From: Peptococcaceae bacterium BRH_c4a
Lineage (GTDB): Bacteria > Bacillota > Desulfotomaculia > Desulfotomaculales > Desulfocucumaceae
DNA: 64,000 nt
NCBI GenBank assembly: GCA_000961585.1
Contig: LADN01000096.1
Span: 1-64,000 of the forward strand
Reading direction: 5' to 3'
Under the pieces are notes generated by a model. That model was not told where the DNA came from and made no database searches. It saw only the letters and a program-made list of their open reading frames with translations. Below are positions 1-64,000 of the stretch, piece by piece. Every line of letters begins with the position of its first letter. The stretch's first letter is position 1. A program made the translations under genes and the position numbers.

Positions 1-597
1 CGGTGCCGTCTTGCAGACGGCGGAATCCAGAAGCCAGGAGTCAGAAGCCAGAATGGTGACAGGCTGCCTTAAAAGCGACCCTCAAGCGACCCCACAGCGA
101 CATGCAGTGAGGGGGAGTGATTTAAGTCCGTGCGGAATGTGCCGGAGGCTGCTACTGTCTCTTAACGACCGAGCCTACGAATTTGGAGGTTAGATGTTGG
201 AAGTCGGAAATCGGATTAAGCTAGAAATGGCTCTGAGGTCGTTTCCTACAAGTTTTCTAACCTCTAACCTCTGGCCTCCCACCTCCAAAATGGTCGGCAT
301 TCCGTTGGCGACCGAGTTTAGAGACAGTTGCAGCAGGAGGTAATGCAGGCCGGACTTAAATCGCTCCGCCTACCCATTAGCGGCCATGCAGCGACCCTCA
401 AGCGACCCCCGGAGGAACTAGTGCCGATAAGGCTTTAGCGCTTTAATGTTTTAATGTGGCATATACTTTCCTAAACGATAAAAAAACAGCCCTGCGGGCT
501 GTTTGGAATACAGGAGACAGGAGCCAGAATGCGGATCCCTTTTTTGAATCTCTGTGACCTCTGTGGCAAAAAAAGCTTACCGCAGTTCAGATAAGCT
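1..597. repeat. Intergenic repeat block: heptad unit plus full palindromic element (copy 1)
   Basis: No gene is supported here. Bases 1-68 are a heptad-repeat unit: a GCCGTCT/AGACGGC hairpin, then 7-base steps of the form CCAGAAG, then GTGACAGGCTGCC. Bases about 74-411 form a long imperfect palindrome. The left arm (GAGTGATTTAAGTCCG near 114-130, ACTGTCTC near 153) recurs as its reverse complement on the right arm (GAGACAG near 321, CGGACTTAAATCGCTCC near 352-368). The same arms recur at 10254-10408 and 48160-48455. Bases 509-535 carry another short heptad run. The open frame starting near 11 is the repeat itself, because the same peptide reappears in the copy at 48 kb. Confidence 0.75.
481..506 (-). 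terminator. Rho-independent terminator of the PPC-domain gene
   Basis: ACAGCC-CTGC-GGGCTGT stem flanked on the plus strand by a run of A. Read on the minus strand this is a GC stem followed by a T run, placed just downstream of the minus-strand gene ending at 598. Confidence 0.65.
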
Positions 598-1080
598 TTA
601 GGACTGGTTATCGGCTATCCGTTCCCTGGGCCAGAGGAAAAGCCCTGTTTCTTCGTCCAGCGAGCGGGTAAAGGTGTTATCCTGTGAATCGTCCTTTACG
701 TCGATTTCGGGTATGTACTCATTAATGATATACTCACACGAGAATACAATGGTTCCATCCATCAGGTGTCCTCCGTAAAGCTTGCCCTGACCGTTGGAAA
801 GGGCAATGTGGACGTGTATTTCCGGTTTATCGTCCCTGATGGAGACATTGCCCTGCAGGCTTATTATCTCCTGATGATAATCGTAATCAAGGGTTACATA
901 GTCTCTGGGTTCTTGCAGGTAGAATCCTACAACGGCCTTGCTGACCGTACCGATGGCCTGTATTTTCCCAAGACGTATATTTGCCTCCGCACAAAGCGAG
1001 GTAAGCGCCCCCAGCAGGTCATCACCCTTTTTCAGCCTACCTATGAGGGTTCTGCCGCGCGTTACCGATGTGGGGTACAT
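598..1080 (-). CDS. PPC-domain (DUF296) DNA-binding-type protein
   Basis: 160 residues. The sequence matches the PPC/DUF296 fold, found in plant AT-hook proteins and as stand-alone bacterial proteins. Family-like stretches are the opening TRGRTLIGRLKKGDDLL, the IGTVSKAVVGFY strand, the EIHVHIAL strand with its His pair, and GGHLMDGTIVFSCEY. The ATG at 1080 is chosen because GGGAGG lies about 7 bases upstream; a longer in-frame start at 1299 lacks a ribosome site and would overlap the divergent methyltransferase. Bacterial members may bind DNA or a small ligand. No AT-hook is visible, so the role is open. It is transcribed alone and ends before a terminator. Confidence 0.75.
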   Translation of the reverse strand: MYPTSVTRGRTLIGRLKKGDDLLGALTSLCAEANIRLGKIQAIGTVSKAVVGFYLQEPRDYVTLDYDYHQEIISLQGNVSIRDDKPEIHVHIALSNGQGKLYGGHLMDGTIVFSCEYIINEYIPEIDVKDDSQDNTFTRSLDEETGLFLWPRERIADNQS

Positions 1081-1203
1081 TAAATAACCTCCCTGTAAAG
1101 AAAATATTATGATCTTTTTTATTATAATCCATAATTTCATGCTAAGGTTGTTTTTTTTTGGGCATTGAAGAAAATAATCTTTCCAAGGGCGGGGGGTGTT
1201 TAT

Positions 1204-2355
1204 ATGAACCGGAAAAATGCCGGCGGAAGTATCAAAAAAGAGATTAAAAAAAGAGGGATTATAACCTTTGCCAAGTATATGGAAATGGCCCTCTACCACC
1301 CGGAGGAAGGCTATTACATGAGGGAAAGGGAGAAAATAGGGCCTTTGGGTGATTTTTATACCAGCCCGGATGTAAGTCCTCTTTTCGGGAAGGCACTGGC
1401 AGACCAGTTGGAGGAAATGTGGAGGCTTGCGGGCAGCCCGGGACGGTGGGATATTCTGGAGTTCGGGGCCGGCAAGGGATTAATGGCCAGGGATATACTG
1501 GAGCACATTTCAGGAAGATACCCTGACTTTTTTAGGGCACTGGCTTATTTAATTATTGAGAAAAGCCCTTTCATGATACATCGGCAGCAGGATACCCTGT
1601 CTGATATTCTGGGGCCGGGCTGCGGGATAAAGTGGCTGGGGGGACTGGAGGAACTGGAGCCGGGGTCGGTGGCGGGCTGTTTTTTATGCAATGAGCTGCT
1701 GGACGCCTTTCCGGTTCACAGGGTTGTGAAGACTGGCGATGATTTAAAGGAAATATACGTTACCTGTGAAAATGAGCAAATTAAGGAGATTTATGGTGAG
1801 CTTTCAACCCCGGAACTCCTGACATACATAAATGCTTTCTGCGCTGAAATGGAGGAAGGACAATCCATCGAGGTTAATCTGGCTATGCGGGAATGGCTGG
1901 GAAATGTTTCCTCAGCAATGAGCAGGGGGTTTCTTCTGACCATAGATTACGGGGATATTTCCGGCAGATTATACTCGGGCGCAAGGCCCGACGGCACCAT
2001 AAGGTCTTACCGCAGCCACCGGCTGGCGGATAACCTTTACCAGGAGCCTGGGGAACAGGATATAACGGCCAATGTAAATTTCACCGCCCTCATGAAGTGG
2101 GGAGAGGAGTTTGGACTCCATAGGGCGGGTTATGCCGCCCAGATGTACTTTCTTATGAACCTTGGTATTTTCAACTACCTGGAAGCTCTTGCATCAGGAT
2201 GCGATGGGACGGCCATGAAGGAAACCATGGCCGTGAAAAAACTTGTAATGCCCGAAGGGATGGGTTCTGTCTTTAAAGTGGCGGCTTTGTATAAGGGTTT
2301 TAGCCCGGAGGTCTCCCTGACGGGATTTAACGGGCGGTTTGGTTCCCGGGCATGA
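1204..2355 (+). CDS. SAM-dependent methyltransferase, MidA/NDUFAF7 family
   Basis: 383 residues, the usual length for the COG1565 (DUF185) class I methyltransferases. Motif I, LEFGAGKGLMARD, sits at about 85-97 after the family N-terminus (YHPEEGYYM, GDFYTSPDVSPLFG). SNELLDAFPVHRV-type and LTIDYGDI stretches follow. The mitochondrial homologue NDUFAF7 methylates an arginine of complex I subunit NDUFS2; the bacterial substrate is unknown. The ATG at 1204 is preferred over an upstream in-frame ATG at 1165 because a G-rich ribosome site (GGGCGGGGGGTG) lies just before it. Divergent from the PPC-domain gene; the next gene downstream starts about 80 bases on. Confidence 0.85.
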   Translation: MNRKNAGGSIKKEIKKRGIITFAKYMEMALYHPEEGYYMREREKIGPLGDFYTSPDVSPLFGKALADQLEEMWRLAGSPGRWDILEFGAGKGLMARDILEHISGRYPDFFRALAYLIIEKSPFMIHRQQDTLSDILGPGCGIKWLGGLEELEPGSVAGCFLCNELLDAFPVHRVVKTGDDLKEIYVTCENEQIKEIYGELSTPELLTYINAFCAEMEEGQSIEVNLAMREWLGNVSSAMSRGFLLTIDYGDISGRLYSGARPDGTIRSYRSHRLADNLYQEPGEQDITANVNFTALMKWGEEFGLHRAGYAAQMYFLMNLGIFNYLEALASGCDGTAMKETMAVKKLVMPEGMGSVFKVAALYKGFSPEVSLTGFNGRFGSRA

Positions 2356-2437
2356 TTCTAAAGGCTGATAAACATTGAAGGAGTATTCTATCCCTGCACT
2401 ATAATGTATATATTCAGTAAATAAAGAGGTGGATAAT

Positions 2438-2812
2438 ATGAGACAATTCAATATCGAAAGCGGCACAGGGAAACATAAGGTGTATCTGTTTGCCACCGTC
2501 ACCGACGGGGGAATAATGACGGTTTTGGTTGGAGGAGAGAAGCCGCACCTTGGCGCCGTAGTGTTGTCTGTGCCCAGGCAGAGCCTGGCAAATCCAGAAA
2601 TTGTCAGCTGCACCAGCTCGGTTATTCCGCTAACCGGCCACAAGGACGATGAGGCGGCAAAACCGCTGGCAGAACTCCTGGCCAGGGAAACATCGGGGCC
2701 GGTAAGCGTGTCGGCCGGTATTCATGTTGACCATGCCGACGCTGAAGATATTAAAAAGCTCAAAGAAAACAGCTTGGACTGCGGAAGGAAACTTCTCAAA
2801 CTGTTATTGTAA
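2438..2812 (+). CDS. LpdD-like (prenylated-flavin chaperone-like) protein
   Basis: 124 residues. The pattern SGTGKHKVYLFATV - GGEKPHLGAVVLSVPR - GHKDDEAAKPLAE - VSAGIHVDHAD matches the small LpdD-like family. Members often accompany UbiD-type decarboxylases that use prenylated FMN and are thought to help assemble or stabilise them. No ubiD or ubiX is in this window, so the client is unknown. The ATG at 2438 has AGAGGTGG at good spacing; a GTG at 2429 overlaps that ribosome site and is rejected. Function is inferred from family resemblance only. Confidence 0.7.
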   Translation: MRQFNIESGTGKHKVYLFATVTDGGIMTVLVGGEKPHLGAVVLSVPRQSLANPEIVSCTSSVIPLTGHKDDEAAKPLAELLARETSGPVSVSAGIHVDHADAEDIKKLKENSLDCGRKLLKLLL

Positions 2813-2883
2813 ATTTGTTTATTTAAAAATTATCAGCATGAAAATGAAGCCTTTTGGCAAAAATAAATCCGGAGGTGATTTTA

Positions 2884-3012
2884 GTGACTGATAAGAAAAG
2901 AATGACAGATAGCTGTCCCAAAGAGGAAGTTGAAGCGCAGGATGAATGCAGCCCGTGCGGCGCCGGATCATGCGATGCGGATGAAGAAGCCGGGTGCGAC
3001 ACATGTGAATAA
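2884..3012 (+). CDS. Cys-rich, acidic 42-residue peptide
   Basis: GTG start behind a near-perfect GGAGGTGAT ribosome site, stop TAA at 3010-3012. The N-terminal half is basic then acidic (TDKKRMTDSCPKEEVE). The C-terminal half holds six cysteines: one in DECSP, then CGAGSC, GC and DTC. The spacing could bind zinc, copper or an Fe-S cluster, or simply be redox active. I do not recognise a family. It follows the LpdD-like gene by about 70 bases and may share its transcript. The strong ribosome site and biased composition make it likely real. Confidence 0.55.
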   Translation: MTDKKRMTDSCPKEEVEAQDECSPCGAGSCDADEEAGCDTCE

Positions 3013-3060
3013 TTTTAAACATCACCCGGGATTGCCGGGCGGTACCAAGACCGCATAAAA

Positions 3061-3093
3061 AGTCAGGCCTGGATTCCAGGCCTGACCATCTTT
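3061..3093. terminator. Bidirectional terminator between the Cys-rich ORF and the feo operon
   Basis: An 11-bp perfect stem, GTCAGGCCTGG-ATT-CCAGGCCTGAC. On the minus strand it is followed by TTTTT, the stronger side, suiting the feo operon. On the plus side a weaker ATCTTT follows. Confidence 0.7.
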
Positions 3094-3165
3094 GTGATGT
3101 AGCTATAAGCTATAAGCTTTATTAGCCACAGAGGTCACAAATTGTTCTGCTGGTGCGGCGTCAGC

Positions 3166-3246
3166 GGCAGGCTGTCACTATTCTGTCTCCTGGCTTCTGG
3201 CTTCCGCCGTCTGCAAGACGGCAACGCCCGTCAGGGCGTTTTTTTA
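3166..3246. repeat. Heptad-repeat/hairpin unit, inverted copy of the window start
   Basis: Bases 3166-3226 are the reverse complement of 1-68 with only small changes and exactly one 7-base unit fewer (three heptads here, four there). An AACGCC-CGTCA-GGCGTT hairpin followed by T7 (3222-3246) completes the unit and looks like a plus-strand terminator. The stop codon of the minus-strand zinc-ribbon ORF lies inside this hairpin. Confidence 0.7.
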
Positions 3247-3395
3247 CTTTCCCCGCAATGGCTGCAGTTTCCATGACAGCTGCAGGCCTGTAAAAGGGTC
3301 TGATAGCAGCGGGGGCACCGCATGGAATGCGGGTCCTCAATATGATAGCTGCAGCGGGGGCATTTTATTAATTCAGCGGCCAACAGTTTTTTCAC
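3231..3395 (-). CDS. Small zinc-ribbon-like protein at the end of the feo operon
   Basis: 54 residues, GTG start at 3395 with AGGAGG about 8 bases upstream; that ribosome site lies inside the last codons of feoB, so the two are translationally coupled. The protein reads MKKLLAAELIKCPRCSYHIE, then a second CPRC, then a C-x-C and two CxxC-like pairs (CSCHGNCSHC). Paired CPRC knuckles suggest one or two zinc ribbons. It takes the position where other bacteria carry a third small Feo protein (FeoC), but sequence similarity to FeoC is not evident. A role in iron uptake is inference from position. Confidence 0.65.
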   Translation of the reverse strand: MKKLLAAELIKCPRCSYHIEDPHSMRCPRCYQTLLQACSCHGNCSHCGESKKTP

Positions 3396-3397
3396 GG

Positions 3398-5380
3398 CTA
3401 AACCCTCCTGTCCGAAAGTATCCCGGCTTTCCCCCGACTGACCAGGCGGCAGCCGAAAATAGTGACCGCAGTGATGATAATAAAAGTCAGAATAACAAGA
3501 AGTGATCCCATAGACTGACTGTCACCTCCAAAGGCGCTGTACAACTGAGAAACCGTGCCGCCGACGAGGAAGGCCACTGCCCAACTGGTAGCCCATATTA
3601 AGGCGGCTTCTGTTTTTGACCGCTCTTTAAAAATAATCAGAATGGAAGCTATGCAGGGCACAAAAAGAGTTATGGTAATCAGGGCAGCAACTGTTTGTAT
3701 AGGTGTCAGGGCAAGAGAAGTAAGGCCTGCGGCCCCGAAATCCCTTCGCACTATACCCATTATGAAAGCAGTGGAGGTTTCCTTGGGAAGCTTCAGCCAG
3801 CCGACGGTAAATGGGGCCAGCAGGTCCTGCAGAAACTCCAGTACGCCGGTTACCTGGAACACGCTGATGATCAGGGCGCCCAGGGCAAAAAGGGGAAAGG
3901 CCTCTTTTAGAAAATTGTAAGACTTGGTTCCTGTCTTTTTAAGTACATTGTCCAGCCGGGGCAGCCGCAGCGGCGGGAGGTCGATCATGAGGTCCGAGGA
4001 TTTTCCTGGTAACAGAGTGTTTAATACCGTGCCTATAATCACCAGGACCATAAATATAACCAGGGAATACAGCGCAACATTCTGTCCTCCCACCGAGGCC
4101 AGCATCCCGGTTATCACTCCGATCTGGGCCGAGCAGGGGATAGTCAGGCCCAAAAGCAATATGGCAATCCTGCGTTCCCGGTCTGACGCCAAAAGCCTGG
4201 TGGTGATGGTGGCCATGGTTACGCATCCGAACCCCAGTATCAGCGGAATAACACCTCTGCCGTTTAAGCCTATTCCGGTTAACAAACGGTCCACCAGGGT
4301 GGCTATCCTGGGGAGGTACCCGGAATCTTCAAATAGTGAGAGAAATAAGTAGAAACCAACCACCAGGGGCATCAGAAGTCCGAGAACATATGTCACCGTC
4401 ATGGTCAGAACTCCGAATTCCCCCATCAGGATGATTCCCGGCACAGATTCCTCGGATATTAACCTGCCAACCAAACCCCGCACAGCGGGTTCATATTTCC
4501 CCAGCATTATGGTCTCTTCGGTTATGCCCACCACAGTACCGGCAATAAATATACCGATGACCTGGTACATTGCGTAAAGGGCCAGGGCCAGAATGGGCAG
4601 TCCGGTGACCGGCTTGAGCATCCAGCGCCCCAGAAGATTTCCGAAGGAGGCCCCCCGGGATGTTTCCTTCAAAACATGTTTTATTATATCGTTAACCTGG
4701 CTTCTTCTCTTAAGGTATATTTCCTCCCGGTAGCTTTCGGGCTGCAGCCCGTGCCGCTCTGACACCGCCGGATCGCCTTCCAGTATCAGAAGAGCTTCAC
4801 CCCGGCTGCCCACCCGGTTAATCAGCCGGTCCATATGGGGTTCCAGTCCCTGAGTCATCCGGCCTGATCTGGCAGTAAAAATAATTTCCTTTAATTCACT
4901 GAGACCTTTTTTTTGCACAGCCACCGTCGGCACCACCGGAACACCCAGAAGATCGCTCAAAAGGTCTATATCTATGCATAGACCCTGCCGCTCGGCCTCG
5001 TCCAGCATATTCAGCGCCACAATTACCGGCGCCCCGGTATCTATAACCTGTTGGGTCAGAAATAAGTCCCTCTCCAGGTGAACCGAGTCCACGATATTTA
5101 TCACTAAATCAGCCGACAGTATTATATCCCTGGCAATACGCTCCTCATCGTTAAAAGATGATATGCCGTATACCCCCGGGGTGTCGATAATAACATCAGA
5201 TCCTAAATGGCCGTAGGATATTTCCAGAGTAGTGCCGGGGTAGTTGGAAACATCCACATACATTCCAGTGAAAAAATTGAAAAAAACGGATTTTCCCGTG
5301 TTGGGGTTTCCGGCCAATACAATTTTCCTTGCCCCTTCGGGTATGTTTTTCAGTCCTACCGAACCATGACAATGTCCCAA
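3398..5380 (-). CDS. feoB: Ferrous iron transport protein B (GTPase-permease)
   Basis: 660 residues. The N-terminal GTPase has G1 GNPNTGKS at about 24-31, the NYPGTT G2 segment and DTPG at about 66, followed by a helical linker. The membrane domain carries the two FeoB gate regions, including EDSGYLPR, LNGRGVIPLILGFGC and IPCSAQIGV. It moves Fe(II) across the cytoplasmic membrane. TTG start with AAGGAGGTG upstream. The N-terminus MGHCHG has a Cys/His pair sometimes seen in short FeoB proteins. Second gene of feoA-feoB-zinc ribbon, 31 bases after feoA, under the Fur-type operators upstream of feoA. Confidence 0.95.
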   Translation of the reverse strand: MGHCHGSVGLKNIPEGARKIVLAGNPNTGKSVFFNFFTGMYVDVSNYPGTTLEISYGHLGSDVIIDTPGVYGISSFNDEERIARDIILSADLVINIVDSVHLERDLFLTQQVIDTGAPVIVALNMLDEAERQGLCIDIDLLSDLLGVPVVPTVAVQKKGLSELKEIIFTARSGRMTQGLEPHMDRLINRVGSRGEALLILEGDPAVSERHGLQPESYREEIYLKRRSQVNDIIKHVLKETSRGASFGNLLGRWMLKPVTGLPILALALYAMYQVIGIFIAGTVVGITEETIMLGKYEPAVRGLVGRLISEESVPGIILMGEFGVLTMTVTYVLGLLMPLVVGFYLFLSLFEDSGYLPRIATLVDRLLTGIGLNGRGVIPLILGFGCVTMATITTRLLASDRERRIAILLLGLTIPCSAQIGVITGMLASVGGQNVALYSLVIFMVLVIIGTVLNTLLPGKSSDLMIDLPPLRLPRLDNVLKKTGTKSYNFLKEAFPLFALGALIISVFQVTGVLEFLQDLLAPFTVGWLKLPKETSTAFIMGIVRRDFGAAGLTSLALTPIQTVAALITITLFVPCIASILIIFKERSKTEAALIWATSWAVAFLVGGTVSQLYSAFGGDSQSMGSLLVILTFIIITAVTIFGCRLVSRGKAGILSDRRV

Positions 5381-5411
5381 AAGACCACACCTCCTTATGC
5401 TTAATCCTTCC

Positions 5412-5630
5412 TTAAGTTAAAGTCACGGCTATCTGCATGGCCAGCCTTCTTCCCAGGGCCAGCAGTTGTTTGTTTTTGCGGATTACTATGGGTCCCGAGG
5501 GAACCACTTCCTCGCACTCTACCACCTCGCCCTCGGCGATTCCGAAGCGGATCGCCTGGGCGCGCACCAGATTATCCGGTATAGACGTAATTTTAAAGAA
5601 CTGTCCCCTTTTTACTCCATCCAAGGTCAT
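5412..5630 (-). CDS. feoA: Ferrous iron transport protein A
   Basis: 72 residues, a single SH3-like FeoA domain: TLDGVKRGQFFKITSI, then RFGIAEGEVVECEEV and the closing GRRLAMQIAVTL. FeoA is a small cytoplasmic partner needed for FeoB activity. First gene of the operon, with a consensus promoter and two Fur-type boxes within 120 bases upstream. Confidence 0.93.
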   Translation of the reverse strand: MTLDGVKRGQFFKITSIPDNLVRAQAIRFGIAEGEVVECEEVVPSGPIVIRKNKQLLALGRRLAMQIAVTLT

Positions 5631-5677
5631 CTTTCCTACCCCCTTTTTTGCTGTTTAAAATCACCTATACTTGAAAA

Positions 5678-5726
5678 TGATAATTATTATCAGTATGTAG
5701 ATAAAAATTATTGATATTAATTCTCA
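5678..5726. promoter_or_regulatory. Two Fur-type operators downstream of the feo -10
   Basis: TGATAATTATTATCA at 5678-5692 is a perfect 7-1-7 inverted repeat identical in form to the Bacillus Fur box. TGATATTAATTCTCA at 5712-5726 matches the same pattern at most positions. Both lie between the -10 and feoA, one over the expected transcription start, so iron-bound Fur would block initiation or early elongation. PerR and Zur boxes look similar, but the iron-transport target favours Fur. Confidence 0.8.
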
Positions 5727-5731
5727 TTATC

Positions 5732-5760
5732 ATTATAATAACCAGTTAGCTTATTGTCAA
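5732..5760 (-). promoter_or_regulatory. Consensus sigma-A promoter of the feo operon
   Basis: On the minus strand TTGACA (5760-5755), exactly 17 bases, then TATAAT (5737-5732). This is a perfect -35/spacer/-10 match upstream of feoA. Confidence 0.85.
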
Positions 5761-5834
5761 GAGGAAATGTTGAATAAGCTGTCGAAGAATGAATAATATA
5801 AAGTTAAATCACCTGCCCGGGAGGTATGGGGAAA

Positions 5835-6314
5835 ATGACCGTTTTAGGATTGATAATCGCCTTTCTGTTTTTCGCCGCCGGCCTAGCCGGCACAATTTTG
5901 CCTGGAATTCCAGGGGCCCCGCTAATTTGGCTGGGGATGTTGTTATACGGTATTTTCACCGGCTTTAGCAATTTAACGGTCGTATTTTTCATAGGTCAGG
6001 CCCTGGCTGTGGGACTGGTATTCTTTATAGACTATGCGGCAAACGCATGGGGAGTAAGGAGGTATGGCGGCTCCCGGGCGGCGGTGCTGGGCGGCATAGC
6101 CGGTGTTGTACTGGGAATATTCACACTGGGTCCACTGGGAATTATTTTCGGCCCCTTCCTGGGGGCTGTGGCCGGAGAAATTATTGCTCAAAAGCCTCTG
6201 TCCGCCGCTCTCAGGTCGGGAGTAGGCACCATAATAGGAATGATAGGGGGTATGGCCTTCAAGCTGGTGGTTCAGGCCGGAATGATTATCTGGTTTATTA
6301 CAGCCATAAGATAA
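5835..6314 (+). CDS. DUF456 membrane protein
   Basis: 159 residues, nearly all hydrophobic, with about four to five membrane segments. Small-residue-rich loops (GTILPGIPGAPLIWLG, LGPLGIIFGPFLGA, GTIIGMIGGMAFKLVVQ) are the hallmark of DUF456. Function unknown. The ATG at 5835 is chosen over the ATG at 5826 because GGGAGG ends only one base before the latter but is well spaced from the former. Divergent from feoAB; nothing seen ties it to iron. Confidence 0.8.
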   Translation: MTVLGLIIAFLFFAAGLAGTILPGIPGAPLIWLGMLLYGIFTGFSNLTVVFFIGQALAVGLVFFIDYAANAWGVRRYGGSRAAVLGGIAGVVLGIFTLGPLGIIFGPFLGAVAGEIIAQKPLSAALRSGVGTIIGMIGGMAFKLVVQAGMIIWFITAIR

Positions 6315-6396
6315 GAGGGCCTCAAAACCTTTTTTATGTACTTGACTTTCAATTCTATTTAATGCATAATGAAATTTGCCAATTTGCATAAGACAG

Positions 6397-6473
6397 CGGG
6401 ATGTAGCTCAGTTTGGTAGAGCGCACGGTTCGGGACCGTGAGGCCGCACGTTCAAGTCGTGTCATCCCGACCA
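6397..6473 (+). tRNA. tRNA-Pro (anticodon CGG)
   Basis: Acceptor CGGGATG pairs with CATCCCG. D-arm is AGCTCAGTTTGGTAGAGC, anticodon stem CACGG/CCGTG with loop TTCGGGA (anticodon CGG), T-arm GTTCAAGTC. The 3' CCA is encoded (6471-6473). It decodes CCG. Confidence 0.95.
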
Positions 6474-6483
6474 GGTAAAATGA

Positions 6484-6535
6484 AAAAGTCCCACTTGACT
6501 TCGGTTAAAAAATCCGAAATTAAGTGGGACTTTTT
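6484..6535. terminator. Long-stem terminator after tRNA-Pro
   Basis: AAAAAGTCCCACTT pairs with AAGTGGGACTTTTT around a loop holding a small inner TTCGG/CCGAA stem. A and T tracts on both sides make it bidirectional. Confidence 0.8.
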
Positions 6536-6559
6536 ATATTTCCTGCCAAGGGACATGCA

Positions 6560-6568
6560 TGGTATAAT
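6560..6568 (+). promoter_or_regulatory. Extended -10 promoter for adk
   Basis: TGGTATAAT (an extended TGn-TATAAT) lies 37 bases before the adk start, after the preceding terminator. No good -35 is seen at 17 bases, which fits an extended -10 promoter. Confidence 0.5.
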
Positions 6569-6604
6569 TTATACTCAGATACATAAGTATGGGGAGGGAT
6601 TGGT

Positions 6605-7258
6605 TTGAATTTACTTATCATGGGGCCGCCCGGCGCCGGTAAAGGAACCCAGGCGGAAGTTCTGGTCAAGGAACTGAACATAACCCATATATCCACGGGA
6701 GACATGTTCCGCAACGCCATAAAAGAAGGCACCGAAATGGGTAAAAAAGCCAAGGAATACATGGACAAGGGCGCCCTTGTTCCGGATGAAGTGGTTATCG
6801 GCATGGTGGGGGAAAGACTTTCCCAGCCTGATGCCAAAGCCGGGTTCCTGCTGGACGGCTTTCCCCGCACGGTGGAGCAGGCCAGGGCTTTGGACGCAAC
6901 CCTGGACTCCCTGGCAATCAAGCTGGACGGCGTAGTAAACATTGTGGTGCCACTGGAAAAACTGATGGCCCGGCTAACCGGCCGCAGGGTTTGCAAGGGT
7001 TGCGGAGCTTCATATCACGTAATATTTAATCCGCCTCAAACCGAGGGCAAGTGCAACTCCTGCCAAGGGGAGCTGTACCAGAGGACCGACGACAACGAGG
7101 AGTCGGTGGGCACCAGATTAAGGGCATACGAAGAAAAAACCCAGCCCCTAATAGATTATTACAAGGAAAAAGGACTGCTGCTGGATATTAACGGAGACCA
7201 GGAAATCAAATTGGTGCTGGAAGACATAATAAGCGCCCTGAAGAAGCCCGTAAAGTAA
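6605..7258 (+). CDS. adk: Adenylate kinase, zinc-lid type
   Basis: 217 residues. P-loop GPPGAGKGT at about 7-15, DGFPRT at about 84-89, and a long LID with Cys130, Cys133, Cys150 and Cys153, the zinc knuckle typical of Gram-positive enzymes. Catalyses ATP + AMP <-> 2 ADP in the cytoplasm. TTG start preceded by GGGGAGGGA. It stands alone here rather than in the usual ribosomal-protein/secY operon, between its own promoter and a terminator at 7265. Confidence 0.96.
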
Positions 7259-7264
7259 ATCCTT

Positions 7265-7290
7265 AAAACCCCGGTGCATCCGGGGTTTTT
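7265..7290 (+). terminator. adk terminator
   Basis: AAAACCCCGG-TGCAT-CCGGGGTTTTT, a perfect stem with T5, 6 bases after the adk stop. Confidence 0.85.
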
Positions 7291-7317
7291 ACATAAATGC
7301 CGGAGGGGGAAAAGGCT

Positions 7318-8058
7318 TTGAACAGTTACCGGGGGCTTGCCGCCGTGTACGATCACCTGGTGGCCGGGGTTGACTTCGGGGATTGGATCGATTATGTGGA
7401 ATCGTTGCTAAACCACTTTGGGTTCAAGGCCGGAAGCGTTCTGGATCTGGCCTGCGGCACAGGCAACACGCTGATTCCCTTTGCCAAGAGAGGTTACCGC
7501 TCCCAGGGAGTGGATATTTCCCCCGAAATGATTGCGGTTGCCAGGGAAAAGGCTTTTGCCATGGAGGTGGAGATTCTATATCATGTGGGTGATATAACTG
7601 ATTTCCTACTTGATCAGCCGGTGGAACTGGTTACCTGCTTTCATGACGGATTAAATTATATTGATGACCCGGGCCGGCTGAAAAAGGTCTTTAATAATAG
7701 TTTTAAAAATATATGCAGCGGCGGAATGTTTGTTTTTGACATGAATGCGGTAATCTGGATAGGAGAGGTTGACGGCAGCGCCGAGGTAATAGATGAAGAC
7801 GGGATGACCATTATCTACCGCACCGCTCACGATACCGAAAGTTCTTTGTGGACTGTAAACCTTACCTGTTTTGTCAGGGAGGGTGAAGTATACCGCAAAT
7901 TCACAGAAACCCACCAGGAGAGAGGCTATAGCCCCCATGAAGTTGAAAGCCTTCTGGAGGAGGCCGGCTTTATGCCCTTGGCGGTTTATGACGCCTTTTC
8001 ATTCCATCCGCCGCACCGGGGAAGCAGGCGACATTTCTACGTGGCCCGCAGGCCCTGA
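7318..8058 (+). CDS. Class I SAM-dependent methyltransferase
   Basis: 246 residues. N-terminal YRGLAAVYDHLVAGVDFGDW is typical of small YrrT/UbiE-like methyltransferases. Motif I is SVLDLACGTGNTLIPFAKRG at about 42-61, followed by the acidic-loop strand QGVDISPEMIAVAREKA. Substrate unknown. The TTG at 7318 is preferred, with GGAGGGGG about 9 bases upstream; an in-frame ATG at 7297 has no ribosome site and lies against the terminator. The next gene, a nucleoside phosphorylase, follows within 40 bases, so the pair may be co-transcribed. Confidence 0.82.
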   Translation: MNSYRGLAAVYDHLVAGVDFGDWIDYVESLLNHFGFKAGSVLDLACGTGNTLIPFAKRGYRSQGVDISPEMIAVAREKAFAMEVEILYHVGDITDFLLDQPVELVTCFHDGLNYIDDPGRLKKVFNNSFKNICSGGMFVFDMNAVIWIGEVDGSAEVIDEDGMTIIYRTAHDTESSLWTVNLTCFVREGEVYRKFTETHQERGYSPHEVESLLEEAGFMPLAVYDAFSFHPPHRGSRRHFYVARRP

Positions 8059-8093
8059 TAAAGTGTATAAAAACCATAAAGAGGAGAAGTAGA

Positions 8094-8912
8094 ATGACTG
8101 CAAAGATACCCGCAGCCCAATACGCTGTTATAGGTGGTTCCGGAACATACAGCATAAATTTCCCCGATGATTTAAACCGCAGTGATATTGAGGTTATAAA
8201 CCGTGGAACTGTTTTTAAAACTCCCTATGGGGATAGCCCTCCCATGAAATTTTTCCGTCTGGGTGATAAAAGCGTGGCCACCGTGAAGATGCACGGCTGG
8301 AGACCGGGAGTGTCCAGGGGAGCGGCATCCCAACAGCTTTTTTGGGTATTCAGGGAGGCTGGTATTGAAAAAATTATCGCCGAAGGCGGGGTCGGGTCGG
8401 TCAATCACCTCCTCAAGCCCAGGGATCTGATTATTCCTTCGGACTACATTGATCTTTCCATGCGAAAGGATGTCAACCTGGGACAGCCGTACCTGTTGGT
8501 AATGAGGCGGGCCGTTTGCCCGGATATTGTGGGGGCGCTGACCGGGGTTTCAGAAAGTATATACGGGGGCAGGGTTTTTGACCGTGGTGTATATGCTGTT
8601 ACCGACGGAAGGCATTTCGAAAGCAGGGCAGAGGTGGTTATGCTGGACCGGACCGGCGCCGACATTGTAGGGCAGAGCATGTGCCCCGAGGTCTACCTGG
8701 CCAGAGAAATAGGGGCATGCTACGGCAGGGTTGATATAGTGGTTAACTATGCCGAAGGGGTAATCAGAGACTGGGATCATGCTGAGTTAAAAGATATTTT
8801 TTACGGACTTTCAAGCAAGGTGGCCTCCATAGTCATAGAGGCCTTTGGCAAGCTGCGCACCGATCACAACTGCGGCTGCAGGGAGCTGCGCAAGGATACC
8901 CTGCTTAAATAA
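8094..8912 (+). CDS. S-methyl-5'-thioadenosine/purine nucleoside phosphorylase family protein
   Basis: 272 residues of the MTAP/PNP fold: AVIGGSGTYS near the start (phosphate loop), KMHGWRPGVSRGAASQ, EGGVGSVN, PSDYIDL, YAVTDGRHFESRAEV, VGQSMCPEVYLAREIG and NYAEGV. It would cleave MTA or a 6-oxopurine nucleoside with phosphate, salvaging the base. The canonical MTAP catalytic stretches are modified (for instance GWRPG where MTAP has a RHG-type loop), so the exact substrate is uncertain. ATG with AGAGGAG upstream. The C-terminus ends in a Cys pair, CGC. Confidence 0.75.
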   Translation: MTAKIPAAQYAVIGGSGTYSINFPDDLNRSDIEVINRGTVFKTPYGDSPPMKFFRLGDKSVATVKMHGWRPGVSRGAASQQLFWVFREAGIEKIIAEGGVGSVNHLLKPRDLIIPSDYIDLSMRKDVNLGQPYLLVMRRAVCPDIVGALTGVSESIYGGRVFDRGVYAVTDGRHFESRAEVVMLDRTGADIVGQSMCPEVYLAREIGACYGRVDIVVNYAEGVIRDWDHAELKDIFYGLSSKVASIVIEAFGKLRTDHNCGCRELRKDTLLK

Positions 8913-8977
8913 ATGGCTGATAGCTATAAATTACCAGGCAAAATATCATATAAATTGAAATATAGATATATTAAAAT

Positions 8978-9163
8978 AGGTCGGGGGGTGGGAAAAACAC
9001 ACTTTTTGTATGGTTCAGAATGAGTTTGCGCAAAAATCCTTAACCTGTCAATTTAAAAAACGGTATGTCTGATGTAAGCCAGGTCATTCTTGGAGTGAGA
9101 TGGAGACTATCTGAATTCCCCGGCCTATGATGGGGCGCCCTTTATTAGGGCGCCTCTCTTGTT
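8978..9163 (+). ncRNA. Candidate structured non-coding RNA with terminator
   Basis: No coding frame is supported in this gap. AGGTCGGGG at 8978-8986 pairs with CCCCGGCCT at 9118-9126 (9 bp, one G-U). Just inside, GGTTCAGA at 9012-9019 pairs with TCTGAATT at 9110-9117, directly abutting the outer stem. An AAAAA-CACAC-TTTTT hairpin lies at about 8993-9007. A terminator, GGCGCCC-TTTATTA-GGGCGCC plus a T-rich tail, follows at 9134-9163. The closed architecture with its own terminator suggests an independent small RNA, for example a 6S-like RNA, or a leader of trxB. I could not match it to a named family. Confidence 0.5.
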
Positions 9164-9270
9164 ATCAACAAAAACTCTCCATTTGTCCCGGGGCAGCTTG
9201 ACTGCTTGGGGGACATAGGTTAATATAAACCGGAAAAAAAGTTTTTCGAGAAATGGCGAGGTGACTTTCG

Positions 9271-10191
9271 ATGCTGATAAGGGATTTGGTTATCATCGGG
9301 GGCGGCCCTGCAGGACTGACAGCAGGAATCTACGCCGCCAGAGCCGATCTGAAAACAACTCTTTTTGAAATGGGAATGCCCGGCGGATTGGCTGCCAGCA
9401 CTGAGATTATTGAAAATTATCCAGGATTTAAGGAAGGCGTCGGCGGGCCGGAACTTTCCATGGACATGGAGGCCCAGGCCAGGAGGTTTGGGCTGGAGGT
9501 GGCTTTCTCAGGTGTGGAGGAGATAGTAAAGCAAGACAACTATTTTGTGCTTAAAACCGACGATGGGGAATTCAGGGCCGGGGCCGTGATCATTTCTACC
9601 GGGGCCAAGCCCCGTATGCTTCAGGTAAAAGGGGAGAAGGTCTTTCATGGAAGGGGCGTTTCCTACTGTGCAACTTGCGATGGGGCCCTTTTCAGAGGAA
9701 AGAAGGTTGCTGTTATCGGAGGTGGGGATTCGGCCGTGGAGGAGGCTCTTTTTCTAACAAAATTTGTTGAAAAGGTAATTATAGTTCACCGCCGGGGAGA
9801 ATTGAGGGCTACCAAATATCTGCAGCAAAAAGCATTGAATAATGATAAAATAGAGTTTTTCTGGCATGGGGTTCCTGTGGAAATAATAGGGGAAGACACC
9901 GTTTCCGGGGTGGCAGTTAGGGATGTCCGGTCCGATGCCGTTTCGGAAATAAGTGTGGACGGGGTATTTGTTTACGTGGGGCACAACCCCAGCACCGAAC
10001 TGGTCAAGGGAATGGTGGATCTCGATCAAACGGGCTACATAATAACCGATGATCAAATGCGCACAACCACGCCCGGACTATTTGCGGCCGGGGACGTGCG
10101 CAAAAAATTACTGCGTCAGGTGGTTACAGCAGTGGCTGATGGAGCTATTGCAGCTGTTTCGGCTGAAAAGTATCTGGAAGGTTTAAGGTGA
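9271..10191 (+). CDS. trxB: Thioredoxin reductase
   Basis: 306 residues. FAD-binding GGGPAGLTAGIYAARA at about 10-25, the redox pair CATC (Cys133/Cys136) in GVSYCATCDGALF, the NAD(P)H motif GGGDSAVEEALFL with HRRGELRA, and the C-terminal GLFAAGDVR FAD motif. Reduces thioredoxin with NADPH or a related donor. Ribosome site GAGGTGA. It follows the candidate RNA terminator, so it probably has its own promoter or is controlled by read-through. No thioredoxin gene is adjacent. Confidence 0.92.
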   Translation: MLIRDLVIIGGGPAGLTAGIYAARADLKTTLFEMGMPGGLAASTEIIENYPGFKEGVGGPELSMDMEAQARRFGLEVAFSGVEEIVKQDNYFVLKTDDGEFRAGAVIISTGAKPRMLQVKGEKVFHGRGVSYCATCDGALFRGKKVAVIGGGDSAVEEALFLTKFVEKVIIVHRRGELRATKYLQQKALNNDKIEFFWHGVPVEIIGEDTVSGVAVRDVRSDAVSEISVDGVFVYVGHNPSTELVKGMVDLDQTGYIITDDQMRTTTPGLFAAGDVRKKLLRQVVTAVADGAIAAVSAEKYLEGLR

Positions 10192-10193
10192 AT

Positions 10194-10408
10194 AAAAAAA
10201 CGCCCTGACGGGCGTTTGGGAATCCAGAAGACAGGAGACAGGAGACAGAATGGTCATGACAGTTTGCGTATATAGCGACTCTCAAGCGACATGCAGTGAG
10301 GGGGAGTGGTTTGAGGTCGTGCGGAATGTATCGGAGGATGCTACTGTCTCTTGGCGACCGTGCCTACAAATTTTTCAACCTCTGACCTCCGGTCTCCAAC
10401 CTCCAAAA
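10194..10408. repeat. Heptad unit plus half palindromic element (copy 2)
   Basis: AAACGCC-CTGA-CGGGCGTTT hairpin at 10196-10217, then GGAATCCAGAAGACAGGAGA heptads to about 10250, then the left arm of the palindromic element (TATAGCGACTCTCAAGCGAC to CCTCCAAAATA). From 10238 to about 10275 it is nearly identical to the copy at 48127-48165. The right arm is absent, so this is a solo left end. The hairpin may also serve as a weak trxB terminator. Confidence 0.7.
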
Positions 10409-10410
10409 TA

Positions 10411-10904
10411 GCAGGGCCGCCCTGGCAATATAAACCATCTAAAATAGTTTAAATATATAAAAGTTTTGTAATATTAAAAAAATAGCTGTATCTAATGATA
10501 CAGCGGAGAAAGGGAGAGGAGATTAGGTTGTTGTCAGCCTGTTACGGTAATTATAATTAATATAAATACTTTAAGAAAGCAATTATCCGCAAGTGGTTGG
10601 TTTTTTTGTTCCAATGGATATATTAACAGTATTTCGGTCTGACGGCTGTTGGATTCTGGATATTGGCGGCGGGAAGGGTCACTCCGAAAGGCTGAATAAC
10701 CGTTAAGGATATCCAAAAAGCCGTTAAGGCCAGAGGTAAAACCATTGAGCGGCTATTTTGAAAATTATAATTATAGTTTGGTCAATCCGTCGGTCACGGT
10801 AAAGCAATAAAAATTGGGGCTTTTTTAATTTTTATAACAAAGGAAAAGGTTAATATTATGACGAAATAAAAACCAGTTAAACAGCTTGGAAGGGTGGTGT
10901 TAAT
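10411..10904. other. AT-rich intergenic region upstream of meaB, no supported gene
   Basis: About 490 bases. A small hairpin, AGCTGTATC-TAATG-ATACAGC, lies near 10483-10504. Two short frames look vaguely coding: one from 10616 reads MDILTVFRSDGCWILDIGGG, and one near 10704-10760 ends in KARGKTIERLF. Each is short and lacks a convincing ribosome site, so decayed gene fragments are possible. The meaB promoter must lie here, but I see no strong consensus. Confidence 0.4.
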
Positions 10905-11894
10905 TTGTCAGACGCTATTAACGATTTAATTGATAATTTTACCAAAGGAAATATAAGGGCCCTGGCAAGGCTTATTTCAAAGATAGAAAATGAAGATGAT
11001 GAAAAAGATGAGATTTTGAAAAGACTATATGGAAAAACGGGTAATGCCTTTGTTCTGGGCATTACCGGATCGCCGGGAGCGGGCAAGAGCTCCCTGGTGG
11101 ACCGTATCACCGCCTTCCTTAGAAAGAAGGGCGATACCGTTGGTATCATTGCTGTCGATCCCACCAGTCCGTTTACCGGAGGGGCGCTTTTGGGAGATCG
11201 TATAAGAATGCAGGACCATGCGTTGGATAAAGGTGTATACATAAGAAGCATGGGTACCAGGGGAAGCCTGGGAGGCTTGGCCAGATCCACCAAAGAAGTT
11301 GTAAAGGTGCTGGACGCCTTTGGATACCGGTGGGTTATCGTGGAAACAGTGGGGGTGGGGCAGGCCGAGTTGGATATTATGAATGTTGCCGATACCACAA
11401 TGGTTGTTTTAACACCCGGAGCGGGAGACTCCATTCAGACAATAAAGGCCGGGATAATGGAAATAGCAGATGTTTTTGCTGTTAACAAGTGTGACCTGCC
11501 AGGGGCGGACAGAGTGGTTTCGGAAATAAGCCAGATGCTTGATCTGTCAAAGGAAATCACTGAGTGGCGTCCCCCGGTGGTTAAGGTTTCCACCCTGGAT
11601 GACCGGGGAATGGATGAACTTATGGAAGTGCTGGAAAAACACAGGGCTTATCTCAATGACAGTGGAAACATGGAAGTATACAGGGACGAAATGGCCCGGA
11701 AGGAAACACTTGAAATAGTGGACTACCGCTGGCAGAGAATAGTCAACCATCAACTGAATTATCAGGGACATGTCCGTGATATACTGGACAAGGTGACCGA
11801 CAAGAAGACCGACCCATTTACCGCTGCTGATGAAATACTGGGGTATATTCTTAGAAATTCGGGCTTGCTGGATAATAGTGGGGAAAAAGTTTAA
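10905..11894 (+). CDS. meaB: Methylmalonyl-CoA mutase-associated GTPase MeaB
   Basis: 329 residues. G1 GSPGAGKSS at about 55-63, switch stretch DPTSPFTGGALLGDRIRM, G3-region VETVGVGQ, and NKCD as G4. The family ends with a dimerisation arm. MeaB guards methylmalonyl-CoA mutase, gating adenosylcobalamin loading and off-loading damaged cofactor at the cost of GTP. TTG start with GGAAGGG upstream. It is some 28 kb from mcmAB and on the other strand, unlike genomes where meaB sits beside the mutase. Confidence 0.93.
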   Translation: MSDAINDLIDNFTKGNIRALARLISKIENEDDEKDEILKRLYGKTGNAFVLGITGSPGAGKSSLVDRITAFLRKKGDTVGIIAVDPTSPFTGGALLGDRIRMQDHALDKGVYIRSMGTRGSLGGLARSTKEVVKVLDAFGYRWVIVETVGVGQAELDIMNVADTTMVVLTPGAGDSIQTIKAGIMEIADVFAVNKCDLPGADRVVSEISQMLDLSKEITEWRPPVVKVSTLDDRGMDELMEVLEKHRAYLNDSGNMEVYRDEMARKETLEIVDYRWQRIVNHQLNYQGHVRDILDKVTDKKTDPFTAADEILGYILRNSGLLDNSGEKV

Positions 11895-11913
11895 AAAATT
11901 TAATATAACGGGG

Positions 11914-12180
11914 GTGACAGAGCTGGAAAAAGACAGTGGTCCTGAAAATGGAGAGGAATTACTGAATATACTGATCGGCGCCCTGGAAAAACTGCAAAAG
12001 TCTGACCGGTTGGACTCTCCCGGGTACAGATCCTATCTGCATGGCCAGGTATATGGATTGGCTACGGCGCTGAGAATACTATACCCCGGGCACGGGAACC
12101 TTGGTGAAAGGGCGGCATTGGCTGTAAGACCTGTAATAACGGAACATGTATGTCATTGTGAAGAAAAGGACACTATTTGA
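11914..12180 (+). CDS. Hypothetical protein downstream of meaB
   Basis: 88 residues if the GTG at 11914 is the start; a CTG at 11923 is better spaced from the GGGGGTG but is a rarer start. Mostly helical, with HGQVYGLATALRILYPGHGN and a C-terminal CHCEEKD Cys-x-Cys. It begins 20 bases after meaB and is probably co-transcribed. No family recognised. Confidence 0.5.
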   Translation: MTELEKDSGPENGEELLNILIGALEKLQKSDRLDSPGYRSYLHGQVYGLATALRILYPGHGNLGERAALAVRPVITEHVCHCEEKDTI

Positions 12181-12187
12181 AAAAGTG

Positions 12188-12997
12188 TTAGGGAACATAG
12201 ATATTGAGACCTTCGGCAGATTCATTGCCGGAGGTTTCGTTGTTAATAATGGGATATGCTGAAATTTTCCGGCATATTCCACCGGTGGTTAAAGAAAACT
12301 CTATTTTACACAGAATAATGGCCATTATATCATGTTTAATAAGAATAAGGGTCGGATGATTATGAATTATTCCGCCGACCGACTGAAGAGAGCAGCCGGG
12401 GTCGGTAATGTTATAATAAAGTATTTTTTTACCGTCGTAATTGTTCCCATTTGCAACAGATTCAATGATTTCCCGGTAAACATCTTGCGGTGAGAAATTT
12501 TCTTTTAAAGGTCCGGAAGTATACGGTGAAATACAGTGTATAGTGTAATCGCCTCCGGTGGCGAAATGACCTGTCAGATCATGGGAAAAAAACACTTGAT
12601 CTGAAATGTGCTTGAACCCTGAGGCTACCGAAAGAATAAATACTGTTCGTTCAAAGCTGCAATCGTCCAAAAGACCTGCGGCTGTTGTTTCAATCCCCGG
12701 AATACCCCTCAGGTTAAATAGATCTTTTCCTAATGAGCCTATAACTGCCGAATATATTCCAGGGCGGAAAAAACCCTGTATGGATGAGTAGGTCAGTTCC
12801 TCCCTGGCCTTATACCACGCAAGAAGCAATCTGGATGCGCTGTTTTTGCTGTACTGCCTACCCATGCCTGATCCCGACGGGTCGCTGTCCTTAATTATTT
12901 CAACCCCCTTTTTGAAAAAGTCCTGCCCGAACAGATTTTCGATAATATCACAGGCTTTTTCAGTTTCTTCATAGCTGCAGAGGTGTCCTGAAGTCAA
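12188..12997 (-). CDS. Hypothetical protein, 269 residues
   Basis: TTG at 12997 has AAGGAG 9 bases upstream and is preferred over a TTG at 13048 with no ribosome site. No transmembrane helix or signal peptide is obvious. Distinct stretches include SDPSGSGMGRQYSKNSASRL, a His-rich middle (FFSHDLTGHFATGGDYTIHC) and IHNHPTLILIKHD near the end. The several His, Asp and Cys residues in the C-terminal half could form a metal or hydrolase site, but I recognise no family. Convergent with the meaB pair (8 bases between stops) and divergent from the small-protein cluster at 13.1 kb. Confidence 0.6.
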   Translation of the reverse strand: MTSGHLCSYEETEKACDIIENLFGQDFFKKGVEIIKDSDPSGSGMGRQYSKNSASRLLLAWYKAREELTYSSIQGFFRPGIYSAVIGSLGKDLFNLRGIPGIETTAAGLLDDCSFERTVFILSVASGFKHISDQVFFSHDLTGHFATGGDYTIHCISPYTSGPLKENFSPQDVYREIIESVANGNNYDGKKILYYNITDPGCSLQSVGGIIHNHPTLILIKHDIMAIILCKIEFSLTTGGICRKISAYPIINNETSGNESAEGLNIYVP

Positions 12998-13148
12998 TGT
13001 AGTTAGCTCCTTTTTGCAATTATGCTTTATATCTGTTTTAACTAACAATTATATTCATTCTGTAACAATTAGCAGTACCCTTTCATATTTTAAATTAGAA
13101 CGTCCGATGCGTTCAAGAAAAATTGTAATTTGAAAGGAGGCAGTTCAC

Positions 13149-13331
13149 GTGAGTGACGCCCTGACTGCATTAAAGGAGCATTTAGTTCCTGGCAGATTTA
13201 ATTTTTTGATTTGTTTAGTTCTTTTCTGGATTGCTATTGCCCTCCTGCTCTGTGGCATCGCAACTCCCTGTACGGCAGGCGCCATAATATTTTTCGGGTT
13301 GGTGCTCTGCTGCTGCACTGGCTGCATTTAG
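13149..13331 (+). CDS. Small hydrophobic protein with a Cys-rich C-terminus
   Basis: 60 residues, GTG start with a strong GAAAGGAGG site. A polar N-terminus of about 16 residues is followed by two hydrophobic segments (LICLVLFWIAIALLLCG and AGAIIFFGLVLCC) and ends CCCTGCI. Likely a membrane hairpin. Function unknown. First plus-strand gene of the unknown cluster and followed at once by a terminator. Confidence 0.6.
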   Translation: MSDALTALKEHLVPGRFNFLICLVLFWIAIALLLCGIATPCTAGAIIFFGLVLCCCTGCI

Positions 13332-13351
13332 CAAAGATGTTCTTTAGGTTA

Positions 13352-13383
13352 AAAAGGGCTACACCTTTTGTGTAGCCCTTTAA
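13352..13383 (+). terminator. Terminator after the small membrane protein
   Basis: AAAGGGCTACAC-CTTTT-GTGTAGCCCTTT, a perfect 12-bp stem with a short T tail and an upstream A run. Confidence 0.75.
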
Positions 13384-13430
13384 ACACCCGAGTGCCCGCA
13401 AAGATAAAAAATCAAAGGAAGTGGGCAGAA

Positions 13431-14078
13431 ATGAAGTTTGAGACGGACGGGCAGGTTGGCGATTTGCTGGAGGGTCTGGTTGAAAAGATAGAGAGGATTA
13501 ATCGGGAAAAAAATGAGGAGTTTGAAAGATCAAAACGTGCTCTGTCCTCCATGGATAAGCTGAACGAGGCCATGGCGCGCCTGGAATTTCAAAGAAGGCG
13601 GGAAAATCTGATGGCCAAAAAGATATCCCGTATTTATGATCAACTGGAAAAGGGTACTGGGGTTGAAAGGGGCACTGACGGGATCAAGAGCGCGACCCAT
13701 CTCATTACAGGGTTTCTTAACGGGGCAAAGGCCACAGGGCAGGTAATTGAAATTGTGGCAGGCAGCCTGATGGTTATGATGGATACCGTTTCCAATGTAA
13801 TAAAAAATCAGTCTGCAGGTTCCAGGGGCCATTCTCCGGGAGGAGAGTCGAAGGGCCTGGATCTGGCAGCATTATTGAAACCTGTCAATGTCATTTTAAA
13901 CTCTCTGGCAGCAAAGCAGCAGCAACAGCAGCAGTCGCAGCAGCCGGCCACTTCCGACGCACCCAAATCCTCCGATCCCAAACCTGCCGGGCAGCCCCTG
14001 TCAAAGGACGACAATACATTGGTGCAAGTAGTAAGGGCAGTTCCGGCCAGCAACGGCACAGATCAGGATAACAGTTAA
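13431..14078 (+). CDS. Coiled-coil protein with hydrophobic core and poly-Q tail (paralog A)
   Basis: 215 residues. Residues 1-60 are heptad-rich coiled coil (LVEKIERINREKNEEFERSK). About 85-125 is a glycine/hydrophobic helical stretch (GQVIEIVAGSLMVMMDTVSN), then LAALLKPVNVILNSLAAK, then QQQQQQSQQ encoded by CAG/CAA repeats, and a disordered Pro/Ser/Asp tail. Architecture and order of motifs match the gene at 14482, so they are paralogs. ATG at 13431 has GGAAGTGGG upstream. The family is not recognised; a structural or membrane-associated oligomer is plausible. Confidence 0.6.
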   Translation: MKFETDGQVGDLLEGLVEKIERINREKNEEFERSKRALSSMDKLNEAMARLEFQRRRENLMAKKISRIYDQLEKGTGVERGTDGIKSATHLITGFLNGAKATGQVIEIVAGSLMVMMDTVSNVIKNQSAGSRGHSPGGESKGLDLAALLKPVNVILNSLAAKQQQQQQSQQPATSDAPKSSDPKPAGQPLSKDDNTLVQVVRAVPASNGTDQDNS

Positions 14079-14114
14079 AAAAAGGGGGCCGCAATTAAAT
14101 TGCAGCCCTTTTTT
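14077..14114. terminator. Bidirectional terminator between convergent genes
   Basis: AAAAAAGGG..CCGCAATT paired with ATTGCAGCCCTTTTTT. A and T tracts on both sides serve paralog A and the convergent 76-residue gene. Confidence 0.75.
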
Positions 14115-14115
14115 C

Positions 14116-14346
14116 TTATTTCCGGGGCATCAGCTTCAATATATTCTCCATCATTTCCTTCAGGGTATCTGTTTGATCGGCCGGCAGGGAATCCTTAAGC
14201 ATAGAAAGCATTGAATTCATCATTAATGATAGGGTGGCCGGATCGTACATGGTCACAAATTTTTCAATCATTTGGGGATCAAGGTTTTGTGCCATGCTTT
14301 TCAGGGGCTCCGGCAGCGCACCTAAATCAATGGGTAATTTATCCAA
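14116..14346 (-). CDS. Small helical hypothetical protein
   Basis: 76 residues, ATG at 14346 with GGAGGCGTGG upstream. Rich in Met and Leu with amphipathic helices (LPEPLKSMAQNLDPQMIEKF, MMNSMLSMLKDSL, LKEMMENILKLMP). No transmembrane segment and no recognised family. It lies on the opposite strand between the two paralogous coiled-coil genes. Confidence 0.55.
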   Translation of the reverse strand: MDKLPIDLGALPEPLKSMAQNLDPQMIEKFVTMYDPATLSLMMNSMLSMLKDSLPADQTDTLKEMMENILKLMPRK

Positions 14347-14481
14347 ACTCCACGCCTCCTGTTTTTTATTCTACACTATGATTGAAAGCTTATTTTTGCG
14401 ACTTTCCGTCAAAAAATGGTCTAATCATATAAGGCAAAAAATAAAAATAAGTAAGTCATGGTATGAGGGGTGGGACAGTGG

Positions 14482-15060
14482 ATGAGTGAGCCTTCTGGAG
14501 AAAACCTCAGCTTAACTGTGGAAAAAATGATCCATAAAATGGAGAGGATTCATGAGCGGCAGGCCGCTGAGAATGACAGGATTGAAAGGATCATGTCGTC
14601 ACTTGAAAGTCTTTCCCAGGCGCTTTCCAGGATGGAGTCCGGCAGAAACCTGGAATCGGAATTCTATAAAAGGATTGATTTGCTGAACCAGAGTTTGGAG
14701 AGAATTGCCAGTTTTCACGAAGGTGAAGGGGCTAAAGGAGTATCCGAAGGAACAATTGAAAGGGTAGTCCAGGGTGTAAAAGTTTTCGGTCAGGTGGTAT
14801 CCGCAGTGGCCATTGGCATTCAGGTTATCATAGACAACGTGGGAACAGCATTAAATAAAGACCCGGAGGGGAATGTCGTTTCTCCGGATAAAGTACGGAC
14901 CGCCAAAACCCAGGCTGATTTGTCCATGCTTCTTCTGCCTGTAAGTACCCTGGTAAAAAATCTGGTTGATGAAAAATTAAAAAAGGAAGCGGCCCTAAAT
15001 AAAGACGAAGCCCAGGAACAGTTTAAAATTGCCTCGGGTTCTGAAGGAGATTCAATCTGA
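14482..15060 (+). CDS. Coiled-coil protein with hydrophobic core (paralog B)
   Basis: 192 residues, ATG at 14482 behind GAGGGGTGGG; a GTG at 14470 is less well placed. Residues 5-85 are predicted coiled coil (MIHKMERIHERQAAENDRIE). Then VVSAVAIGIQVIIDNVGTAL and LSMLLLPVSTLVKNLVDEKL align with the two hydrophobic blocks of the gene at 13431. It lacks the poly-Q tail and ends with a charged EAQEQFKIASGSEGDSI-like tail. No known domain recognised. Confidence 0.6.
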   Translation: MSEPSGENLSLTVEKMIHKMERIHERQAAENDRIERIMSSLESLSQALSRMESGRNLESEFYKRIDLLNQSLERIASFHEGEGAKGVSEGTIERVVQGVKVFGQVVSAVAIGIQVIIDNVGTALNKDPEGNVVSPDKVRTAKTQADLSMLLLPVSTLVKNLVDEKLKKEAALNKDEAQEQFKIASGSEGDSI

Positions 15061-15138
15061 AATAAAAAATAATAAAGGAAATATCATTGGGAAAAAGAAT
15101 ATATTCGGGTGGAAAAGTAGTACGGGAGTGACATCTGC

Positions 15139-17937
15139 TTGTTAGACCGCTATGTAGCTGTCGATCTTGAGACCACCGGACTTAATCCGGGATTGGATTC
15201 AATAATAGAAGTGGGTTTGGTCAAGGTCAGTGGGAGGGAAATAATTGACACCTTTCATACCCTGGTCATGCCCGCCGTAAAGCTGCCTTTTTTTGTCCAA
15301 AAGCTGACCGGGATTGAAGAACGTATGTTGGAGGGCGCTCCCTGGATAGACAGCATAAGGGGGCATATTGCAGCTTTCATCGAAGGTGAGAATTTACTGG
15401 GCCACAATGCGGGCTTTGACGTTGGTTTTATAGAGTCTGCACTGGGGAGGCCAATTAATAATCCCATTTATGATACCCTTGAATTGTCAAGAATAATGAT
15501 GCCCTCGGCAAAAAGCTACAGGCTGATGCAGTTATGCAAGGCGGCGGGATTAAGAACCGAAGCAATACACCGCGCCATGGAAGATGCAATGGCTGTTATA
15601 AAGCTTTTTGAATACCTGTCAAACTCTGTTTGCGGGCTGGACGGGCACTTGATTGTGTATCTTGAGTCTCTTTTGAAAAAAGCCGGATCCCCCTGGGGTG
15701 GTTTGCTTTCCGGATATGCCGGAATATCGTTGGGCAATCATTTTCTTCATCGGGTCAGGGAAAACTACAATCAGGATCAGAGCAGTATTTATGAGAACTC
15801 CGAACCGTGGGGGTATGTGGCCCCGGAGGAAGTTAGAAGGTTTACTTCATTAGACGGCGCCCTCTCCAGAAACTTACCCTCATATGAATACAGGCCCCAG
15901 CAGGAAGAAATGGCCTGTGAGGTGGCCAGGGCCTTTAATGAAAAAAAGTTCTTATTGGTGGAGGCAGGCACCGGAACGGGAAAGTCAATTTCCTACCTGT
16001 TGCCTTCCCTGCTTTGGGTGGCAGGGGGAGGACCAAGGGTGGTCATCTCCACAAGGACCATAAATCTTCAGGACCAGTTGTGGTTTAAAGACATACCCCA
16101 GTTGATGAGGTGCCTGGGGGTAAATGTCAAGACTGTACTGGCAAAGGGCCGATCCAACTATCTTTGCCGAAGGCGGTGGGACTCGGCTTTGTCGGAGGGG
16201 TTGTGGTCGGATCAGGAGGCCCGGTTTTACGCTAGGGTGCTGGTATGGGTAAATGAAACAAAGAGCGGGGATAAGGTCGAACTGAACCTTAACCATCAGG
16301 AGGAGGAAGCCTGGCAGAATATTTGTGCCGAAAGTGAAAACTGCATGGGATTCAGGTGCCGGCACTTCTCAGGTTCGTGTTTTGTGGTGCGGGCCAGACG
16401 TGAGGCGGAATCTTCAGGGCTGGTAATAACCAATCATGCCCTTCTTTTTTCCGATATAAAAACCGGAAACATGGTGCTTCCGTCTTACGGCCCTCTCATT
16501 ATAGATGAGGCCCACCATCTGGAGGACGCGGCCACTGAACAACTGGGCAGACAGGTGTCCAGGAGTGATATAAGGCGCTGGCTTCAAAGCGCCGCCAGAA
16601 TAGTGTTAAAAAGCTGGGAGGTCATTCCGCCCACAGATTCTGAACGGTGGATGCACAGCCTGATCTCCCTGAGGGAAGAAATAAACGGTTTGCGAATGAC
16701 TTCCGAGGAATTCTTCTCACTGCTTAAAAGCTATATATACCGGCAAGTTCCCTTGAATGAAGGGGAACACCATACTTTCAGGATTAAGAATGATTATTTT
16801 TGCGGGGATACCCCGGGACTGCCCTGGGGTGAATTTGAAAATCTTATTTACAGGATAAAGACAGTAATAAGCGGTTTCAGGAAAATTACAGTTTTGATGC
16901 AGGCATGGGAGTTGGAAAATGACTCCTGGGGAGACAGGTTAAAGGATTTTTTAACTTTAACGGGAAAAGGCGAGGAATTGCTGGATAACCTCCAGTTTGT
17001 TTTCAGGTGCAGCAATGATTCTTTTGTCTATTGGATATCGGTATATGGTCAGGGCGATTGGTATTCACTTTCCATGAGCTCTTCTCCGGTCAGGGTGGGT
17101 GAACTGCTGTACGACAGTCTTTTTTCAGGCAAGGAATCGGTGATTATGACCTCGGCCACCCTTACAACCAACGGCAGTTTTGATTTTTTCGCCGAAAGGG
17201 TGGGAATAGACCGGGTATCAGTGGCAAAGGTAGTGAAAAAAAATATAGAATCACCTTTCCTTTATGAAAGCCAGTCCCTTTTGTGTGTGGTTAACGACTT
17301 GCCCCTGCAGGGAGCCGGGGCCGACAGGCTCTATGCCAAAAGGATAAGCTCGTCACTGGAGGAATTAATACTGGCGGTTGGCGGAAAAACACTGGTTCTG
17401 TTTACCTCCCACAGGGTTTTAAGGGAGGTTTACGGAATTGTTAAGGCTTCCATGGAGGATAAGGATATAGCGGTGCTGGGTCATAATATGGACGGCAACA
17501 GGTCCCGGCTGGTGGAGGAATTCATGAGAACCGAAAGAGCCGTTCTTATGGGCTCGGCCAGTTTCTGGGAAGGCATAGACATCCCCGGTGAAGCCCTCAC
17601 CAGTGTAATTATTGTCAAACTTCCCTTCCCATCACCCTCGTCGCCGGTGATCGAGGCCAGGGTGGAGGATCTGGAGCAGAATGGCCGCAGTTCATTTTAT
17701 GAATACTATTTACCGCTGGCGGTAATCAGGTTTAAACAGGGTTTTGGCAGGCTCATCAGATCAGAAAGCGACAGGGGTGTAGTGGTGGTCCTGGACAGAA
17801 GGATTATTGAAAAGGGCTATGGCAAGCAATTCCTCAACTCCCTTCCGGTGGAGGGACATTTTAGAGGGGACACCAGAGGTGTTGCCAATAAAATCCAACA
17901 TTGGATGAATAGTTCAACTGGCCGGGGAGACTTGTAG
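15139..17937 (+). CDS. dinG: DinG-family helicase with N-terminal DnaQ-like exonuclease
   Basis: 932 residues. The N-terminal ~170 residues are a DEDDh 3'-5' exonuclease (AVDLETTGLNPG, GHNAGFDVGFIE, HRAMEDAMAV). The helicase has Walker A GTGTGKS at about 278-284, an Fe-S domain whose cysteines appear as CRRRW, CAESENCMGFRC and GSC, DEAH at about 456 and the C-terminal QGFGRLIRSESDRG motif. This fusion is the Gram-positive DinG type, acting on DNA damage or replication-conflict intermediates. TTG start with GGGAGTGA upstream. It follows the unknown cluster but shows no clear link to it. Confidence 0.93.
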   Translation: MLDRYVAVDLETTGLNPGLDSIIEVGLVKVSGREIIDTFHTLVMPAVKLPFFVQKLTGIEERMLEGAPWIDSIRGHIAAFIEGENLLGHNAGFDVGFIESALGRPINNPIYDTLELSRIMMPSAKSYRLMQLCKAAGLRTEAIHRAMEDAMAVIKLFEYLSNSVCGLDGHLIVYLESLLKKAGSPWGGLLSGYAGISLGNHFLHRVRENYNQDQSSIYENSEPWGYVAPEEVRRFTSLDGALSRNLPSYEYRPQQEEMACEVARAFNEKKFLLVEAGTGTGKSISYLLPSLLWVAGGGPRVVISTRTINLQDQLWFKDIPQLMRCLGVNVKTVLAKGRSNYLCRRRWDSALSEGLWSDQEARFYARVLVWVNETKSGDKVELNLNHQEEEAWQNICAESENCMGFRCRHFSGSCFVVRARREAESSGLVITNHALLFSDIKTGNMVLPSYGPLIIDEAHHLEDAATEQLGRQVSRSDIRRWLQSAARIVLKSWEVIPPTDSERWMHSLISLREEINGLRMTSEEFFSLLKSYIYRQVPLNEGEHHTFRIKNDYFCGDTPGLPWGEFENLIYRIKTVISGFRKITVLMQAWELENDSWGDRLKDFLTLTGKGEELLDNLQFVFRCSNDSFVYWISVYGQGDWYSLSMSSSPVRVGELLYDSLFSGKESVIMTSATLTTNGSFDFFAERVGIDRVSVAKVVKKNIESPFLYESQSLLCVVNDLPLQGAGADRLYAKRISSSLEELILAVGGKTLVLFTSHRVLREVYGIVKASMEDKDIAVLGHNMDGNRSRLVEEFMRTERAVLMGSASFWEGIDIPGEALTSVIIVKLPFPSPSSPVIEARVEDLEQNGRSSFYEYYLPLAVIRFKQGFGRLIRSESDRGVVVVLDRRIIEKGYGKQFLNSLPVEGHFRGDTRGVANKIQHWMNSSTGRGDL

Positions 17938-18021
17938 CAGTATAGTTATTTAACAATCCATACTTCTAATTAGTGAATAAAAATGTTACAATATATTGCG
18001 TAATAAAAGAGGGGGCGTTAT

Positions 18022-18672
18022 ATGACCAGAGACACATTTCCTATTGCAAGGCCTGGATGGACGTACCTGCTTGTGCTGGCAACAATAACAGGCATGTTTT
18101 ACTGGTCTTCATACAGGCCTGCCAGCGCCTTAACCGGTGCCTTACTGATTTTTACGGCATATTTTTTTAGAAATCCCAGGCGGAAAATTCCTTCTGACTA
18201 CAAGGCCATACTCTCTCCGGCCGATGGGGTGGTTATGTCTGTCAGCAGTGTCCGGGAGGATAAGTTTTTAGGAACTGCCTCGGTCAGGGTAAGCATTTTT
18301 CTTTCGATTTTAAACGTGCATGTCAACAGGTCGCCGGTGGGAGGACAGGTTAAGTACGCAGAATACGTTCCGGGGAAATTTTTACCGGCTTTTAAGAGTC
18401 ATGCTTCAGATATAAATGAGAGAAATTATATAGGAATAGAATCATCGGGATTCAAAATACTGGTTTGTCAGATTACCGGGTTTATAGCCAGAAGAATTGT
18501 GTGTTACGCAAAAGCCGGTGACTGGATGGGGCAGGGCCAATTGTTCGGTATGATTAAATTTGGCAGTTGTACCGAAATATATTTGCCCGAAGGCGTCGAG
18601 GTTCTGGTGGGGCCCGGTGACAGTGTAAAAGGCGGTGAATCTATTATCGGGAGGCTGCCTGATGAGAATTGA
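18022..18672 (+). CDS. psd: Phosphatidylserine decarboxylase, short form
   Basis: 216 residues. Two N-terminal membrane segments, then ILSPADGVV, RVSIFLSILNVHVNRSP and the cleavage site KFGSCTEIY, where Ser at about 182 becomes the pyruvoyl group after self-cleavage. The short form without the classical LGST site is common in Clostridia and archaea. Makes phosphatidylethanolamine from phosphatidylserine. ATG with AGAGGGGG upstream. Overlaps pssA by about 11 bases, so the two steps are translationally coupled. Confidence 0.92.
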   Translation: MTRDTFPIARPGWTYLLVLATITGMFYWSSYRPASALTGALLIFTAYFFRNPRRKIPSDYKAILSPADGVVMSVSSVREDKFLGTASVRVSIFLSILNVHVNRSPVGGQVKYAEYVPGKFLPAFKSHASDINERNYIGIESSGFKILVCQITGFIARRIVCYAKAGDWMGQGQLFGMIKFGSCTEIYLPEGVEVLVGPGDSVKGGESIIGRLPDEN

Positions 18673-19165
18673 GGTATTACCTAACGTTATAACCGGAGCC
18701 AATCTTGTAATTGGAATGATAGCACTGGCCTACGCCATTGAAGGTAAATTTGTCATCGCTTCCATAATGATTCTTATTGCTGCGTTCCTGGACCGTTTTG
18801 ACGGAAAGTTGGCCCGAAAGATGGGCACGAGCTCGGATTTTGGAAAGGAACTGGATTCCCTGGCCGACCTGGTTTCTTTCGGCGTGGCTCCGGCCCTGAC
18901 GGCGTACCTCTGGAAACTTAGCGATATGGGTATAGCGGGCCTTCTTATTATAATTCTGTTTGTTCTTTGCGGGGCACTGCGACTGGCAAGGTTCAACATT
19001 ATGAACGTATCGGGGTATTTTCTGGGGATTCCCATAACCATTGCCGGGTCGCTGGTGGCAATAATTATTCTGACGGCGGGCAGCGCCCCTGTTTTTGTTT
19101 CCGCCCTACTAATTTTTTTATTAGCGGGACTTATGGTCAGCAGTATAAAACTCCCCAAGTTTTAA
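18662..19165 (+). CDS. pssA: CDP-diacylglycerol-serine O-phosphatidyltransferase
   Basis: 167 residues. The CDP-alcohol phosphatidyltransferase signature D-x2-DG-x2-AR-x8-G-x3-D-x3-D is complete from DRFDGKLARKMG through GKELDSLAD at about 43-68. Five to six membrane helices. Makes phosphatidylserine for Psd. ATG at 18662 lies inside the end of psd, and the GGGAGG ribosome site lies in psd codons. Confidence 0.92.
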   Translation: MRIEVLPNVITGANLVIGMIALAYAIEGKFVIASIMILIAAFLDRFDGKLARKMGTSSDFGKELDSLADLVSFGVAPALTAYLWKLSDMGIAGLLIIILFVLCGALRLARFNIMNVSGYFLGIPITIAGSLVAIIILTAGSAPVFVSALLIFLLAGLMVSSIKLPKF

Positions 19166-19264
19166 AATATGAGAAAAAATATTTCAATAAAAAAATACGC
19201 TGTCACAATTTCACCCCTGCCTGAATAATATATAAGGATCAAATGAATAAGGGGTGAGTGAATC

Positions 19265-19330
19265 TTGCGGGTATATTTCGTAAGAATACCGTCTTTTATA
19301 AGAAATTTACTATTAAAGGTTTGGAAATAA
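19265..19330 (+). CDS. spoVM: Probable SpoVM, short spore-morphogenesis peptide
   Basis: 21-residue ORF reading MRVYFVRIPSFIRNLLLKVW plus a final Lys, TTG start with GGGGTGAG about 8 bases upstream, immediately followed by a strong terminator. The pattern M-[KR]-x-Y-x-[IV]-[KR]-[IL]-P-x-F-[IL] with Pro at position 9 matches Bacillus SpoVM, an amphipathic peptide that senses forespore membrane curvature and anchors SpoIVA. It lacks the Gly-Gly that follows in B. subtilis and is five residues shorter. A free-standing unit with its own ribosome site and terminator supports a real gene; the name rests on a short match. Confidence 0.55.
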   Translation: MRVYFVRIPSFIRNLLLKVWK

Positions 19331-19337
19331 TGACTCG

Positions 19338-19378
19338 GGACAGGTTTTTAGCAGAACCTGTCCTGTTTATTTTTTTTT
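19338..19378 (+). terminator. Terminator of the spoVM-like gene
   Basis: GGACAGGTT-TTTAGCAG-AACCTGTCC followed by TGTTTAT and a run of nine T. Confidence 0.85.
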
Positions 19379-19512
19379 GCTTTTTTCATAAATACTAAGA
19401 AAAAATTATTCTGCTAATAAAAAGAAATAATGTTCTGCTTAGAGAAATATATTGAAATGCAGCGAAAAAGTTTGTAAAATATTAGAGACGCCATGAATGG
19501 AGAGGGGATTAC

Positions 19513-20094
19513 ATGAGTTCATACAATCTGACTGAAAGCCTGAGGCAAAACGGAGAATTCAAGGCACTGGTAGGCAAACTGAGTGGACAACCATTAAGCC
19601 AGTGTTATCAGTGCGGGAAATGCACAGCCGGCTGTCCGGTGTCCTTTGCCATGGATGTGGCGCCCAACAAGGTGCTAAGAATGGCCCAGGCAGGTTTAAA
19701 AAACGAGGTTCTAAGATGTCAGTCCATATGGATATGCGCATCATGCTCTACCTGTACGGCCAGGTGTCCCGAGGGTGTGGATGTGGCCAGGGTAATGGAA
19801 GTATTGAGAATAATGGCCGGCAAAGAGGGTATTCCGGCTCCGGGCCGGGGAAAGGATGTTTCCATTTTTAACAGCGCCTTTCTAAGGTCGGTGAGAAGAA
19901 ACGGACGTATGTTCGAGGCCGGCACCATGGCGGCATTTAATATAAAAAGCCTTCACCTGCTGCGGGAGGCAACCACCGGCATGCACATGTTTATTAAGGG
20001 TAAGCTCAGGCTTTTACCCGAGAGAATCAAGAATAAAAAAGAGATAGACAGCATATTCACCGCTGCGGTTAAGGAGAGGGGGGGAGAGTTATGA
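19513..20094 (+). CDS. hdrC: Heterodisulfide reductase subunit C-like protein
   Basis: 193 residues. Two [4Fe-4S] motifs: CYQCGKCTAGCP at about 35-46 and CASCSTCTARCP at about 77-88, followed by helices as in HdrC. It wires electrons between HdrA and the HdrB active site. ATG with GAGAGGGG upstream; the stop overlaps the start of hdrB (ATGA). First gene of the seven-gene hdrCBA-flxDCBA operon, after a 180-base leader. Confidence 0.93.
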   Translation: MSSYNLTESLRQNGEFKALVGKLSGQPLSQCYQCGKCTAGCPVSFAMDVAPNKVLRMAQAGLKNEVLRCQSIWICASCSTCTARCPEGVDVARVMEVLRIMAGKEGIPAPGRGKDVSIFNSAFLRSVRRNGRMFEAGTMAAFNIKSLHLLREATTGMHMFIKGKLRLLPERIKNKKEIDSIFTAAVKERGGEL

Positions 20095-20945
20095 GATATT
20101 CGTACTATCCCGGATGCTCTTATCACGGGAGCGCAAAGGAATACGATACGTCCACCAGGATTGTATGTAAAAGTCTGGGCATCGAACTGGTGGAGGTGTC
20201 TGACTGGAGTTGCTGCGGGGCTACCGCCGGTCACAGCACCGACGACCTTCTGGCCGCCGCCCTGTCGGGGAGAAATCTGGGGTTGGCTGAAGAAACCGGT
20301 CTTGATGTAACTGCGTCCTGTGCCGCCTGCTATCAGAGATTGGCCCATGGGCGCCATGAATTGACCAGAGACCCCCTTTTACGTGAAAAGGTGAATAAAA
20401 TAACAGGCCGTCCTTTCACTGGCAAGATTAAGGTGAAAACCATACTGGATGTATTACTTGATCTTGGTGTGGATGCCATTTCGGAAAAGGTGGTAAAACC
20501 TCTGTCTGGTATTAAGGCGGCCGCCTATTACGGCTGTCTGATGGTTAGACCTGCCGCAGTCCAGGCCGACGACCCGGAGAACCCCGTCAAAATAGACCGG
20601 GTACTGCAATCAGTGGGGGCCCAGACTGTGGACTGGGATTTTAAGACCGAGTGCTGCGGTGCTTCGCTGGCGGTCAGTAACGAGGATGTGGTAGTCAGGC
20701 TGACATATAACATTATTAAATCAGCAGTGGAAGCCGGGGCCAACTGTCTTGTTACGGCTTGCCCCCTGTGTCACTTCAATCTGGATATAAGGCAGGGAAA
20801 AATAAACAGTACCTTGGGAACAGATTTCAACCTGCCGGTGTTTTATTTTACCCAACTGGTTGGACTGGCGCTGGGCATCGAGGGTGGAAGCCTGAACCTG
20901 AACAGCCATTTTGTGGATACCTCCAGTCTGCTTAAGGCTATATAA
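20091..20945 (+). CDS. hdrB: Heterodisulfide reductase subunit B-like protein
   Basis: 284 residues with the two CCG domains that bind the non-cubane [4Fe-4S] catalytic clusters: YYPGCSYHG, WSCCGATAG and CAACYQRL, then YYGCLMVRP, ECCGASLAV and CPLCHFNLD. In methanogens HdrB reduces CoM-S-S-CoB. In anaerobes without those thiols the acceptor is unknown, DsrC-trisulfide being one proposal for sulfate reducers. Coupled to hdrC by a 4-base overlap. Confidence 0.93.
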   Translation: MRYSYYPGCSYHGSAKEYDTSTRIVCKSLGIELVEVSDWSCCGATAGHSTDDLLAAALSGRNLGLAEETGLDVTASCAACYQRLAHGRHELTRDPLLREKVNKITGRPFTGKIKVKTILDVLLDLGVDAISEKVVKPLSGIKAAAYYGCLMVRPAAVQADDPENPVKIDRVLQSVGAQTVDWDFKTECCGASLAVSNEDVVVRLTYNIIKSAVEAGANCLVTACPLCHFNLDIRQGKINSTLGTDFNLPVFYFTQLVGLALGIEGGSLNLNSHFVDTSSLLKAI

Positions 20946-21005
20946 AAAAGTTAATCAATAGGGAAGTATGAGGGCAATCACGGATATATCGGGGAGAGTG
21001 AGTGT

Positions 21006-22988
21006 ATGAAGAGGACCGGAGTATTTATTTGCTGGTGCGGTTCCAATATCGGGGGAGTGGTAGACATTCCCGCCGCTTTGGAAGAGGTTTCTAAATTTCC
21101 CGGGGTGGCCTATGCCACAGATTATAAATACATGTGTTCAGAGCCGGGCCAGGAAAAAATTATCAACGCCATAAAAGAACACAAGCTGGACAGGGTTGTG
21201 GTTTCGGCGTGCTCGCCCAGACTGCATGAGAATACATTCAGAAAGGCCATTCAGAGGGCCGGGCTGAACCCCTATATGCTGGAAATAGCCAATATAAGAG
21301 AGCACTGCTCCTGGGTGCATCAGAATGATAAGGAAAAAGCCACCCTGAAAGCCATTGACCTGATCCGCAGGGCGGTGGCCAAGGCCGGGAAGATTGAGCC
21401 GCTGTATGAGTCATCCATATCGGTAAAGAAAAGGGTGCTGGTTATAGGTGGAGGAATTGCCGGTATGCAGGCGGCCCTGGATGTGGCCGAGGCAGGGTAT
21501 GAGGTGGTGCTGGTGGAAAGGGAAGGCACTGTCGGCGGTAAGATGGCTATGCTGGACAAGACATTTCCCACCCTTGACTGCTCTGCCTGAATAAGCACAC
21601 CAAAGATGGTTGCTGCGGTGCAGCATCCTAACATTAAGCTCCTTACCTACAGTGAGGTGGAGGAAGTCAGCGGTTATATAGGAAATTTTGAGGTTGCCAT
21701 CAGGCAGAAAGCAAGGTATGTGGACCATTCCATATGTACCGGCTGTGGCACTTGCTGGGAGAAATGCCCCACCAGGGTGAACAGTGAATACAACCTGGGT
21801 ATGGGGATCCGGAAGGCCATTTACATTTCCTTCCCCCAGGCCGTTCCCAACAAGCCCTTGATAGACCGTGAAAACTGCAGGTGGTTCACCAGCGGGAAGT
21901 GCGGTGTGTGTAAAAAGGTATGCCAGGCGGGAGCGGTGGACTATGATCAGCAGGATGAGCTGTTGTCTGTCAAGGTGGGGGCCATCGTCATGGCTACCGG
22001 CTATGACCTGTTCAACTGGCAGCAGGCGTACGGGGAATACGGGTACGGAAGATTCCCTGATGTGATAACCGGGCTGCAGTTTGAACGGATGAGCAATGCC
22101 TCGGGGCCCACCGAGGGTAAAATTATCAGGCCGTCGGACGGAGCCGAGCCCAAGGACGTCGTTTTCATAAAATGCGTGGGTTCCAGGGATATCACCAAGG
22201 GTAAGGAGTATTGCTCCCGTACTTGCTGTATGTATACGGCCAAGCACGCCCACCAGGTGCTGGAAAAGATACCTGACTCCAGAGCTTTTATATTCTACAT
22301 GGACGTACGCACCCCCGGCAAGGCGTATGAAGAGTTTTACCAGAGGACCCTTCATGAAGGGGCCAATTACATCAGGGGCCGGGTATCCAAGATATACCGC
22401 TCCGGCAGCAAACTGATGGTAAGAGGGGCGGACACACTGCTGGGCGTTCCTGTGGAGGTGGAGGCAGACCTGGTGGTACTGGCCACCGCCATGGGACCGG
22501 CCGCCGGATCTGATAAAATTGCTCAAAAGGTTGGGTTCTCCATCGATAAAGATGGCTTTTTCCAGGAGGCCCACCCCAAACTCCGGCCCATGGAGACAAA
22601 TACCGCGGGGGTTTTCCTGGCGGGGGCCTGCCAGGGGCCGAAGGACATTCCGGATACCGTGGCCCAGGCCAGCGGGGCTGCGGTAAAGGTATGCGCCCTG
22701 CTATCCAAGAGTGAGCTGGCCACAGACCCCATGATTTCACAGGTGAATGAGTCAATCTGCTCAGGTTGTCTGGCCTGTAAGGCTGTCTGCCCATATAAGG
22801 CCATTGAGGAGAAGAGTATTTCTGAAAGGGTGGGCGGAAAAGCAGTTGAGCGTACAGTGGCATCGGTCAACATGGGTCTCTGCCAGGGATGCGGAAGCTG
22901 TACCGTGGCCTGTTTACCGGGCGCGCTAAACCTGAAAGGATTTACCAACGAACAACTGTTGGCGGAGGTGGATGCCATATGTCTGTAA
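21006..22988 (+). CDS. hdrA: Heterodisulfide reductase subunit A-like selenoprotein (Sec195)
   Basis: 660 residues when the in-frame UGA at 21588-21590 is read as selenocysteine. The frame runs TFPTLDCSA-Sec-ISTPKM; normal HdrA has Cys in that position (LDCxxCILTPKM). Both sides are clearly one HdrA: N-terminal CWCGSN, FAD motif [17 protein letters not shown] at about 146-162, ferredoxin-type motif [12 protein letters not shown], Cys cluster CGVCKKVC, and C-terminal ferredoxin motifs [12 protein letters not shown] and [11 protein letters not shown]. HdrA carries the bifurcating FAD. A hairpin starting 18 bases after the UGA supports recoding. The frame overlaps flxD by 10 bases. Confidence 0.92.
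21608..21628 (+). promoter_or_regulatory. Candidate bacterial SECIS element in hdrA
   Basis: GGTTGCTGC-GGT-GCAGCATCC directly downstream of the UGA: 9 positions with one T-T mismatch, apical loop GGU whose first base is 27 bases after the UGA. The G-U in the loop and the distance match bacterial SelB-binding SECIS elements such as that of E. coli fdhF. Confidence 0.72.
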
Positions 22989-23407
22989 CCGAGAATTGGG
23001 AGCCTAAAATAATAGGGTTCTGCTGCAACTGGTGCAGTTATGCCGGGGCCGATCTGGCCGGAGTTAGCCGGATGAGCTATCCCGCCAACCTGAGAGTATT
23101 ACGGGTGCCCTGTTCCAGCAGGGTCAACCCCCAGTTCATACTGAGGGCCTTTCAGAGGGGCGCCGATGCGGTGCTGGTCAGCGGGTGACACCCTGGAGAC
23201 TGTCACTATGGTAGTGGCAATTACTATACCAGAAGGCGTTTTCAGGTGTTCAAAAGGCTTTTGGAGTTTGTCGGCTTTGAACCGGGAAGGCTTTCGGCCC
23301 GGTGGATTAGCGGTTCCGAGGGAGCCAAATTCGCGGCCACGGCCCAAAAAATTACCGATCATACAAGGGCGCTGGGCCCAAATACAAAAATGAGGGATGA
23401 GAATTGA
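22979..23407 (+). CDS. flxD: FlxD/MvhD-type [2Fe-2S] subunit, selenoprotein (Sec70)
   Basis: 142 residues when the in-frame UGA at 23186-23188 is read as selenocysteine. The frame runs VSG[20 protein letters not shown], the invariant GCHPGDCHY motif of MvhD with Cys replaced. Upstream, [15 protein letters not shown] and VPCSSRV supply the other cysteines; downstream, [16 protein letters not shown] matches the family end. MvhD/FlxD passes electrons from the donor module to HdrA. ATG at 22979 overlaps the hdrA stop and is preceded by GGAGGTGGA; the stop overlaps flxC. Confidence 0.9.
23201..23219 (+). promoter_or_regulatory. Candidate bacterial SECIS element in flxD
   Basis: TGTCACTA-TGG-TAGTGGCA: an 8-bp uninterrupted stem (one T-G pair) with a three-base loop 21 bases after the UGA. 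The apex contains GGU, as in known bacterial SECIS hairpins. Confidence 0.7.
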
Positions 23408-24372
23408 ATAAAAAGATGGAGCATAGGATGAGGGAGATCGCCCGGGATCTGCTGGAAAGCGGCCAGGTTAACCTGGTTATCGGCTATGGCCGAGGCACCG
23501 GGATTTTGCGGACCACTCCGGTTTTTATAAGAAAGCCGTCCGATGCCGGCCAACTGGTATACAATCCTTTATGCGGCAACAATCTTGTGAAATACCTCCT
23601 GGATCAAAGGAACAAAGAGGGAAGGGCGGCGGTATGCGTAAAGGGCTGTGACTCCAGGGCGGTGAACAGGCTTATACAGGACAGGCAGATAGACAGGGAG
23701 AAGGTATATATAATCGGCCTTCCCTGCGGGGGCATACTGGACCCCGACAGGGTGGAGGGAGCCGTTGATCCGGGGGAGGAAATAAAGGAAACAGTTATTT
23801 CCGGTGAGGGTTATGATTTAATAACAGCGGCGGGGAAATATTCTTTTACCATGGCCGGGGCCGGATCTGAAAAATGCAGCACCTGCCAAAACCACAATCC
23901 GGTGGTTTACGATGTAATGGCGGGGGATCCCTCGGATACGCCGGACATTAAGGATGATGGGTTTGATGATGTCCGTAAAATTGAAGAAATGACAGTGGAA
24001 CAGAAAAGCGCCTACTGGGACAGGCAGTTTTCACGGTGTCTCAGGTGTTACGCCTGCCGTAACTCCTGTACCGCCTGCAGTTGCAGGGAATGTGTTTTTG
24101 ACCAGGTGAACACCGGCTGGGTATCCAGATCCAGCAATCTTTCGGAAAACACCGCCTTCCATCTCATACGGGCCTTTCATGTGGCCGGCAGGTGCGTGGA
24201 CTGCGGTGAATGTGAGAGGGTGTGCCCGGTAGGCATCCCCTTAAGGGTTTTGAACAGAAAAATATTGATGGATTTGAAGGATTTATTTAATACCGCCACT
24301 CCGGGACTTACCCCGGATGGTGAAAGGGTATTGGGACAGTTCAGCGCCGATGACCCTGAAGAATTCATGTAG
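23404..24372 (+). CDS. flxC: FlxC-like iron-sulfur subunit
   Basis: 322 residues. N-terminal region resembles the FrhB/FdhB-type fold (LVIGYGRGTGI, CVKGCDSRAVNRLI, GLPCGGILDPDR), then CSTCQNH, a dense Cys block CLRCYACRNSCTACSCREC, and a C-terminal ferredoxin motif CVDCGECERVCP. Part of the Flx module that links NAD(P)H to HdrA. TTG start overlapping the flxD stop by 3 bases. Family assignment follows from order and Cys pattern. Confidence 0.85.
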   Translation: MNKKMEHRMREIARDLLESGQVNLVIGYGRGTGILRTTPVFIRKPSDAGQLVYNPLCGNNLVKYLLDQRNKEGRAAVCVKGCDSRAVNRLIQDRQIDREKVYIIGLPCGGILDPDRVEGAVDPGEEIKETVISGEGYDLITAAGKYSFTMAGAGSEKCSTCQNHNPVVYDVMAGDPSDTPDIKDDGFDDVRKIEEMTVEQKSAYWDRQFSRCLRCYACRNSCTACSCRECVFDQVNTGWVSRSSNLSENTAFHLIRAFHVAGRCVDCGECERVCPVGIPLRVLNRKILMDLKDLFNTATPGLTPDGERVLGQFSADDPEEFM

Positions 24373-24384
24373 GAGGTGCCAGCC

Positions 24385-25410
24385 TTGGAAAAGTTATTCA
24401 TCAGCAGGGACAGTTTAAAGAAACTACTGGACCGGCTGGCCCGGAACCTTAATTTGGTGGCGCCGGTAAAGGATCCAGAGGGTATAATAATGTTCGGGCC
24501 GGTGGCCGATGCCGGTCAGGTGCTTCTGGAATATCAGAACTCCACATTGCCTCCCAAGTCTTTTTTCTTTCCGCAAACCGAAAGGCTGTTTAAATTTTCC
24601 TATGGACAGGAAGGAATGGCTCTGGAGGATATGTGCGGATCGGACAAAAGGGTTCTTTTCGGGGTTCATCCATGTGATTTAAAAAGTATTTTATCTCTGG
24701 ACCCTGTTTTTGCGGGCGCGTATAAAGACCCCTACTATATAAACAAGAGGGAAAACTCTGCAATCATAGGACTTGCCTGCTCCAACCCGTCCCCCGGATG
24801 CTTTTGCGCCACCTTCGGCTTCGGCCCGGACGACGGGGAGGGATCGGATATAATGCTGACCCCTTCGGGCAAAGGTTTCGATGCTGATGTTTTAACTGAC
24901 AAGGGTCAGGAAATTGTGGCATCCTATAAAGACCTTTTTGAGAAAGCCGGAGATTCACCAAGGATTGCCGGTGAAACCCGGCTTACTGTGAAAAAGCTGG
25001 ATTTAACCGGTATTAAGGAACTGCTGGACGGGAATTTTGAACTGGAATACTGGAATCAGGTGTTTGAAAAATGCCTGGGCTGTGGTATATGCACCTATGT
25101 TTGCCCCACCTGCCACTGCTTTGATATATATGACTCCTCCAAAGGAGGGTGTGACGGCGAGAGATACAGGAGTTGGGACTCCTGCATGTTTACGCACTTT
25201 ACAATGATGGCCGGAGGGCATAACCCCAGGCCTTCCAAAAAGGAGCGGGTGCGCAACCGTTTCATGCACAAGCTCAAGTACCATATCGACCGTTACGGTC
25301 TGGCCGGCTGCGTGGGCTGTGGCAGATGCGTCAAGTCCTGCCCGGTTAATATAGATATTCGCCGGATAATAAGTGATTTGGGGGAGGTGAGCAGAAATGG
25401 GCAACTGTAA
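24385..25410 (+). CDS. flxB: FlxB-like 4Fe-4S subunit (anaerobic sulfite reductase A-like)
   Basis: 341 residues. The first 200 residues resemble the AsrA/hydrogenase beta fold (FFFPQTERLFKFSYG, FGVHPCDLKSIL, GLACSNPSPGCFCATFG). Two ferredoxin motifs follow, CLGCGICTYVCPTCHC and CVGCGRCVKSCP. The TTG at 24385 is chosen because AGGAGG sits 8 bases upstream; an in-frame GTG at 24376 lies on that ribosome site. Overlaps flxA by 14 bases. Confidence 0.86.
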   Translation: MEKLFISRDSLKKLLDRLARNLNLVAPVKDPEGIIMFGPVADAGQVLLEYQNSTLPPKSFFFPQTERLFKFSYGQEGMALEDMCGSDKRVLFGVHPCDLKSILSLDPVFAGAYKDPYYINKRENSAIIGLACSNPSPGCFCATFGFGPDDGEGSDIMLTPSGKGFDADVLTDKGQEIVASYKDLFEKAGDSPRIAGETRLTVKKLDLTGIKELLDGNFELEYWNQVFEKCLGCGICTYVCPTCHCFDIYDSSKGGCDGERYRSWDSCMFTHFTMMAGGHNPRPSKKERVRNRFMHKLKYHIDRYGLAGCVGCGRCVKSCPVNIDIRRIISDLGEVSRNGQL

Positions 25411-26248
25411 GTGTGATAACCCTTATCTACCCTACCCGGCTACAATAAAGGAAGTAATAGATGAAACAGTTGATGTTAAATCCTTTCAAATGGTATTTGA
25501 CGACCCTGAGGTAATGGAAAGTTTTAAACAGCAGCCGGGTCAGGTGGCCCAGATTTCTATATTTGGAGTGGGAGAAGCCACCATTTCCATAACTTCCTCT
25601 CCCACCAGGAAAGGCATACTGGAATTCAGTGTGAAAAAAGTGGGTCAGCTAACCGCCGCCCTTCATGATCTGGGGCCGGGATCCAGGGTGGGGGTGAGAG
25701 GGCCTTACGGTAACCATTTCCCTTATGAGATTATGAAGGGGAGGGATCTTCTTTTCGTAGGCGGAGGTATTGGCCTTGCTCCCCTGAGATCCCTGATAGA
25801 TTTTGTTCTGGCCGGAGAAAACCGCAAAGAATTCGGTAAGGTGGAAATAATCTACGGGGCCAGGTCGGTGGACGATCTTTGCTTCAAATACGATATTCTG
25901 GACAACTGGCCTAAATATGACAATACCGATGTTTATGTGACCATTGACCGGGCGGACATGGCCTGGCAGGGCCACGTGGGGTTTGTGCCCTCCTACCTGG
26001 AAGAAGTAAAGCCTTCACCTCTAAATAAATACGCCATCACCTGCGGTCCGCCCATTATGATAAAATTTGTACTGCAGGCTTTGAACAAAATGGGCTTTCA
26101 GGATGGTCAAATCATCACCACCCTGGAAATGAAGATGAAATGCGGGATAGGTAAGTGCGGCAGGTGTAATATAGGGTCCAAATTCGTGTGTCTTGACGGG
26201 CCGGTATTTACACTGTCACAGCTAAAAGAGCTTCCCCCGGAATTCTAA
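25397..26248 (+). CDS. flxA: FlxA-like FAD/NAD(P)-binding subunit (PyrK-like)
   Basis: 283 residues of the ferredoxin-NADP reductase/PyrK type. FAD domain with ISITSSPTR and GVRGPYGNHFP, nucleotide domain with FVGGGIGLAPLRSL and ITCGPPIMIKFVL, and a C-terminal [2Fe-2S] motif MKCGIGKCGRCNIG...C. It is the NAD(P)H entry or exit point of the complex, feeding FlxBCD and HdrA. ATG with GGAGGTGA upstream. Last gene of the operon; a heptad/hairpin unit follows. Confidence 0.9.
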   Translation: MGNCKCDNPYLPYPATIKEVIDETVDVKSFQMVFDDPEVMESFKQQPGQVAQISIFGVGEATISITSSPTRKGILEFSVKKVGQLTAALHDLGPGSRVGVRGPYGNHFPYEIMKGRDLLFVGGGIGLAPLRSLIDFVLAGENRKEFGKVEIIYGARSVDDLCFKYDILDNWPKYDNTDVYVTIDRADMAWQGHVGFVPSYLEEVKPSPLNKYAITCGPPIMIKFVLQALNKMGFQDGQIITTLEMKMKCGIGKCGRCNIGSKFVCLDGPVFTLSQLKELPPEF

Positions 26249-26254
26249 AAAACC

Positions 26255-26413
26255 GTCTTGTCGGCGGTGCCGTCTAAGGAAAGGGGACACACCTCTCTAG
26301 TGTGACTGCCTCCGGGGGTCAGAGGAATGTCCCCGATGCATAGACGGCGGAATCCAGATGAGGGTCACGCCAGCTAATTCTGGCTTCTGGCTTCTGACTC
26401 CTGAATTCTGGTT
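26255..26413. repeat. Heptad/hairpin unit interrupted by a GGGGACA palindrome
   Basis: GCCGTCT at 26269 and AGACGGC at 26341 are the two halves of the hairpin that opens the heptad units at 1 and 3205, here separated by about 65 bases. The insert (26280-26335) is itself an imperfect palindrome: GGGGACACACCTCT pairs with AGAGGAATGTCCCC. Heptads follow, first as GGAATCCAG, then in reverse sense as TTCTGGCTTCTGGCTTCTGA. Confidence 0.6.
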
Positions 26414-26806
26414 CTAAAATCCCACCCCGAAGATACCGCCCAGGGAACCCCCCACCAGGCAAATAAGCAGCTTCTGCAGCAAAGGAAAGAAGGCTGCCCC
26501 GGTGGGAAGAAAAATACCCATTAGAAGCCAGATCAGGATAAATACTGCAATTCCTGTGGCCAGGCCGTGAACAAGCCCCTTGGAGCCCGAATGTCTGGAA
26601 GAGTAGAAACCCCCCAGGGAAACCCCGATAAAAAGCAGTATTGAGGCCGTAACGGGCATGGTTGACTCGGTTATTCCGGTAAAATAATATATTATGCCCA
26701 GAAACAAAATACCAATCAGCATGGCGGCCAGTGCGGTCAGAAGTCCCCTGAAAACAGAAACGAAATTGAAAACTGAATTGGATCCGGAAGGAGCTTTAAA
26801 ACTCAT
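26414..26806 (-). CDS. TIGR04086/YrzE-type membrane protein
   Basis: 130 residues. Four transmembrane segments with small-residue motifs (GLLTALAAMLIGILFLGIIY, LLFIGVSLGGFYSSRHSGSK, GLATGIAVFILIW, LVGGSLGGIFGVGF), the usual layout of this Firmicutes family of unknown function. The ATG at 26806 has GGAGGTG upstream; a longer frame to 26902 lacks one. Usually found near sporulation or secretion genes in relatives, but the neighbours here give no clue. Confidence 0.7.
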   Translation of the reverse strand: MSFKAPSGSNSVFNFVSVFRGLLTALAAMLIGILFLGIIYYFTGITESTMPVTASILLFIGVSLGGFYSSRHSGSKGLVHGLATGIAVFILIWLLMGIFLPTGAAFFPLLQKLLICLVGGSLGGIFGVGF

Positions 26807-26956
26807 TGAATACACCTCCAGGGATTTTATACCATAAATGTATGTGGATATACGGCAATTATGACCGCATTTATTAAAGTGATAATTTTTTAGTTTACGC
26901 ATGGTGGTTTATGTTATTATTAAGGAGTGGCAACAACATAGTTGAGGAGATTTTTT

Positions 26957-27553
26957 TTGAGGGATTTTATTATAACTTATAGTATTGAGGACAGGTTATA
27001 CCTTAATATTACCAACCGGTGCACCAATAACTGCGCCTTTTGCATACGAAAAACAGAACATGGAGTTGGCTATAACCTGTGGCTGCAGAAGGAGCCCAGC
27101 GCTGAAGAGGTTATGGCTTCGCTGAGGGGTCTGGAGATGGACGCCTACAGTGAGATTATATTCTGCGGGTACGGTGAGCCGCTTTTAAGAATGGACCTGG
27201 TAATTGAGGTGGCCGGTGGTATTAAAAGGGAGTATGGAAAAATAATCAGGATAAATACCAATGGCCATGCCGATCTCATCCACGGGCCGGGCAATGCGCA
27301 AAAGCTGAAGGGACTGGTGGACAGGATTAATATCAGCTTAAATGCCCAGGACAGTGTCAAATACAGGGAAATCTGCAGGCCGGCCTTCGGTGCCGGAACT
27401 TACCAGGCCGTTTTGAATTTCTCCAAAAGCTGCGATGGAATAATTCCGGATGTGGTTTTATCGGTGGTGGACTGGCCTGGAGTGGATACCGTTAAGTGCC
27501 GGGAAATTGCACAAGGCCTGGGGATGGAACTCAGGGTGAGGAAGTCCTCATGA
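26957..27553 (+). CDS. Radical SAM protein (TatD-associated type)
   Basis: 198 residues. LNITNRCTNNCAFCIR gives the CxxxCxxC [4Fe-4S] site at about 20-27, then IIFCGYGEPLLR (GGEP-like motif) and RINTNGHADLIHG, as in small radical SAM proteins often paired with TatD nucleases. No tatD is beside it here. Substrate unknown. The TTG at 26957 has GAGGAG 7 bases upstream and is preferred to an in-frame TTG at 26942 that overlaps it. Confidence 0.75.
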   Translation: MRDFIITYSIEDRLYLNITNRCTNNCAFCIRKTEHGVGYNLWLQKEPSAEEVMASLRGLEMDAYSEIIFCGYGEPLLRMDLVIEVAGGIKREYGKIIRINTNGHADLIHGPGNAQKLKGLVDRINISLNAQDSVKYREICRPAFGAGTYQAVLNFSKSCDGIIPDVVLSVVDWPGVDTVKCREIAQGLGMELRVRKSS

Positions 27554-27619
27554 AAAGCCAGCCGGAATTTTTTTTCGTTCGGTTGTGTTTATGTAATATT
27601 GTCGGGGCAGGTGTTCAAG

Positions 27620-28300
27620 GTGTCCGATTACATTGAATATCTAAAGAAGATAAAGCTGTTTTGTTACCTGGATGATCAGCAGTTGTCCGAGGTTGACAGG
27701 CTTATTATGGAAAGGAATTATCAGAAAGGCAGGATCATTTTTGTGGAGGGTGAGCCTGGCGAGGCCGTTTATTTTTTGCGGGAAGGCCGGGTAAAGATTT
27801 CCAAGCAGTCCGATGATGGTCGGGAGCAGATACTGCATTTTATCCACCCGGGGGAAATGTTCGCTGAGGTGGTATTGTTTGACGGAGGCGACTACCCGGC
27901 CACGGCTGAGGCTGTGGAGGATTCAAGGATAGGCTTGATTAAGAACCTGGAAATGGAAAGGATAACCATGGACAATCCCGGCATTGCCCTGGGGATTCTT
28001 AAAATAATGTCCAGGCGTCTGAGGATGGCGCAAAAACAAATCAACGACCTGGCTCTTATGGATACCTCCAGGCGCATGGCCAGCACCCTTCTTTTTCTGG
28101 CTGCGGAACAGGGAACTTCCTGTGAAAGGGGACTGGCAATTGACATATCCCTAACAAACCAGGATCTGGCCAGCATGATAGGCACTTCCCGGGAAACGGC
28201 CAACAGAATATTAAGCGATATGCGCAGGCAGAAGGCCCTGGAGGTTGACAGGAAACAAATAATCATAACCGATATGAAGAGGCTCAAATCCTGGCTATAA
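27620..28300 (+). CDS. Crp/Fnr-family transcriptional regulator
   Basis: About 226 residues. Cyclic-nucleotide-binding-like sensor (GRIIFVEGEPGEAVYFLREG, GREQILHFIHPGEMFAEV), dimer helix around KIMSRRLRMAQKQIN, and a winged HTH (LTNQDLASMIGTSRETANRIL). Few cysteines, so an FNR-type oxygen-sensing cluster is unlikely. The GTG at 27620 follows GGCAGGTG; in-frame TTG 27599 and GTG 27611 are alternatives. Stands alone; could control nearby redox genes, but no site was identified. Confidence 0.85.
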   Translation: MSDYIEYLKKIKLFCYLDDQQLSEVDRLIMERNYQKGRIIFVEGEPGEAVYFLREGRVKISKQSDDGREQILHFIHPGEMFAEVVLFDGGDYPATAEAVEDSRIGLIKNLEMERITMDNPGIALGILKIMSRRLRMAQKQINDLALMDTSRRMASTLLFLAAEQGTSCERGLAIDISLTNQDLASMIGTSRETANRILSDMRRQKALEVDRKQIIITDMKRLKSWL

Positions 28301-28374
28301 CCACGGGTAACCCCGGGATTATAGTTTCTCCGATGGTCCCCCGTAACGTATATCGGTTGAAGGTCACTTTTAAA

Positions 28375-28447
28375 GCAGGCTGTCACTATTCTGGATTCTG
28401 AATTCCGGATTCTGGATTCCAGTCCGCCCGTAGGGCGGCTTTTTTAA
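28375..28447. repeat. Heptad-repeat/hairpin unit with terminator
   Basis: GGCTGTCACTATTCTGGATTCTGAATTCC... heptads in reverse sense, then AGTCCGCCC-GTA-GGGCGGCTTTTTT at 28420-28447, a plus-strand terminator for the Crp/Fnr gene. In reverse complement, AGTGACAGCCTGCTTTAAAAGTGACC matches bases 56-80 of the window. Confidence 0.65.
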
Positions 28448-28619
28448 TCTGATGGTCGAAATCCCGCCTTCCGTCCAGGTTAATCATGGTGGCCGAGCCC
28501 GTCGCTTCTTCAACAAAAGCGTATCCTACCTCAAAATCCGGGTGGGCTTTGTTTCTTTTTGAAAGGTTTTTTTCAACGAGAAGTTCTTTCTTTCCGATTA
28601 GTTTGTTTTTTTTAGCCAA
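28386..28619 (-). CDS. Small basic hypothetical protein with repeat-encoded C-terminus
   Basis: 77 residues, TTG start with a perfect AAGGAGGG site. The first 50 residues are Lys-rich then mixed (MAKKNKLIGKKELLVEKNL, VGYAFVEEATGSATMINLDG). The last ~20 residues (RADWNPESGIQNPE end) are read from the hairpin and heptads of the repeat unit, so the repeat has replaced the original C-terminus or the gene grew into it. Family not recognised. Confidence 0.5.
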   Translation of the reverse strand: MAKKNKLIGKKELLVEKNLSKRNKAHPDFEVGYAFVEEATGSATMINLDGRRDFDHQIKKAALRADWNPESGIQNPE

Positions 28620-28745
28620 CGGGATACCCTCCTTTAAAGATAATGTTGTATACTATTTATGCCCATTTTTTAGCTGCAAAATTAATATAAACAGAGTCGT
28701 TGAAGGGGAAATTATAAACATAATCGAAAAGGAGGAACACATTTT

Positions 28746-28961
28746 ATGGCGATCACCGAAGAAACCCTGAAGGTGCGGGGAATGTCCTGCAATCATTGTA
28801 AGATGGCTGTTGAGAAAGCGCTGAAAAATTTGCCGGGAGTTTCCGGGGCCGAGGTGGATCTGGCGGCGGCAACAGTAAAGGTAACTTACGATCCCGGGTC
28901 GACGGATCGCGAAAAAATAACCGGGGCCATTGACCGGGCGGGATATGCGGTAGTAGAATAA
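28746..28961 (+). CDS. CopZ-like copper chaperone (HMA domain)
   Basis: 71 residues, a single heavy-metal-associated domain: LKVRGMSCNHCKMAVEKAL with the metal-binding CNHC, then GAEVDLAAATVKVTYD and AGYAVVE. Binds Cu(I) or another soft metal and hands it to a P-type ATPase or repressor, neither of which is in the window. ATG with AAGGAGG upstream. Confidence 0.88.
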   Translation: MAITEETLKVRGMSCNHCKMAVEKALKNLPGVSGAEVDLAAATVKVTYDPGSTDREKITGAIDRAGYAVVE

Positions 28962-29008
28962 ACCGGAATACCTCATAAGTAAAAAAGCCTATCAGGGGGC
29001 ATTGAAGG

Positions 29009-29038
29009 CATGGGCCGGTGTATAGACGGCCGGCCCAT
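29009..29038. other. GC-rich inverted repeat ahead of queD
   Basis: CATGGGCCGG-TGTATAGACG-GCCGGCCCATG (about 10 bp paired) with no T run, 44 bases before queD. It could be an mRNA leader structure of the queuosine operon. It does not match the preQ1 riboswitch consensus that I know. Confidence 0.4.
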
Positions 29039-29081
29039 GGAAAATCATTATTAGCATGTGGGTCTATAAACAGGGGAGGCA

Positions 29082-29483
29082 GTGGGGGATTTGTTTGAAA
29101 TCTCGGTAAAAAGAAGGTTTGCCGCAGCTCACCGGCTGGAAGGCTACCAGGGGCAGTGTTCAGCCCTGCACGGGCATACATGGATCGTGGAAGTGGCGGT
29201 GGCCGGCAGTGGGCTGGATTCATGCGGAATGCTGGCGGATTTCAGGATTATTAAGGAGACAGTTGATGGTATAGTCACCGATCTGGATCACAGCTATCTC
29301 AATGACATAGTATTCTTTTCCGGAGGGGATCCTAAAAATAACCCCACTGCTGAAAATATCGCCTTTTACATTTACGGCAAGGTTAAAGAACAGATCATAA
29401 AAATATCACCGGGGCTGATGGTCCGTGGTGTTAGGGTCTGGGAATCACCGGACGCATCGGCGCTCTACCGGGAGGATTTGTAA
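29082..29483 (+). CDS. queD: 6-carboxy-tetrahydropterin synthase QueD
   Basis: 133 residues of the 6-pyruvoyl-tetrahydropterin synthase family. Zinc ligands His in FAAAHRLEG and in LHGHTWIVEV, catalytic Cys in GQCSALHGH, and DLDHSYLND plus the ENIAFYIY acid-box region. Converts dihydroneopterin triphosphate to 6-carboxy-tetrahydropterin. GTG start after AGGGGAGG; a TTG three codons later is possible. First gene of queD-queC-DUF366-queE-folE. Confidence 0.92.
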   Translation: MGDLFEISVKRRFAAAHRLEGYQGQCSALHGHTWIVEVAVAGSGLDSCGMLADFRIIKETVDGIVTDLDHSYLNDIVFFSGGDPKNNPTAENIAFYIYGKVKEQIIKISPGLMVRGVRVWESPDASALYREDL

Positions 29484-29484
29484 A

Positions 29485-30150
29485 ATGTCCAGTATAGTGC
29501 TTCTTTCCGGAGGTCTTGATTCCGCAGTTTCTCTGGGCCAGGCGCTGAGAGAGGGAGAGGTTAAGCTGTGCATCACCTTTGATTATGGACAGAGGGCCCG
29601 TTTGAAGGAGATTAATTCATCGGCTGAAATAGCTGCGTTTTATAAATTAAAGCACAGGGTGGTCACACTTACTTTTTTGAGAGACATTACCTCCACCTCC
29701 CTGGTGAACGCCGGGGAGCCGGTTCCCGAGCCGGAAGAAAGTAATCTGGACCATTTGGATAAAATGGCCGAGACCGCCAGATCTGTTTGGGTGCCCAATC
29801 GAAACGGAATTTTTGTCAACATTGCCGCCGCCTTTGCCGAATCCATGGACGCAAGGCAGGTTGTTACCGGCTTTAACGCCGAAGAGGCTAAAAGCTTCCC
29901 TGACAACAGCAGGGAATACCTGCAGTCCTGTAACCGGGCGCTGTCCTTTTCAACTCTGAAAGGGATCAGGCTGGTGAGCTACACCCAGATGCTTCACAAG
30001 GTTGACATAGTCAAGCTTGGCAAGAGGCTGGGCACACCCTTTCAGCACCTCTGGCCCTGTTACTTTGGCGGTGATGATCTTTGCGGGAACTGCGAAAGCT
30101 GCAAGAGATATTACAGGGCAATGAAGGCTGCAGGTGATCATAGTGCATGA
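29485..30150 (+). CDS. queC: 7-cyano-7-deazaguanine synthase QueC
   Basis: 221 residues. ATP-pyrophosphatase loop LLSGGLDSAVSL at about 5-16, FVNIAAAFAESM, and the zinc site around CYFGGDDLCGNCESCKRYY. Converts 7-carboxy-7-deazaguanine to preQ0 using ATP and ammonia. ATG one base after the queD stop, ribosome site GGGAGG inside queD. Confidence 0.94.
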   Translation: MSSIVLLSGGLDSAVSLGQALREGEVKLCITFDYGQRARLKEINSSAEIAAFYKLKHRVVTLTFLRDITSTSLVNAGEPVPEPEESNLDHLDKMAETARSVWVPNRNGIFVNIAAAFAESMDARQVVTGFNAEEAKSFPDNSREYLQSCNRALSFSTLKGIRLVSYTQMLHKVDIVKLGKRLGTPFQHLWPCYFGGDDLCGNCESCKRYYRAMKAAGDHSA

Positions 30151-30697
30151 ATATTTTCATGAAAGTATAATCAGTTATACCGGGCATCAGCTCTCCTCCC
30201 TCTGGGCCTACAGAAACTTTGGCCTGCAGGGTGACAGTATAGTATGCTTTAGAGGGCCGTGCAGTGTTGAACCCACGGAAATGGTTGATGTTGAGGACGT
30301 GCTGGGAGGCTCCAGTATTTTCGGCCCCCATATGATTCATTTTATCGTGGAGCATTTTGGAGAATGCCTGGAAAGCGGTGTGCTCAGGCAGAGGTTGTTA
30401 ATATCCATAATTAAGGATGCTCTTGCCTTTCCGGAGTTGGTCCGGAGGGGGGACGATCTCTATCTGGGTGACCGAAAGCTTTCAATATCAATAGCCACCG
30501 CCTCACCGGTTTCCATAATGATACACGCCGCTCTGAACATCGTTTCGGAGGGGACACCGGTCAAGGCTGCGGGGCTTTTGGATATGGGATATAATGAAGA
30601 TCAGATCGTTGATTTTGGAAAACGGGCATGCCGTTTGTATACTCAGGAAATGGCGTCAGTCAAAATGGCCTGCTGCAAGGTAAGAGGTGTTGTATAG
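30143..30697 (+). CDS. DUF366 family protein in the preQ0 operon
   Basis: 184 residues. Matches the DUF366 pattern: SYTGHQLSSLWAYRNFG, VCFRGPCSV, MVDVEDV, MIHFIVEHFG, ATASPVSIMIHAALNI, ending in Cys-rich VKMACCKVRG. Function unknown; its place between queC and queE makes a role in preQ0 or a deazapurine branch likely. The GTG at 30143 has AGGTGATC upstream, while a GTG at 30134 overlaps that site. Overlaps queC by 8 bases. Confidence 0.78.
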   Translation: MHEYFHESIISYTGHQLSSLWAYRNFGLQGDSIVCFRGPCSVEPTEMVDVEDVLGGSSIFGPHMIHFIVEHFGECLESGVLRQRLLISIIKDALAFPELVRRGDDLYLGDRKLSISIATASPVSIMIHAALNIVSEGTPVKAAGLLDMGYNEDQIVDFGKRACRLYTQEMASVKMACCKVRGVV

Positions 30698-30698
30698 A

Positions 30699-31436
30699 TT
30701 GAAATGCCATATCCGGGAAATATTTTCCTCGGTACAGGGTGAGGGCCCCTACCTGGGAATAAGACAGATTTTCGTAAGATTTGAGGGGTGTAATCTTTCC
30801 TGCCATTACTGTGACACAAAAACTCATGGTAAAGGTGCAGGGTGCAGTGTGGAGGTGGACCCGGGCAACAAAAAGTTCATTGAGGCGGACAACCCCATGT
30901 CATCCAGTGACTTGCTGGGAATTATCACCGGCAGCTTTGACCTCTCACTGCATCAATGGGTCAGTATCACCGGCGGGGAGCCACTGCTGCAAGCCGGTTA
31001 TCTTATGGAATTGCTGCCCGGTCTCAGGGATTTGGGGCTGAAGATTTACCTGGAAACAAACGGCACTTTGCCTGATGACCTGGAGCGGATAGTGGACATG
31101 GTGGATGTGGTGGCCATGGATATCAAGCTGCCGGGAACTTCCGGCTGTCAGCCCATGTGGAACCGGCACAGCCAGTTTTTAGCCATTGCCGGGAGGACCG
31201 GTGTTTTTGTTAAAATTGTAATGGATGATGGCGCCGATGTTTCTGAATATGATACCGCGCTGGACCTGCTGTCCCGGATAGATGCCTCAATAACACTGGT
31301 TATTCAGCCGGTGACATTAAACGGGAAGTGCATGCTGTCACCGGGAAGGGCGCTTTATTTGCAGAGTATGGCCTTGAAGAGGTTGAGAGATGTAAGAATA
31401 ATACCTCAGGCACATAAAATGATGGACCAGCTTTGA
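30699..31436 (+). CDS. queE: 7-carboxy-7-deazaguanine synthase QueE
   Basis: 245 residues, radical [23 protein letters not shown] near the start, [4Fe-4S] site [10 protein letters not shown] at about 32-39, then ITGGEPLLQ and YLETNGTLP. Converts 6-carboxy-tetrahydropterin to CDG. A TTG at 30699 is preferred with AAGAGGTG upstream; a GTG at 30687 lies on that site. Overlaps folE's leader by a few bases. Confidence 0.92.
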
Positions 31437-31459
31437 TATTAATCGGGAGGGGAAGAGCA

Positions 31460-32020
31460 TTGGTTGACAGGGATAAATTGGAAAAAGCGGTGAGGATGAT
31501 TCTGGAGGCCATAGGGGAAGACCCGGAAAGGGAGGGTTTAAAAGAAACTCCGGCCCGGGTGGCCAGGATGTACCAGGAAATATTCTGCGGCCTTTGGGAA
31601 GATCCCCAGGACCATTTGCAGAAAATGTTTTCCGAAGAGCATGAGGAAATGGTGCTGGTAAAGGACATTCCCATTTACTCCATGTGTGAGCACCACCTGC
31701 TGCCATTTTTCGGCAAGGCCCATGTGGCCTACATTCCAAGGCGGGGAAATGTAACGGGGCTGTCCAAGCTGGCCAGGGTGGTTGAGGGCTATGCCAAGAG
31801 GCCGCAGCTTCAGGAAAGGCTGACCTCACAGATTGCAGACGCCATTATGAAGAAACTGTCGCCTCACGGCGTGCTGGTTGTACTGGAGGCAGAGCATATG
31901 TGCATGACACTAAGGGGTGTGCGAAAGCCTGGATCAAAAACGATAACCTCGGCGGTGAGGGGTTCCTTCCAGAAGAATGAAGTGACCAGGGCAGAAGCTC
32001 TCTCCCTGATTAAGGGTTAG
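31460..32020 (+). CDS. folE: GTP cyclohydrolase I
   Basis: 186 residues, type [17 protein letters not shown], zinc and active-site stretch [19 protein letters not shown] (Cys and His), [20 protein letters not shown] and the second zinc Cys in [11 protein letters not shown]. Makes dihydroneopterin triphosphate, the first step for both folate and preQ0; the operon context favours queuosine supply. TTG at 31460 with GGGAGGGG upstream. Confidence 0.95.
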
Positions 32021-32030
32021 GAGTGAAAGG

Positions 32031-32222
32031 ATGAAGGAAGGCCGTGAACAAAAGGATCCGGGCAAATTGGAGCTGATCGCCACAAAATCCTTTGAGCCGT
32101 ACAGCGACATGTACCGGATAGTGGATTTTTTGAATAAGAGCTTAAAAGAAAAAAGGGTCATGTTTGGTCTGACAAAGGATAAGGAAAACGGAAAGATGAT
32201 TATAACTATATATGAGGTGTAG
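32031..32222 (+). CDS. YpmA-like (DUF4264) small protein
   Basis: 63 residues. After a charged head, LELIATKSFEPYSDMYRIVD, FLNKSLKEKRVMFGLTKDK and a closing ITIYEV match the YpmA family of Bacilli and Clostridia, of unknown function. Ten bases after folE, likely same transcript. ATG with GGAGTGA upstream. Confidence 0.75.
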   Translation: MKEGREQKDPGKLELIATKSFEPYSDMYRIVDFLNKSLKEKRVMFGLTKDKENGKMIITIYEV

Positions 32223-32233
32223 GGAGGTTATTT

Positions 32234-32992
32234 GTGCGAATATTGATTAGCAACGATGACGGTATTTTTGCCGATGGAATAATTGCCCTGAGGGAAAGTT
32301 TGGAAAGCTGCCGGGAGATAAGGAAAATATATGTTGTGGCGCCGGACAGAGAAAGAAGCGCCATAGGCCATGGCATTACCATGCATAAGCCGCTGAGGGC
32401 AAAAGAGGTGCGGTATCCCGGCGAAAAGTCGGTTGGCTGGATGGTGGACGGCACCCCGGCCGACTGCGTCAAACTGGCCCTGGAGGAACTTTTGGGAGAA
32501 CCACCGGACCTTGTGGTGTCCGGCATAAATCAGGGCGCCAACCTGGGAACCGATGTTTTATACTCCGGTACGGTATCTGCGGCAGTGGAGGCCGTTATCT
32601 GCGGATGTCCCGCCATAGCTGTGTCATTTACAGATTTTAAAGACCGCGACTTTACGGTGGCCGCTGATTTTACCGCCAGACTGGTTTCGGTGGTAAAAAA
32701 AGAGGGGCTGCCCAGGGGAACACTGTTAAATGTAAACGTTCCCCCCGGAATGCCCGTGGGGATGAAAGTGGTTCGCCTTGGTAATATGAAATATGTAAAT
32801 ATCTTTGACCGGAGGACAGATCCCAGGGGCCGTGTTTACTACTGGATGGCCGGCGAAGTCATGGATCTGGAGGACAATTGCCCCGACACCGATATCGGTT
32901 CAAACAAACAGGGATATATAACGGTTACACCGGTTCAGATAGATCTTACCAATAAGTGTGAGCTTGAAAGGATCAGGTCCTGGAGAATTTAA
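32234..32992 (+). CDS. surE: 5'/3'-nucleotidase SurE
   Basis: 252 residues. ILISNDDGIFADGI (metal-binding DD) at the N-terminus, APDRERSAIGHGIT, GTPADCVKLAL, VSGINQGANLGTDVLYSGTV. Hydrolyses nucleoside monophosphates. GTG start with GGGAGG upstream, 11 bases after the ypmA-like gene. Confidence 0.95.
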   Translation: MRILISNDDGIFADGIIALRESLESCREIRKIYVVAPDRERSAIGHGITMHKPLRAKEVRYPGEKSVGWMVDGTPADCVKLALEELLGEPPDLVVSGINQGANLGTDVLYSGTVSAAVEAVICGCPAIAVSFTDFKDRDFTVAADFTARLVSVVKKEGLPRGTLLNVNVPPGMPVGMKVVRLGNMKYVNIFDRRTDPRGRVYYWMAGEVMDLEDNCPDTDIGSNKQGYITVTPVQIDLTNKCELERIRSWRI

Positions 32993-32995
32993 GGT

Positions 32996-34540
32996 TTATC
33001 TTTTCATGATAAACCTCATTTTTTTAACATCCGACTCACTTATGCCTCCTATTATGTATAAGACCAAAAAGAATGAGAAGCTTCCGCCAGCCAGATAAAT
33101 GAAAAGACCCGGAAATCCCGGCAAAAGGGAAGGGGCCATGACAGTCTTTAGCTGCAGCATAACCAGAGCGGCGGATATTGAGGCTAAAACAGGCTTAAGC
33201 ACACAGTAAGCCGGATCTATTCTAAGACCGGTAATTCTTTTTAAATCTCTGTAGTTCAAAAGTGACATCAATACATAGGTGCATCCCATGGAAAGGGCGG
33301 TGCCCAGTATACCGAAGCCAGGTATCGAGGTGAGATAATAGATGCCCAGTATTTTGAGCACCGATGCCTTTAACAGGTTTTTAAAAGGTATGCCGGCCCT
33401 TCCCAGACCTTGCAGTATTCCTGTGGTGGTTTGCTGCAGGTAAAGGAAAGGTCCGCTCAGGGCCAGCATCAGCAGCGCATCCCCGGCAGAACGGTATCCG
33501 AAAAGAATCTGGCACAGTTCATGGGGTAAAACAAGGAAGACAGCTGCCACCAGGGAGCCCACCACTATTGTTATGCGAATAGCCTCCTCAATTCGGCTTC
33601 TGACCAGAGGTATCCTGCCCTGGGCTGCGGCATCGCTTACGGCAGGAATCAGGGCGGTGGCCAGGGCAATGGTAATTACCCCGGGGGTGAAAAAAAGAGC
33701 TTCGGCGATTCCCACGAACTGCCCGTAAGTGGCTGTGGAATCACTCATTGACATCCCTGCAAACTGCAGTCTGCGGGGAATGAGCAGGGCGTCAAGGGAC
33801 ATCAGGGCGGTGGACACAAAGCGGGTTAAGGTGACGGGTATACCCAGGTTGAATATTCTTGCCAGCTGCCACGGGGGAGCTTTTACCCCTGGCTGGAAAC
33901 TGAAGCGGGGACGCCTGGTTAAATAAATGTAAAGCATGAATAAGAAACCAAGCAGTTCACCACAAACCACACCCAGGGAAATACCCACCGCAGCGTATTC
34001 AACCCCCCTGGGGAGCAGTATCCAGGCAATGCTTAAGCCGGCGGTAACCCTAACCAGCTGTTCAACCGCCTGGGTTAAGGCAGTGGGTGACATCCTCTGC
34101 AGTCCCTGGAAAAAGCCCCTGAAGGCCGAGCAGATGGACACTATTAAAACCCCGGGAATGAGAGTGACAAAGCATAAATAAACACTTGGATTTGGGAAAA
34201 GGTACCTGACCAACAGTGGTGAAGCAATAACCAGCAGTATGGTAAACAATAGTGCGCTGACACATATAATGGCCAGGGATACCCTGAAAATACGATAAGC
34301 CCCAGGAAGGTTGTTAACCGCCATCTCCTCGGCCACCAGCTTGGAAATGGCCACCGGTATTCCCAGGGAGGCAAGCACCAGCACCATCACATAGATGGGA
34401 AAAATCATGCTGAACAGGCCCACGCCTTCTGGCTTGATCAGCCTCATCATAAATATCTGATATATAAAACCCACGGCCCTGTTAAATATACTGGCGGCCA
34501 GCAGAACAACAGTGCCGTAAAGGAATGACTGAGCGGACAT
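32996..34540 (-). CDS. spoVB: Stage V sporulation protein B-like lipid/polysaccharide flippase
   Basis: 514 residues with 12-14 membrane helices of the MOP/MATE-like flippase superfamily. NRAVGFIYQIFMMRLIKPEG near the N-terminus, AFRGFFQGLQRMSPTALTQA and the GILQGLGRAGIPFKN repeat are typical of SpoVB/YtgP. SpoVB is needed for spore cortex; paralogs flip lipid II. ATG with GGGGTGAG upstream. Convergent with surE, 3 bases between stops. Confidence 0.88.
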   Translation of the reverse strand: MSAQSFLYGTVVLLAASIFNRAVGFIYQIFMMRLIKPEGVGLFSMIFPIYVMVLVLASLGIPVAISKLVAEEMAVNNLPGAYRIFRVSLAIICVSALLFTILLVIASPLLVRYLFPNPSVYLCFVTLIPGVLIVSICSAFRGFFQGLQRMSPTALTQAVEQLVRVTAGLSIAWILLPRGVEYAAVGISLGVVCGELLGFLFMLYIYLTRRPRFSFQPGVKAPPWQLARIFNLGIPVTLTRFVSTALMSLDALLIPRRLQFAGMSMSDSTATYGQFVGIAEALFFTPGVITIALATALIPAVSDAAAQGRIPLVRSRIEEAIRITIVVGSLVAAVFLVLPHELCQILFGYRSAGDALLMLALSGPFLYLQQTTTGILQGLGRAGIPFKNLLKASVLKILGIYYLTSIPGFGILGTALSMGCTYVLMSLLNYRDLKRITGLRIDPAYCVLKPVLASISAALVMLQLKTVMAPSLLPGFPGLFIYLAGGSFSFFLVLYIIGGISESDVKKMRFIMKR

Positions 34541-34819
34541 GTTCTCACCCCTGTGCTATATGTATGTCCGCCGGGTACTGTCTATGAGAAATTCACTGGA
34601 AAAAGCTGCTACTTGATTGCTCTATAAAATGGTAAAATAACTAAAGGATATTTGAGGACCAATGTGGAATATTAAAATTCGGTTAAATAAGTTGCCGTAT
34701 TTTTCCGTTTATGGTTTGCGGTGAATCGGCTCTGTGGGAGCTGTTTTTTATGTTTAGCCGTATTTGAGTATAGAAATACTTTACACAGGTAACATTATTT
34801 ACAAAGGAGGCAAGGGAAT

Positions 34820-36841
34820 TTGAAAAGTTATCCGAGCGATAAGATCCGGAACATAGGGGTAGTGGCGCATGGTGGCGCCGGAAAGTCATCGCTGGTTGAG
34901 GCCATCCTTTTTAACACAGGGGCTGTCAACAGGCTGGGCAGAGTAGAGGACGGGACCACCACCGCCGATTATCATCCCGAGGAAATAAATCGCCAGTTAA
35001 CCATACACGCCAGCTTGGTTCCCTGTGAGTGGAACAACTCTAAGCTGAATTTGTTGGATACCCCCGGATACTCGGATTTTATAGGTGAAGTAAAGGGAGC
35101 AATGAGGGTTGTTGACAGTGCTCTATTTGTTGTTTCGGCTGTTGACGGGGTAGAGGTGCAAACCGAAATCATCTGGGACTTTGCCGATGATAAGGCTATG
35201 CCCCGTATGGTGTTTATAAACAAAATGGAACGTGAAAACTCCAATTTTTATAAAGTGCTGGAGGAGCTGAGGGAAACCTTTACGGCTAATTTCGCCCCGG
35301 TTCAGCTGCCCATAGGCCAGGCCCTGGATTTTAAAGGTGTGGTTGACCTGCTGGGACAGAAGGCCTATACCTTCAAAGACGGTAAGGCCCAGGAAGTTCC
35401 CGTTCCGGGCGATATGGCTGATATAATCGCCGAAAACAGGGAAAAGCTGGTGGAGGCCGCCCTGGAAGGCGATGATGATCTGATGATGAAATATCTTGAG
35501 GGTGAAGAGATCACCCCTGATGAGATTAATACCGGGCTGGCCGCAGGGGTTAAAGCCGGGAAGGTGGTACCGGTTCTTTGCGGATCGGCCACAAAGAATA
35601 TGGCCGTTACAAACCTGATGGACTTCATGGCAGGATATCTGCCGGCCCCCGAGGTTGAAGCCGGCAAGCCCTTCTCGGGACTGGTGTTTAAAACCCTGGC
35701 CGACCCCTATGTGGGCAAGATGAACTTTATTCGTGTATATACCGGTAAGTTAAAGGGCGACATGGTGGTACTGAACTCCAATAAGGAGAAGAATGAAAAA
35801 ATAGGGCAGGTGCTGTTTATCCGGGGCAAGACCACGGCCCCGGCCCAGGAAGTTTTGGCCGGAGACCTGGCAGTGCTGGTTAAGCTCCAGGATACAGACA
35901 CCGGAGAAACACTTTGCGACAAGGATAACCCTGTGGTGATGGAGGGCATAGACTTCCCCGTTCCCACCCTTTCAGTGGCCATAACCCCCAAGAGTAAAGG
36001 GGACGAGGACAAGCTGGGCAGCGCCATGAGCAAGCTCCTGGAAGAGGATAAGACGGTTACGATAAAGAAAAATGTTGAAACCAAGCAAACCCTCGTCACC
36101 GGAATGGGTGAAATGCACCTGGATATAATGATGGAGCGCCTGAAGAGGCGCTACGGTGTGGATATAATCACCGACTCGCCCAGAGTTCCTTACAGGGAAA
36201 CCATACGCGCCGAGGTCAAAGTGGAAGGAAAGCACAAGAAGCAGACGGGCGGACACGGCCAGTACGGACATGTGTGGTTAAAGATGGAACCCCTGCTGGA
36301 CGGTGATTTCCTGTTTGAAGAAGAAGTTTTCGGGGGATCTGTGCCCCGAAACTATTTCCCGGCGGTGGAAAAGGGCGTCCGCGAGGCCATGGCCGAAGGC
36401 GTGCTGGCCGGCTACCCGGTAACCGGAATAAAGACTGTTCTGGTGGACGGATCATACCACCCCGTGGACTCATCGGAACTGGCCTTTAAACTGGCCACTA
36501 TCATTGCCTTTAAAAAGGGAGCCCAGCAGGCCAAACCCGCTCTTCTGGAGCCCATGATGAGTGTTGAGGTCACGGTTCCCGAGAATTTCATGGGAGATGT
36601 AATCAGCGATTTCAACACCAAAAGGGGCCGCATACTGGGTATGGAGCCCGGCGGGAAGAATACCAAGGTAAAGGCCCAGGTTCCCCTTTCCGAGATGTAT
36701 CGCTACGCCATAGATCTGAAATCAATGACCCAGGGCCGGGGATCCTTCTTCATGGAATTCATGGGATACGAGGAAGTGCCGGGCAGACTGGCCGAAGATG
36801 TTATCAAAAAGGCCAAGGCTGCGGCAGAAGCGGAAAAATAG
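34820..36841 (+). CDS. Elongation factor G paralog (EF-G-like GTPase)
   Basis: 673 residues with the full EF-G domain order: GTPase (1-270), beta barrel, and domains III-V (PRVPYRETIRAEVK, GGHGQYGHVWLKMEP, MGDVISDFNTKRGRI). The G1 loop reads AHGGAGKSS at 16-24 instead of AHIDAGKTT, and switch sequences differ (GRVEDGTTTADYHPEE), the hallmark of the EF-G2/FusB-like group in Clostridia. It stands alone, not with rpsL-rpsG-tuf, so it is unlikely to be the main EF-G. TTG start with AAAGGAGGC. Confidence 0.88.
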   Translation: MKSYPSDKIRNIGVVAHGGAGKSSLVEAILFNTGAVNRLGRVEDGTTTADYHPEEINRQLTIHASLVPCEWNNSKLNLLDTPGYSDFIGEVKGAMRVVDSALFVVSAVDGVEVQTEIIWDFADDKAMPRMVFINKMERENSNFYKVLEELRETFTANFAPVQLPIGQALDFKGVVDLLGQKAYTFKDGKAQEVPVPGDMADIIAENREKLVEAALEGDDDLMMKYLEGEEITPDEINTGLAAGVKAGKVVPVLCGSATKNMAVTNLMDFMAGYLPAPEVEAGKPFSGLVFKTLADPYVGKMNFIRVYTGKLKGDMVVLNSNKEKNEKIGQVLFIRGKTTAPAQEVLAGDLAVLVKLQDTDTGETLCDKDNPVVMEGIDFPVPTLSVAITPKSKGDEDKLGSAMSKLLEEDKTVTIKKNVETKQTLVTGMGEMHLDIMMERLKRRYGVDIITDSPRVPYRETIRAEVKVEGKHKKQTGGHGQYGHVWLKMEPLLDGDFLFEEEVFGGSVPRNYFPAVEKGVREAMAEGVLAGYPVTGIKTVLVDGSYHPVDSSELAFKLATIIAFKKGAQQAKPALLEPMMSVEVTVPENFMGDVISDFNTKRGRILGMEPGGKNTKVKAQVPLSEMYRYAIDLKSMTQGRGSFFMEFMGYEEVPGRLAEDVIKKAKAAAEAEK

Positions 36842-36900
36842 ATTTCGAAGGCATAAAAAAAGAGCCTCCGGTGGGGGCTCTTTTTTTATGCCTTCGAAAT
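36842..36900. terminator. Long perfect inverted-repeat terminator after the EF-G paralog
   Basis: A 25-bp perfect inverted repeat, 36842-36866 against 36876-36900, with a 9-base loop. The outer half contains TTCGAAGGCAT, the inner half AAAAAAAGAGCC/GGCTCTTTTTTT. Symmetric, so bidirectional. Confidence 0.85.
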
Positions 36901-36991
36901 AGAACACAGAACACAGAACTCAGAATAGTATATTTTTAAGGTGAATGATTTATATATATGTTATTAAGATCAGGAAAGGATGGAGGTTAGC

Positions 36992-38176
36992 TTGATATAT
37001 TTTGATAATGCCGCCACAACCTGGCCCAAGCCGCCGGATGTTTTGGACGCCATGAGCTATTGTATAAAAGAAGTGGGGGCTAACCCGGGCAGGGCCGGTC
37101 ACAAAATGTCCATCAGGGCCAATGAGATGGTTGACAATACCAGGAAAAAGCTGGCAGGCCTTTTTAATATTGATGCGGCCCAGTATGAAAGAATCGTTTT
37201 TACCTTGAATGCCACCGGGGCATTGAACCTAGCCGTTAAGGGGCTTTTAAAGGGCGGAGATCATGTCGTCACCAGTTCCATGGAGCATAACTCCGTTGGC
37301 CGCCCGCTTAACATACTGGAGAAGAAAGGCGTGCAGGTTACCCGGGTGCAGTGCAGTCAAGACGGAAACCTTGATCCCGGGGATATAAAGAAAGCCATCA
37401 GGCCCAACACCAGGCTCGTTGCCATAACCCATGCCTCAAACGTTACTGGAACAGTTATGCCCATTGAAGAAATAGGGAAGATTACCAGGGGGGCCGGTAT
37501 AGCCTTTCTGGTTGATGCCGCCCAAACCGCCGGTGTATTGGATATAGACGTTAAAAAGATGAATATTGACCTGCTGGCCTTCCCGGGTCATAAAAGCCTG
37601 CTGGGGCCCACAGGCACCGGAGGTCTTTATATCGGCGACGGCATTGTTCTGGAAACACTGCTGGAAGGGGGTACCGGCAGTCAGTCGGAACTTCCCGGAA
37701 TGCCGGAAACCCTTCCCGAAAGATATGAGGCGGGGACACTGAATACCGCCGGTATTTTCGGTCTGGGGGCGGGCATTGATTTTATAGTGGAAAAAGGTAT
37801 AAAGACAATAAGAGACCATGAACTTAATCTAACCAAAAAATTTATTGAAGGATCCCCCAAAATACCCGGAATTAAAATTTTTGGTTCCTTAAACACCGAG
37901 TCCAGGGCACCGGTGGTCTCTTTTCTGATTAACGGAAGGAAAACAGCGGAAATAGGCGGTATTCTTGATAAGAATTATGATATTGCCTGCCGGGCCGGGC
38001 TGCACTGCTCTCCGGACGCTCACCGCACCCTGGGAACCCTTGAACAGAAATTGGTAAGGTTTAGTTTCTCCTTCTTTAATACTGAAAGTGAAGTTAACGC
38101 TGCACTGGGCTACCTGGAGGAGATTGTAACCAAAAATATTACCCTGCCCGGGGGCGAGGGGGGTTGTGGTTGCTAA
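36992..38176 (+). CDS. Cysteine desulfurase-like class V aminotransferase
   Basis: 394 residues, PLP enzyme. MIYFDNAATTWPKPP head, HNSVGRPL (substrate/PLP region), LVDAAQTAG, the PLP lysine in AFPGHKSLLGPTGTG, and RAGLHCSPDAHRTLGT with the catalytic Cys. This is the IscS/SufS-related group often annotated as cysteine desulfurase family. The C-terminus GGEGGCGC is an unusual Gly/Cys tail that could pass sulfur onward. TTG at 36992 with GGAGG upstream; an ATG at 36980 lies on that site. Confidence 0.86.
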   Translation: MIYFDNAATTWPKPPDVLDAMSYCIKEVGANPGRAGHKMSIRANEMVDNTRKKLAGLFNIDAAQYERIVFTLNATGALNLAVKGLLKGGDHVVTSSMEHNSVGRPLNILEKKGVQVTRVQCSQDGNLDPGDIKKAIRPNTRLVAITHASNVTGTVMPIEEIGKITRGAGIAFLVDAAQTAGVLDIDVKKMNIDLLAFPGHKSLLGPTGTGGLYIGDGIVLETLLEGGTGSQSELPGMPETLPERYEAGTLNTAGIFGLGAGIDFIVEKGIKTIRDHELNLTKKFIEGSPKIPGIKIFGSLNTESRAPVVSFLINGRKTAEIGGILDKNYDIACRAGLHCSPDAHRTLGTLEQKLVRFSFSFFNTESEVNAALGYLEEIVTKNITLPGGEGGCGC

Positions 38177-38250
38177 TAGCCGCCCTGCAGGGTGGCTGGG
38201 AATCCAGAATTCAGAATCCAGAATCCAAAATAGTGTGAGCTGCTTTAGTG
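38177..38250. repeat. Heptad-repeat/hairpin unit
   Basis: GCCGCCCTGCAGGGTGGC hairpin, then GGAATCCAGAATTCAGAATCC heptads and AAAATAGTGTGAGCTGCTTTAGTGA, matching the tail seen at 56-80 and 28360-28390. No gene here. Confidence 0.6.
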
Positions 38251-38309
38251 AACCACAAGGGAAATGTATACCCGGCCATAATAACTTCACGCATCTCACT
38301 TCTAAAATT

Positions 38310-38347
38310 AAACAGGTGACGGTTCGATTCTAACCGTCACCTGTTTT
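38310..38347 (+). terminator. Terminator between the aminotransferase and mntA
   Basis: AAACAGGTGACGGTT-CGATTCT-AACCGTCACCTGTTTT, a 15-bp stem with T4. Confidence 0.8.
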
Positions 38348-38433
38348 CGGGTTATAGCTTAAGTTACCCGGTACTAAGTACAACAAAGGCAGAAGCCCAA
38401 TCGAAGTCTTGCTTCTGTCAGGCGGTTGGGGTA

Positions 38434-38442
38434 TGGTATAAT
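38434..38442 (+). promoter_or_regulatory. Extended -10 promoter of mntA
   Basis: TGGTATAAT at 38434-38442. It ends 2 bases before an in-frame ATG at 38445, which therefore cannot lie in the transcript; this decides the mntA start at 38475. Confidence 0.5.
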
Positions 38443-38474
38443 TAATGGAAATATATAACGGTTTGGTGAATGAA

Positions 38475-38900
38475 ATGAAAACATCTGATTTTGAGCCGGT
38501 GCTGGCAGGATATTTTGAAAAAAAAACTGAAGTAATAGCGGCCTACCTATTCGGTTCTTATGCCGAGGGTGTGGCCAGACCGGATAGTGATGTGGATATT
38601 GCTGTTATTATCGAACCCCTGCCGGCAGATACTTTAAAATACCGCCTGGAGGTGATGGAGGATACCCGAAGGCTGGTAAAGATCAAAACCGAAATTGTAA
38701 TTCTTAATGAATCCCCGAGGCTATTGCAGTTTCAGGTCATTCAAAAAGGCAGGGTGATATACGAAAGAAGCGCAGACCAAAGGGCCCTTTTTGAAATGGA
38801 CACAGCCGGCAGGTATTACGATTATAAAAGGTATTTCGACTTTCACGCCAGGCATCTGGCCGAAAGGATAAAGGAGGGCGGACTGGGTGTTAGACAATAG
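38475..38900 (+). CDS. mntA: MntA-type nucleotidyltransferase (antitoxin of HepT/MntA)
   Basis: 141 residues. The minimal nucleotidyltransferase motif GS-x10-DxD is present as LFGSYAEGVARPDSDVDIAV at about 33-52. In type VII toxin-antitoxin systems MntA adenylylates and inactivates the HEPN RNase HepT. The ATG at 38475 has GGTGAAT upstream and suits the promoter. It overlaps the start of a damaged hepT by 14 bases, so the antitoxin is intact while its toxin is not. Confidence 0.85.
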   Translation: MKTSDFEPVLAGYFEKKTEVIAAYLFGSYAEGVARPDSDVDIAVIIEPLPADTLKYRLEVMEDTRRLVKIKTEIVILNESPRLLQFQVIQKGRVIYERSADQRALFEMDTAGRYYDYKRYFDFHARHLAERIKEGGLGVRQ

Positions 38901-39116
38901 CGTAATCCTGGCCCGTCTGGCGAGGCTTGATGAGTATGTATACAGGCTAAAAAGATTTGAATACATTGGTAAAAGGGGATGGTTAACCTTAGAAATATAC
39001 TGGTACATGATTATGCGGAAATAGATGCAAAAAGAGTTCACGGTATACTGACAAAGAGGTTGAAGGATTTTAGCCTTTTTTCGTCTGCGGTGGTTAATTT
39101 TCTGGAAAAAAACTAA
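38887..39116 (+). pseudogene. hepT: Decayed HepT (HEPN RNase toxin)
   Basis: From the GTG at 38887 the frame reads MLDNSVILARLARLDEYVYR then LKRFEYIGKRGW, as the start of HepT, and ends early. In another frame from about 38993, LRNILVHDYAEIDAKRVHGI, with the HEPN R-x4-6-H motif (RNILVH), continues to LEKN and a stop at 39116. The middle (roughly 50 residues, judged from usual HepT length) is missing and the frame is shifted, so no RNase should be made. Confidence 0.8.
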
Positions 39117-39126
39117 ATGTCGGTTA

Positions 39127-39165
39127 AGGGGCCCGATCACAAAAATCGATCGGGCCCCTGTTTTG
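39127..39165 (+). terminator. Terminator after mntA-hepT
   Basis: AGGGGCCCGATC-ACAAAAAT-CGATCGGGCCCCT with TGTTTTGT after it; lies between the convergent mntA and mcm operons. Confidence 0.8.
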
Positions 39166-39184
39166 TCTGCCATAGCTTCAGTCT

Positions 39185-39586
39185 TTAATCAGTCCTTACA
39201 CTGGAACTTATCCATTCAACTATTTTTTCAATTGTGGTTCCCGGGGTGAATACCTCCCTGGCCCAACCGTTCTGTTTTAACATGTCTATATCATAGTCGG
39301 GCACAGTGCCTCCACCCATTACTATTATGTCTTCGGCGCCGTTTTCCCTGAGAAGTTCACATATCCTGGGGAAAATGGTCATGTGGGCGCCTGAAAGTAT
39401 ACTGAGGCCCACCACGTCCACATCTTCCTGAATGGCGGCTTCAACGATCTGTTCCGGGGTCTGGTGAAGCCCGGTGTAAACCACTTCCATACCTGCGTCC
39501 CGCAAACCCCTGGCGATAACCCTGGCGCCCCTGTCATGGCCGTCAAGGCCGGGCTTTGCAACCAATACGCGAATTTTCCTGGCCAT
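39185..39586 (-). CDS. mcmB: Methylmalonyl-CoA mutase, B12-binding small subunit
   Basis: 133 residues. Cobalamin-binding signature DGHDRG at 15-20 (His17 ligates cobalt), then [10 protein letters not shown] and the GGGTVPDYD loop. Together with the large subunit it interconverts succinyl-CoA and methylmalonyl-CoA. The ATG at 39586 has GAGGTGGG upstream; the longer frame to 39709 overlaps mcmA. Last gene of acd-cobO-mcmA-mcmB, 31 bases after mcmA. Confidence 0.93.
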
Positions 39587-39617
39587 TAGTCCCACCTCGT
39601 CGCTAAAAATGTATTGT

Positions 39618-41279
39618 TTAAAATATAGGCTTTTCCTTGTATTCTCCGAATACCTCCCGGAAAACCCGGATAATTTCACCCTCCGTGGCATATGCCCTGA
39701 CACTTTCAAGTATAAAGGGTATTAAATTTTGGGTTCCGTAAGCCGCCTTCCTTAGCTCGTCCAGTGCGTCACCCACCCTTATATTATCCCGTTCTCTCCG
39801 GAGTTTCCGCAGTCTTTCCGCCTGTTCCTTCTCAATCTGGGGGTCAATTTTCAGTATGTCCATATCCATTTGTTCATCCTGGTTGAGGAATTCATTCACT
39901 CCCACCATAATTATTCTTTTCTTATCAACATCCCGTTGGAATTGATAAGCCGCATCGGCTATTTCCTGCTGGAAGAAGTTCTGGTCGATGGCGGACAGTA
40001 CACCGCCCCGCCTTTCAATTTCCTCGAAATATTTTTCCGCTTCTTCCTCCATTTTGTTGGTGAGGGCCTCAACAAAATATGAACCTGCCAGGGGATCAAT
40101 GACGTTGGCCACCCCGGTTTCGCATGCCAGTATCTGCTGGGTCCGCAGTGCGATCTGAACGGACTTTTCAGTGGGCAGCGCCAGGACCTCATCCATGGAG
40201 TTGGTGTGCAGGGACTGGGTGCCTCCCAGCACGGCCGACAGGGCCTCGTAAGCCGTGCGCACGATATTGATTTCAGGCTGCTGGGCGGTGAGGCTGCAGC
40301 CGGCAGTCTGGGTATGGAAGCGCAGCATCCAGGACTTTGGACTCTTTGCCCCGTACTTTACCTTCATGCGTTTGGCCCAGATCCGCCTTGCCGCCCTGTA
40401 CTTGGCTATCTCCTCAAAGAAATCAATGTGGGCGTTGAAAAAGAATGACAGCCTGGGGGCGAAATCGTCAACATTAAGCCCGGCGGCAATGCCCGCCTCA
40501 ACATAGGCAAAACCGTCGGCCAGGGTAAAGGCCAGTTCCTGGGCCGCGGTGGAACCGGCTTCCCTTATATGGTAGCCGCTTATACTAACGGTATTCCACT
40601 TGGGAACGTGATCCGTTGAGTACGCAAATATATCGGTGATCAGTCTCATGGAAGGATGGGGAGGGAATATCCATGATTTTTGGGCTATATATTCCTTTAA
40701 AATGTCGTTCTGTATTGTGCCGGTAAGTTTTTCAGATGGTACACCCTGTTTTTCACCGGTGGCTATATACATGCACCACAGTATAGAGGCCGGGGCGTTA
40801 ATAGTCATGGAGGTGCTGACCCTGTCCAGGGGTATGCCGCTAAAAAGAGTTTCCATGTCCTGAAGAGAGTCAATGGCCACTCCCACGCGTCCCACCTCAC
40901 CGTAAGCCCGGGGGTGGTCGCTGTCATAGCCCATAATGGTGGGCATGTCGAAGGCAACGCTCAACCCGGTCTGGCCCTTGGCGAGCAGGTACTTGTATCT
41001 TTCATTGGATTCCTTTGCCGTGGCAAAGCCGGCGAACTGCCGCATGGTCCAGAGCCTGCCCCGGTACATATTTGCCTGGACACCCCGGGTAAAAGGATAC
41101 TGGCCCGGCATTCCCAGATCCCTTTGATAATCCAGATCCCCAACATCCAGTGGCGTGTACAGGTCATTTACCGGCAGTGAGGAAACCGTTTCAAATTTAA
41201 AATCACGGTCCTGCATTTTTCTTCTTGAATCATTCCAGGCATCTTTGGCCCTGGTGATTTCATCCAATTTGTGGGTCAT
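39618..41279 (-). CDS. mcmA: Methylmalonyl-CoA mutase, large catalytic subunit
   Basis: 553 residues, the TIM-barrel catalytic part without the B12 domain. [49 protein letters not shown]-like [27 protein letters not shown] and [10 protein letters not shown] are mutase hallmarks. The Tyr in NMYRGR and the Arg in PSMR favour methylmalonyl-CoA over isobutyryl-CoA, although a related acyl-CoA mutase cannot be excluded. The split alpha/B12-subunit form is usual in Clostridia and archaea. ATG with AAGGAGC upstream. Confidence 0.9.
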
Positions 41280-41342
41280 ATTGTCATGCTCCTTCCCGGA
41301 AGCTAATTAATTTTTCTACATGATCCGTCATATTCTCATCCC

Positions 41343-41876
41343 TTAGAACTCTATTCCTTCACGGGCCTCCACACCCTGGTAAAAGGGGTGTTTGACCAGA
41401 TTTATCTCGGTAACCAGATCGGCCGCCTCAATTACTTTTTCATGGGCATTCCTTCCGGTAAGCACCAGTTCAACATGGGGGGGCCTGATACTAATCAATT
41501 CCATAACCTGATCCAGTTTAATCAGATTGTAGTCCAGGGCCACGTTTATTTCGTCCAGAATGACAAGGTGGTAACCGCCTCCGGACAGCACTGCCCTGGC
41601 CCGATCAATACCCTTTTGGGCCATCCCGATATCCTCGGAAGAAGGGTTTTCCTTATCCACAAAGGTTTCCAGTCCAAACTGCTCGATGGTCATGTTGGGC
41701 AGGTATTTTTCCGCAGTTATCAGTTCACCATAATTGGTCCAGCCCTTCATGAACTGGATCATCATGACCTTATGCCCGTGACCCGTTGCTCTCATGGCAA
41801 GGCCCAGCGAGGCCGTGGTTTTACCCTTGCCATTTCCGGTATATACCTGCAGGCATCCTCTTCTTATCTGGTCCAT
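41343..41876 (-). CDS. cobO: Cob(I)yrinic acid a,c-diamide adenosyltransferase
   Basis: 177 residues, CobA/BtuR type. P-loop VYTGNGKGKTTASLGLAMRA at about 11-30, MMIQFMKGWTNYGE, VILDEINVALDYNLI and LVLTGRNAHEKVIEAADLVTE. Makes adenosylcobalamin, the cofactor of the adjacent mutase. Sits 63 bases upstream of mcmA in the same operon. Confidence 0.94.
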   Translation of the reverse strand: MDQIRRGCLQVYTGNGKGKTTASLGLAMRATGHGHKVMMIQFMKGWTNYGELITAEKYLPNMTIEQFGLETFVDKENPSSEDIGMAQKGIDRARAVLSGGGYHLVILDEINVALDYNLIKLDQVMELISIRPPHVELVLTGRNAHEKVIEAADLVTEINLVKHPFYQGVEAREGIEF

Positions 41877-41902
41877 GTAAACCCTCCCTTTAAAAATTGA
41901 GC

Positions 41903-43048
41903 TTATTCTTTACTTAAATTTTTAGCTATAACCAGCCGCTGTATCTGGTTGGTTCCTTCGTATATCTGGGTTATCTTGGCATCCCGCATCATTCTTTCCA
42001 CCGGGTATTCATTGCAGTAACCGTATCCGCCCAGTATCTGCACAGCGTTAGTGGTCACCGTCATGGCGGTGTCGGTGGCGAACATCTTGGCCATTGATGC
42101 TTCCTTGGAAAGGGGCAGCCCCATATCTTTCAGCCGGGCCGCCCGGTATACCAGCATCCTGGCGGCGTCAATCCGGGTGGCCATGTCGGCCAGCATAAAT
42201 CCAACAGCCTGCTGTTCGATGATGGGTTTGCCGAACTGCACCCTTTGCTTTGCGTATTCAAGGGCCACGTCGAAGGCGCCCTGGGCTATTCCGAGGCCCT
42301 GGGCAGCTATACCTATTCGTCCCCCGTCCAGCAGGGCCATGGCCACCCTGAACCCGTCCCCCTCAACTCCCAGCAGGTTTTCCCGGGGCACCATGGCGTT
42401 GTCAAAGATCAGTTCGGCAGTATGGTCCCCATGCAGTCCCATCTTTTCTTCCATCTTTCCGATGGAGAATCCGGGGGTATCCTTATCCACTATAAGGCAG
42501 CTAATGCCCCGGTAACCTTTACTGCCGGGTACGGTGCGCACGAAAGTGACGTAAACTCCCGCCGCTCCTCCGTTGCTTATAAAAATTTTACTGCCGTTAA
42601 CGATGTAGTGATTTCCCTCAAGCCTTGCGGTGGTTGAGATGCTTGCCGAGTCGGACCCGGCGCCGGGTTCGGTCAGGGCGAAGGCTCCGATCATTTCACC
42701 CGAGGCCAGTTTGGGGACATACCTCTTTTTTTGTTCCTCCGTCCCGAAAAGAAATACTGGCATTGTTCCCACCGAGGTGTGAACGGCCAGTATGACGCCT
42801 GTGGAACCGCAGGCCCTCGATATCTCCTCTATTGTAATGATGTATGACAGAAAGTCGCACCCGGCCCCGCCCCACTCCTCGGGTATGGGTACTCCCATAA
42901 GCCCCAGTTCTGACATTTTCCGGATGTTTTCCCAGGGATATTCATGGGTTCTGTCATAGTGGGCGGCCCGTGGGGCGATTTCATTTTGCGCCAGCCGGCG
43001 TACCATGTCCCGCATCATTTTTTGTTCCTCAGTCAGGTGAAGAGGCAT
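41903..43048 (-). CDS. Acyl-CoA dehydrogenase
   Basis: 381 residues of the standard family: [19 protein letters not shown] (FAD/substrate), [51 protein letters not shown] and catalytic Glu in [10 protein letters not shown]. First gene of the mcm operon. A short-chain or branched acyl-CoA substrate is likely; it resembles the dehydrogenase at 52.4 kb but the two differ throughout. ATG with GGAGTGA upstream. Confidence 0.92.
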
Positions 43049-43303
43049 AATTTCACTCCTTATGTGGTATTTCTAAAAAGAACTCAGAATCATCTCCTGA
43101 CCTGTATTAATTGATGTGCTAACAGTTGTTTCAGTAATTATTATAAATACTTCGCAATATTCATGCCACATTGTATTTAGATGGTCCGGCATGGATTCAG
43201 TGGGTTTCAGGGCTTTTAATTTAAGTTAAGAATAGTTAACACTAAAATAACCGTATATATTTATTTACACATATAGAAGGGGCAGCCGCCCAGGACGCAA
43301 TTT

Positions 43304-43333
43304 AAAAAAAGGCTGCCTTGGCAGCCTAATTTC
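43304..43333 (-). terminator. Terminator of the activase operon
   Basis: On the minus strand AGGCTGCC-AA-GGCAGCC followed by seven T. Confidence 0.8.
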
Positions 43334-43532
43334 AATCTTTGACTTTTTTCTTCCAAACAATGTAGGTAACCAGGCCGAGCCCGAAAAACCATCCTGCAAA
43401 CATTGTCCAGACCAGTATTTCACCCCACGGCCTGCCTCTCTTTCTGGTATCTGCCAGCACCCACAGGGCGGACAGTATCATAATGACGATAATAACAAAA
43501 TATACAATTTGGGCCAGCAGCAAACGGTCCAA
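43332..43532 (-). CDS. Small membrane protein
   Basis: 66 residues with two transmembrane helices (IVYFVIIVIMILSALWVLAD and VWTMFAGWFFGLGLVTYIVW) joined by a basic loop TRKRGRPWGE and ending KKKVKD, which suggests both ends in the cytoplasm or a hairpin. No family recognised. Last in the minus-strand group after the activase gene. Confidence 0.6.
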   Translation of the reverse strand: MDRLLLAQIVYFVIIVIMILSALWVLADTRKRGRPWGEILVWTMFAGWFFGLGLVTYIVWKKKVKD

Positions 43533-43599
43533 CTTTATAATCTCCTTAACCCCGGATTCTATTGATAAGATGGCTCAAAAAGAACGGGAAAATTCATGA

Positions 43600-44553
43600 T
43601 CAGAGTACATCCCATCTCTGGCAGCGGGCTCCCCACCTGCCAATTACCCTGTCCTCTTCATATATTTCGGCTATTTCACAATTGTTTGGACATCCGCCGC
43701 ATTCAAAGCTGCCTGTCCGATATGGAAGACCGGCGATTTTAAACCCCTTGAAAAGGGTTTGGCCGGTTTTTTCCACTTCTTCCCTGGCCAGCTGCGCAGC
43801 TCCAATGGCGCCCATCACACCAAAATGCCGGGGTATTATAATGGGAAGTCCCAAGGCCCTTTCAAAGGCCGCCTTTATTCCGGCGTTTGCCGCCACGCCT
43901 CCCTGAAATACCACAGGAGAAAGTATTTCCTTGCCCTTCCCCACATTGTTCAAATAATTTCTTACCAGGGCCTCACAGAGCCCGTTGATTATATCAGTCA
44001 GTTTGTGGCCCATCTGCTGCTTGTGAATCATGTCTGACTCGGCAAAAACGGTACACCTGCCGGCGATCCGAACAGGAGCGGAGGAACTGAGGGCCAGCTC
44101 TCCGAAATCGGCAATGGGTATATTCAGCCTGGAGGCCTGTTGGTCCAGGAATGACCCGGTGCCGGCCGCACAAACGGTATTCATGGCAAAGTCTGTGACA
44201 ATGCCATTGCGCATAATTATGATTTTGGAATCCTGCCCTCCGATTTCAAGCACGGTTTGCACATCGGGCACGTATATTGAGGCGGCCACCGCATGGGCGG
44301 TAATTTCATTTTTAATAACGTCCGCCCCTATCATTACTCCGGCCAGATATCTGCCGCTTCCGGTGGAGCCGCACCCGCAGATTTCGACCTCGGCAGGGAG
44401 TAGGCCGGCTATTTCGGTAAGGCCTGCAAGAATAGCTTCCAGGGGCCTGCCCCTGGTTCTTATGTAAAGGTCTGCCAGGATCTCACCGGCATGGCTCAAC
44501 ACAGCTATGTTTGTGCTTACAGAACCCACGTCAATTCCCATATATGCTTTCAT
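43600..44553 (-). CDS. Acyl-CoA dehydratase activase (BadF/BadG/BcrA/BcrD ATPase)
   Basis: 317 residues, actin-like ASKHA fold: MGIDVGSVSTNIAVL, CGSTGSGRYLAG, EIGGQDSKIIIM, NTVCAAGTGSFLDQQASRL and GRCTVFAESDMIHKQQ. The Cys in CAAGTG and RCTVF are the pair that bridges one [4Fe-4S] across the dimer. A C-terminal CGGCPNNCEIAEIY plus a final ARC is an added Cys motif. It would deliver ATP-driven low-potential electrons to a partner dehydratase-like protein, most likely the two upstream gene products. Confidence 0.88.
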   Translation of the reverse strand: MKAYMGIDVGSVSTNIAVLSHAGEILADLYIRTRGRPLEAILAGLTEIAGLLPAEVEICGCGSTGSGRYLAGVMIGADVIKNEITAHAVAASIYVPDVQTVLEIGGQDSKIIIMRNGIVTDFAMNTVCAAGTGSFLDQQASRLNIPIADFGELALSSSAPVRIAGRCTVFAESDMIHKQQMGHKLTDIINGLCEALVRNYLNNVGKGKEILSPVVFQGGVAANAGIKAAFERALGLPIIIPRHFGVMGAIGAAQLAREEVEKTGQTLFKGFKIAGLPYRTGSFECGGCPNNCEIAEIYEEDRVIGRWGARCQRWDVL

Positions 44554-44604
44554 TTCAGTCCCTTTCCTTTCCGGACAGCACCAAGGTAATACTATCTGTT
44601 TTAA

Positions 44605-45711
44605 CTAACCGACAATTATCCTGTTATCTGAAACAGGAGCATTTTTCTTGCGGCGGATTAAATCCACAAAGGCCTCCAGGCGGGTTGACATTCCCGCTTT
44701 ACCGGTCTGTTCATCCAGAAAGAAGGTAAGGACTGGTATGTTGTGCTCCCGGCTCACACGGGTAAGTATAGTCCTGGCCACTATTTCGGGTATGCATGTA
44801 AAGGGCGCCATCTGGATAACCCCGTCAAATCCGTCTCTGGCATACAATATAGTGTGTCCCACAGATTCCCGCCCGTGCCCTCCTATACAGAGGGGAATGT
44901 AGGGCATGGCGGCTTCTTTAACTGAAAGGATCCCGCTGGTTTCCTTCACTGTGTTGTCCCTGGTCCAGCCCGTCAGAAACATGGACCTGTGCACCTCGAC
45001 TCCCAGATTGCCGAGTGTTTCTTCAATCTCAAGGTTGCTGGCCGGCTCCAGAAGAACATATATTTCACCCACTATGCCCACCCTGAGAACGGCCCTCCGG
45101 GTATCGTGGGGAACCAATTTCAAGGTATTCAGGGCCTCTTTGCCGGCCTCATGAATTTCCTTCATTGCATAGGCGCCGTCTATCCACTCCAGTACCTCCC
45201 GGTACACCTTGGTGGTGGACCCTTTTTTCAGTTCTCTGGGGCGTAGCGCATGGGTCGTTTTTTCCAGGTCATCCAGGTATTTGAGCTTTTCCCAGCCTCT
45301 TTTTACGCACTCCCAGATGGCCAGGTAAGAAAGCCGGCTGGAATTAACCCTTTTGACCTTTCTCAGGAAATCAATGGGGTGACTTTTAGGCGCCTCAAAA
45401 ACAATTATGTCAACGGGGAAACCGATGCTGTTCAGTATTTTTTTGTGCAGCTGTCCGTAAAGACCAGCCCGGCACGGTCCCGAACCTCCGCTGGTGATGA
45501 TTAATTCGGCCCCGGACATACAGGTTTCCACGTAGGTTCCGGTCAGAATCTTCAGGGGCAGGCAGGCGAATTCCGGGGAGTAACGGACTCCAAAATCCAG
45601 GGTTTTTTTATTGGGTCTGGGGGGAATAATCACCTCATTACCCAGGTCGTTCATAAGCATTCTGAAAGCTCGGTATGATTCTCCCATCCGGGGAAATGTC
45701 ACCTTGGGCAT
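44605..45711 (-). CDS. 2-hydroxyacyl-CoA dehydratase-like protein (COG3580 type)
   Basis: 368 residues. VTFPRMGESYRAFRMLMNDL, YSPEFACLPLKILTGTYVET, ITSGGSGPCRAGLYGQLHKK, MAPFTCIPEIVARTIL and FFLDEQTGKAGMSTRLEAFV match the CoA-dehydratase-activase-related family (COG3580). Conserved cysteines (FACLP, GPCRAG, FTCIPE) probably bind an Fe-S cluster. In other genomes this module is fused to activase domains in one very long protein. ATG with AAAGGAGG; overlaps the upstream partner by 13 bases. Confidence 0.8.
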   Translation of the reverse strand: MPKVTFPRMGESYRAFRMLMNDLGNEVIIPPRPNKKTLDFGVRYSPEFACLPLKILTGTYVETCMSGAELIITSGGSGPCRAGLYGQLHKKILNSIGFPVDIIVFEAPKSHPIDFLRKVKRVNSSRLSYLAIWECVKRGWEKLKYLDDLEKTTHALRPRELKKGSTTKVYREVLEWIDGAYAMKEIHEAGKEALNTLKLVPHDTRRAVLRVGIVGEIYVLLEPASNLEIEETLGNLGVEVHRSMFLTGWTRDNTVKETSGILSVKEAAMPYIPLCIGGHGRESVGHTILYARDGFDGVIQMAPFTCIPEIVARTILTRVSREHNIPVLTFFLDEQTGKAGMSTRLEAFVDLIRRKKNAPVSDNRIIVG

Positions 45712-46697
45712 GAATTATTCTTTACCTCCTTTCTCCTTTTCACCATGTCAACGAAAGCTTCAAGCCTCGTCGATATGCCGGCGTCTCCGGTATGCTCGTC
45801 AATGGTGACGCTCATAAAAGGAATTTCAGGGTAGTCCCGGGAGGAAATTTCCATAAACTTATCAACCATGGAATCCGGTCCGCACCCAAAGGCTGTAAGG
45901 TGTATAATTCCGTCAACGCCGCCCTCTTTAAAAAGGTAATAGGCGGCATTTAAGGCAAGGTCGCTGAAGGTCCAGAACATATTCTTGTCCAGAATGTTGG
46001 CCCGGGATATTTTCCTGGGGGACAGGTTTTCTATAGTAATGACCCTTATGCCCATTTTCTTTAGCTTTTTCACCAGCCCCACGCTGATGAACTGGTCGTG
46101 AACCTCATAAGGGTAACCCAGCACAGCAAAGGTCAAATCGCCATTATAATCGACGGGGTCGGCTATATTCTCCTTTCCCGATAAGACGGCCATGGCCTCT
46201 GGAGGGTGCAGCCCGGACCTCATAAGGGACTGAAAACGCCTGGCAACCATATATGCCTTAAGATAGGCCATAAATATCCTGCCTTTTCCCAGACCAAATA
46301 TCCTTCCTATTTTTAGGTAGGATTTCCAGAGGGAGGCAAAGCCTTGCCTGGAGTCCATCTGGACATCAATTATGGGGGGCATACCTGTCAGTCCGTGGCG
46401 GATCATATCGGGAAGGCCCAAAAATTTGGGGCAGTATATGGTTTTACGGTTCAGGCATACGATACGGGGTATGAAAAGATAGTCCGCGCTGTCCTTTAGT
46501 GATATAACGTGCCCGAAGAAAAGCTTTATGGGAACACATGCGTCAGCCAGGGCTTCCCTGACTCCCTGGTCAAGGAGACCCTTGGTTGTCTGCCCGGAAG
46601 TAACAACCTCCACGCCCAGCTCGGAAAAGAATGTTTGCCACATGGGAAAGTGAACATAATAAAAAAGTGAACTGGGAATTCCTACTCGGGCTGCCAA
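45699..46697 (-). CDS. 2-hydroxyacyl-CoA dehydratase-like protein (COG3581 type)
   Basis: 332 residues. LADACVPIKLFFGHVISLK, VCLNRKTIYCPKFLGLPDMI, FAVLGYPYEVHDQF, LTAFGCGPDSMVDKFMEI and SVTIDEHTGDAGISTRLEAF match the DUF2229/COG3581 half of fused activase proteins. Ends with the same EAFVDMVKRRK-type helix as its neighbour, so the two are distant paralogs. TTG at 46697 has AAGGGGG upstream; a TTG at 46706 overlaps that site. First gene of the minus-strand triad. Confidence 0.78.
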   Translation of the reverse strand: MAARVGIPSSLFYYVHFPMWQTFFSELGVEVVTSGQTTKGLLDQGVREALADACVPIKLFFGHVISLKDSADYLFIPRIVCLNRKTIYCPKFLGLPDMIRHGLTGMPPIIDVQMDSRQGFASLWKSYLKIGRIFGLGKGRIFMAYLKAYMVARRFQSLMRSGLHPPEAMAVLSGKENIADPVDYNGDLTFAVLGYPYEVHDQFISVGLVKKLKKMGIRVITIENLSPRKISRANILDKNMFWTFSDLALNAAYYLFKEGGVDGIIHLTAFGCGPDSMVDKFMEISSRDYPEIPFMSVTIDEHTGDAGISTRLEAFVDMVKRRKEVKNNSCPR

Positions 46698-46937
46698 ACC
46701 ATACAACCCCCTTGAGAAAACATATTTTGTCTGATGAATAATATACCGGCTTATACGGCAACATAATTAATTCTATAGCCGCATATAAAATCCTCCATAA
46801 TAATACATATATGCCAAAACAAATGAGCCATGAATCATTATCTGAAGCGTATGACTTTGTGGGATAAGACAGAGAAGGAGAAAAAAACATTCTGTCGTAA
46901 ATAAATAGTATATTAGTAAAAATTTCCGGAGGTTAGA

Positions 46938-47555
46938 ATGTCTTTAATCAATTTGAATCCAGCCCATGACAAAGCCCTTGAGGAATTTGCCGCACTGGCG
47001 CCGGAAGAGGCGGCCAGGAAGGCGGCGGTGGAATACAATCCTGACGCTGGAATCTTTACCGTTCCATTCCTTTATGTCAGATACCGGGTCAGTTTTCCGG
47101 ATGGGAAGATTTCCGCTGAAGAGGGAGATCAGGAAGTTTCTTTAACCGACAGGGTATGTATACTTCATTACCTTACCCATGCCAGTGACTGCCTGCCGAC
47201 TGGAAGGAATATCACTTTTAAGGATCTTCCCAATGGCTCCATATATGTGGGGCCCTTTAACAACAGGGCTGTGAGGCCCCTGGTGTCAATATTCGGCAGC
47301 CAGCCCGAGATGCTTTTGAAGGCTGCTGAGAAACTGGGGGGTAACAGGGTGGAAGGTATTGGTGATTGGGCGGTGACAGTGGAGGTGTTCCCTAAAGTTC
47401 CCATAACATTTGTCATTTGGGAGGGTGACGATGAATTTCCTCCCAGTGGAAACATACTCTATGACTCATCTGCGCCCCTTCACCTGGAAACAGAGGACTA
47501 TGCTCTTTTACCCGGGCTTGCCATATTTCGGATGAAAAAGCTGGCCATTAGATAA
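46938..47555 (+). CDS. DUF3786 protein
   Basis: 205 residues. Opening LDKALEEFA-like helix, TVPFLYVRYRVSFPDGKIS, LTDRVCILHYLTHASDCLPT, FKDLPNGSIYVGPFNNRAV, VFPKVPITFVIWEGDDEFP and SSAPLHLETEDYALLPGLA match the DUF3786 family of anaerobes. Often found near corrinoid or Fe-S proteins; function unknown. ATG with GGAGG upstream. Divergent from the activase triad and just ahead of the NUDIX gene. Confidence 0.78.
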   Translation: MSLINLNPAHDKALEEFAALAPEEAARKAAVEYNPDAGIFTVPFLYVRYRVSFPDGKISAEEGDQEVSLTDRVCILHYLTHASDCLPTGRNITFKDLPNGSIYVGPFNNRAVRPLVSIFGSQPEMLLKAAEKLGGNRVEGIGDWAVTVEVFPKVPITFVIWEGDDEFPPSGNILYDSSAPLHLETEDYALLPGLAIFRMKKLAIR

Positions 47556-47571
47556 GGAAGGGGAGAACGAA

Positions 47572-48108
47572 ATGGATTTCACGGAAAAAAAGGTTTCTTC
47601 GGAGACAGTTTATAAAGGAAAAATTTTAAACCTCAGGGTAGATGACGTTGAGCTTCCCAACGGTAAAATAACCAAAAGGGAAGTGGTGGAGCATGCAGGA
47701 GCAGTGGCGGTGGTCCCGCTTGATGAAAAAAATGAATTGCTGTTGGTGAGGCAGTACAGATATCCGGTGGGCAAAATGTTATTGGAGGTTCCGGCCGGAA
47801 AGCTTGAAAAGGGGGAGGACCCAGAGGCCTGCGCTGTACGGGAACTGGCCGAGGAAACAGGCTGCCGGGCAAAGGATATGAAATTGCTGTTCAGCTTTTA
47901 CTCCACCCCAGGATTCTCAAATGAAAAAATGTATGTTTATCTGGCCAGAGGCCTTACATACCTGGGTGAACATCCTGACGAGGATGAGTTTATTGAAGCC
48001 AGCCCGGTTCCGTTGCAGGCCGCACTGGATCTGATTGACAGGGGAGAGATTTGTGACGCCAAGTCCATCATTGGGATACTGGCTGTCAAGAGGGAAATGG
48101 ATAAGTAA
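47572..48108 (+). CDS. nudF: ADP-ribose pyrophosphatase (NUDIX hydrolase)
   Basis: 178 residues. Nudix box runs from GKLEKGEDPEACAVRELAEE through TGCRA, preceded by VRQYRYPVGKMLLEVPAG, the ADP-ribose pyrophosphatase pattern. Hydrolyses ADP-ribose to AMP and ribose-5-phosphate. ATG with AAGGGGAG upstream, 16 bases after the DUF3786 gene. Confidence 0.92.
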   Translation: MDFTEKKVSSETVYKGKILNLRVDDVELPNGKITKREVVEHAGAVAVVPLDEKNELLLVRQYRYPVGKMLLEVPAGKLEKGEDPEACAVRELAEETGCRAKDMKLLFSFYSTPGFSNEKMYVYLARGLTYLGEHPDEDEFIEASPVPLQAALDLIDRGEICDAKSIIGILAVKREMDK

Positions 48109-48601
48109 AAGCCGCCCTGTTGGGAGACAGGAGACAGAATGGTCATGACAGTTTGCGTATATAGCGACCCTCAAGCGACATGCAGTGAGGGGGAGTGATT
48201 TGAGTCCGTGCGGAATGTACCGGAGGCTGCTACTGTCTCTTAACGACCGAGCCTACGGAATGCCGAGCCGGCTGCAGGACGCAGCCGGAAGCCGGAATCG
48301 ACGCAAGGACGCGGCGTTGGAGGCGGTCGGCATTACGTTGGCGACCGAGTTTAGAGACAGTTGCAGCAGGAGGTTATGCAGGCCGGACTCAAATCGCTCC
48401 ACCTACCAGTTAGCGACCATATAGCGGCCCTCAAGCGACATACATTGAGGGGAGGGGTTTTCTGTCAATAAATAAAAAGCCGTCCTGTTGGGCGGCTTTA
48501 ATTCAGAATACACACACATGGATAATTCTTATCAGGAATTCCGTCCATATTCTGGATTATGGATTCTGGATTCTAGCGGGAAAGCATTACATTTTTCATA
48601 G
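48109..48601. repeat. Heptad units and full palindromic element (copy 3)
   Basis: No gene supported. Heptad run GGGAGACAGGAGACAGAATGG at 48121-48141, then the palindromic element 48160-48455. Left arm GAGTGATTTGAGTCCG and GCTACTGTCTC pairs in reverse with GAGACAGTTGCAGC and CGGACTCAAATCGCTCC. The terminal CCTCAA-x10-TTGAGG hairpin lies at 48428-48450. Centre differs from copy 1. A terminator-like AAAAGCCGTCC-TGTT-GGGCGGCTTT is at 48475-48500, and a reverse heptad run (TTCTGGATTATGGATTCTGG) at 48550-48575. Confidence 0.75.
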
Positions 48602-49267
48602 TTACTGCATATTATTAATAAATTCGGAAACAACAATACTGCCCCGATGAACCCTGGCCATCCCCGGACCGGCAAGGTCAGAGGGAATGCCGTCAGCTGC
48701 AATGGAGCCTATGCGCAGTATTATGGGCATAAGCCTCAGGGCAAAGACCTCGGACATAATATTTCCGTTTATCCCAGCGTGAACAATTCCTTTACAGGCG
48801 CCCATGACATAAATGCTGCCCCCGGAGATTACTTCGGCCCCCGGGTTTACATCACCCATAACCATAACATTATGTCTTGATGAAATTATTTGCCCCGATC
48901 TGATGGTCCTTTTTAGCAGCAGGGTCACTTCGCCATTGGATTGTGGCTGTTGCCTTATGGGAATAACCGGGGTGGGTTTCCTCCTTGCCGGTGCGGGTTC
49001 ATTCTTTCCGGGAGCAGGCGGCCATGATACTTCTCCGGAGGGGATTAGTCCGTACTGCAGGCATATTCTTTCCAATTCGTCGATAAAACTGTTGTCGGCG
49101 TCACTTCGGGAATTGAAAACGCTAAATCTGGCCCCCTTAAAAAATCCCTGGGAGGTTTCCATTTTCAGTTTGAGATCGTTCTTGATTTCGTCGATATCCA
49201 TATCGGGGTTAAAAATTATCACCAGCCCGTTTTTAGTTCCTTTAATGCTGACAGATTCCCCGGACAT
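48602..49267 (-). CDS. minC: Septum site-determining protein MinC
   Basis: 221 residues. N-terminal domain (VSIKGTKNGLVIIFNPDMDI), a Pro-rich linker, and the C-terminal beta-helix domain TIRSGQIISSRHNVMVMGDV, GGSIYVMGACKGIVHAGI, RLMPIILRIGSIAADG. Inhibits FtsZ assembly. No minD or minE is adjacent. ATG at 49267 with GGTGATC upstream; a GTG at 49276 is weaker. Confidence 0.88.
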   Translation of the reverse strand: MSGESVSIKGTKNGLVIIFNPDMDIDEIKNDLKLKMETSQGFFKGARFSVFNSRSDADNSFIDELERICLQYGLIPSGEVSWPPAPGKNEPAPARRKPTPVIPIRQQPQSNGEVTLLLKRTIRSGQIISSRHNVMVMGDVNPGAEVISGGSIYVMGACKGIVHAGINGNIMSEVFALRLMPIILRIGSIAADGIPSDLAGPGMARVHRGSIVVSEFINNMQ

Positions 49268-49491
49268 AGCGATCACCGCTTTTCGAAAAAATATAATAGC
49301 TTTTATTCGATTAAATCAATCAAAATCCTTTTTTCTTTCACTTCATTCGAATATATACGTCTGTATAAAAAGAACACCTTTGCGGAAAGCTCAATTTCAG
49401 AAGGGAAAAAACAGATGGAATGCCAACCGGCTTTCCGGCAAACGGTAATTATCAGAAAAACTGTGAAAACAGTGGAAACGGGGGATTTGTG

Positions 49492-50547
49492 TTGCCGGAA
49501 TGGAGGAAGGATCCTATACTGGAAAGATGGGTTGTAATAGCTGCCGAGAGGGGAAAAAGACCAAGCGATTTCAAAGTGCCCAGGGAAGATAGAAAAGGAC
49601 ACGAATGCCCTCTATGCGAACATCGCGAGGCGGAAACCCCGGCGGAAGTTTTAGCCTACCGGGAAAAGGAATCTGAAAGTAACCGTCCCGGGTGGTGGGT
49701 GAGGGTTGTTTCCAATAAATTTCCTGCCTTGCATATAGAAGGCCGTTCAGATGTCGGAAAGCAGGGCGTCTATCAGTTGATGGACGGGGTGGGAGCCCAC
49801 GAGGTGGTCATAGAAACCCCGGACCACAGAAAATCCCTGGAGAGTTTAAATGAATACCAGGTCGGGGAGGTTATCCGGGCGTGGAGAGACAGGTCATTGG
49901 ATCTGAGGCGTGACACAAGGTTTAAATACATTCAGGTGTTTAAAAATTACGGAAATGCCGCAGGCGCCTCTCTGGAGCATCCTCACTCACAAATTATAGC
50001 AACCCCCATGGTGCCCGCTTATATAATGGAAAAGATGGGAGGGTTTACTGAATACGCTCGGAAAACAGGCAGTTGTATACTGTGTGGTATTATTCAGCAA
50101 GAGCTCCGGGATTCTAAAAGGGTTGTCATAGAAGGTAAGAATTTTGTCTCACTGACTCCCTTTGCATCCAGGTTTCCTTTTGAAACATGGATACTGCCCA
50201 GGGAACATCAGGCGGATTACGGCCATATAAGGGAGGAACAGGTGGGTGATCTGGCTTTTGTGCTGCGATCAACACTTAAAAAAACATCTGCTGCATTAGG
50301 TCAGCCACCTTATAACATGGTGCTGGTTACTGCTCCGGTAAACCTTGCTTCCGGGGAACTGGTCCATTTCCACTGGCATATCGAAATCATGCCCCGACTT
50401 ACGACCGCCGCAGGTTTTGAACTGGGCACGGGTTTTTACATAAACCCCACCCCGCCGGAGGTGGCTGCGTCTGAGTTGAGGGGAACAGTCATTTTGTGCG
50501 AAGAAGCATTTAATAATAATATTGAGGTGGTGGAGAAGTATGTTTGA
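49492..50547 (+). CDS. galT: Galactose-1-phosphate uridylyltransferase family protein
   Basis: 351 residues. LPEWRKDPILERWVVIAAER start, zinc motif CPLCEH and CILCG, catalytic ASLEHPHSQIIATP (HPH) and FHWHIEIMPR near the C-terminus. Transfers UMP or AMP between a sugar phosphate and its nucleotide. The operon with glgA suggests a sugar-1-phosphate nucleotidyl role in glycogen metabolism (some relatives act on ADP-glucose). TTG at 49492 after GGGGGATTT. Overlaps glgA by 8 bases. Confidence 0.88.
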   Translation: MPEWRKDPILERWVVIAAERGKRPSDFKVPREDRKGHECPLCEHREAETPAEVLAYREKESESNRPGWWVRVVSNKFPALHIEGRSDVGKQGVYQLMDGVGAHEVVIETPDHRKSLESLNEYQVGEVIRAWRDRSLDLRRDTRFKYIQVFKNYGNAAGASLEHPHSQIIATPMVPAYIMEKMGGFTEYARKTGSCILCGIIQQELRDSKRVVIEGKNFVSLTPFASRFPFETWILPREHQADYGHIREEQVGDLAFVLRSTLKKTSAALGQPPYNMVLVTAPVNLASGELVHFHWHIEIMPRLTTAAGFELGTGFYINPTPPEVAASELRGTVILCEEAFNNNIEVVEKYV

Positions 50548-52033
50548 CCGGCCCCTTAAGATATTGCTGTTGTCAGCTGAAGTCGTGCCCTTTGCAAAGA
50601 CGGGGGGGTTGGCCGATGTGGCAGGTTCCCTCCCCAAGGCCCTGGCAACGGTTGGAAATGACAATATGGGCAATGACGTGAGGGTGGCAATGCCGCACTA
50701 TAAAGGAGTGGAGGGAGGAAAATACCTTGTTGATTTTCCCGTGCATTTCGGAAACAGGGTGGAATCTGCCATAATCAGGGAGGCTTCCATCGAGGCCCAG
50801 TATAACGGGGAGCATAAAACAGTCCCGGTCTATATGGTTGACAACCACCACTACTTTTACAGGGACGGCATGTATATGTTTCCCGACGAGGCAGAGAGGT
50901 TTGCCTTTTTCTGCAGGGCCGTTCTGGAGATGCTTCCCCGTCTCAACTGGCAGCCGGATGTTATACACTGTAATGACTGGCAGAGCGGTCCCGTACCGTT
51001 TTTCCTCAAAAATATATACTGCAAGGATCCCTTTTACGGAAAAATATCAACGGTATTTACCATACACAACCTGCAATACCAGGGTAATTACCCCAAAGAT
51101 ACCCTGGGGGTACTGGGAGTGGGGGAAGAGTACTTCATTCCGGAAAGACTGGAGTTTTTCGGAACGGTCAGCTTCATGAAAATGGGGATTGTCTATGCCG
51201 ACATAATAAACACCGTCAGCCGTACATATGCCTCGGAAATACAGAGGCCTGACCTGGGCGAGAGGATGGACGGACTTCTTCGCAAGCGTTCACACGATTT
51301 GTACGGAATAGTGAACGGAATTAACTACCATGAATTCAATCCCAGGACTGATCACCGCATTCACCGCAATTATGACCGTGACAGTATAGAAAACAAAAAA
51401 GAAAACAAGTATGCTCTGCAGAAAGAGATTGGGCTCCCCGCCAAGGATGTGCCAACCGTAGGGCTGGTCTCCAGACTGGTGGATCAAAAGGGGTTTGATC
51501 TGATATCGGAAATTGCAGATGAGCTTATGCGCCTGGATATTCAAATTGTTCTACTGGGAACCGGCGACCCCTTTTACGAAAAAATGTTTTCACAGCTAAA
51601 GGATAAGTATCCTCAGAAAGTAGCCGCTCATATAGGGTATAACACCATACTGGCCCAAAGAATTTATGCCGGCGCAGATATGTTTTTAATGCCCTCAAGA
51701 TTCGAGCCCTGCGGACTGGGCCAGCTTATTGCCATGAGGTATGGAACCATCCCCATAGTAAGGGCCACCGGCGGGCTGGCGGACACTGTTCATGACTATA
51801 ACCCGGTGACGGGATCAGGCAACGGTTTTGTTTTCTCGGAATACAACGGCAGGGCGCTTTATCATGCCATCGCCAGAGCCCTTAAGGTATACCGCGATGA
51901 TCCCGGCCAGTGGACACGGCTGGTAAAAAACGCCATGGATCTTGATTTTTCCTGGGCAAAGTCCGGTGTTGAATACCTGCAGCTTTTCCAGGAGGCAATC
52001 AGCAGACGCCTGGAAAAGGCCAGAACCGCCTGA
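50540..52033 (+). CDS. glgA: Glycogen synthase, ADP-glucose type
   Basis: 498 residues, GT5. KTGGLADVAGSLPKAL at about 20-35 (KxGGL), DVIHCNDWQSGPV, VFTIHNLQYQG, YGIVNGINYHEFNP, GLVSRLVDQKGFDLI, and LMPSRFEPCGLGQLIAMRYG with the E-x7-E region. Elongates alpha-1,4-glucan from ADP-glucose. ATG at 50540 within the end of galT, ribosome site GGTGGAG. Confidence 0.95.
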   Translation: MFDRPLKILLLSAEVVPFAKTGGLADVAGSLPKALATVGNDNMGNDVRVAMPHYKGVEGGKYLVDFPVHFGNRVESAIIREASIEAQYNGEHKTVPVYMVDNHHYFYRDGMYMFPDEAERFAFFCRAVLEMLPRLNWQPDVIHCNDWQSGPVPFFLKNIYCKDPFYGKISTVFTIHNLQYQGNYPKDTLGVLGVGEEYFIPERLEFFGTVSFMKMGIVYADIINTVSRTYASEIQRPDLGERMDGLLRKRSHDLYGIVNGINYHEFNPRTDHRIHRNYDRDSIENKKENKYALQKEIGLPAKDVPTVGLVSRLVDQKGFDLISEIADELMRLDIQIVLLGTGDPFYEKMFSQLKDKYPQKVAAHIGYNTILAQRIYAGADMFLMPSRFEPCGLGQLIAMRYGTIPIVRATGGLADTVHDYNPVTGSGNGFVFSEYNGRALYHAIARALKVYRDDPGQWTRLVKNAMDLDFSWAKSGVEYLQLFQEAISRRLEKARTA

Positions 52034-52385
52034 CAAAACGGAATCTCCTTAATTTATTGTCGCCTGGTTCAGAGAATGTAAAGAATAATGGACAGGGACG
52101 GGGGAAGTGTAAGAGAATCGGGGAGCCGGCCGAGTATTGGTCGGCTTATTTGTTTATAGGGCATTTTATTTTCTGAAAAAAAAGGAGGCGACATATATCA
52201 CGAAAAAAAGGAAAATGCAATGCAGAAGTATAATATTAAGCTATTAGAATACCGGTACAGCTTTTGGGCCGGCACTGAAAAGACTGTTCTGGTGTGGTAC
52301 AATATTTGCATATTGCTGTATGCGGACCGGGTGAATTGCTTTGTAATTAACCAAAGGGTATCAGGAGTAATGAGGAGGAGTTTCT
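52034..52385. other. Intergenic region with glgA terminator, no gene seen
   Basis: AGCCGGCC-GAGTATT-GGTCGGCT followed by TATTTGTTTA at 52124-52155 looks like the galT-glgA terminator. An AAAGGAGGCGAC site at 52180-52192 is not followed by a start codon at proper distance. The acd promoter must lie in the last 150 bases; no strong consensus. Confidence 0.55.
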
Positions 52386-53525
52386 GTGATTTTCAAGCTT
52401 AGTGAAGAGAAGGAACTCTTGAGGAAAACTGTGCGTGATTTCGCAGAGTCAGAGATAGCTCCAAAGGCTGCAGAGATGGATGAAAAAGAAGAATATGATA
52501 TGTCTTTGTGGAGCAAAATGGCGGAAATGGGTCTGACAGGCATACCATACCCTGACGACTATGAAGGGGCGGGTATGGACAGCCTCAGCTATGCCATCGC
52601 TGTGGAGGAAATCAGCCGGGTATGCGCATCCAGCGGTGTGTTGATCTCGGCGCATACATCACTGTGCTCATGGCCCATATATGCGTTCGGCACTTTAGAG
52701 CAGAAGAAGAAATTTCTTGCGCCTCTTTGCAGTGGAGAGAAAATAGGAGCAATGGGACTGACTGAGTCCTCAGCCGGTTCCGATGCCGGATCTTTAAAAA
52801 CCACTGCGGCAAAAGAGGAGAATGAATATGTTTTAAACGGCGCCAAGATATTCATAACCAATGGATTCATGGCCGAAATAAACGTAATTTTCGCATGTAC
52901 CGATAAAAGCAAGGGCGCCAAAGGCATTTCCGCTTTTATAGTGGAAAAGGGCACCCCCGGGTTTAGTTTTGGCAAAAAAGAACATAAGCTGGGCATCAGG
53001 GCATCTTCAACCTACGAACTGGTATTTGAAAACTGCCGCATACCTGCGGAGAATTTACTGGGTGATGAAGGCCAGGGTTTTAAGATAGTTATGATGACCC
53101 TGGACGGAGGACGCATTGGAATCGCTTCCCAGGCCCTTGGCATAGCCCAGGGCGCATATGAGCAGGCGTTAAATTACAGTAAAATAAGGGAGCAGTTTGG
53201 AAAGCCCATTTCTGCTAACCAGGGTCTGCAGTGGATGCTGGCCGACATGGCCACACAGATAGAAGCCGCCCGGCTGCTGATATATCAGGCTGCATATCTG
53301 AAAGACACAAAACAGCCTTATTCAAAACAGGCCGCCATGGCCAAGCTGTTTGCATCAGAGACTGCAATGGCGGTAACAACCAAGGCGGTGCAGGTGTTTG
53401 GAGGTTACGGCTATACCAGGGAGTACCCGGTGGAAAGAATGATGCGTGATGCGAAAATTACAGAAATATACGAAGGAACCAGTGAGGTTATGCGTATGGT
53501 TATTGCGGCAAACATACTGAAGTGA
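52386..53525 (+). CDS. Acyl-CoA dehydrogenase (probably butyryl-CoA)
   Basis: 379 residues, close to clostridial Bcd: [74 protein letters not shown] and catalytic Glu in [11 protein letters not shown]. Interconverts butyryl-CoA and crotonyl-CoA, exchanging electrons with the ETF encoded next. GTG start with GAGGAGG upstream. First gene of acd-etfB-etfA-HdrD-like-thl-hbd-crt. Confidence 0.93.
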
Positions 53526-53620
53526 AAATGTCGGAGATCATCAATTATTTGGCAACCTATGTTGCCGAAGGTAAAAATATATTCAGTTAGTAAAGTAGTT
53601 TACAAAGGAGGAGGAGCAGT

Positions 53621-54391
53621 ATGAAAATCGTTGTTTGCATGAAGCAAACCTTTGACACCGAGGCCAAGATAGCCATTGACGCCAATGGCAATATCAACAA
53701 GTCGGGTGTCAGCCTGATCATGAATCCCTACGATGAATTTGCCGTGGAGGAAGCCCTGAGGATTAAGGAGAAATCCGGCGGAGACGTCACCGTGGTTTCC
53801 GTGGGCGGGCCGGAAGTTCAGGACGCCCTGCGCCAGGCTCTGGCCATGGGCGCAGACAAGGCGGTAATGGTTGATCCCGGTATGGAGGAAGTTGATGAAT
53901 TTACCACCGCTTCCATTCTTGCCAAGGCTATTTCAGGGATGGAATACGATATTATACTGGGTGGCATGAGGGCTATTGATGACGGTTCTGCCCAGGTGGC
54001 CGGCCGTGTCGCCGAAATTCTGGGTGTGCCGGTGGTTAACATGGTTGTGAAACTGGAGATTGCCGATGGTAAGGCAGTGGCCACCAACGAAATAGAAGGC
54101 GGGAGCCAGACTGTTGAAGTGGCCCTGCCGGCGGTATTTACCGCTCAAAAGGGACTGAACGAGCCCCGCTACCCCTCGATGAAGGGTATCATGCAGGCCA
54201 AGAAGAAGCCCATGGAGAAAAAAGTTCTGGGTGATCTGGGTCTGGATGCCGGACAGGTTGCCGCTAAGGTTAAAGCAGTAAGTTACTTCCTGCCCTCAGC
54301 AAGGGCTGCCGGAAAGATTGTGCCCGGCGAGCCGGCGGATGCAGCCCGCGACCTTGTCAAGGCTCTGCGGGAAGAGGCAAAAATTATTTAA
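53621..54391 (+). CDS. etfB: Electron transfer flavoprotein beta subunit
   Basis: 256 residues. KIVVCMKQTFDTEAKIAIDA, NPYDEFAVEEALRIKE, ILGGMRAIDDGSAQVAGRVA and EVALPAVFTAQKGLNEPRYP are EtfB hallmarks. The length and segments match clostridial EtfB; whether it binds FAD and bifurcates cannot be settled by eye. ATG with AAAGGAGGAGG. Confidence 0.95.
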   Translation: MKIVVCMKQTFDTEAKIAIDANGNINKSGVSLIMNPYDEFAVEEALRIKEKSGGDVTVVSVGGPEVQDALRQALAMGADKAVMVDPGMEEVDEFTTASILAKAISGMEYDIILGGMRAIDDGSAQVAGRVAEILGVPVVNMVVKLEIADGKAVATNEIEGGSQTVEVALPAVFTAQKGLNEPRYPSMKGIMQAKKKPMEKKVLGDLGLDAGQVAAKVKAVSYFLPSARAAGKIVPGEPADAARDLVKALREEAKII

Positions 54392-54423
54392 TTTAATAAC
54401 TGTAGATAGGAGGGTTAAGGAAT

Positions 54424-55404
54424 ATGGCAAAAGGAATTTGGGTTTACGCAGAACAGCGTGACGGAAAAATTAAAAAAGTAACCTATGAACTCCTCAGCGC
54501 CGGTCGTAAGGTGGCTGACAGCCTGGGTGAAGAACTCTGCGCGGTGCTGCCGGGCAAGGGTGTTGCCGGATTGGCCGCCGCCCTTGGAGAATATGGGGCA
54601 GATAAAGTGTTTGTGCTGGAAAGCGATGCCCTTGAAAATTACACCACAGATGGCTATGCCAATGCCGTTGCCGATCTGGCAAAACAGAACAGCCCCACCG
54701 CCATTCTTCTGGGATGCACTGTTACCGGCCGTGACCTGGCCGCCCAGGTTGCCCAGAAATTGGGCACAGGCCTTATGACCGACTGTGTTGAAATGGCCCT
54801 GGAAGACGGGCAACTGGTATTCACCCGGCCAATTTATGCGGGAAAAGCCTTTGTCAAGGCCTCCTGCCCTGAGGCCCGCCCGGTAATGGCTACCATACGT
54901 CCCAATGTGCTGGCCATAGAGGGCGCTCAGCCCGGACGCAGCGCCGAGGTTGTCAGCGCCGCCGCCAGTGCGGGGGATATCCGCCAGGCTGTAAAAGATA
55001 TTGTGCTGCAAATCAGCAGCAGGCCGGAACTCACCGAGGCCGATATAATTGTTTCTGGCGGTCGCGGCATGAAAGGTCCGGAAAACTTCAGTCTGTTGGA
55101 GGAACTGGCCGATGTAATAGGCGCGGCAGTGGGGGCCTCCAGGGCTGCGGTGGACGCCGGCTGGAAAGCGCACAGCTTCCAGGTTGGACAAACCGGAAAA
55201 ACCGTGTCTCCGGTTATGTATATTGCCTGCGGAATATCAGGTGCCATCCAGCACTTGGCAGGAATGAGTTCTTCAAAATGCATTGTGGCTGTAAACAAGG
55301 ATCCCGAGGCCAACATCTTCAAGGTTGCGGATTACGGAATAGTGGGAGATCTGTTCGAGGTGGTCCCCCTGTTGAAAGAAGAATTTAAGAAAATTATGGC
55401 GTAA
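54424..55404 (+). CDS. etfA: Electron transfer flavoprotein alpha subunit
   Basis: 326 residues. C-terminal FAD domain is clear: IIVSGGRGMKGPENFSLLEE, GAAVGASRAAVDAGW, QVGQTGKTVSPVMYIACGIS and VNKDPEANIFKVADYGIVGD. Partner of EtfB 32 bases upstream. No ferredoxin domain at the N-terminus, in contrast to some clostridial EtfA. Confidence 0.95.
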   Translation: MAKGIWVYAEQRDGKIKKVTYELLSAGRKVADSLGEELCAVLPGKGVAGLAAALGEYGADKVFVLESDALENYTTDGYANAVADLAKQNSPTAILLGCTVTGRDLAAQVAQKLGTGLMTDCVEMALEDGQLVFTRPIYAGKAFVKASCPEARPVMATIRPNVLAIEGAQPGRSAEVVSAAASAGDIRQAVKDIVLQISSRPELTEADIIVSGGRGMKGPENFSLLEELADVIGAAVGASRAAVDAGWKAHSFQVGQTGKTVSPVMYIACGISGAIQHLAGMSSSKCIVAVNKDPEANIFKVADYGIVGDLFEVVPLLKEEFKKIMA

Positions 55405-55550
55405 ATAGTAAGGCGGCCCTTTCTTCAACGGGGAGGGTTGCCGTTTCAATTTTGCCAATAATTAAGCTGATGCAAAAATGCATGGTGCCTTGCAAAACTG
55501 CATTGTGACTGTTGGATAGCGGGCGGATTACTGGATGAGGAGGATTATTA

Positions 55551-56705
55551 ATGTCCGATCTTATGATTTTTGATGAGGTACGGGACGTCATTGTGGCCAG
55601 CGGCGGCGAAGAAATACAGATGTGCATGCAGTGCGGACTTTGTTCGGGTTCCTGCCCGTGGGGCAGGATGGAGGAAAAATCCGAGTTCAATATCCGGGCT
55701 ATGTTTCACATGGGCAGACTGGGGTATGACGGATACGAATCGGACGATGTTCTGTTTGCCTGCACCACCTGTAACCAGTGCGCTGTGAAATGCCCCAGGG
55801 GTATAAAAATACCCAATGTGGTAAGGTCAATTCGCAGCGTTATAGCCGAGACAGGGGGAATACCCAAAAACCTGAAAGCAGTGCTGGGAAGCATTAACAG
55901 CCAGGGAAATCCCTGGTCCCAGGAGAAAGATGAGAGGGTAGCTTGGACAAAGGGGTGTGATGTTCCCCAGTTTACACCGGAGACTGAATACCTGCTGTAT
56001 GTTTGCTGTACCTCGGCCTATGATGGCAGAAGCCAGAAGGTTGCCAGGGCCATTGCGGATTTATTGAAGGCTGCGGGGGTAAGCTTCGGTATTATAGGAA
56101 ATGAGGAAAAATGCTGCGGTGAGTCGGTGCGTAAAATAGGCGCCGAGGAAGAGTTTGGAAAGCTGGCCGAATACAATATCAATCTTTTTAATAACAAGGG
56201 TGTCAAAAAGATAATTACGACCTCTCCTCATTGCCTGTATACCTTTAAGAATGAATATCCCGAGTTGGGTGCGGAATTTGAGGTCATTCATTATACCGAG
56301 CTGCTGCAGAACCTGATGGCCGGGGGAAAATTAAAAATTTCAAAGCCAATGCCCAGGAAAGTAATCTATCATGAACCCTGTTACCTTGGTAGACACAGCC
56401 GTGTTTTCGATGCTCCCAGGGAATTGATCAATGCTGTGCCAGAAATTGACGCATTAGAATTTGAAGGCAACAAGGATTACAGTTTGTGCTGCAGCGGCGG
56501 GGGCGCCAGGATATGGATGGAAACCAAGGCGGGCCAGCGCTTTTCGGACGTGAAGGTAAAAGAGGCCTCCCAGGCCGGGGCCGAGGTAATTGCCACCGCC
56601 TGTCCATACTGTATAGTAATGCTGGAAGACAGTCTGAAAAACCAGAATAAAGATGAAGAAATGTCGGTAAAGGATATCAGTGAAATACTGAAAGAAAGTC
56701 TGTAA
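55551..56705 (+). CDS. HdrD-like (Fe-S)-binding protein linked to ETF
   Basis: 384 residues. Two ferredoxin-type motifs CMQCGLCSGSCP at about 25-36 and CTTCNQCAVKCP at about 67-78, then two CCG domains (KCCGESVRKIG, HEPCYLGRHSR, LCCSGGGARIWME, CPYCIVML). No membrane helix, whereas the ETF-quinone oxidoreductases of syntrophs carry a NarI-like membrane part. It may pass electrons between EtfAB and a soluble or membrane acceptor, or reduce a disulfide. ATG with GAGGAGG. Confidence 0.85.
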   Translation: MSDLMIFDEVRDVIVASGGEEIQMCMQCGLCSGSCPWGRMEEKSEFNIRAMFHMGRLGYDGYESDDVLFACTTCNQCAVKCPRGIKIPNVVRSIRSVIAETGGIPKNLKAVLGSINSQGNPWSQEKDERVAWTKGCDVPQFTPETEYLLYVCCTSAYDGRSQKVARAIADLLKAAGVSFGIIGNEEKCCGESVRKIGAEEEFGKLAEYNINLFNNKGVKKIITTSPHCLYTFKNEYPELGAEFEVIHYTELLQNLMAGGKLKISKPMPRKVIYHEPCYLGRHSRVFDAPRELINAVPEIDALEFEGNKDYSLCCSGGGARIWMETKAGQRFSDVKVKEASQAGAEVIATACPYCIVMLEDSLKNQNKDEEMSVKDISEILKESL

Positions 56706-56912
56706 ATAGGACGTTACAGTTTGCCACAGGCCACTGACAATATTGTGGCATGTTTTTTGCGGTGGTATAACGGGATGAATATTACTGAACTCAAGCCAAG
56801 TTAAAAAAATGTATGGGTCCAGAGCTATAAAAATATTTTATAAATATTTGGTATAGCCCTGGGCTTGTTTATATTTAAATAAATCCTAAATGTCTATGAA
56901 GGGAAGAGTGTA

Positions 56913-58097
56913 ATGAGAGAAGCGGTAATCGTCAGCTCTGTAAGGACTGCCGTGGGGAAATTCGGCGGCGCACTGAATGGAACTCCGGCAGTGGAATTGG
57001 GCGCCCTGACCATCAAGGAGGCCATTACCAGAGCTGGTATCGATGGCGGTCTGGTGGACGAGGTAATAATGGGAAATGTTCTGCAGGCCGGACTGGGTCA
57101 GAACCCGGCCAGACAGGCCGCCGTAAAAGCCGGATTACCCCAGGAAGTCCCTGCCTGGACCCTGAACCTGGTATGCGGTTCCGGACTCAAAACAGTGGGA
57201 CTGGCCGCCCAGCAAATCTGGTCCGGAGATGCCGACATAGTGGTTGCCGGCGGGATGGAAAACATGTCCATAGCCCCGTATGTTCTTGACAAGGCCCGAT
57301 GGGGAATGAGGATGGGTGACGGTAAAATTGTTGACGCCATGATTAAGGACGGGCTGTGGTGCGCTTTTAACGATATACATATGGGCATCACCGCAGAAAA
57401 TGTAGCAGAACAACACGGCATCAGCAGGGAGGACCAGGACCGTTTTTCGGTCTCCAGCCAGGAAAAGGCCGTCGCCGCCATTGATTCCGGAAGGTTTAAG
57501 GATGAGATAGTGCCGGTGTTAATTTCCCAGAAGAAAGGCGACCCTGTGGTGTTTGACACAGATGAGTTTCCCCGCCGGGGAACCACCTTCGAGTCACTTT
57601 CAAAACTACCTCCGGCCTTCAAAAAAGGTGGAACGGTAACTGCCGGGAATGCTTCAGGGATTAACGACGGGGCGGCGGCCTTTGTGGTTATGTCGGCGGA
57701 TAAGGCCAGGGAACTGGGGTTAAAGCCTTTGTTTGTGGTCAGGTCCACCGCCACCGCCGGGCTGGACCCTGCATATATGGGACTGGGTCCCATTCCATCC
57801 AGCCGGAAGGCGCTGAAGAAGGCCGGGCTTACCGTTTCCGACATTGATTTGTTCGAGGCCAATGAGGCCTTTGCGGCCCAGGCCTGCGCCGTTGTCAAAG
57901 AGTTGGAGCTGCCTGTGGAAAAGGTTAATGTCAATGGGGGAGCCGTGGCCATCGGGCATCCCATCGGCGCCAGCGGAGCAAGGATACTGGTTACACTGCT
58001 CGGTGAAATGAAAAAACGGGGAAGTGTTTATGGGCTGGCCACCCTCTGCATAGGCGGAGGTCAGGGAACGGCAATGGTGGTTGAAAACATTAAATAA
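56913..58097 (+). CDS. Acetyl-CoA C-acetyltransferase (thiolase)
   Basis: 394 residues. Nucleophile Cys88 in [43 protein letters not shown] (His) and [10 protein letters not shown] (second Cys). Condenses or cleaves acetoacetyl-CoA. ATG with GAAGGGAG upstream, 207 bases after the HdrD-like gene, so it may have its own promoter. Confidence 0.94.
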
Positions 58098-58115
58098 TTA
58101 AAGGGAGTGTAAGCT

Positions 58116-58964
58116 ATGGAAATCAAAAAAATAATGGTTATCGGGGCCGGGCAGATGGGATCGGGAATTGCCCAGGTATCGGCTGTGGCCGGATACAGCG
58201 TGGTTCTGAATGATTTAAATGACGGATTTGTCAACAAAGGTCTGGGGATCATCCAAAAGAACCTGGAAAAGGACATGAATAAAGGGAGAATTACCGAGGG
58301 GCAAAAGGCTGAAATATTGGCCCGTTTAACTCCTTCAACCTCTCTTTCGGATGCCTCGGACTGCGATTTGGTGATCGAGGCGGCCATAGAGAATATGAGC
58401 ATAAAGTCAAAGATTTTCGGAGAGCTTGACAGTATTTGCCCGTCCCATTCCATACTGGCCTCCAACACCTCATCTCTTCCCATAACCGAAATAGCGGCCA
58501 GCACCAAGAGGCCGGAGAAGGTTATCGGAATGCACTTCATGAACCCGGTGCCGGTAATGAAGCTGGTGGAAGTAATAAGAGGGCTGGCCACTTCCGACGA
58601 AACCTACGGGGCCATACGGGAAGCCAGTGAGAAGATGGGCAAGATAGCGGTGGAGGTCAATGACGCCCCCGGATTTGTTTCCAACAGAGTTCTCCTGCCC
58701 ATGATAAATGAGGCCATTTACTGTGTTTACGAGGGGGTAGCCACTCCCGAAGCGGTGGATCAGGTGATGAAATTGGGTATGAATCACCCCATGGGTCCTC
58801 TGGCACTGGCTGATTTAATTGGGCTTGACACCTGCCTTTATATTATGGAGGTGCTGCACAAGGGTCTGGGAGACAGCAAATACAGGCCGTGCCCTCTTTT
58901 GCGCAAATATGTGGCGGCGGGCTGGCTGGGCAGAAAAACCGGACGTGGTTTTTATGTGTATTAA
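58116..58964 (+). CDS. hbd: 3-hydroxybutyryl-CoA dehydrogenase
   Basis: 282 residues. NAD-binding [20 protein letters not shown] at the N-terminus, [32 protein letters not shown] (catalytic His), [20 protein letters not shown]. Interconverts acetoacetyl-CoA and 3-hydroxybutyryl-CoA. 18 bases after the thiolase gene. ATG with AAAGGGAG. Confidence 0.95.
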
Positions 58965-58988
58965 TATAAAGATATAGGGGGTATCACC

Positions 58989-59771
58989 GTGGTCTATGAA
59001 AATATTCTCCTGGAACGGGAGGAAAACATAGCTGTAATTACCATTAACCGGCCAAAGGTATTAAACGCTTTAAACGCCGAGGTTTTAAAGGAACTTGACG
59101 CAATGTTTGATGAATTGGAAAATGATGATCAGGTAAGGGCCGTGATCATTACCGGATCAGGTGACAAAGCTTTTGTGGCCGGGGCTGACATAGCTTTTAT
59201 GAGTAAGCTTGCTCCCATGGAGGCTGTAAAATTTGCCCGTATCGGACAAAAGGTTTTCAGCAAGATAGAAAACCTCTCCAAACCGGTAATAGCCGCCATT
59301 AACGGTTTTGCCCTGGGCGGCGGCAATGAGCTGGCCATGGCCTGTGACATCAGGGTGGCTTCGGAAAAAGCCAGGATAGGACAGCCCGAGGTGCAGTTGG
59401 GTCTCATCGCCGGATTTGGCGGAACCCAGAGGCTTACCAGGTTGGTGAATCCCGGCCTGGCAAAGGAAATACTTTATACAGCCGACCAGTATGATGCCCA
59501 GTCCGCCTGTAAAATGGGACTTGTTAATCACGTGGTTCCGTCTGAAGAACTGCTGAACTTTTGCAAGGCTATGGCAAAAAGAATTGCCTCCCGGGGGCCG
59601 GTGGCCGTAAAGCTGACCAAGGAAGCCATCAACACAGGGCTGGAAATGGATCTGGAAAAGTCCTTTGCCGTCGAGGCCGACCTGTTCGGGCTGGTATTTA
59701 CCACCGAGGACCGTAAGGAAGGTATGGGAGCCTTCCTTGAAAAGAGAAAGCCGTCTTTTAACAACAAATAG
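58989..59771 (+). CDS. crt: Enoyl-CoA hydratase (crotonase)
   Basis: 260 residues. GDKAFVAGADIAFMSKL, NGFALGGGNELAMACDIRVA, QPEVQLGLIAGFGGTQRL (Glu pair of the active site) and KEAINTGLEMDL. Hydrates crotonyl-CoA to 3-hydroxybutyryl-CoA. GTG start with GGGGGTATCAC upstream, 24 bases after hbd. Last gene of the cluster. Confidence 0.94.
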   Translation: MVYENILLEREENIAVITINRPKVLNALNAEVLKELDAMFDELENDDQVRAVIITGSGDKAFVAGADIAFMSKLAPMEAVKFARIGQKVFSKIENLSKPVIAAINGFALGGGNELAMACDIRVASEKARIGQPEVQLGLIAGFGGTQRLTRLVNPGLAKEILYTADQYDAQSACKMGLVNHVVPSEELLNFCKAMAKRIASRGPVAVKLTKEAINTGLEMDLEKSFAVEADLFGLVFTTEDRKEGMGAFLEKRKPSFNNK

Positions 59772-59782
59772 TATTTCTTTAG

Positions 59783-60000
59783 AGGGGCAGGCGCAAAGAG
59801 ACCTGCCCCTTATAGCAGTCAGCCATCAGCCATCAGTTCTCAGCTCTCAACTCTCAGCTATGAGAACTCAGAACTCAGAATAATCAGCAGTAATATCAGC
59901 TTCCATCCTCCTCGGTGGCCGCTTTTTTGCGGCACGGATGGCTGACTGCTGACTACTGAAAGCTGATTGCTAGCCGCCCATTATGGGTTAATAGACGGGG
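59783..60000. repeat. crt terminator-like stem and degenerate heptad repeats
   Basis: AGGGGCAGG-CGCAAAGAGA-CCTGCCCCT at 59783-59810 without a T run. Then CAGTCAGCCATCAGCCATCA, CTCAGCTCTCAACTCTCAGC and GAACTCAGAACTCAGAATAA: 7-base steps of changing sequence. A related run near 59939-59970 (GGCTGACTGCTGACTACTGA) is in reverse sense and ends at a short GCCGCCCA stem. Confidence 0.6.
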
Positions 60001-60023
60001 CATAATAGTATCAGGTGATAATT

Positions 60024-60167
60024 ATGCAATCAAAAAATGGTAACTGCAGACACTGCAAGCAGCCAGTTGTCGGAGGGGCTGAATCTTTAAATCCGGGACA
60101 TCCTGTCTGCCACCGGTGCCATATAAAACTGTTAAGTCACGGTTACAAGAAGGGGAGGCATTCTTAA
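60024..60167 (+). CDS. Small zinc-finger-like protein
   Basis: 47 residues, ATG with AGGTGAT upstream. CRHC near residue 8 and CHRCH near residue 31 form a two-knuckle Cys4 site (CxxC-x19-CxxC), followed by a basic tail (LLSHGYKKGRHS). Reminiscent of small treble-clef or ribbon proteins of Firmicutes; no family name claimed. Confidence 0.55.
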   Translation: MQSKNGNCRHCKQPVVGGAESLNPGHPVCHRCHIKLLSHGYKKGRHS

Positions 60168-60243
60168 GGAGTGGTAAAAAGTCTGGATTCCTTTCGGAGC
60201 TAAGATGTGTTATTTTGAAATATAAAAAAGACGGTGGAATGTG

Positions 60244-60651
60244 ATGAATACCTATATTGTTACGGCGGCTGTAATAACTGACCAGGACCGGGTGCTGATT
60301 ACCCAGAGAAAGAAAAATTCAAATCAGGGGCTTAAATGGGAGTTTCCGGGTGGTAAAATGGAGGAGGGGGAAGATCCAGAGGGCTGTTTGATAAGAGAGA
60401 TTAAAGAAGAGCTTGATATCGACATTGCGGTACAGGACATATTCAAGGTTGTCATGCACAGGTACGGGGACAGAAATATACTTTTACTGGCTTACCTTTG
60501 CAGTCATGCCGGGGGTGATCCGGCGCCCCTGGAATGTAACAATATTGCCTGGGTTCCGGTAAAAAGGCTGATGGACTTTGATCTGGCGGCGGCCGATGTG
60601 CCTGTTGCTGCAAAATTGCAGGAGGTAAGCGATAATGCAAAAGGAACTTAA
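60244..60651 (+). CDS. MutT-type NUDIX hydrolase
   Basis: 135 residues. YIVTAAVITDQDRVLITQRK, then LKWEFPGGKMEEGEDPEGCL and IREIKEELDIDIAV complete the Nudix box. Probable (d)NTP pyrophosphatase, 8-oxo-dGTPase-like. Start ATG 60244 or GTG 60241 (GGTGGAATG upstream). Overlaps the next ORF by 17 bases. Confidence 0.88.
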   Translation: MNTYIVTAAVITDQDRVLITQRKKNSNQGLKWEFPGGKMEEGEDPEGCLIREIKEELDIDIAVQDIFKVVMHRYGDRNILLLAYLCSHAGGDPAPLECNNIAWVPVKRLMDFDLAAADVPVAAKLQEVSDNAKGT

Positions 60652-60961
60652 GGTGAGCCCTACATTTGATCAGTTTAAACAATTTCTAAGGGAAGCTGTC
60701 ATAGAGGTAACCGGGACTGATGTGAAGGATAACGGCAGGTGGCTGGAAATAGGGGATGAGGAAAAAAGGGCGGACATATTGCAGGTGTTGAAAGGCTCAC
60801 TGGATAGGGAGTACGGAGTGGAACTGCTGTTGCCGGCCAATATTGAGATGGCGGACACATTTTTTGAAAGTGTGGCTACGCAGCTCCACCATGTATTCAA
60901 CACAACGTACCTAATGGAGAGAATTAATCACAAAATAATGAAACGCAGATACACGTGCTGA
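60635..60961 (+). CDS. Hypothetical protein, 108 residues
   Basis: ATG at 60635 with CAGGAGGTAAG upstream, inside the end of the NUDIX gene, so coupled to it. Mixed alpha/beta with no cysteine except the last residue. FDQFKQFLREAVIEVTGTDV and WLEIGDEEKRADILQVLKGS are prominent. No family recognised. Confidence 0.6.
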   Translation: MQKELKVSPTFDQFKQFLREAVIEVTGTDVKDNGRWLEIGDEEKRADILQVLKGSLDREYGVELLLPANIEMADTFFESVATQLHHVFNTTYLMERINHKIMKRRYTC

Positions 60962-60989
60962 GATAAGGGTGTTATTGTTTTTTTATTTT

Positions 60990-61226
60990 TCAACAATCGT
61001 CGTTGTTTATCATATCAGACACCAGCTTCAAGGTGCTGACTGTATGGGTGATAAGAAGCTCATAGAGGAGAAGAGGCATAACTTCCTGCAGTGAAGGACC
61101 CAACTCTCCCGCAGAAACTTTTTTTTGAACAGCTTCCCCCGCTCTGTTAAGGGAGGTATTGACCAGATTGCATATCTGGTCTTGATTGTTTTTAACAAAG
61201 TTGTCCACATCAATTCTGGTTTTCAT
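60990..61226 (-). CDS. Hypothetical protein, 78 residues
   Basis: ATG at 61226 with a G-rich but weak site. Predicted helical: VDNFVKNNQDQICNLVNTSL, LQEVMPLLLYELLITHTVST. Ends in SDMINNDDC. Convergent with the 108-residue ORF and downstream of the glucoamylase on the same strand, 35 bases apart, so perhaps co-transcribed with it. No family recognised. Confidence 0.5.
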   Translation of the reverse strand: MKTRIDVDNFVKNNQDQICNLVNTSLNRAGEAVQKKVSAGELGPSLQEVMPLLLYELLITHTVSTLKLVSDMINNDDC

Positions 61227-61260
61227 TTTTAACCCCGCTTTTTTTCAGAATGCGGTTATT

Positions 61261-63219
61261 CTATTGCTGCATTGACGAAAGCCTTCCGGTCAGGGCAAGG
61301 GTGGCCAGAACGTACATGGCGTGGGACCAGTTCAGGGGCAGAACCCAGGCTGGGCCGCCGTTATGGCGGTGTACCTGTTCAGGCAAAAGACCTGCCTGGG
61401 AAGCGTTGGCCTGGGCCCAGTGTATGTATTCCGCAGCTTTTTCTTTCCGGCCCCGAAGGGAGTGATATATAGACATCCAGAGGGATGTCAGAACCCATGG
61501 GTTGCCCCCCGCATAGCAGTCTCCCTGATAGCGGTGAATTCCCCCCACCTGACTGTTGAACAGATTTTTTTCAATGCTTTCCGCCGTGGACTGCATACGT
61601 TCGTCTGCTGCCGGCAAAACTCCAAAGGGAAAACATAGTCCCAGAAGGGCAGTGTCAAGCCTTTTGTCCATAGACAGAGCATTGTAGCTGCACTGTGCGC
61701 CGGGCAGCGGCAACTGGCATACCCCCTGGCCGCATTCCTGCGCCCTGTGGTATTCTCCCCCGGATACCCTCCGGTTGGCCGACCTGGTAAAGCTGCCCAG
61801 ATCACCGGCCCACTGGTGCAATAGAATGCTCTCCTTCAGTGATTCGGCGGCTTCATTCCAAAGATTTTGCGACGGGCAGTCTCCCATGGCGGCAGCCAAT
61901 CCGGCCGCACCTTTCAGTCCCCCGTACACGGCGGCCGATGAGTAAGTGCTCTGGGCAAATTCATCTTCCCAGAGATCCATGGTGGGTATTTGCAGGCCGT
62001 TATCCAGCCTGTTTTTCACCAGGTAACCGGCCCCGGAATACACCGAGGGCCAGATATAGTTCAGAAATTTACTGTCACCGGTAAGGGTGTAATGGTGGTG
62101 GTAACCCCATAAAACGGCTCCGGCCTGATCGATTTGTTCTCCCCAGCTGGATGCCCGGTCTCCGTTCATAAAGTAGCGCTGGTGCCAGTTACCCTCCGGC
62201 TTTTGAACTCTGGCTGCGTACCGGTAAAACATACCGGCTTCATCATGGTGTCCGGCCTCATCCAGGGCCAGCGCTACGAACATGCCGTCCCTGGGCCAGC
62301 AGTATCCGTATCCTCCTGATCCAATATAATGGGAGTCAAATTCAGGGGCAGCCACCGATGCGCCGCCAGATCGGTCCGACATGATTTTCATGGCCAGCAG
62401 GGAGCGATTGTACAGGGGAGTGTCGGCATTTTCACCCTCCCGCCGGGAAAGCCATTTTTTCCAGTATTGTGATGTTGTTTCCAGATGACTTTCATTTTTC
62501 AAAACAGGAAGGTTCAGAAGTTCAGTGAGGGAATTCTCATCATTGGCAACCGCTATGGCAAGGGTGATGGAGACTTGTTCACCCGGATTAAAAGAGCCCA
62601 GACTCCACCCCATGGACCCGGCGCCGGATTTTATGTTGTCCGGACCCCCCCAGAATTCCCCGCGGCAGGCGCTTTCAAAAGGATCGGAAGGGGAGTTCCT
62701 TCGTCCGCAGTGATAGCCATAGGGTGTTTTACCCGGGCATTTGACACCAATAAAAACGCTGCGCCTGTACTGAATCAGTGCCTGCTGGGCGGGGAGGTAG
62801 TACATGCCGTCCTGGATGTTTGATTCTTCTATGCTGAAAGAGCAGTAGGCTATAAGATTAATGTCGCGGGGGGAAGCCCCGTTGTTAATTACCTGGTATG
62901 TTCTTACCAGGACATCATTTTCCGGCAAAACAAGGTCCGTCTGGTGTGTCCCGGTATTATTCCGGTGGTCTTCGATGGATGTGACCACTGTGTTGGTATC
63001 TTCTAAATAATGCTGCCGGCTTTGCATAGAGCTATCGTCCAGCCAGTGAACCGGACCTCCGTCATACTGTATACCTATTTTCAGTATCCCCATATGCTGT
63101 CCCCAGTCAATATTGGGCCAGAATAATCTGTGGAGGGTTCCATTTTCTCTTATACTGCAAAGCATTTTCCCATTTCCCACAATTCCACCGGGCATAATGG
63201 GGTCTATAAAATCATCCAA
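61261..63219 (-). CDS. Glucoamylase-type glycoside hydrolase, GH15
   Basis: 652 residues. N-terminal beta-sandwich (MPGGIVGNGKMLCSIRENGT, LFWPNIDWGQHMGILKIGIQ), then the (alpha/alpha)6 barrel with SGGYGYCWPRDGMFVALAL, PEGNWHQRYFMNGDRASSWG and the C-terminal LPEQVHRHNGGPAWVLPLNW carrying an EQ typical of the catalytic base. No signal peptide, so probably intracellular, releasing glucose from alpha-glucan, possibly the product of GlgA. TTG start with GGAGG about 10 bases upstream. Confidence 0.9.
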   Translation of the reverse strand: MDDFIDPIMPGGIVGNGKMLCSIRENGTLHRLFWPNIDWGQHMGILKIGIQYDGGPVHWLDDSSMQSRQHYLEDTNTVVTSIEDHRNNTGTHQTDLVLPENDVLVRTYQVINNGASPRDINLIAYCSFSIEESNIQDGMYYLPAQQALIQYRRSVFIGVKCPGKTPYGYHCGRRNSPSDPFESACRGEFWGGPDNIKSGAGSMGWSLGSFNPGEQVSITLAIAVANDENSLTELLNLPVLKNESHLETTSQYWKKWLSRREGENADTPLYNRSLLAMKIMSDRSGGASVAAPEFDSHYIGSGGYGYCWPRDGMFVALALDEAGHHDEAGMFYRYAARVQKPEGNWHQRYFMNGDRASSWGEQIDQAGAVLWGYHHHYTLTGDSKFLNYIWPSVYSGAGYLVKNRLDNGLQIPTMDLWEDEFAQSTYSSAAVYGGLKGAAGLAAAMGDCPSQNLWNEAAESLKESILLHQWAGDLGSFTRSANRRVSGGEYHRAQECGQGVCQLPLPGAQCSYNALSMDKRLDTALLGLCFPFGVLPAADERMQSTAESIEKNLFNSQVGGIHRYQGDCYAGGNPWVLTSLWMSIYHSLRGRKEKAAEYIHWAQANASQAGLLPEQVHRHNGGPAWVLPLNWSHAMYVLATLALTGRLSSMQQ

Positions 63220-63329
63220 TTTGTCTTAAACCTCCATGGAAGATTTAGTCGCCGCCATATTGTTCCTGATAATAACATTATATTAGAACAGAGGACTGTT
63301 GACAAAGCATCCGGGTGGAAATATTTTGT

Positions 63330-64000
63330 TTAGTGCAGCAGTTTGCTTATTCTCTTTCCCCTTGGAATGTAGCTTGTATGGAGAATTTCCTTTGCTCTTT
63401 CACTGAGCGGTTCTCCCAGAAAGTCTTTGTAGAGCTGTTTCACGGCAGGGTTTTCGTGGGACCGCCTGAATTTTTTGTCGGCGTCTATTCGGTAGAGGGC
63501 CTGGGTGCGCTTTGTTTTGGCCTCTGCCGCAGCTTCTTTTTTGCTTACAGTTCCCTGTATTGGCTGTCCACCGCCACCTACGCATCCTCCCGGGCAGGCC
63601 ATTATCTCCACAAAGTCATAATGCTCCCCGGACTTTATTTTTTCCATCAGCTTCCGGGCGTTTCTGGTTCCGTGAGCCACCGCAATTCTGACCGGGCGGC
63701 CTTTTATTTGCACCTTTGATTCCTTTATTCCCTTTAAGCCCCTGATCTCTTTAAACTCTATAACAGTGTTGTCCTGACCCCCGGTCAGGGACAGGGCGGT
63801 TCTGACGGCGGCCTCGGTAACGCCCCCGGTGGCGGCGAAAATTGCTCCGGCCCCGGTGGATAGTCCCAGGGGCTTATCAAATTCTTCATCGGGGAGCTGG
63901 TCAAAACGTATTCCGGCCGACCTCAGCATTCTGGCCAACTCCCTGGTGGTCAACACATAGTCAACATCACGGCTTCCCCTGGTCACCAGTTCCTGCCGGG
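63330..64000 (-). CDS. [FeFe] hydrogenase catalytic subunit, 3' part (runs off the window)
   Basis: At least 223 codons are visible; the frame stays open to base 64000, so the N-terminal ferredoxin domains are outside. H-cluster stretch DFVEIMACPGGCVGGGGQP with two cysteines and the C-terminal KQLYKDFLGEPLSERAKEIL are diagnostic of group A hydrogenases. DYVLTTRELARML precedes. Likely the catalytic subunit of an NADH/ferredoxin-linked or Hnd-type enzyme; type unknown without the rest. Confidence 0.92.
   Translation of the reverse strand, partial: RQELVTRGSRDVDYVLTTRELARMLRSAGIRFDQLPDEEFDKPLGLSTGAGAIFAATGGVTEAAVRTALSLTGGQDNTVIEFKEIRGLKGIKESKVQIKGRPVRIAVAHGTRNARKLMEKIKSGEHYDFVEIMACPGGCVGGGGQPIQGTVSKKEAAAEAKTKRTQALYRIDADKKFRRSHENPAVKQLYKDFLGEPLSERAKEILHTSYIPRGKRISKLLH

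Follow-up and report, generated by a model that had tools for sequence, protein, structure and literature searches.

A clostridial locus of small helical proteins with a sigma-K-type promoter and a conserved RNA hairpin: a candidate late mother-cell sporulation module

In C. difficile, the sigma-K-dependent promoters of the late mother-cell regulon, which includes coat and exosporium genes such as cotA and cotE, carry AC in the -35 and CATA in the -10 element, and few of the coat proteins of Bacillus are conserved outside the Bacilli (PMC3789822). The SpoIIID box of the same species is KRTAACARK (PMC5025042). Sulfate-reducing clostridia and related ones persist for a very long time in sediments and in the deep subsurface, and their spore envelopes are scarcely known. 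The locus considered here lies in a stretch of 64,000 nucleotides (the window) of the genome of Peptococcaceae bacterium BRH_c4a, whose assembly comprises 3.49 Mb in 98 contigs, and no description of it was found in the open-access literature. The explanation that we favour, and consider probable, is that the locus is a late mother-cell sporulation module, in which the products of hp60, par and M76 would be parts of the spore envelope and which would originally have included a processing protease.

Gene content and the neighbouring C269

The five noted open reading frames were verified at their positions in the window and, given their conservation in other genera (46-75% identity in the case of M76), they are real genes rather than chance reading frames. 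The earlier note had described them as lacking recognisable families, a description that held: no protein scores above the curated cut-offs of Pfam or NCBIfam, and PHROGs gave no convincing match for any of them. Housekeeping genes (meaB, dinG and psd) surround the locus. The small protein u89 (11911-12180), whose gene is closely linked to meaB across many genomes, carries the conserved motif YLHGQ(I/V)YGLA.ALR..(F/Y)PGPGN.GE.AAL..RP..TEH.C.C, and no matching family was found for it.

The membrane or structural flavour attributed to the cluster from its letters is supported by the proteins themselves. The first gene, hp60 (13149..13331, + strand), encodes a Cys-rich membrane protein of 60 aa with two hydrophobic helices (maximum 19-residue hydropathy 3.0) and conserved Cys, whose relatives in its own and other families show 32-64% identity; its C-terminus reads CCCTGCI and not, as previously given, CCCTGC. 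M76 (14116..14346, - strand) belongs to a conserved family and is indeed the Met/Leu-rich helical protein that had been proposed, with 11 Met and 13 Leu among its 76 residues. The two par genes, parA (13431..14078, +) and parB (14482..15060, +), are likewise true paralogues, aligned by BLASTP with 29% identity over 153 aa (E 1e-14) and falling into two separate groups of a maximum-likelihood tree. Each group draws in one gene from f10 (these placements are insecure), and since f10 genes occur in both, the duplication probably predates the split between f1 and f10.

ParA consists of a long helix, a borderline hydrophobic helix and a Q-rich tail, in which the poly-Q run noted earlier is present. 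The AF2 model has helices at 5-77, 86-130 and 145-168, the first of them 73 residues long, although its overall fold is unreliable (pTM 0.35); the hydrophobicity of the central Par helix (0.8-1.95) puts it at the limit of what a membrane helix requires, and PDB sequence profiles returned mainly designed helical bundles. Residues 13-110 of ParB match PHROG 937 (hemolysin, XhlA-type) at 2e-4, with nearly the whole profile covered. This match speaks for a different role under the same sigma-K control, namely mother-cell lysis or germination, in which Par and Hp60 would perturb membranes in a holin- or XhlA-like manner and the S8 peptidase linked to the locus in relatives would be a lytic or germination protease. 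We regard such a role as unlikely, since ParA does not match PHROG 937, Pfam contains no XhlA match and a coiled-coil bias is likely to lie behind the match of ParB; an XhlA/hemolysin identity of Par was rejected on these grounds.

C269 (12188..12997, - strand) is a different case. Its 269-residue reading starts from a TTG at 12997 with AAAGGAG upstream, the mechanical reading frame being of 286 aa from 13048. The model is good (pTM 0.81), with a helical N-terminal half and a C-terminal half that resembles the PD-(D/E)XK fold without its catalytic motif. As in XisH, YaeQ, SfsA and McrC, the order of helices and strands in this half fits that fold, and there is a run of weak structural matches to proteins of this type (BsmI and PaqCI included), at Z about 4-6 for these six and at Z 4-8 overall, none of them decisive; unlike in those proteins, the catalytic D and the (D/E)xK motif are not conserved in the 15-row alignment of the C269 family. 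The same half also weakly matches domains of acetyl-CoA carboxylase and a toxin domain of CdiA. In Foldseek, central domains of acetyl-CoA carboxylase gave the best matches for C269, which were discarded as too weak (TM about 0.3). PDB sequence profiles returned nothing for C269. The protein was found in 40 of the 113 genomes of the order with a distribution that differs from that of par, u89-C269-dinG occurring in genomes without par and par occurring elsewhere without C269, so that C269 is a neighbour outside the par unit and not a subunit of it.

Promoter and hairpin elements

In its full IUPAC form, the sigma-K consensus is mACm-N16-17-CATAnnnTA, and exact matches to it were searched on both strands. 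Only two occur in the 64 kb of the window, and one of them, AACA-N16-CATATTTTA (13064..13092, +), lies 57 nt before the start of hp60. An exact match stands ahead of the hp60-type gene in 19 of the 27 loci that have one, about 55-75 nt before the start and in five families (f1, f3, f8, f11 and f14), with spacers that have diverged among relatives and with both elements and their distance kept. About 8 other matches were counted in 405 kb (both strands), and about 0.03 would be expected across the 27 upstream regions, of 115 nt each, against the 19 seen, which are not 19 independent events, as the loci are related. Several distant loci (f4, f6, f10 and f51) have no exact match, neither M76 nor parB has a clear sigma-K promoter, and the sigma-E and sigma-G consensus, as formulated by us, gave no exact match in the window. 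A SpoIIID-type box, TGTAACAAT (13061..13069, +), matches the C. difficile form and overlaps the -35 element; GTAACA is kept around this element in nearly all relatives of f1, f3, f11 and f14, the exact 9-mer being present in five loci and some relatives matching only partially. The earlier note had suggested looking at expression during sporulation, and a promoter of sigma-K type conserved across families bears this suggestion out. From these sequence patterns we strongly infer that sigma-K controls hp60, and late mother-cell expression of the locus appears likely.

It could still be argued that the promoter merely resembles sigma-K sites and that the locus is a vegetative membrane or stress system, since sigma-E/K sites are short and the neighbours meaB, dinG and psd are housekeeping genes. 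An exact bipartite motif, at a near-constant position and with diverged spacers, at such an excess over expectation in five families makes this quite improbable.

Other motifs deserve mention. The promoter-like motif GCAAAA-N13-CATA before M76 (14377..14399, - strand) is the sole exact match in the window and also precedes M76 in eight other loci, including one of f51; in the form GCAAAA-N12-13-CATA it was seen before M76 in L154, L155, L133, L126 and L159, and it is kept in f51, where M76 stands without par. As it fits no sigma consensus well, it was not accepted as a known sigma site. One genome (G025; L134) has a second exact sigma-K match, at 6122-6150. It stands 35 nt ahead of the gene for a YbaB/EbfC paralogue, itself upstream of hp60, and hints that YbaB may be expressed in sporulation there. 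In L132, a transposase-like reading frame (3835-5070; IS110 type, as judged by eye) separates ybaB from the hp60 promoter, the promoter, hp60 and par being intact.

Two hairpins flank hp60. The leader hairpin, GAACG...CGTTC (13098..13114, +), lies just 3' of the -10 element and is kept in relatives, in most of them with a CCCGGG core (GAACG-NNN-CCCGGG-NNN-CGTTC) and with pair-preserving changes (GAACT/AGTTC and GAACA/TGTTC). Directly 3' of hp60 is the second, AAAGGGCTACAC-CTTTT-GTGTAGCCCTTT (13353..13381, +; z -3.4). A search of positions 11500-15600, which hold both hairpins, returned no Rfam family at E values up to 0.5. The exact 9-bp stem pattern, GGGCTACAC-N2-8-GTGTAGCCC, was found in 24 of the 113 genomes of the order, once per genome and adjoining par wherever its position was compared, and the reversed control pattern in none of them. 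Variants keep their pairing, with 96.6% of cells paired and 7 pairs changed on both sides, a covariation that none of 500 shuffles equalled and that was far lower in slid controls. Across 398 genomes of the phylum, the sole additional carrier of the exact pattern is G168, where the hairpin follows an hp60-type gene converging on M76 and where a search for par found nothing; it is thus the hp60-type gene that the hairpin accompanies. The G168 locus (L154, 5601-6128, - strand), with hp60-type gene, hairpin and M76 and with par and S8 absent nearby, is the smallest form seen.

Three strong terminators had been claimed for the locus, and one of them stands: the bidirectional intrinsic terminator at 14086..14108, between parA and M76, which is clean and intergenic, with a 10-bp stem, an A-run before it and a T-run after it (reported on the - strand). 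The one at 12205-12239 falls within the coding sequence of C269, and that at 13353-13381, the hp60 hairpin, has a strong stem but a short T-tract. Its tail, CCCTTTAAAC, has a T-tract of three, below the at least 5 T of an intrinsic terminator, which is why the terminator scan was silent about it and why it is not a textbook terminator. It resembles an intrinsic or partial terminator between operon genes in that a stable, GC-rich stem follows a short first gene. It departs from one in its short T-tract and in its stem sequence, which hardly varies from family to family and occurs once in each genome. A hairpin conserved in sequence and present once per genome is an unusual RNA element, and it calls for more than simple termination as an explanation.

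Locus architecture in relatives and the S8 subtilase

By the criterion of the earlier note itself, absence of conserved linkage in relatives would have refuted its reading; on this test the linkage proved to be conserved. Of the 113 genomes of the order, 41 carry the par family, which was found in few genomes beyond the order, and the named relatives carrying M76 are labelled mostly as Peptococcaceae or Desulfovirgula MAGs. In the window's family (G001, G002, G003, G005 and G007) the genes run meaB-u89-C269(opposite)-hp60-parA-M76(opposite)-parB-dinG, which f10 (G016) repeats with a hydrolase gene inserted between meaB and u89. Families f3 and f11 have hp60-par-S8 peptidase-heavy-metal domain, with YbaB paralogues upstream; f8 has hp-par-S8-M76(opposite)-dinG; f14 (G471), trxB-meaB-hp-par-S8-M76(opposite)-par-dinG; f2 (G008), hp-par-S8-M76(opposite)-par; and a distant family (G177), hp-M76-S8-par. 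What did not survive the comparison is the treatment of the five genes as a single unit, C269 having its own distribution and M76 also being separable, as its presence without par in f51 illustrates. In the distant L130, par is followed at a distance of about 2.5 kb by a gene of SipL/LysM spore-coat type, which has a sigma-K match of its own. In distant genomes (L130, 1958-4368; L157, 1878-6089), M76 relatives are accompanied by a NAL1/trypsin-like peptidase and by further small proteins without names; this may be a parallel set that combines a peptidase with small proteins.

Many relatives thus have a gene for an S8 subtilase in the locus, in sister families between par and M76, and in the window's lineage it is absent beside par. 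The most economical reading of these gene orders is that hp-par-S8-M76-par would be ancestral and that S8 was later lost in this lineage, although it may instead have been gained elsewhere. The search for an orthologue in the rest of the window's own genome yielded other subtilases only, most of the alignments beginning past the propeptide region. One S8 peptidase of this genome (L141, 4681-5769; G000:C49) lies in a phage-like region, beside apparent phage lysis and structural genes.

The linked enzyme, of about 370 aa, resembles subtilases in general. Like YabG and CspB/CspA, it is a protease tied to a sporulation locus, and it has the S8 catalytic domain in common with Csp; its score, however, falls far below the cut-off of the CspBA model of NCBIfam (51 bits against 1250), so that its identification as the CspBA germination protease was rejected, and its gene is missing from the window's locus. 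Weak as it is, the CspBA match is the second point in favour of the lysis or germination role, against which it also counts that hp60, M76 and two copies of par persist in a lineage whose locus has no peptidase gene beside par. This persistence argues that the structural genes work without S8 or that another protease has replaced it.

The variable gene content among families, the restricted distribution and the fast evolution of par would also be compatible with a cassette that is a remnant or a mobile element of phage origin and that drifts with no function. The strong conservation of M76 and hp60, a hairpin stem that hardly changes between families and the stable synteny with meaB and dinG make this very improbable indeed.

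A possible module of the late mother cell

In the favoured reading, that of a late mother-cell sporulation module, sigma-K RNA polymerase, probably together with SpoIIID, would drive hp60 late in the mother cell, with a transcription start 7-10 nt after CATAATTTA that would be used in late sporulation only. The leader and 3' stem-loops would protect the short hp60 message, and the latter may let only part of the polymerases pass from hp60 into par. We infer an envelope role for Hp60, Par and M76, of which Par (with its long coiled-coil helix and its weakly hydrophobic helix) and M76 would be helical partners in the coat or in the outer forespore membrane. In relatives, the S8 enzyme, an intracellular subtilase, would likely be the processing enzyme that matures or turns over one of the three. 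A more specific version, which we put forward only tentatively, is that of an undescribed sigma-K module (hp60, par, M76 and S8) that builds a clostridia-specific layer of the spore envelope and in which the 3' hairpin, conserved in sequence, sets the ratio of the first protein to the others.

The genome studied carries SpoIVA, as do 104 of the 113 genomes of the order, and this near-universality makes the co-occurrence of par and SpoIVA uninformative on the link to sporulation. Many SpoIVA-bearing genomes of the order (in f7 and f16, for instance) gave no par match, from which it follows that sporulation can proceed without the locus. With a list of late sporulation genes that are specific to the lineage and anchored by their promoters, the clostridial envelope layer becomes testable, and the locus points to spore-building parts undescribed in model species. 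In comparison with the late mother-cell regulon of sigma-K (PMC3789822), the locus differs in its unnamed protein families, which, as searched, are nearly confined to one order and a few distant genomes, and it resembles that regulon in the elements that precede its first gene: the AC and CATA of the promoter and the SpoIIID-type box.
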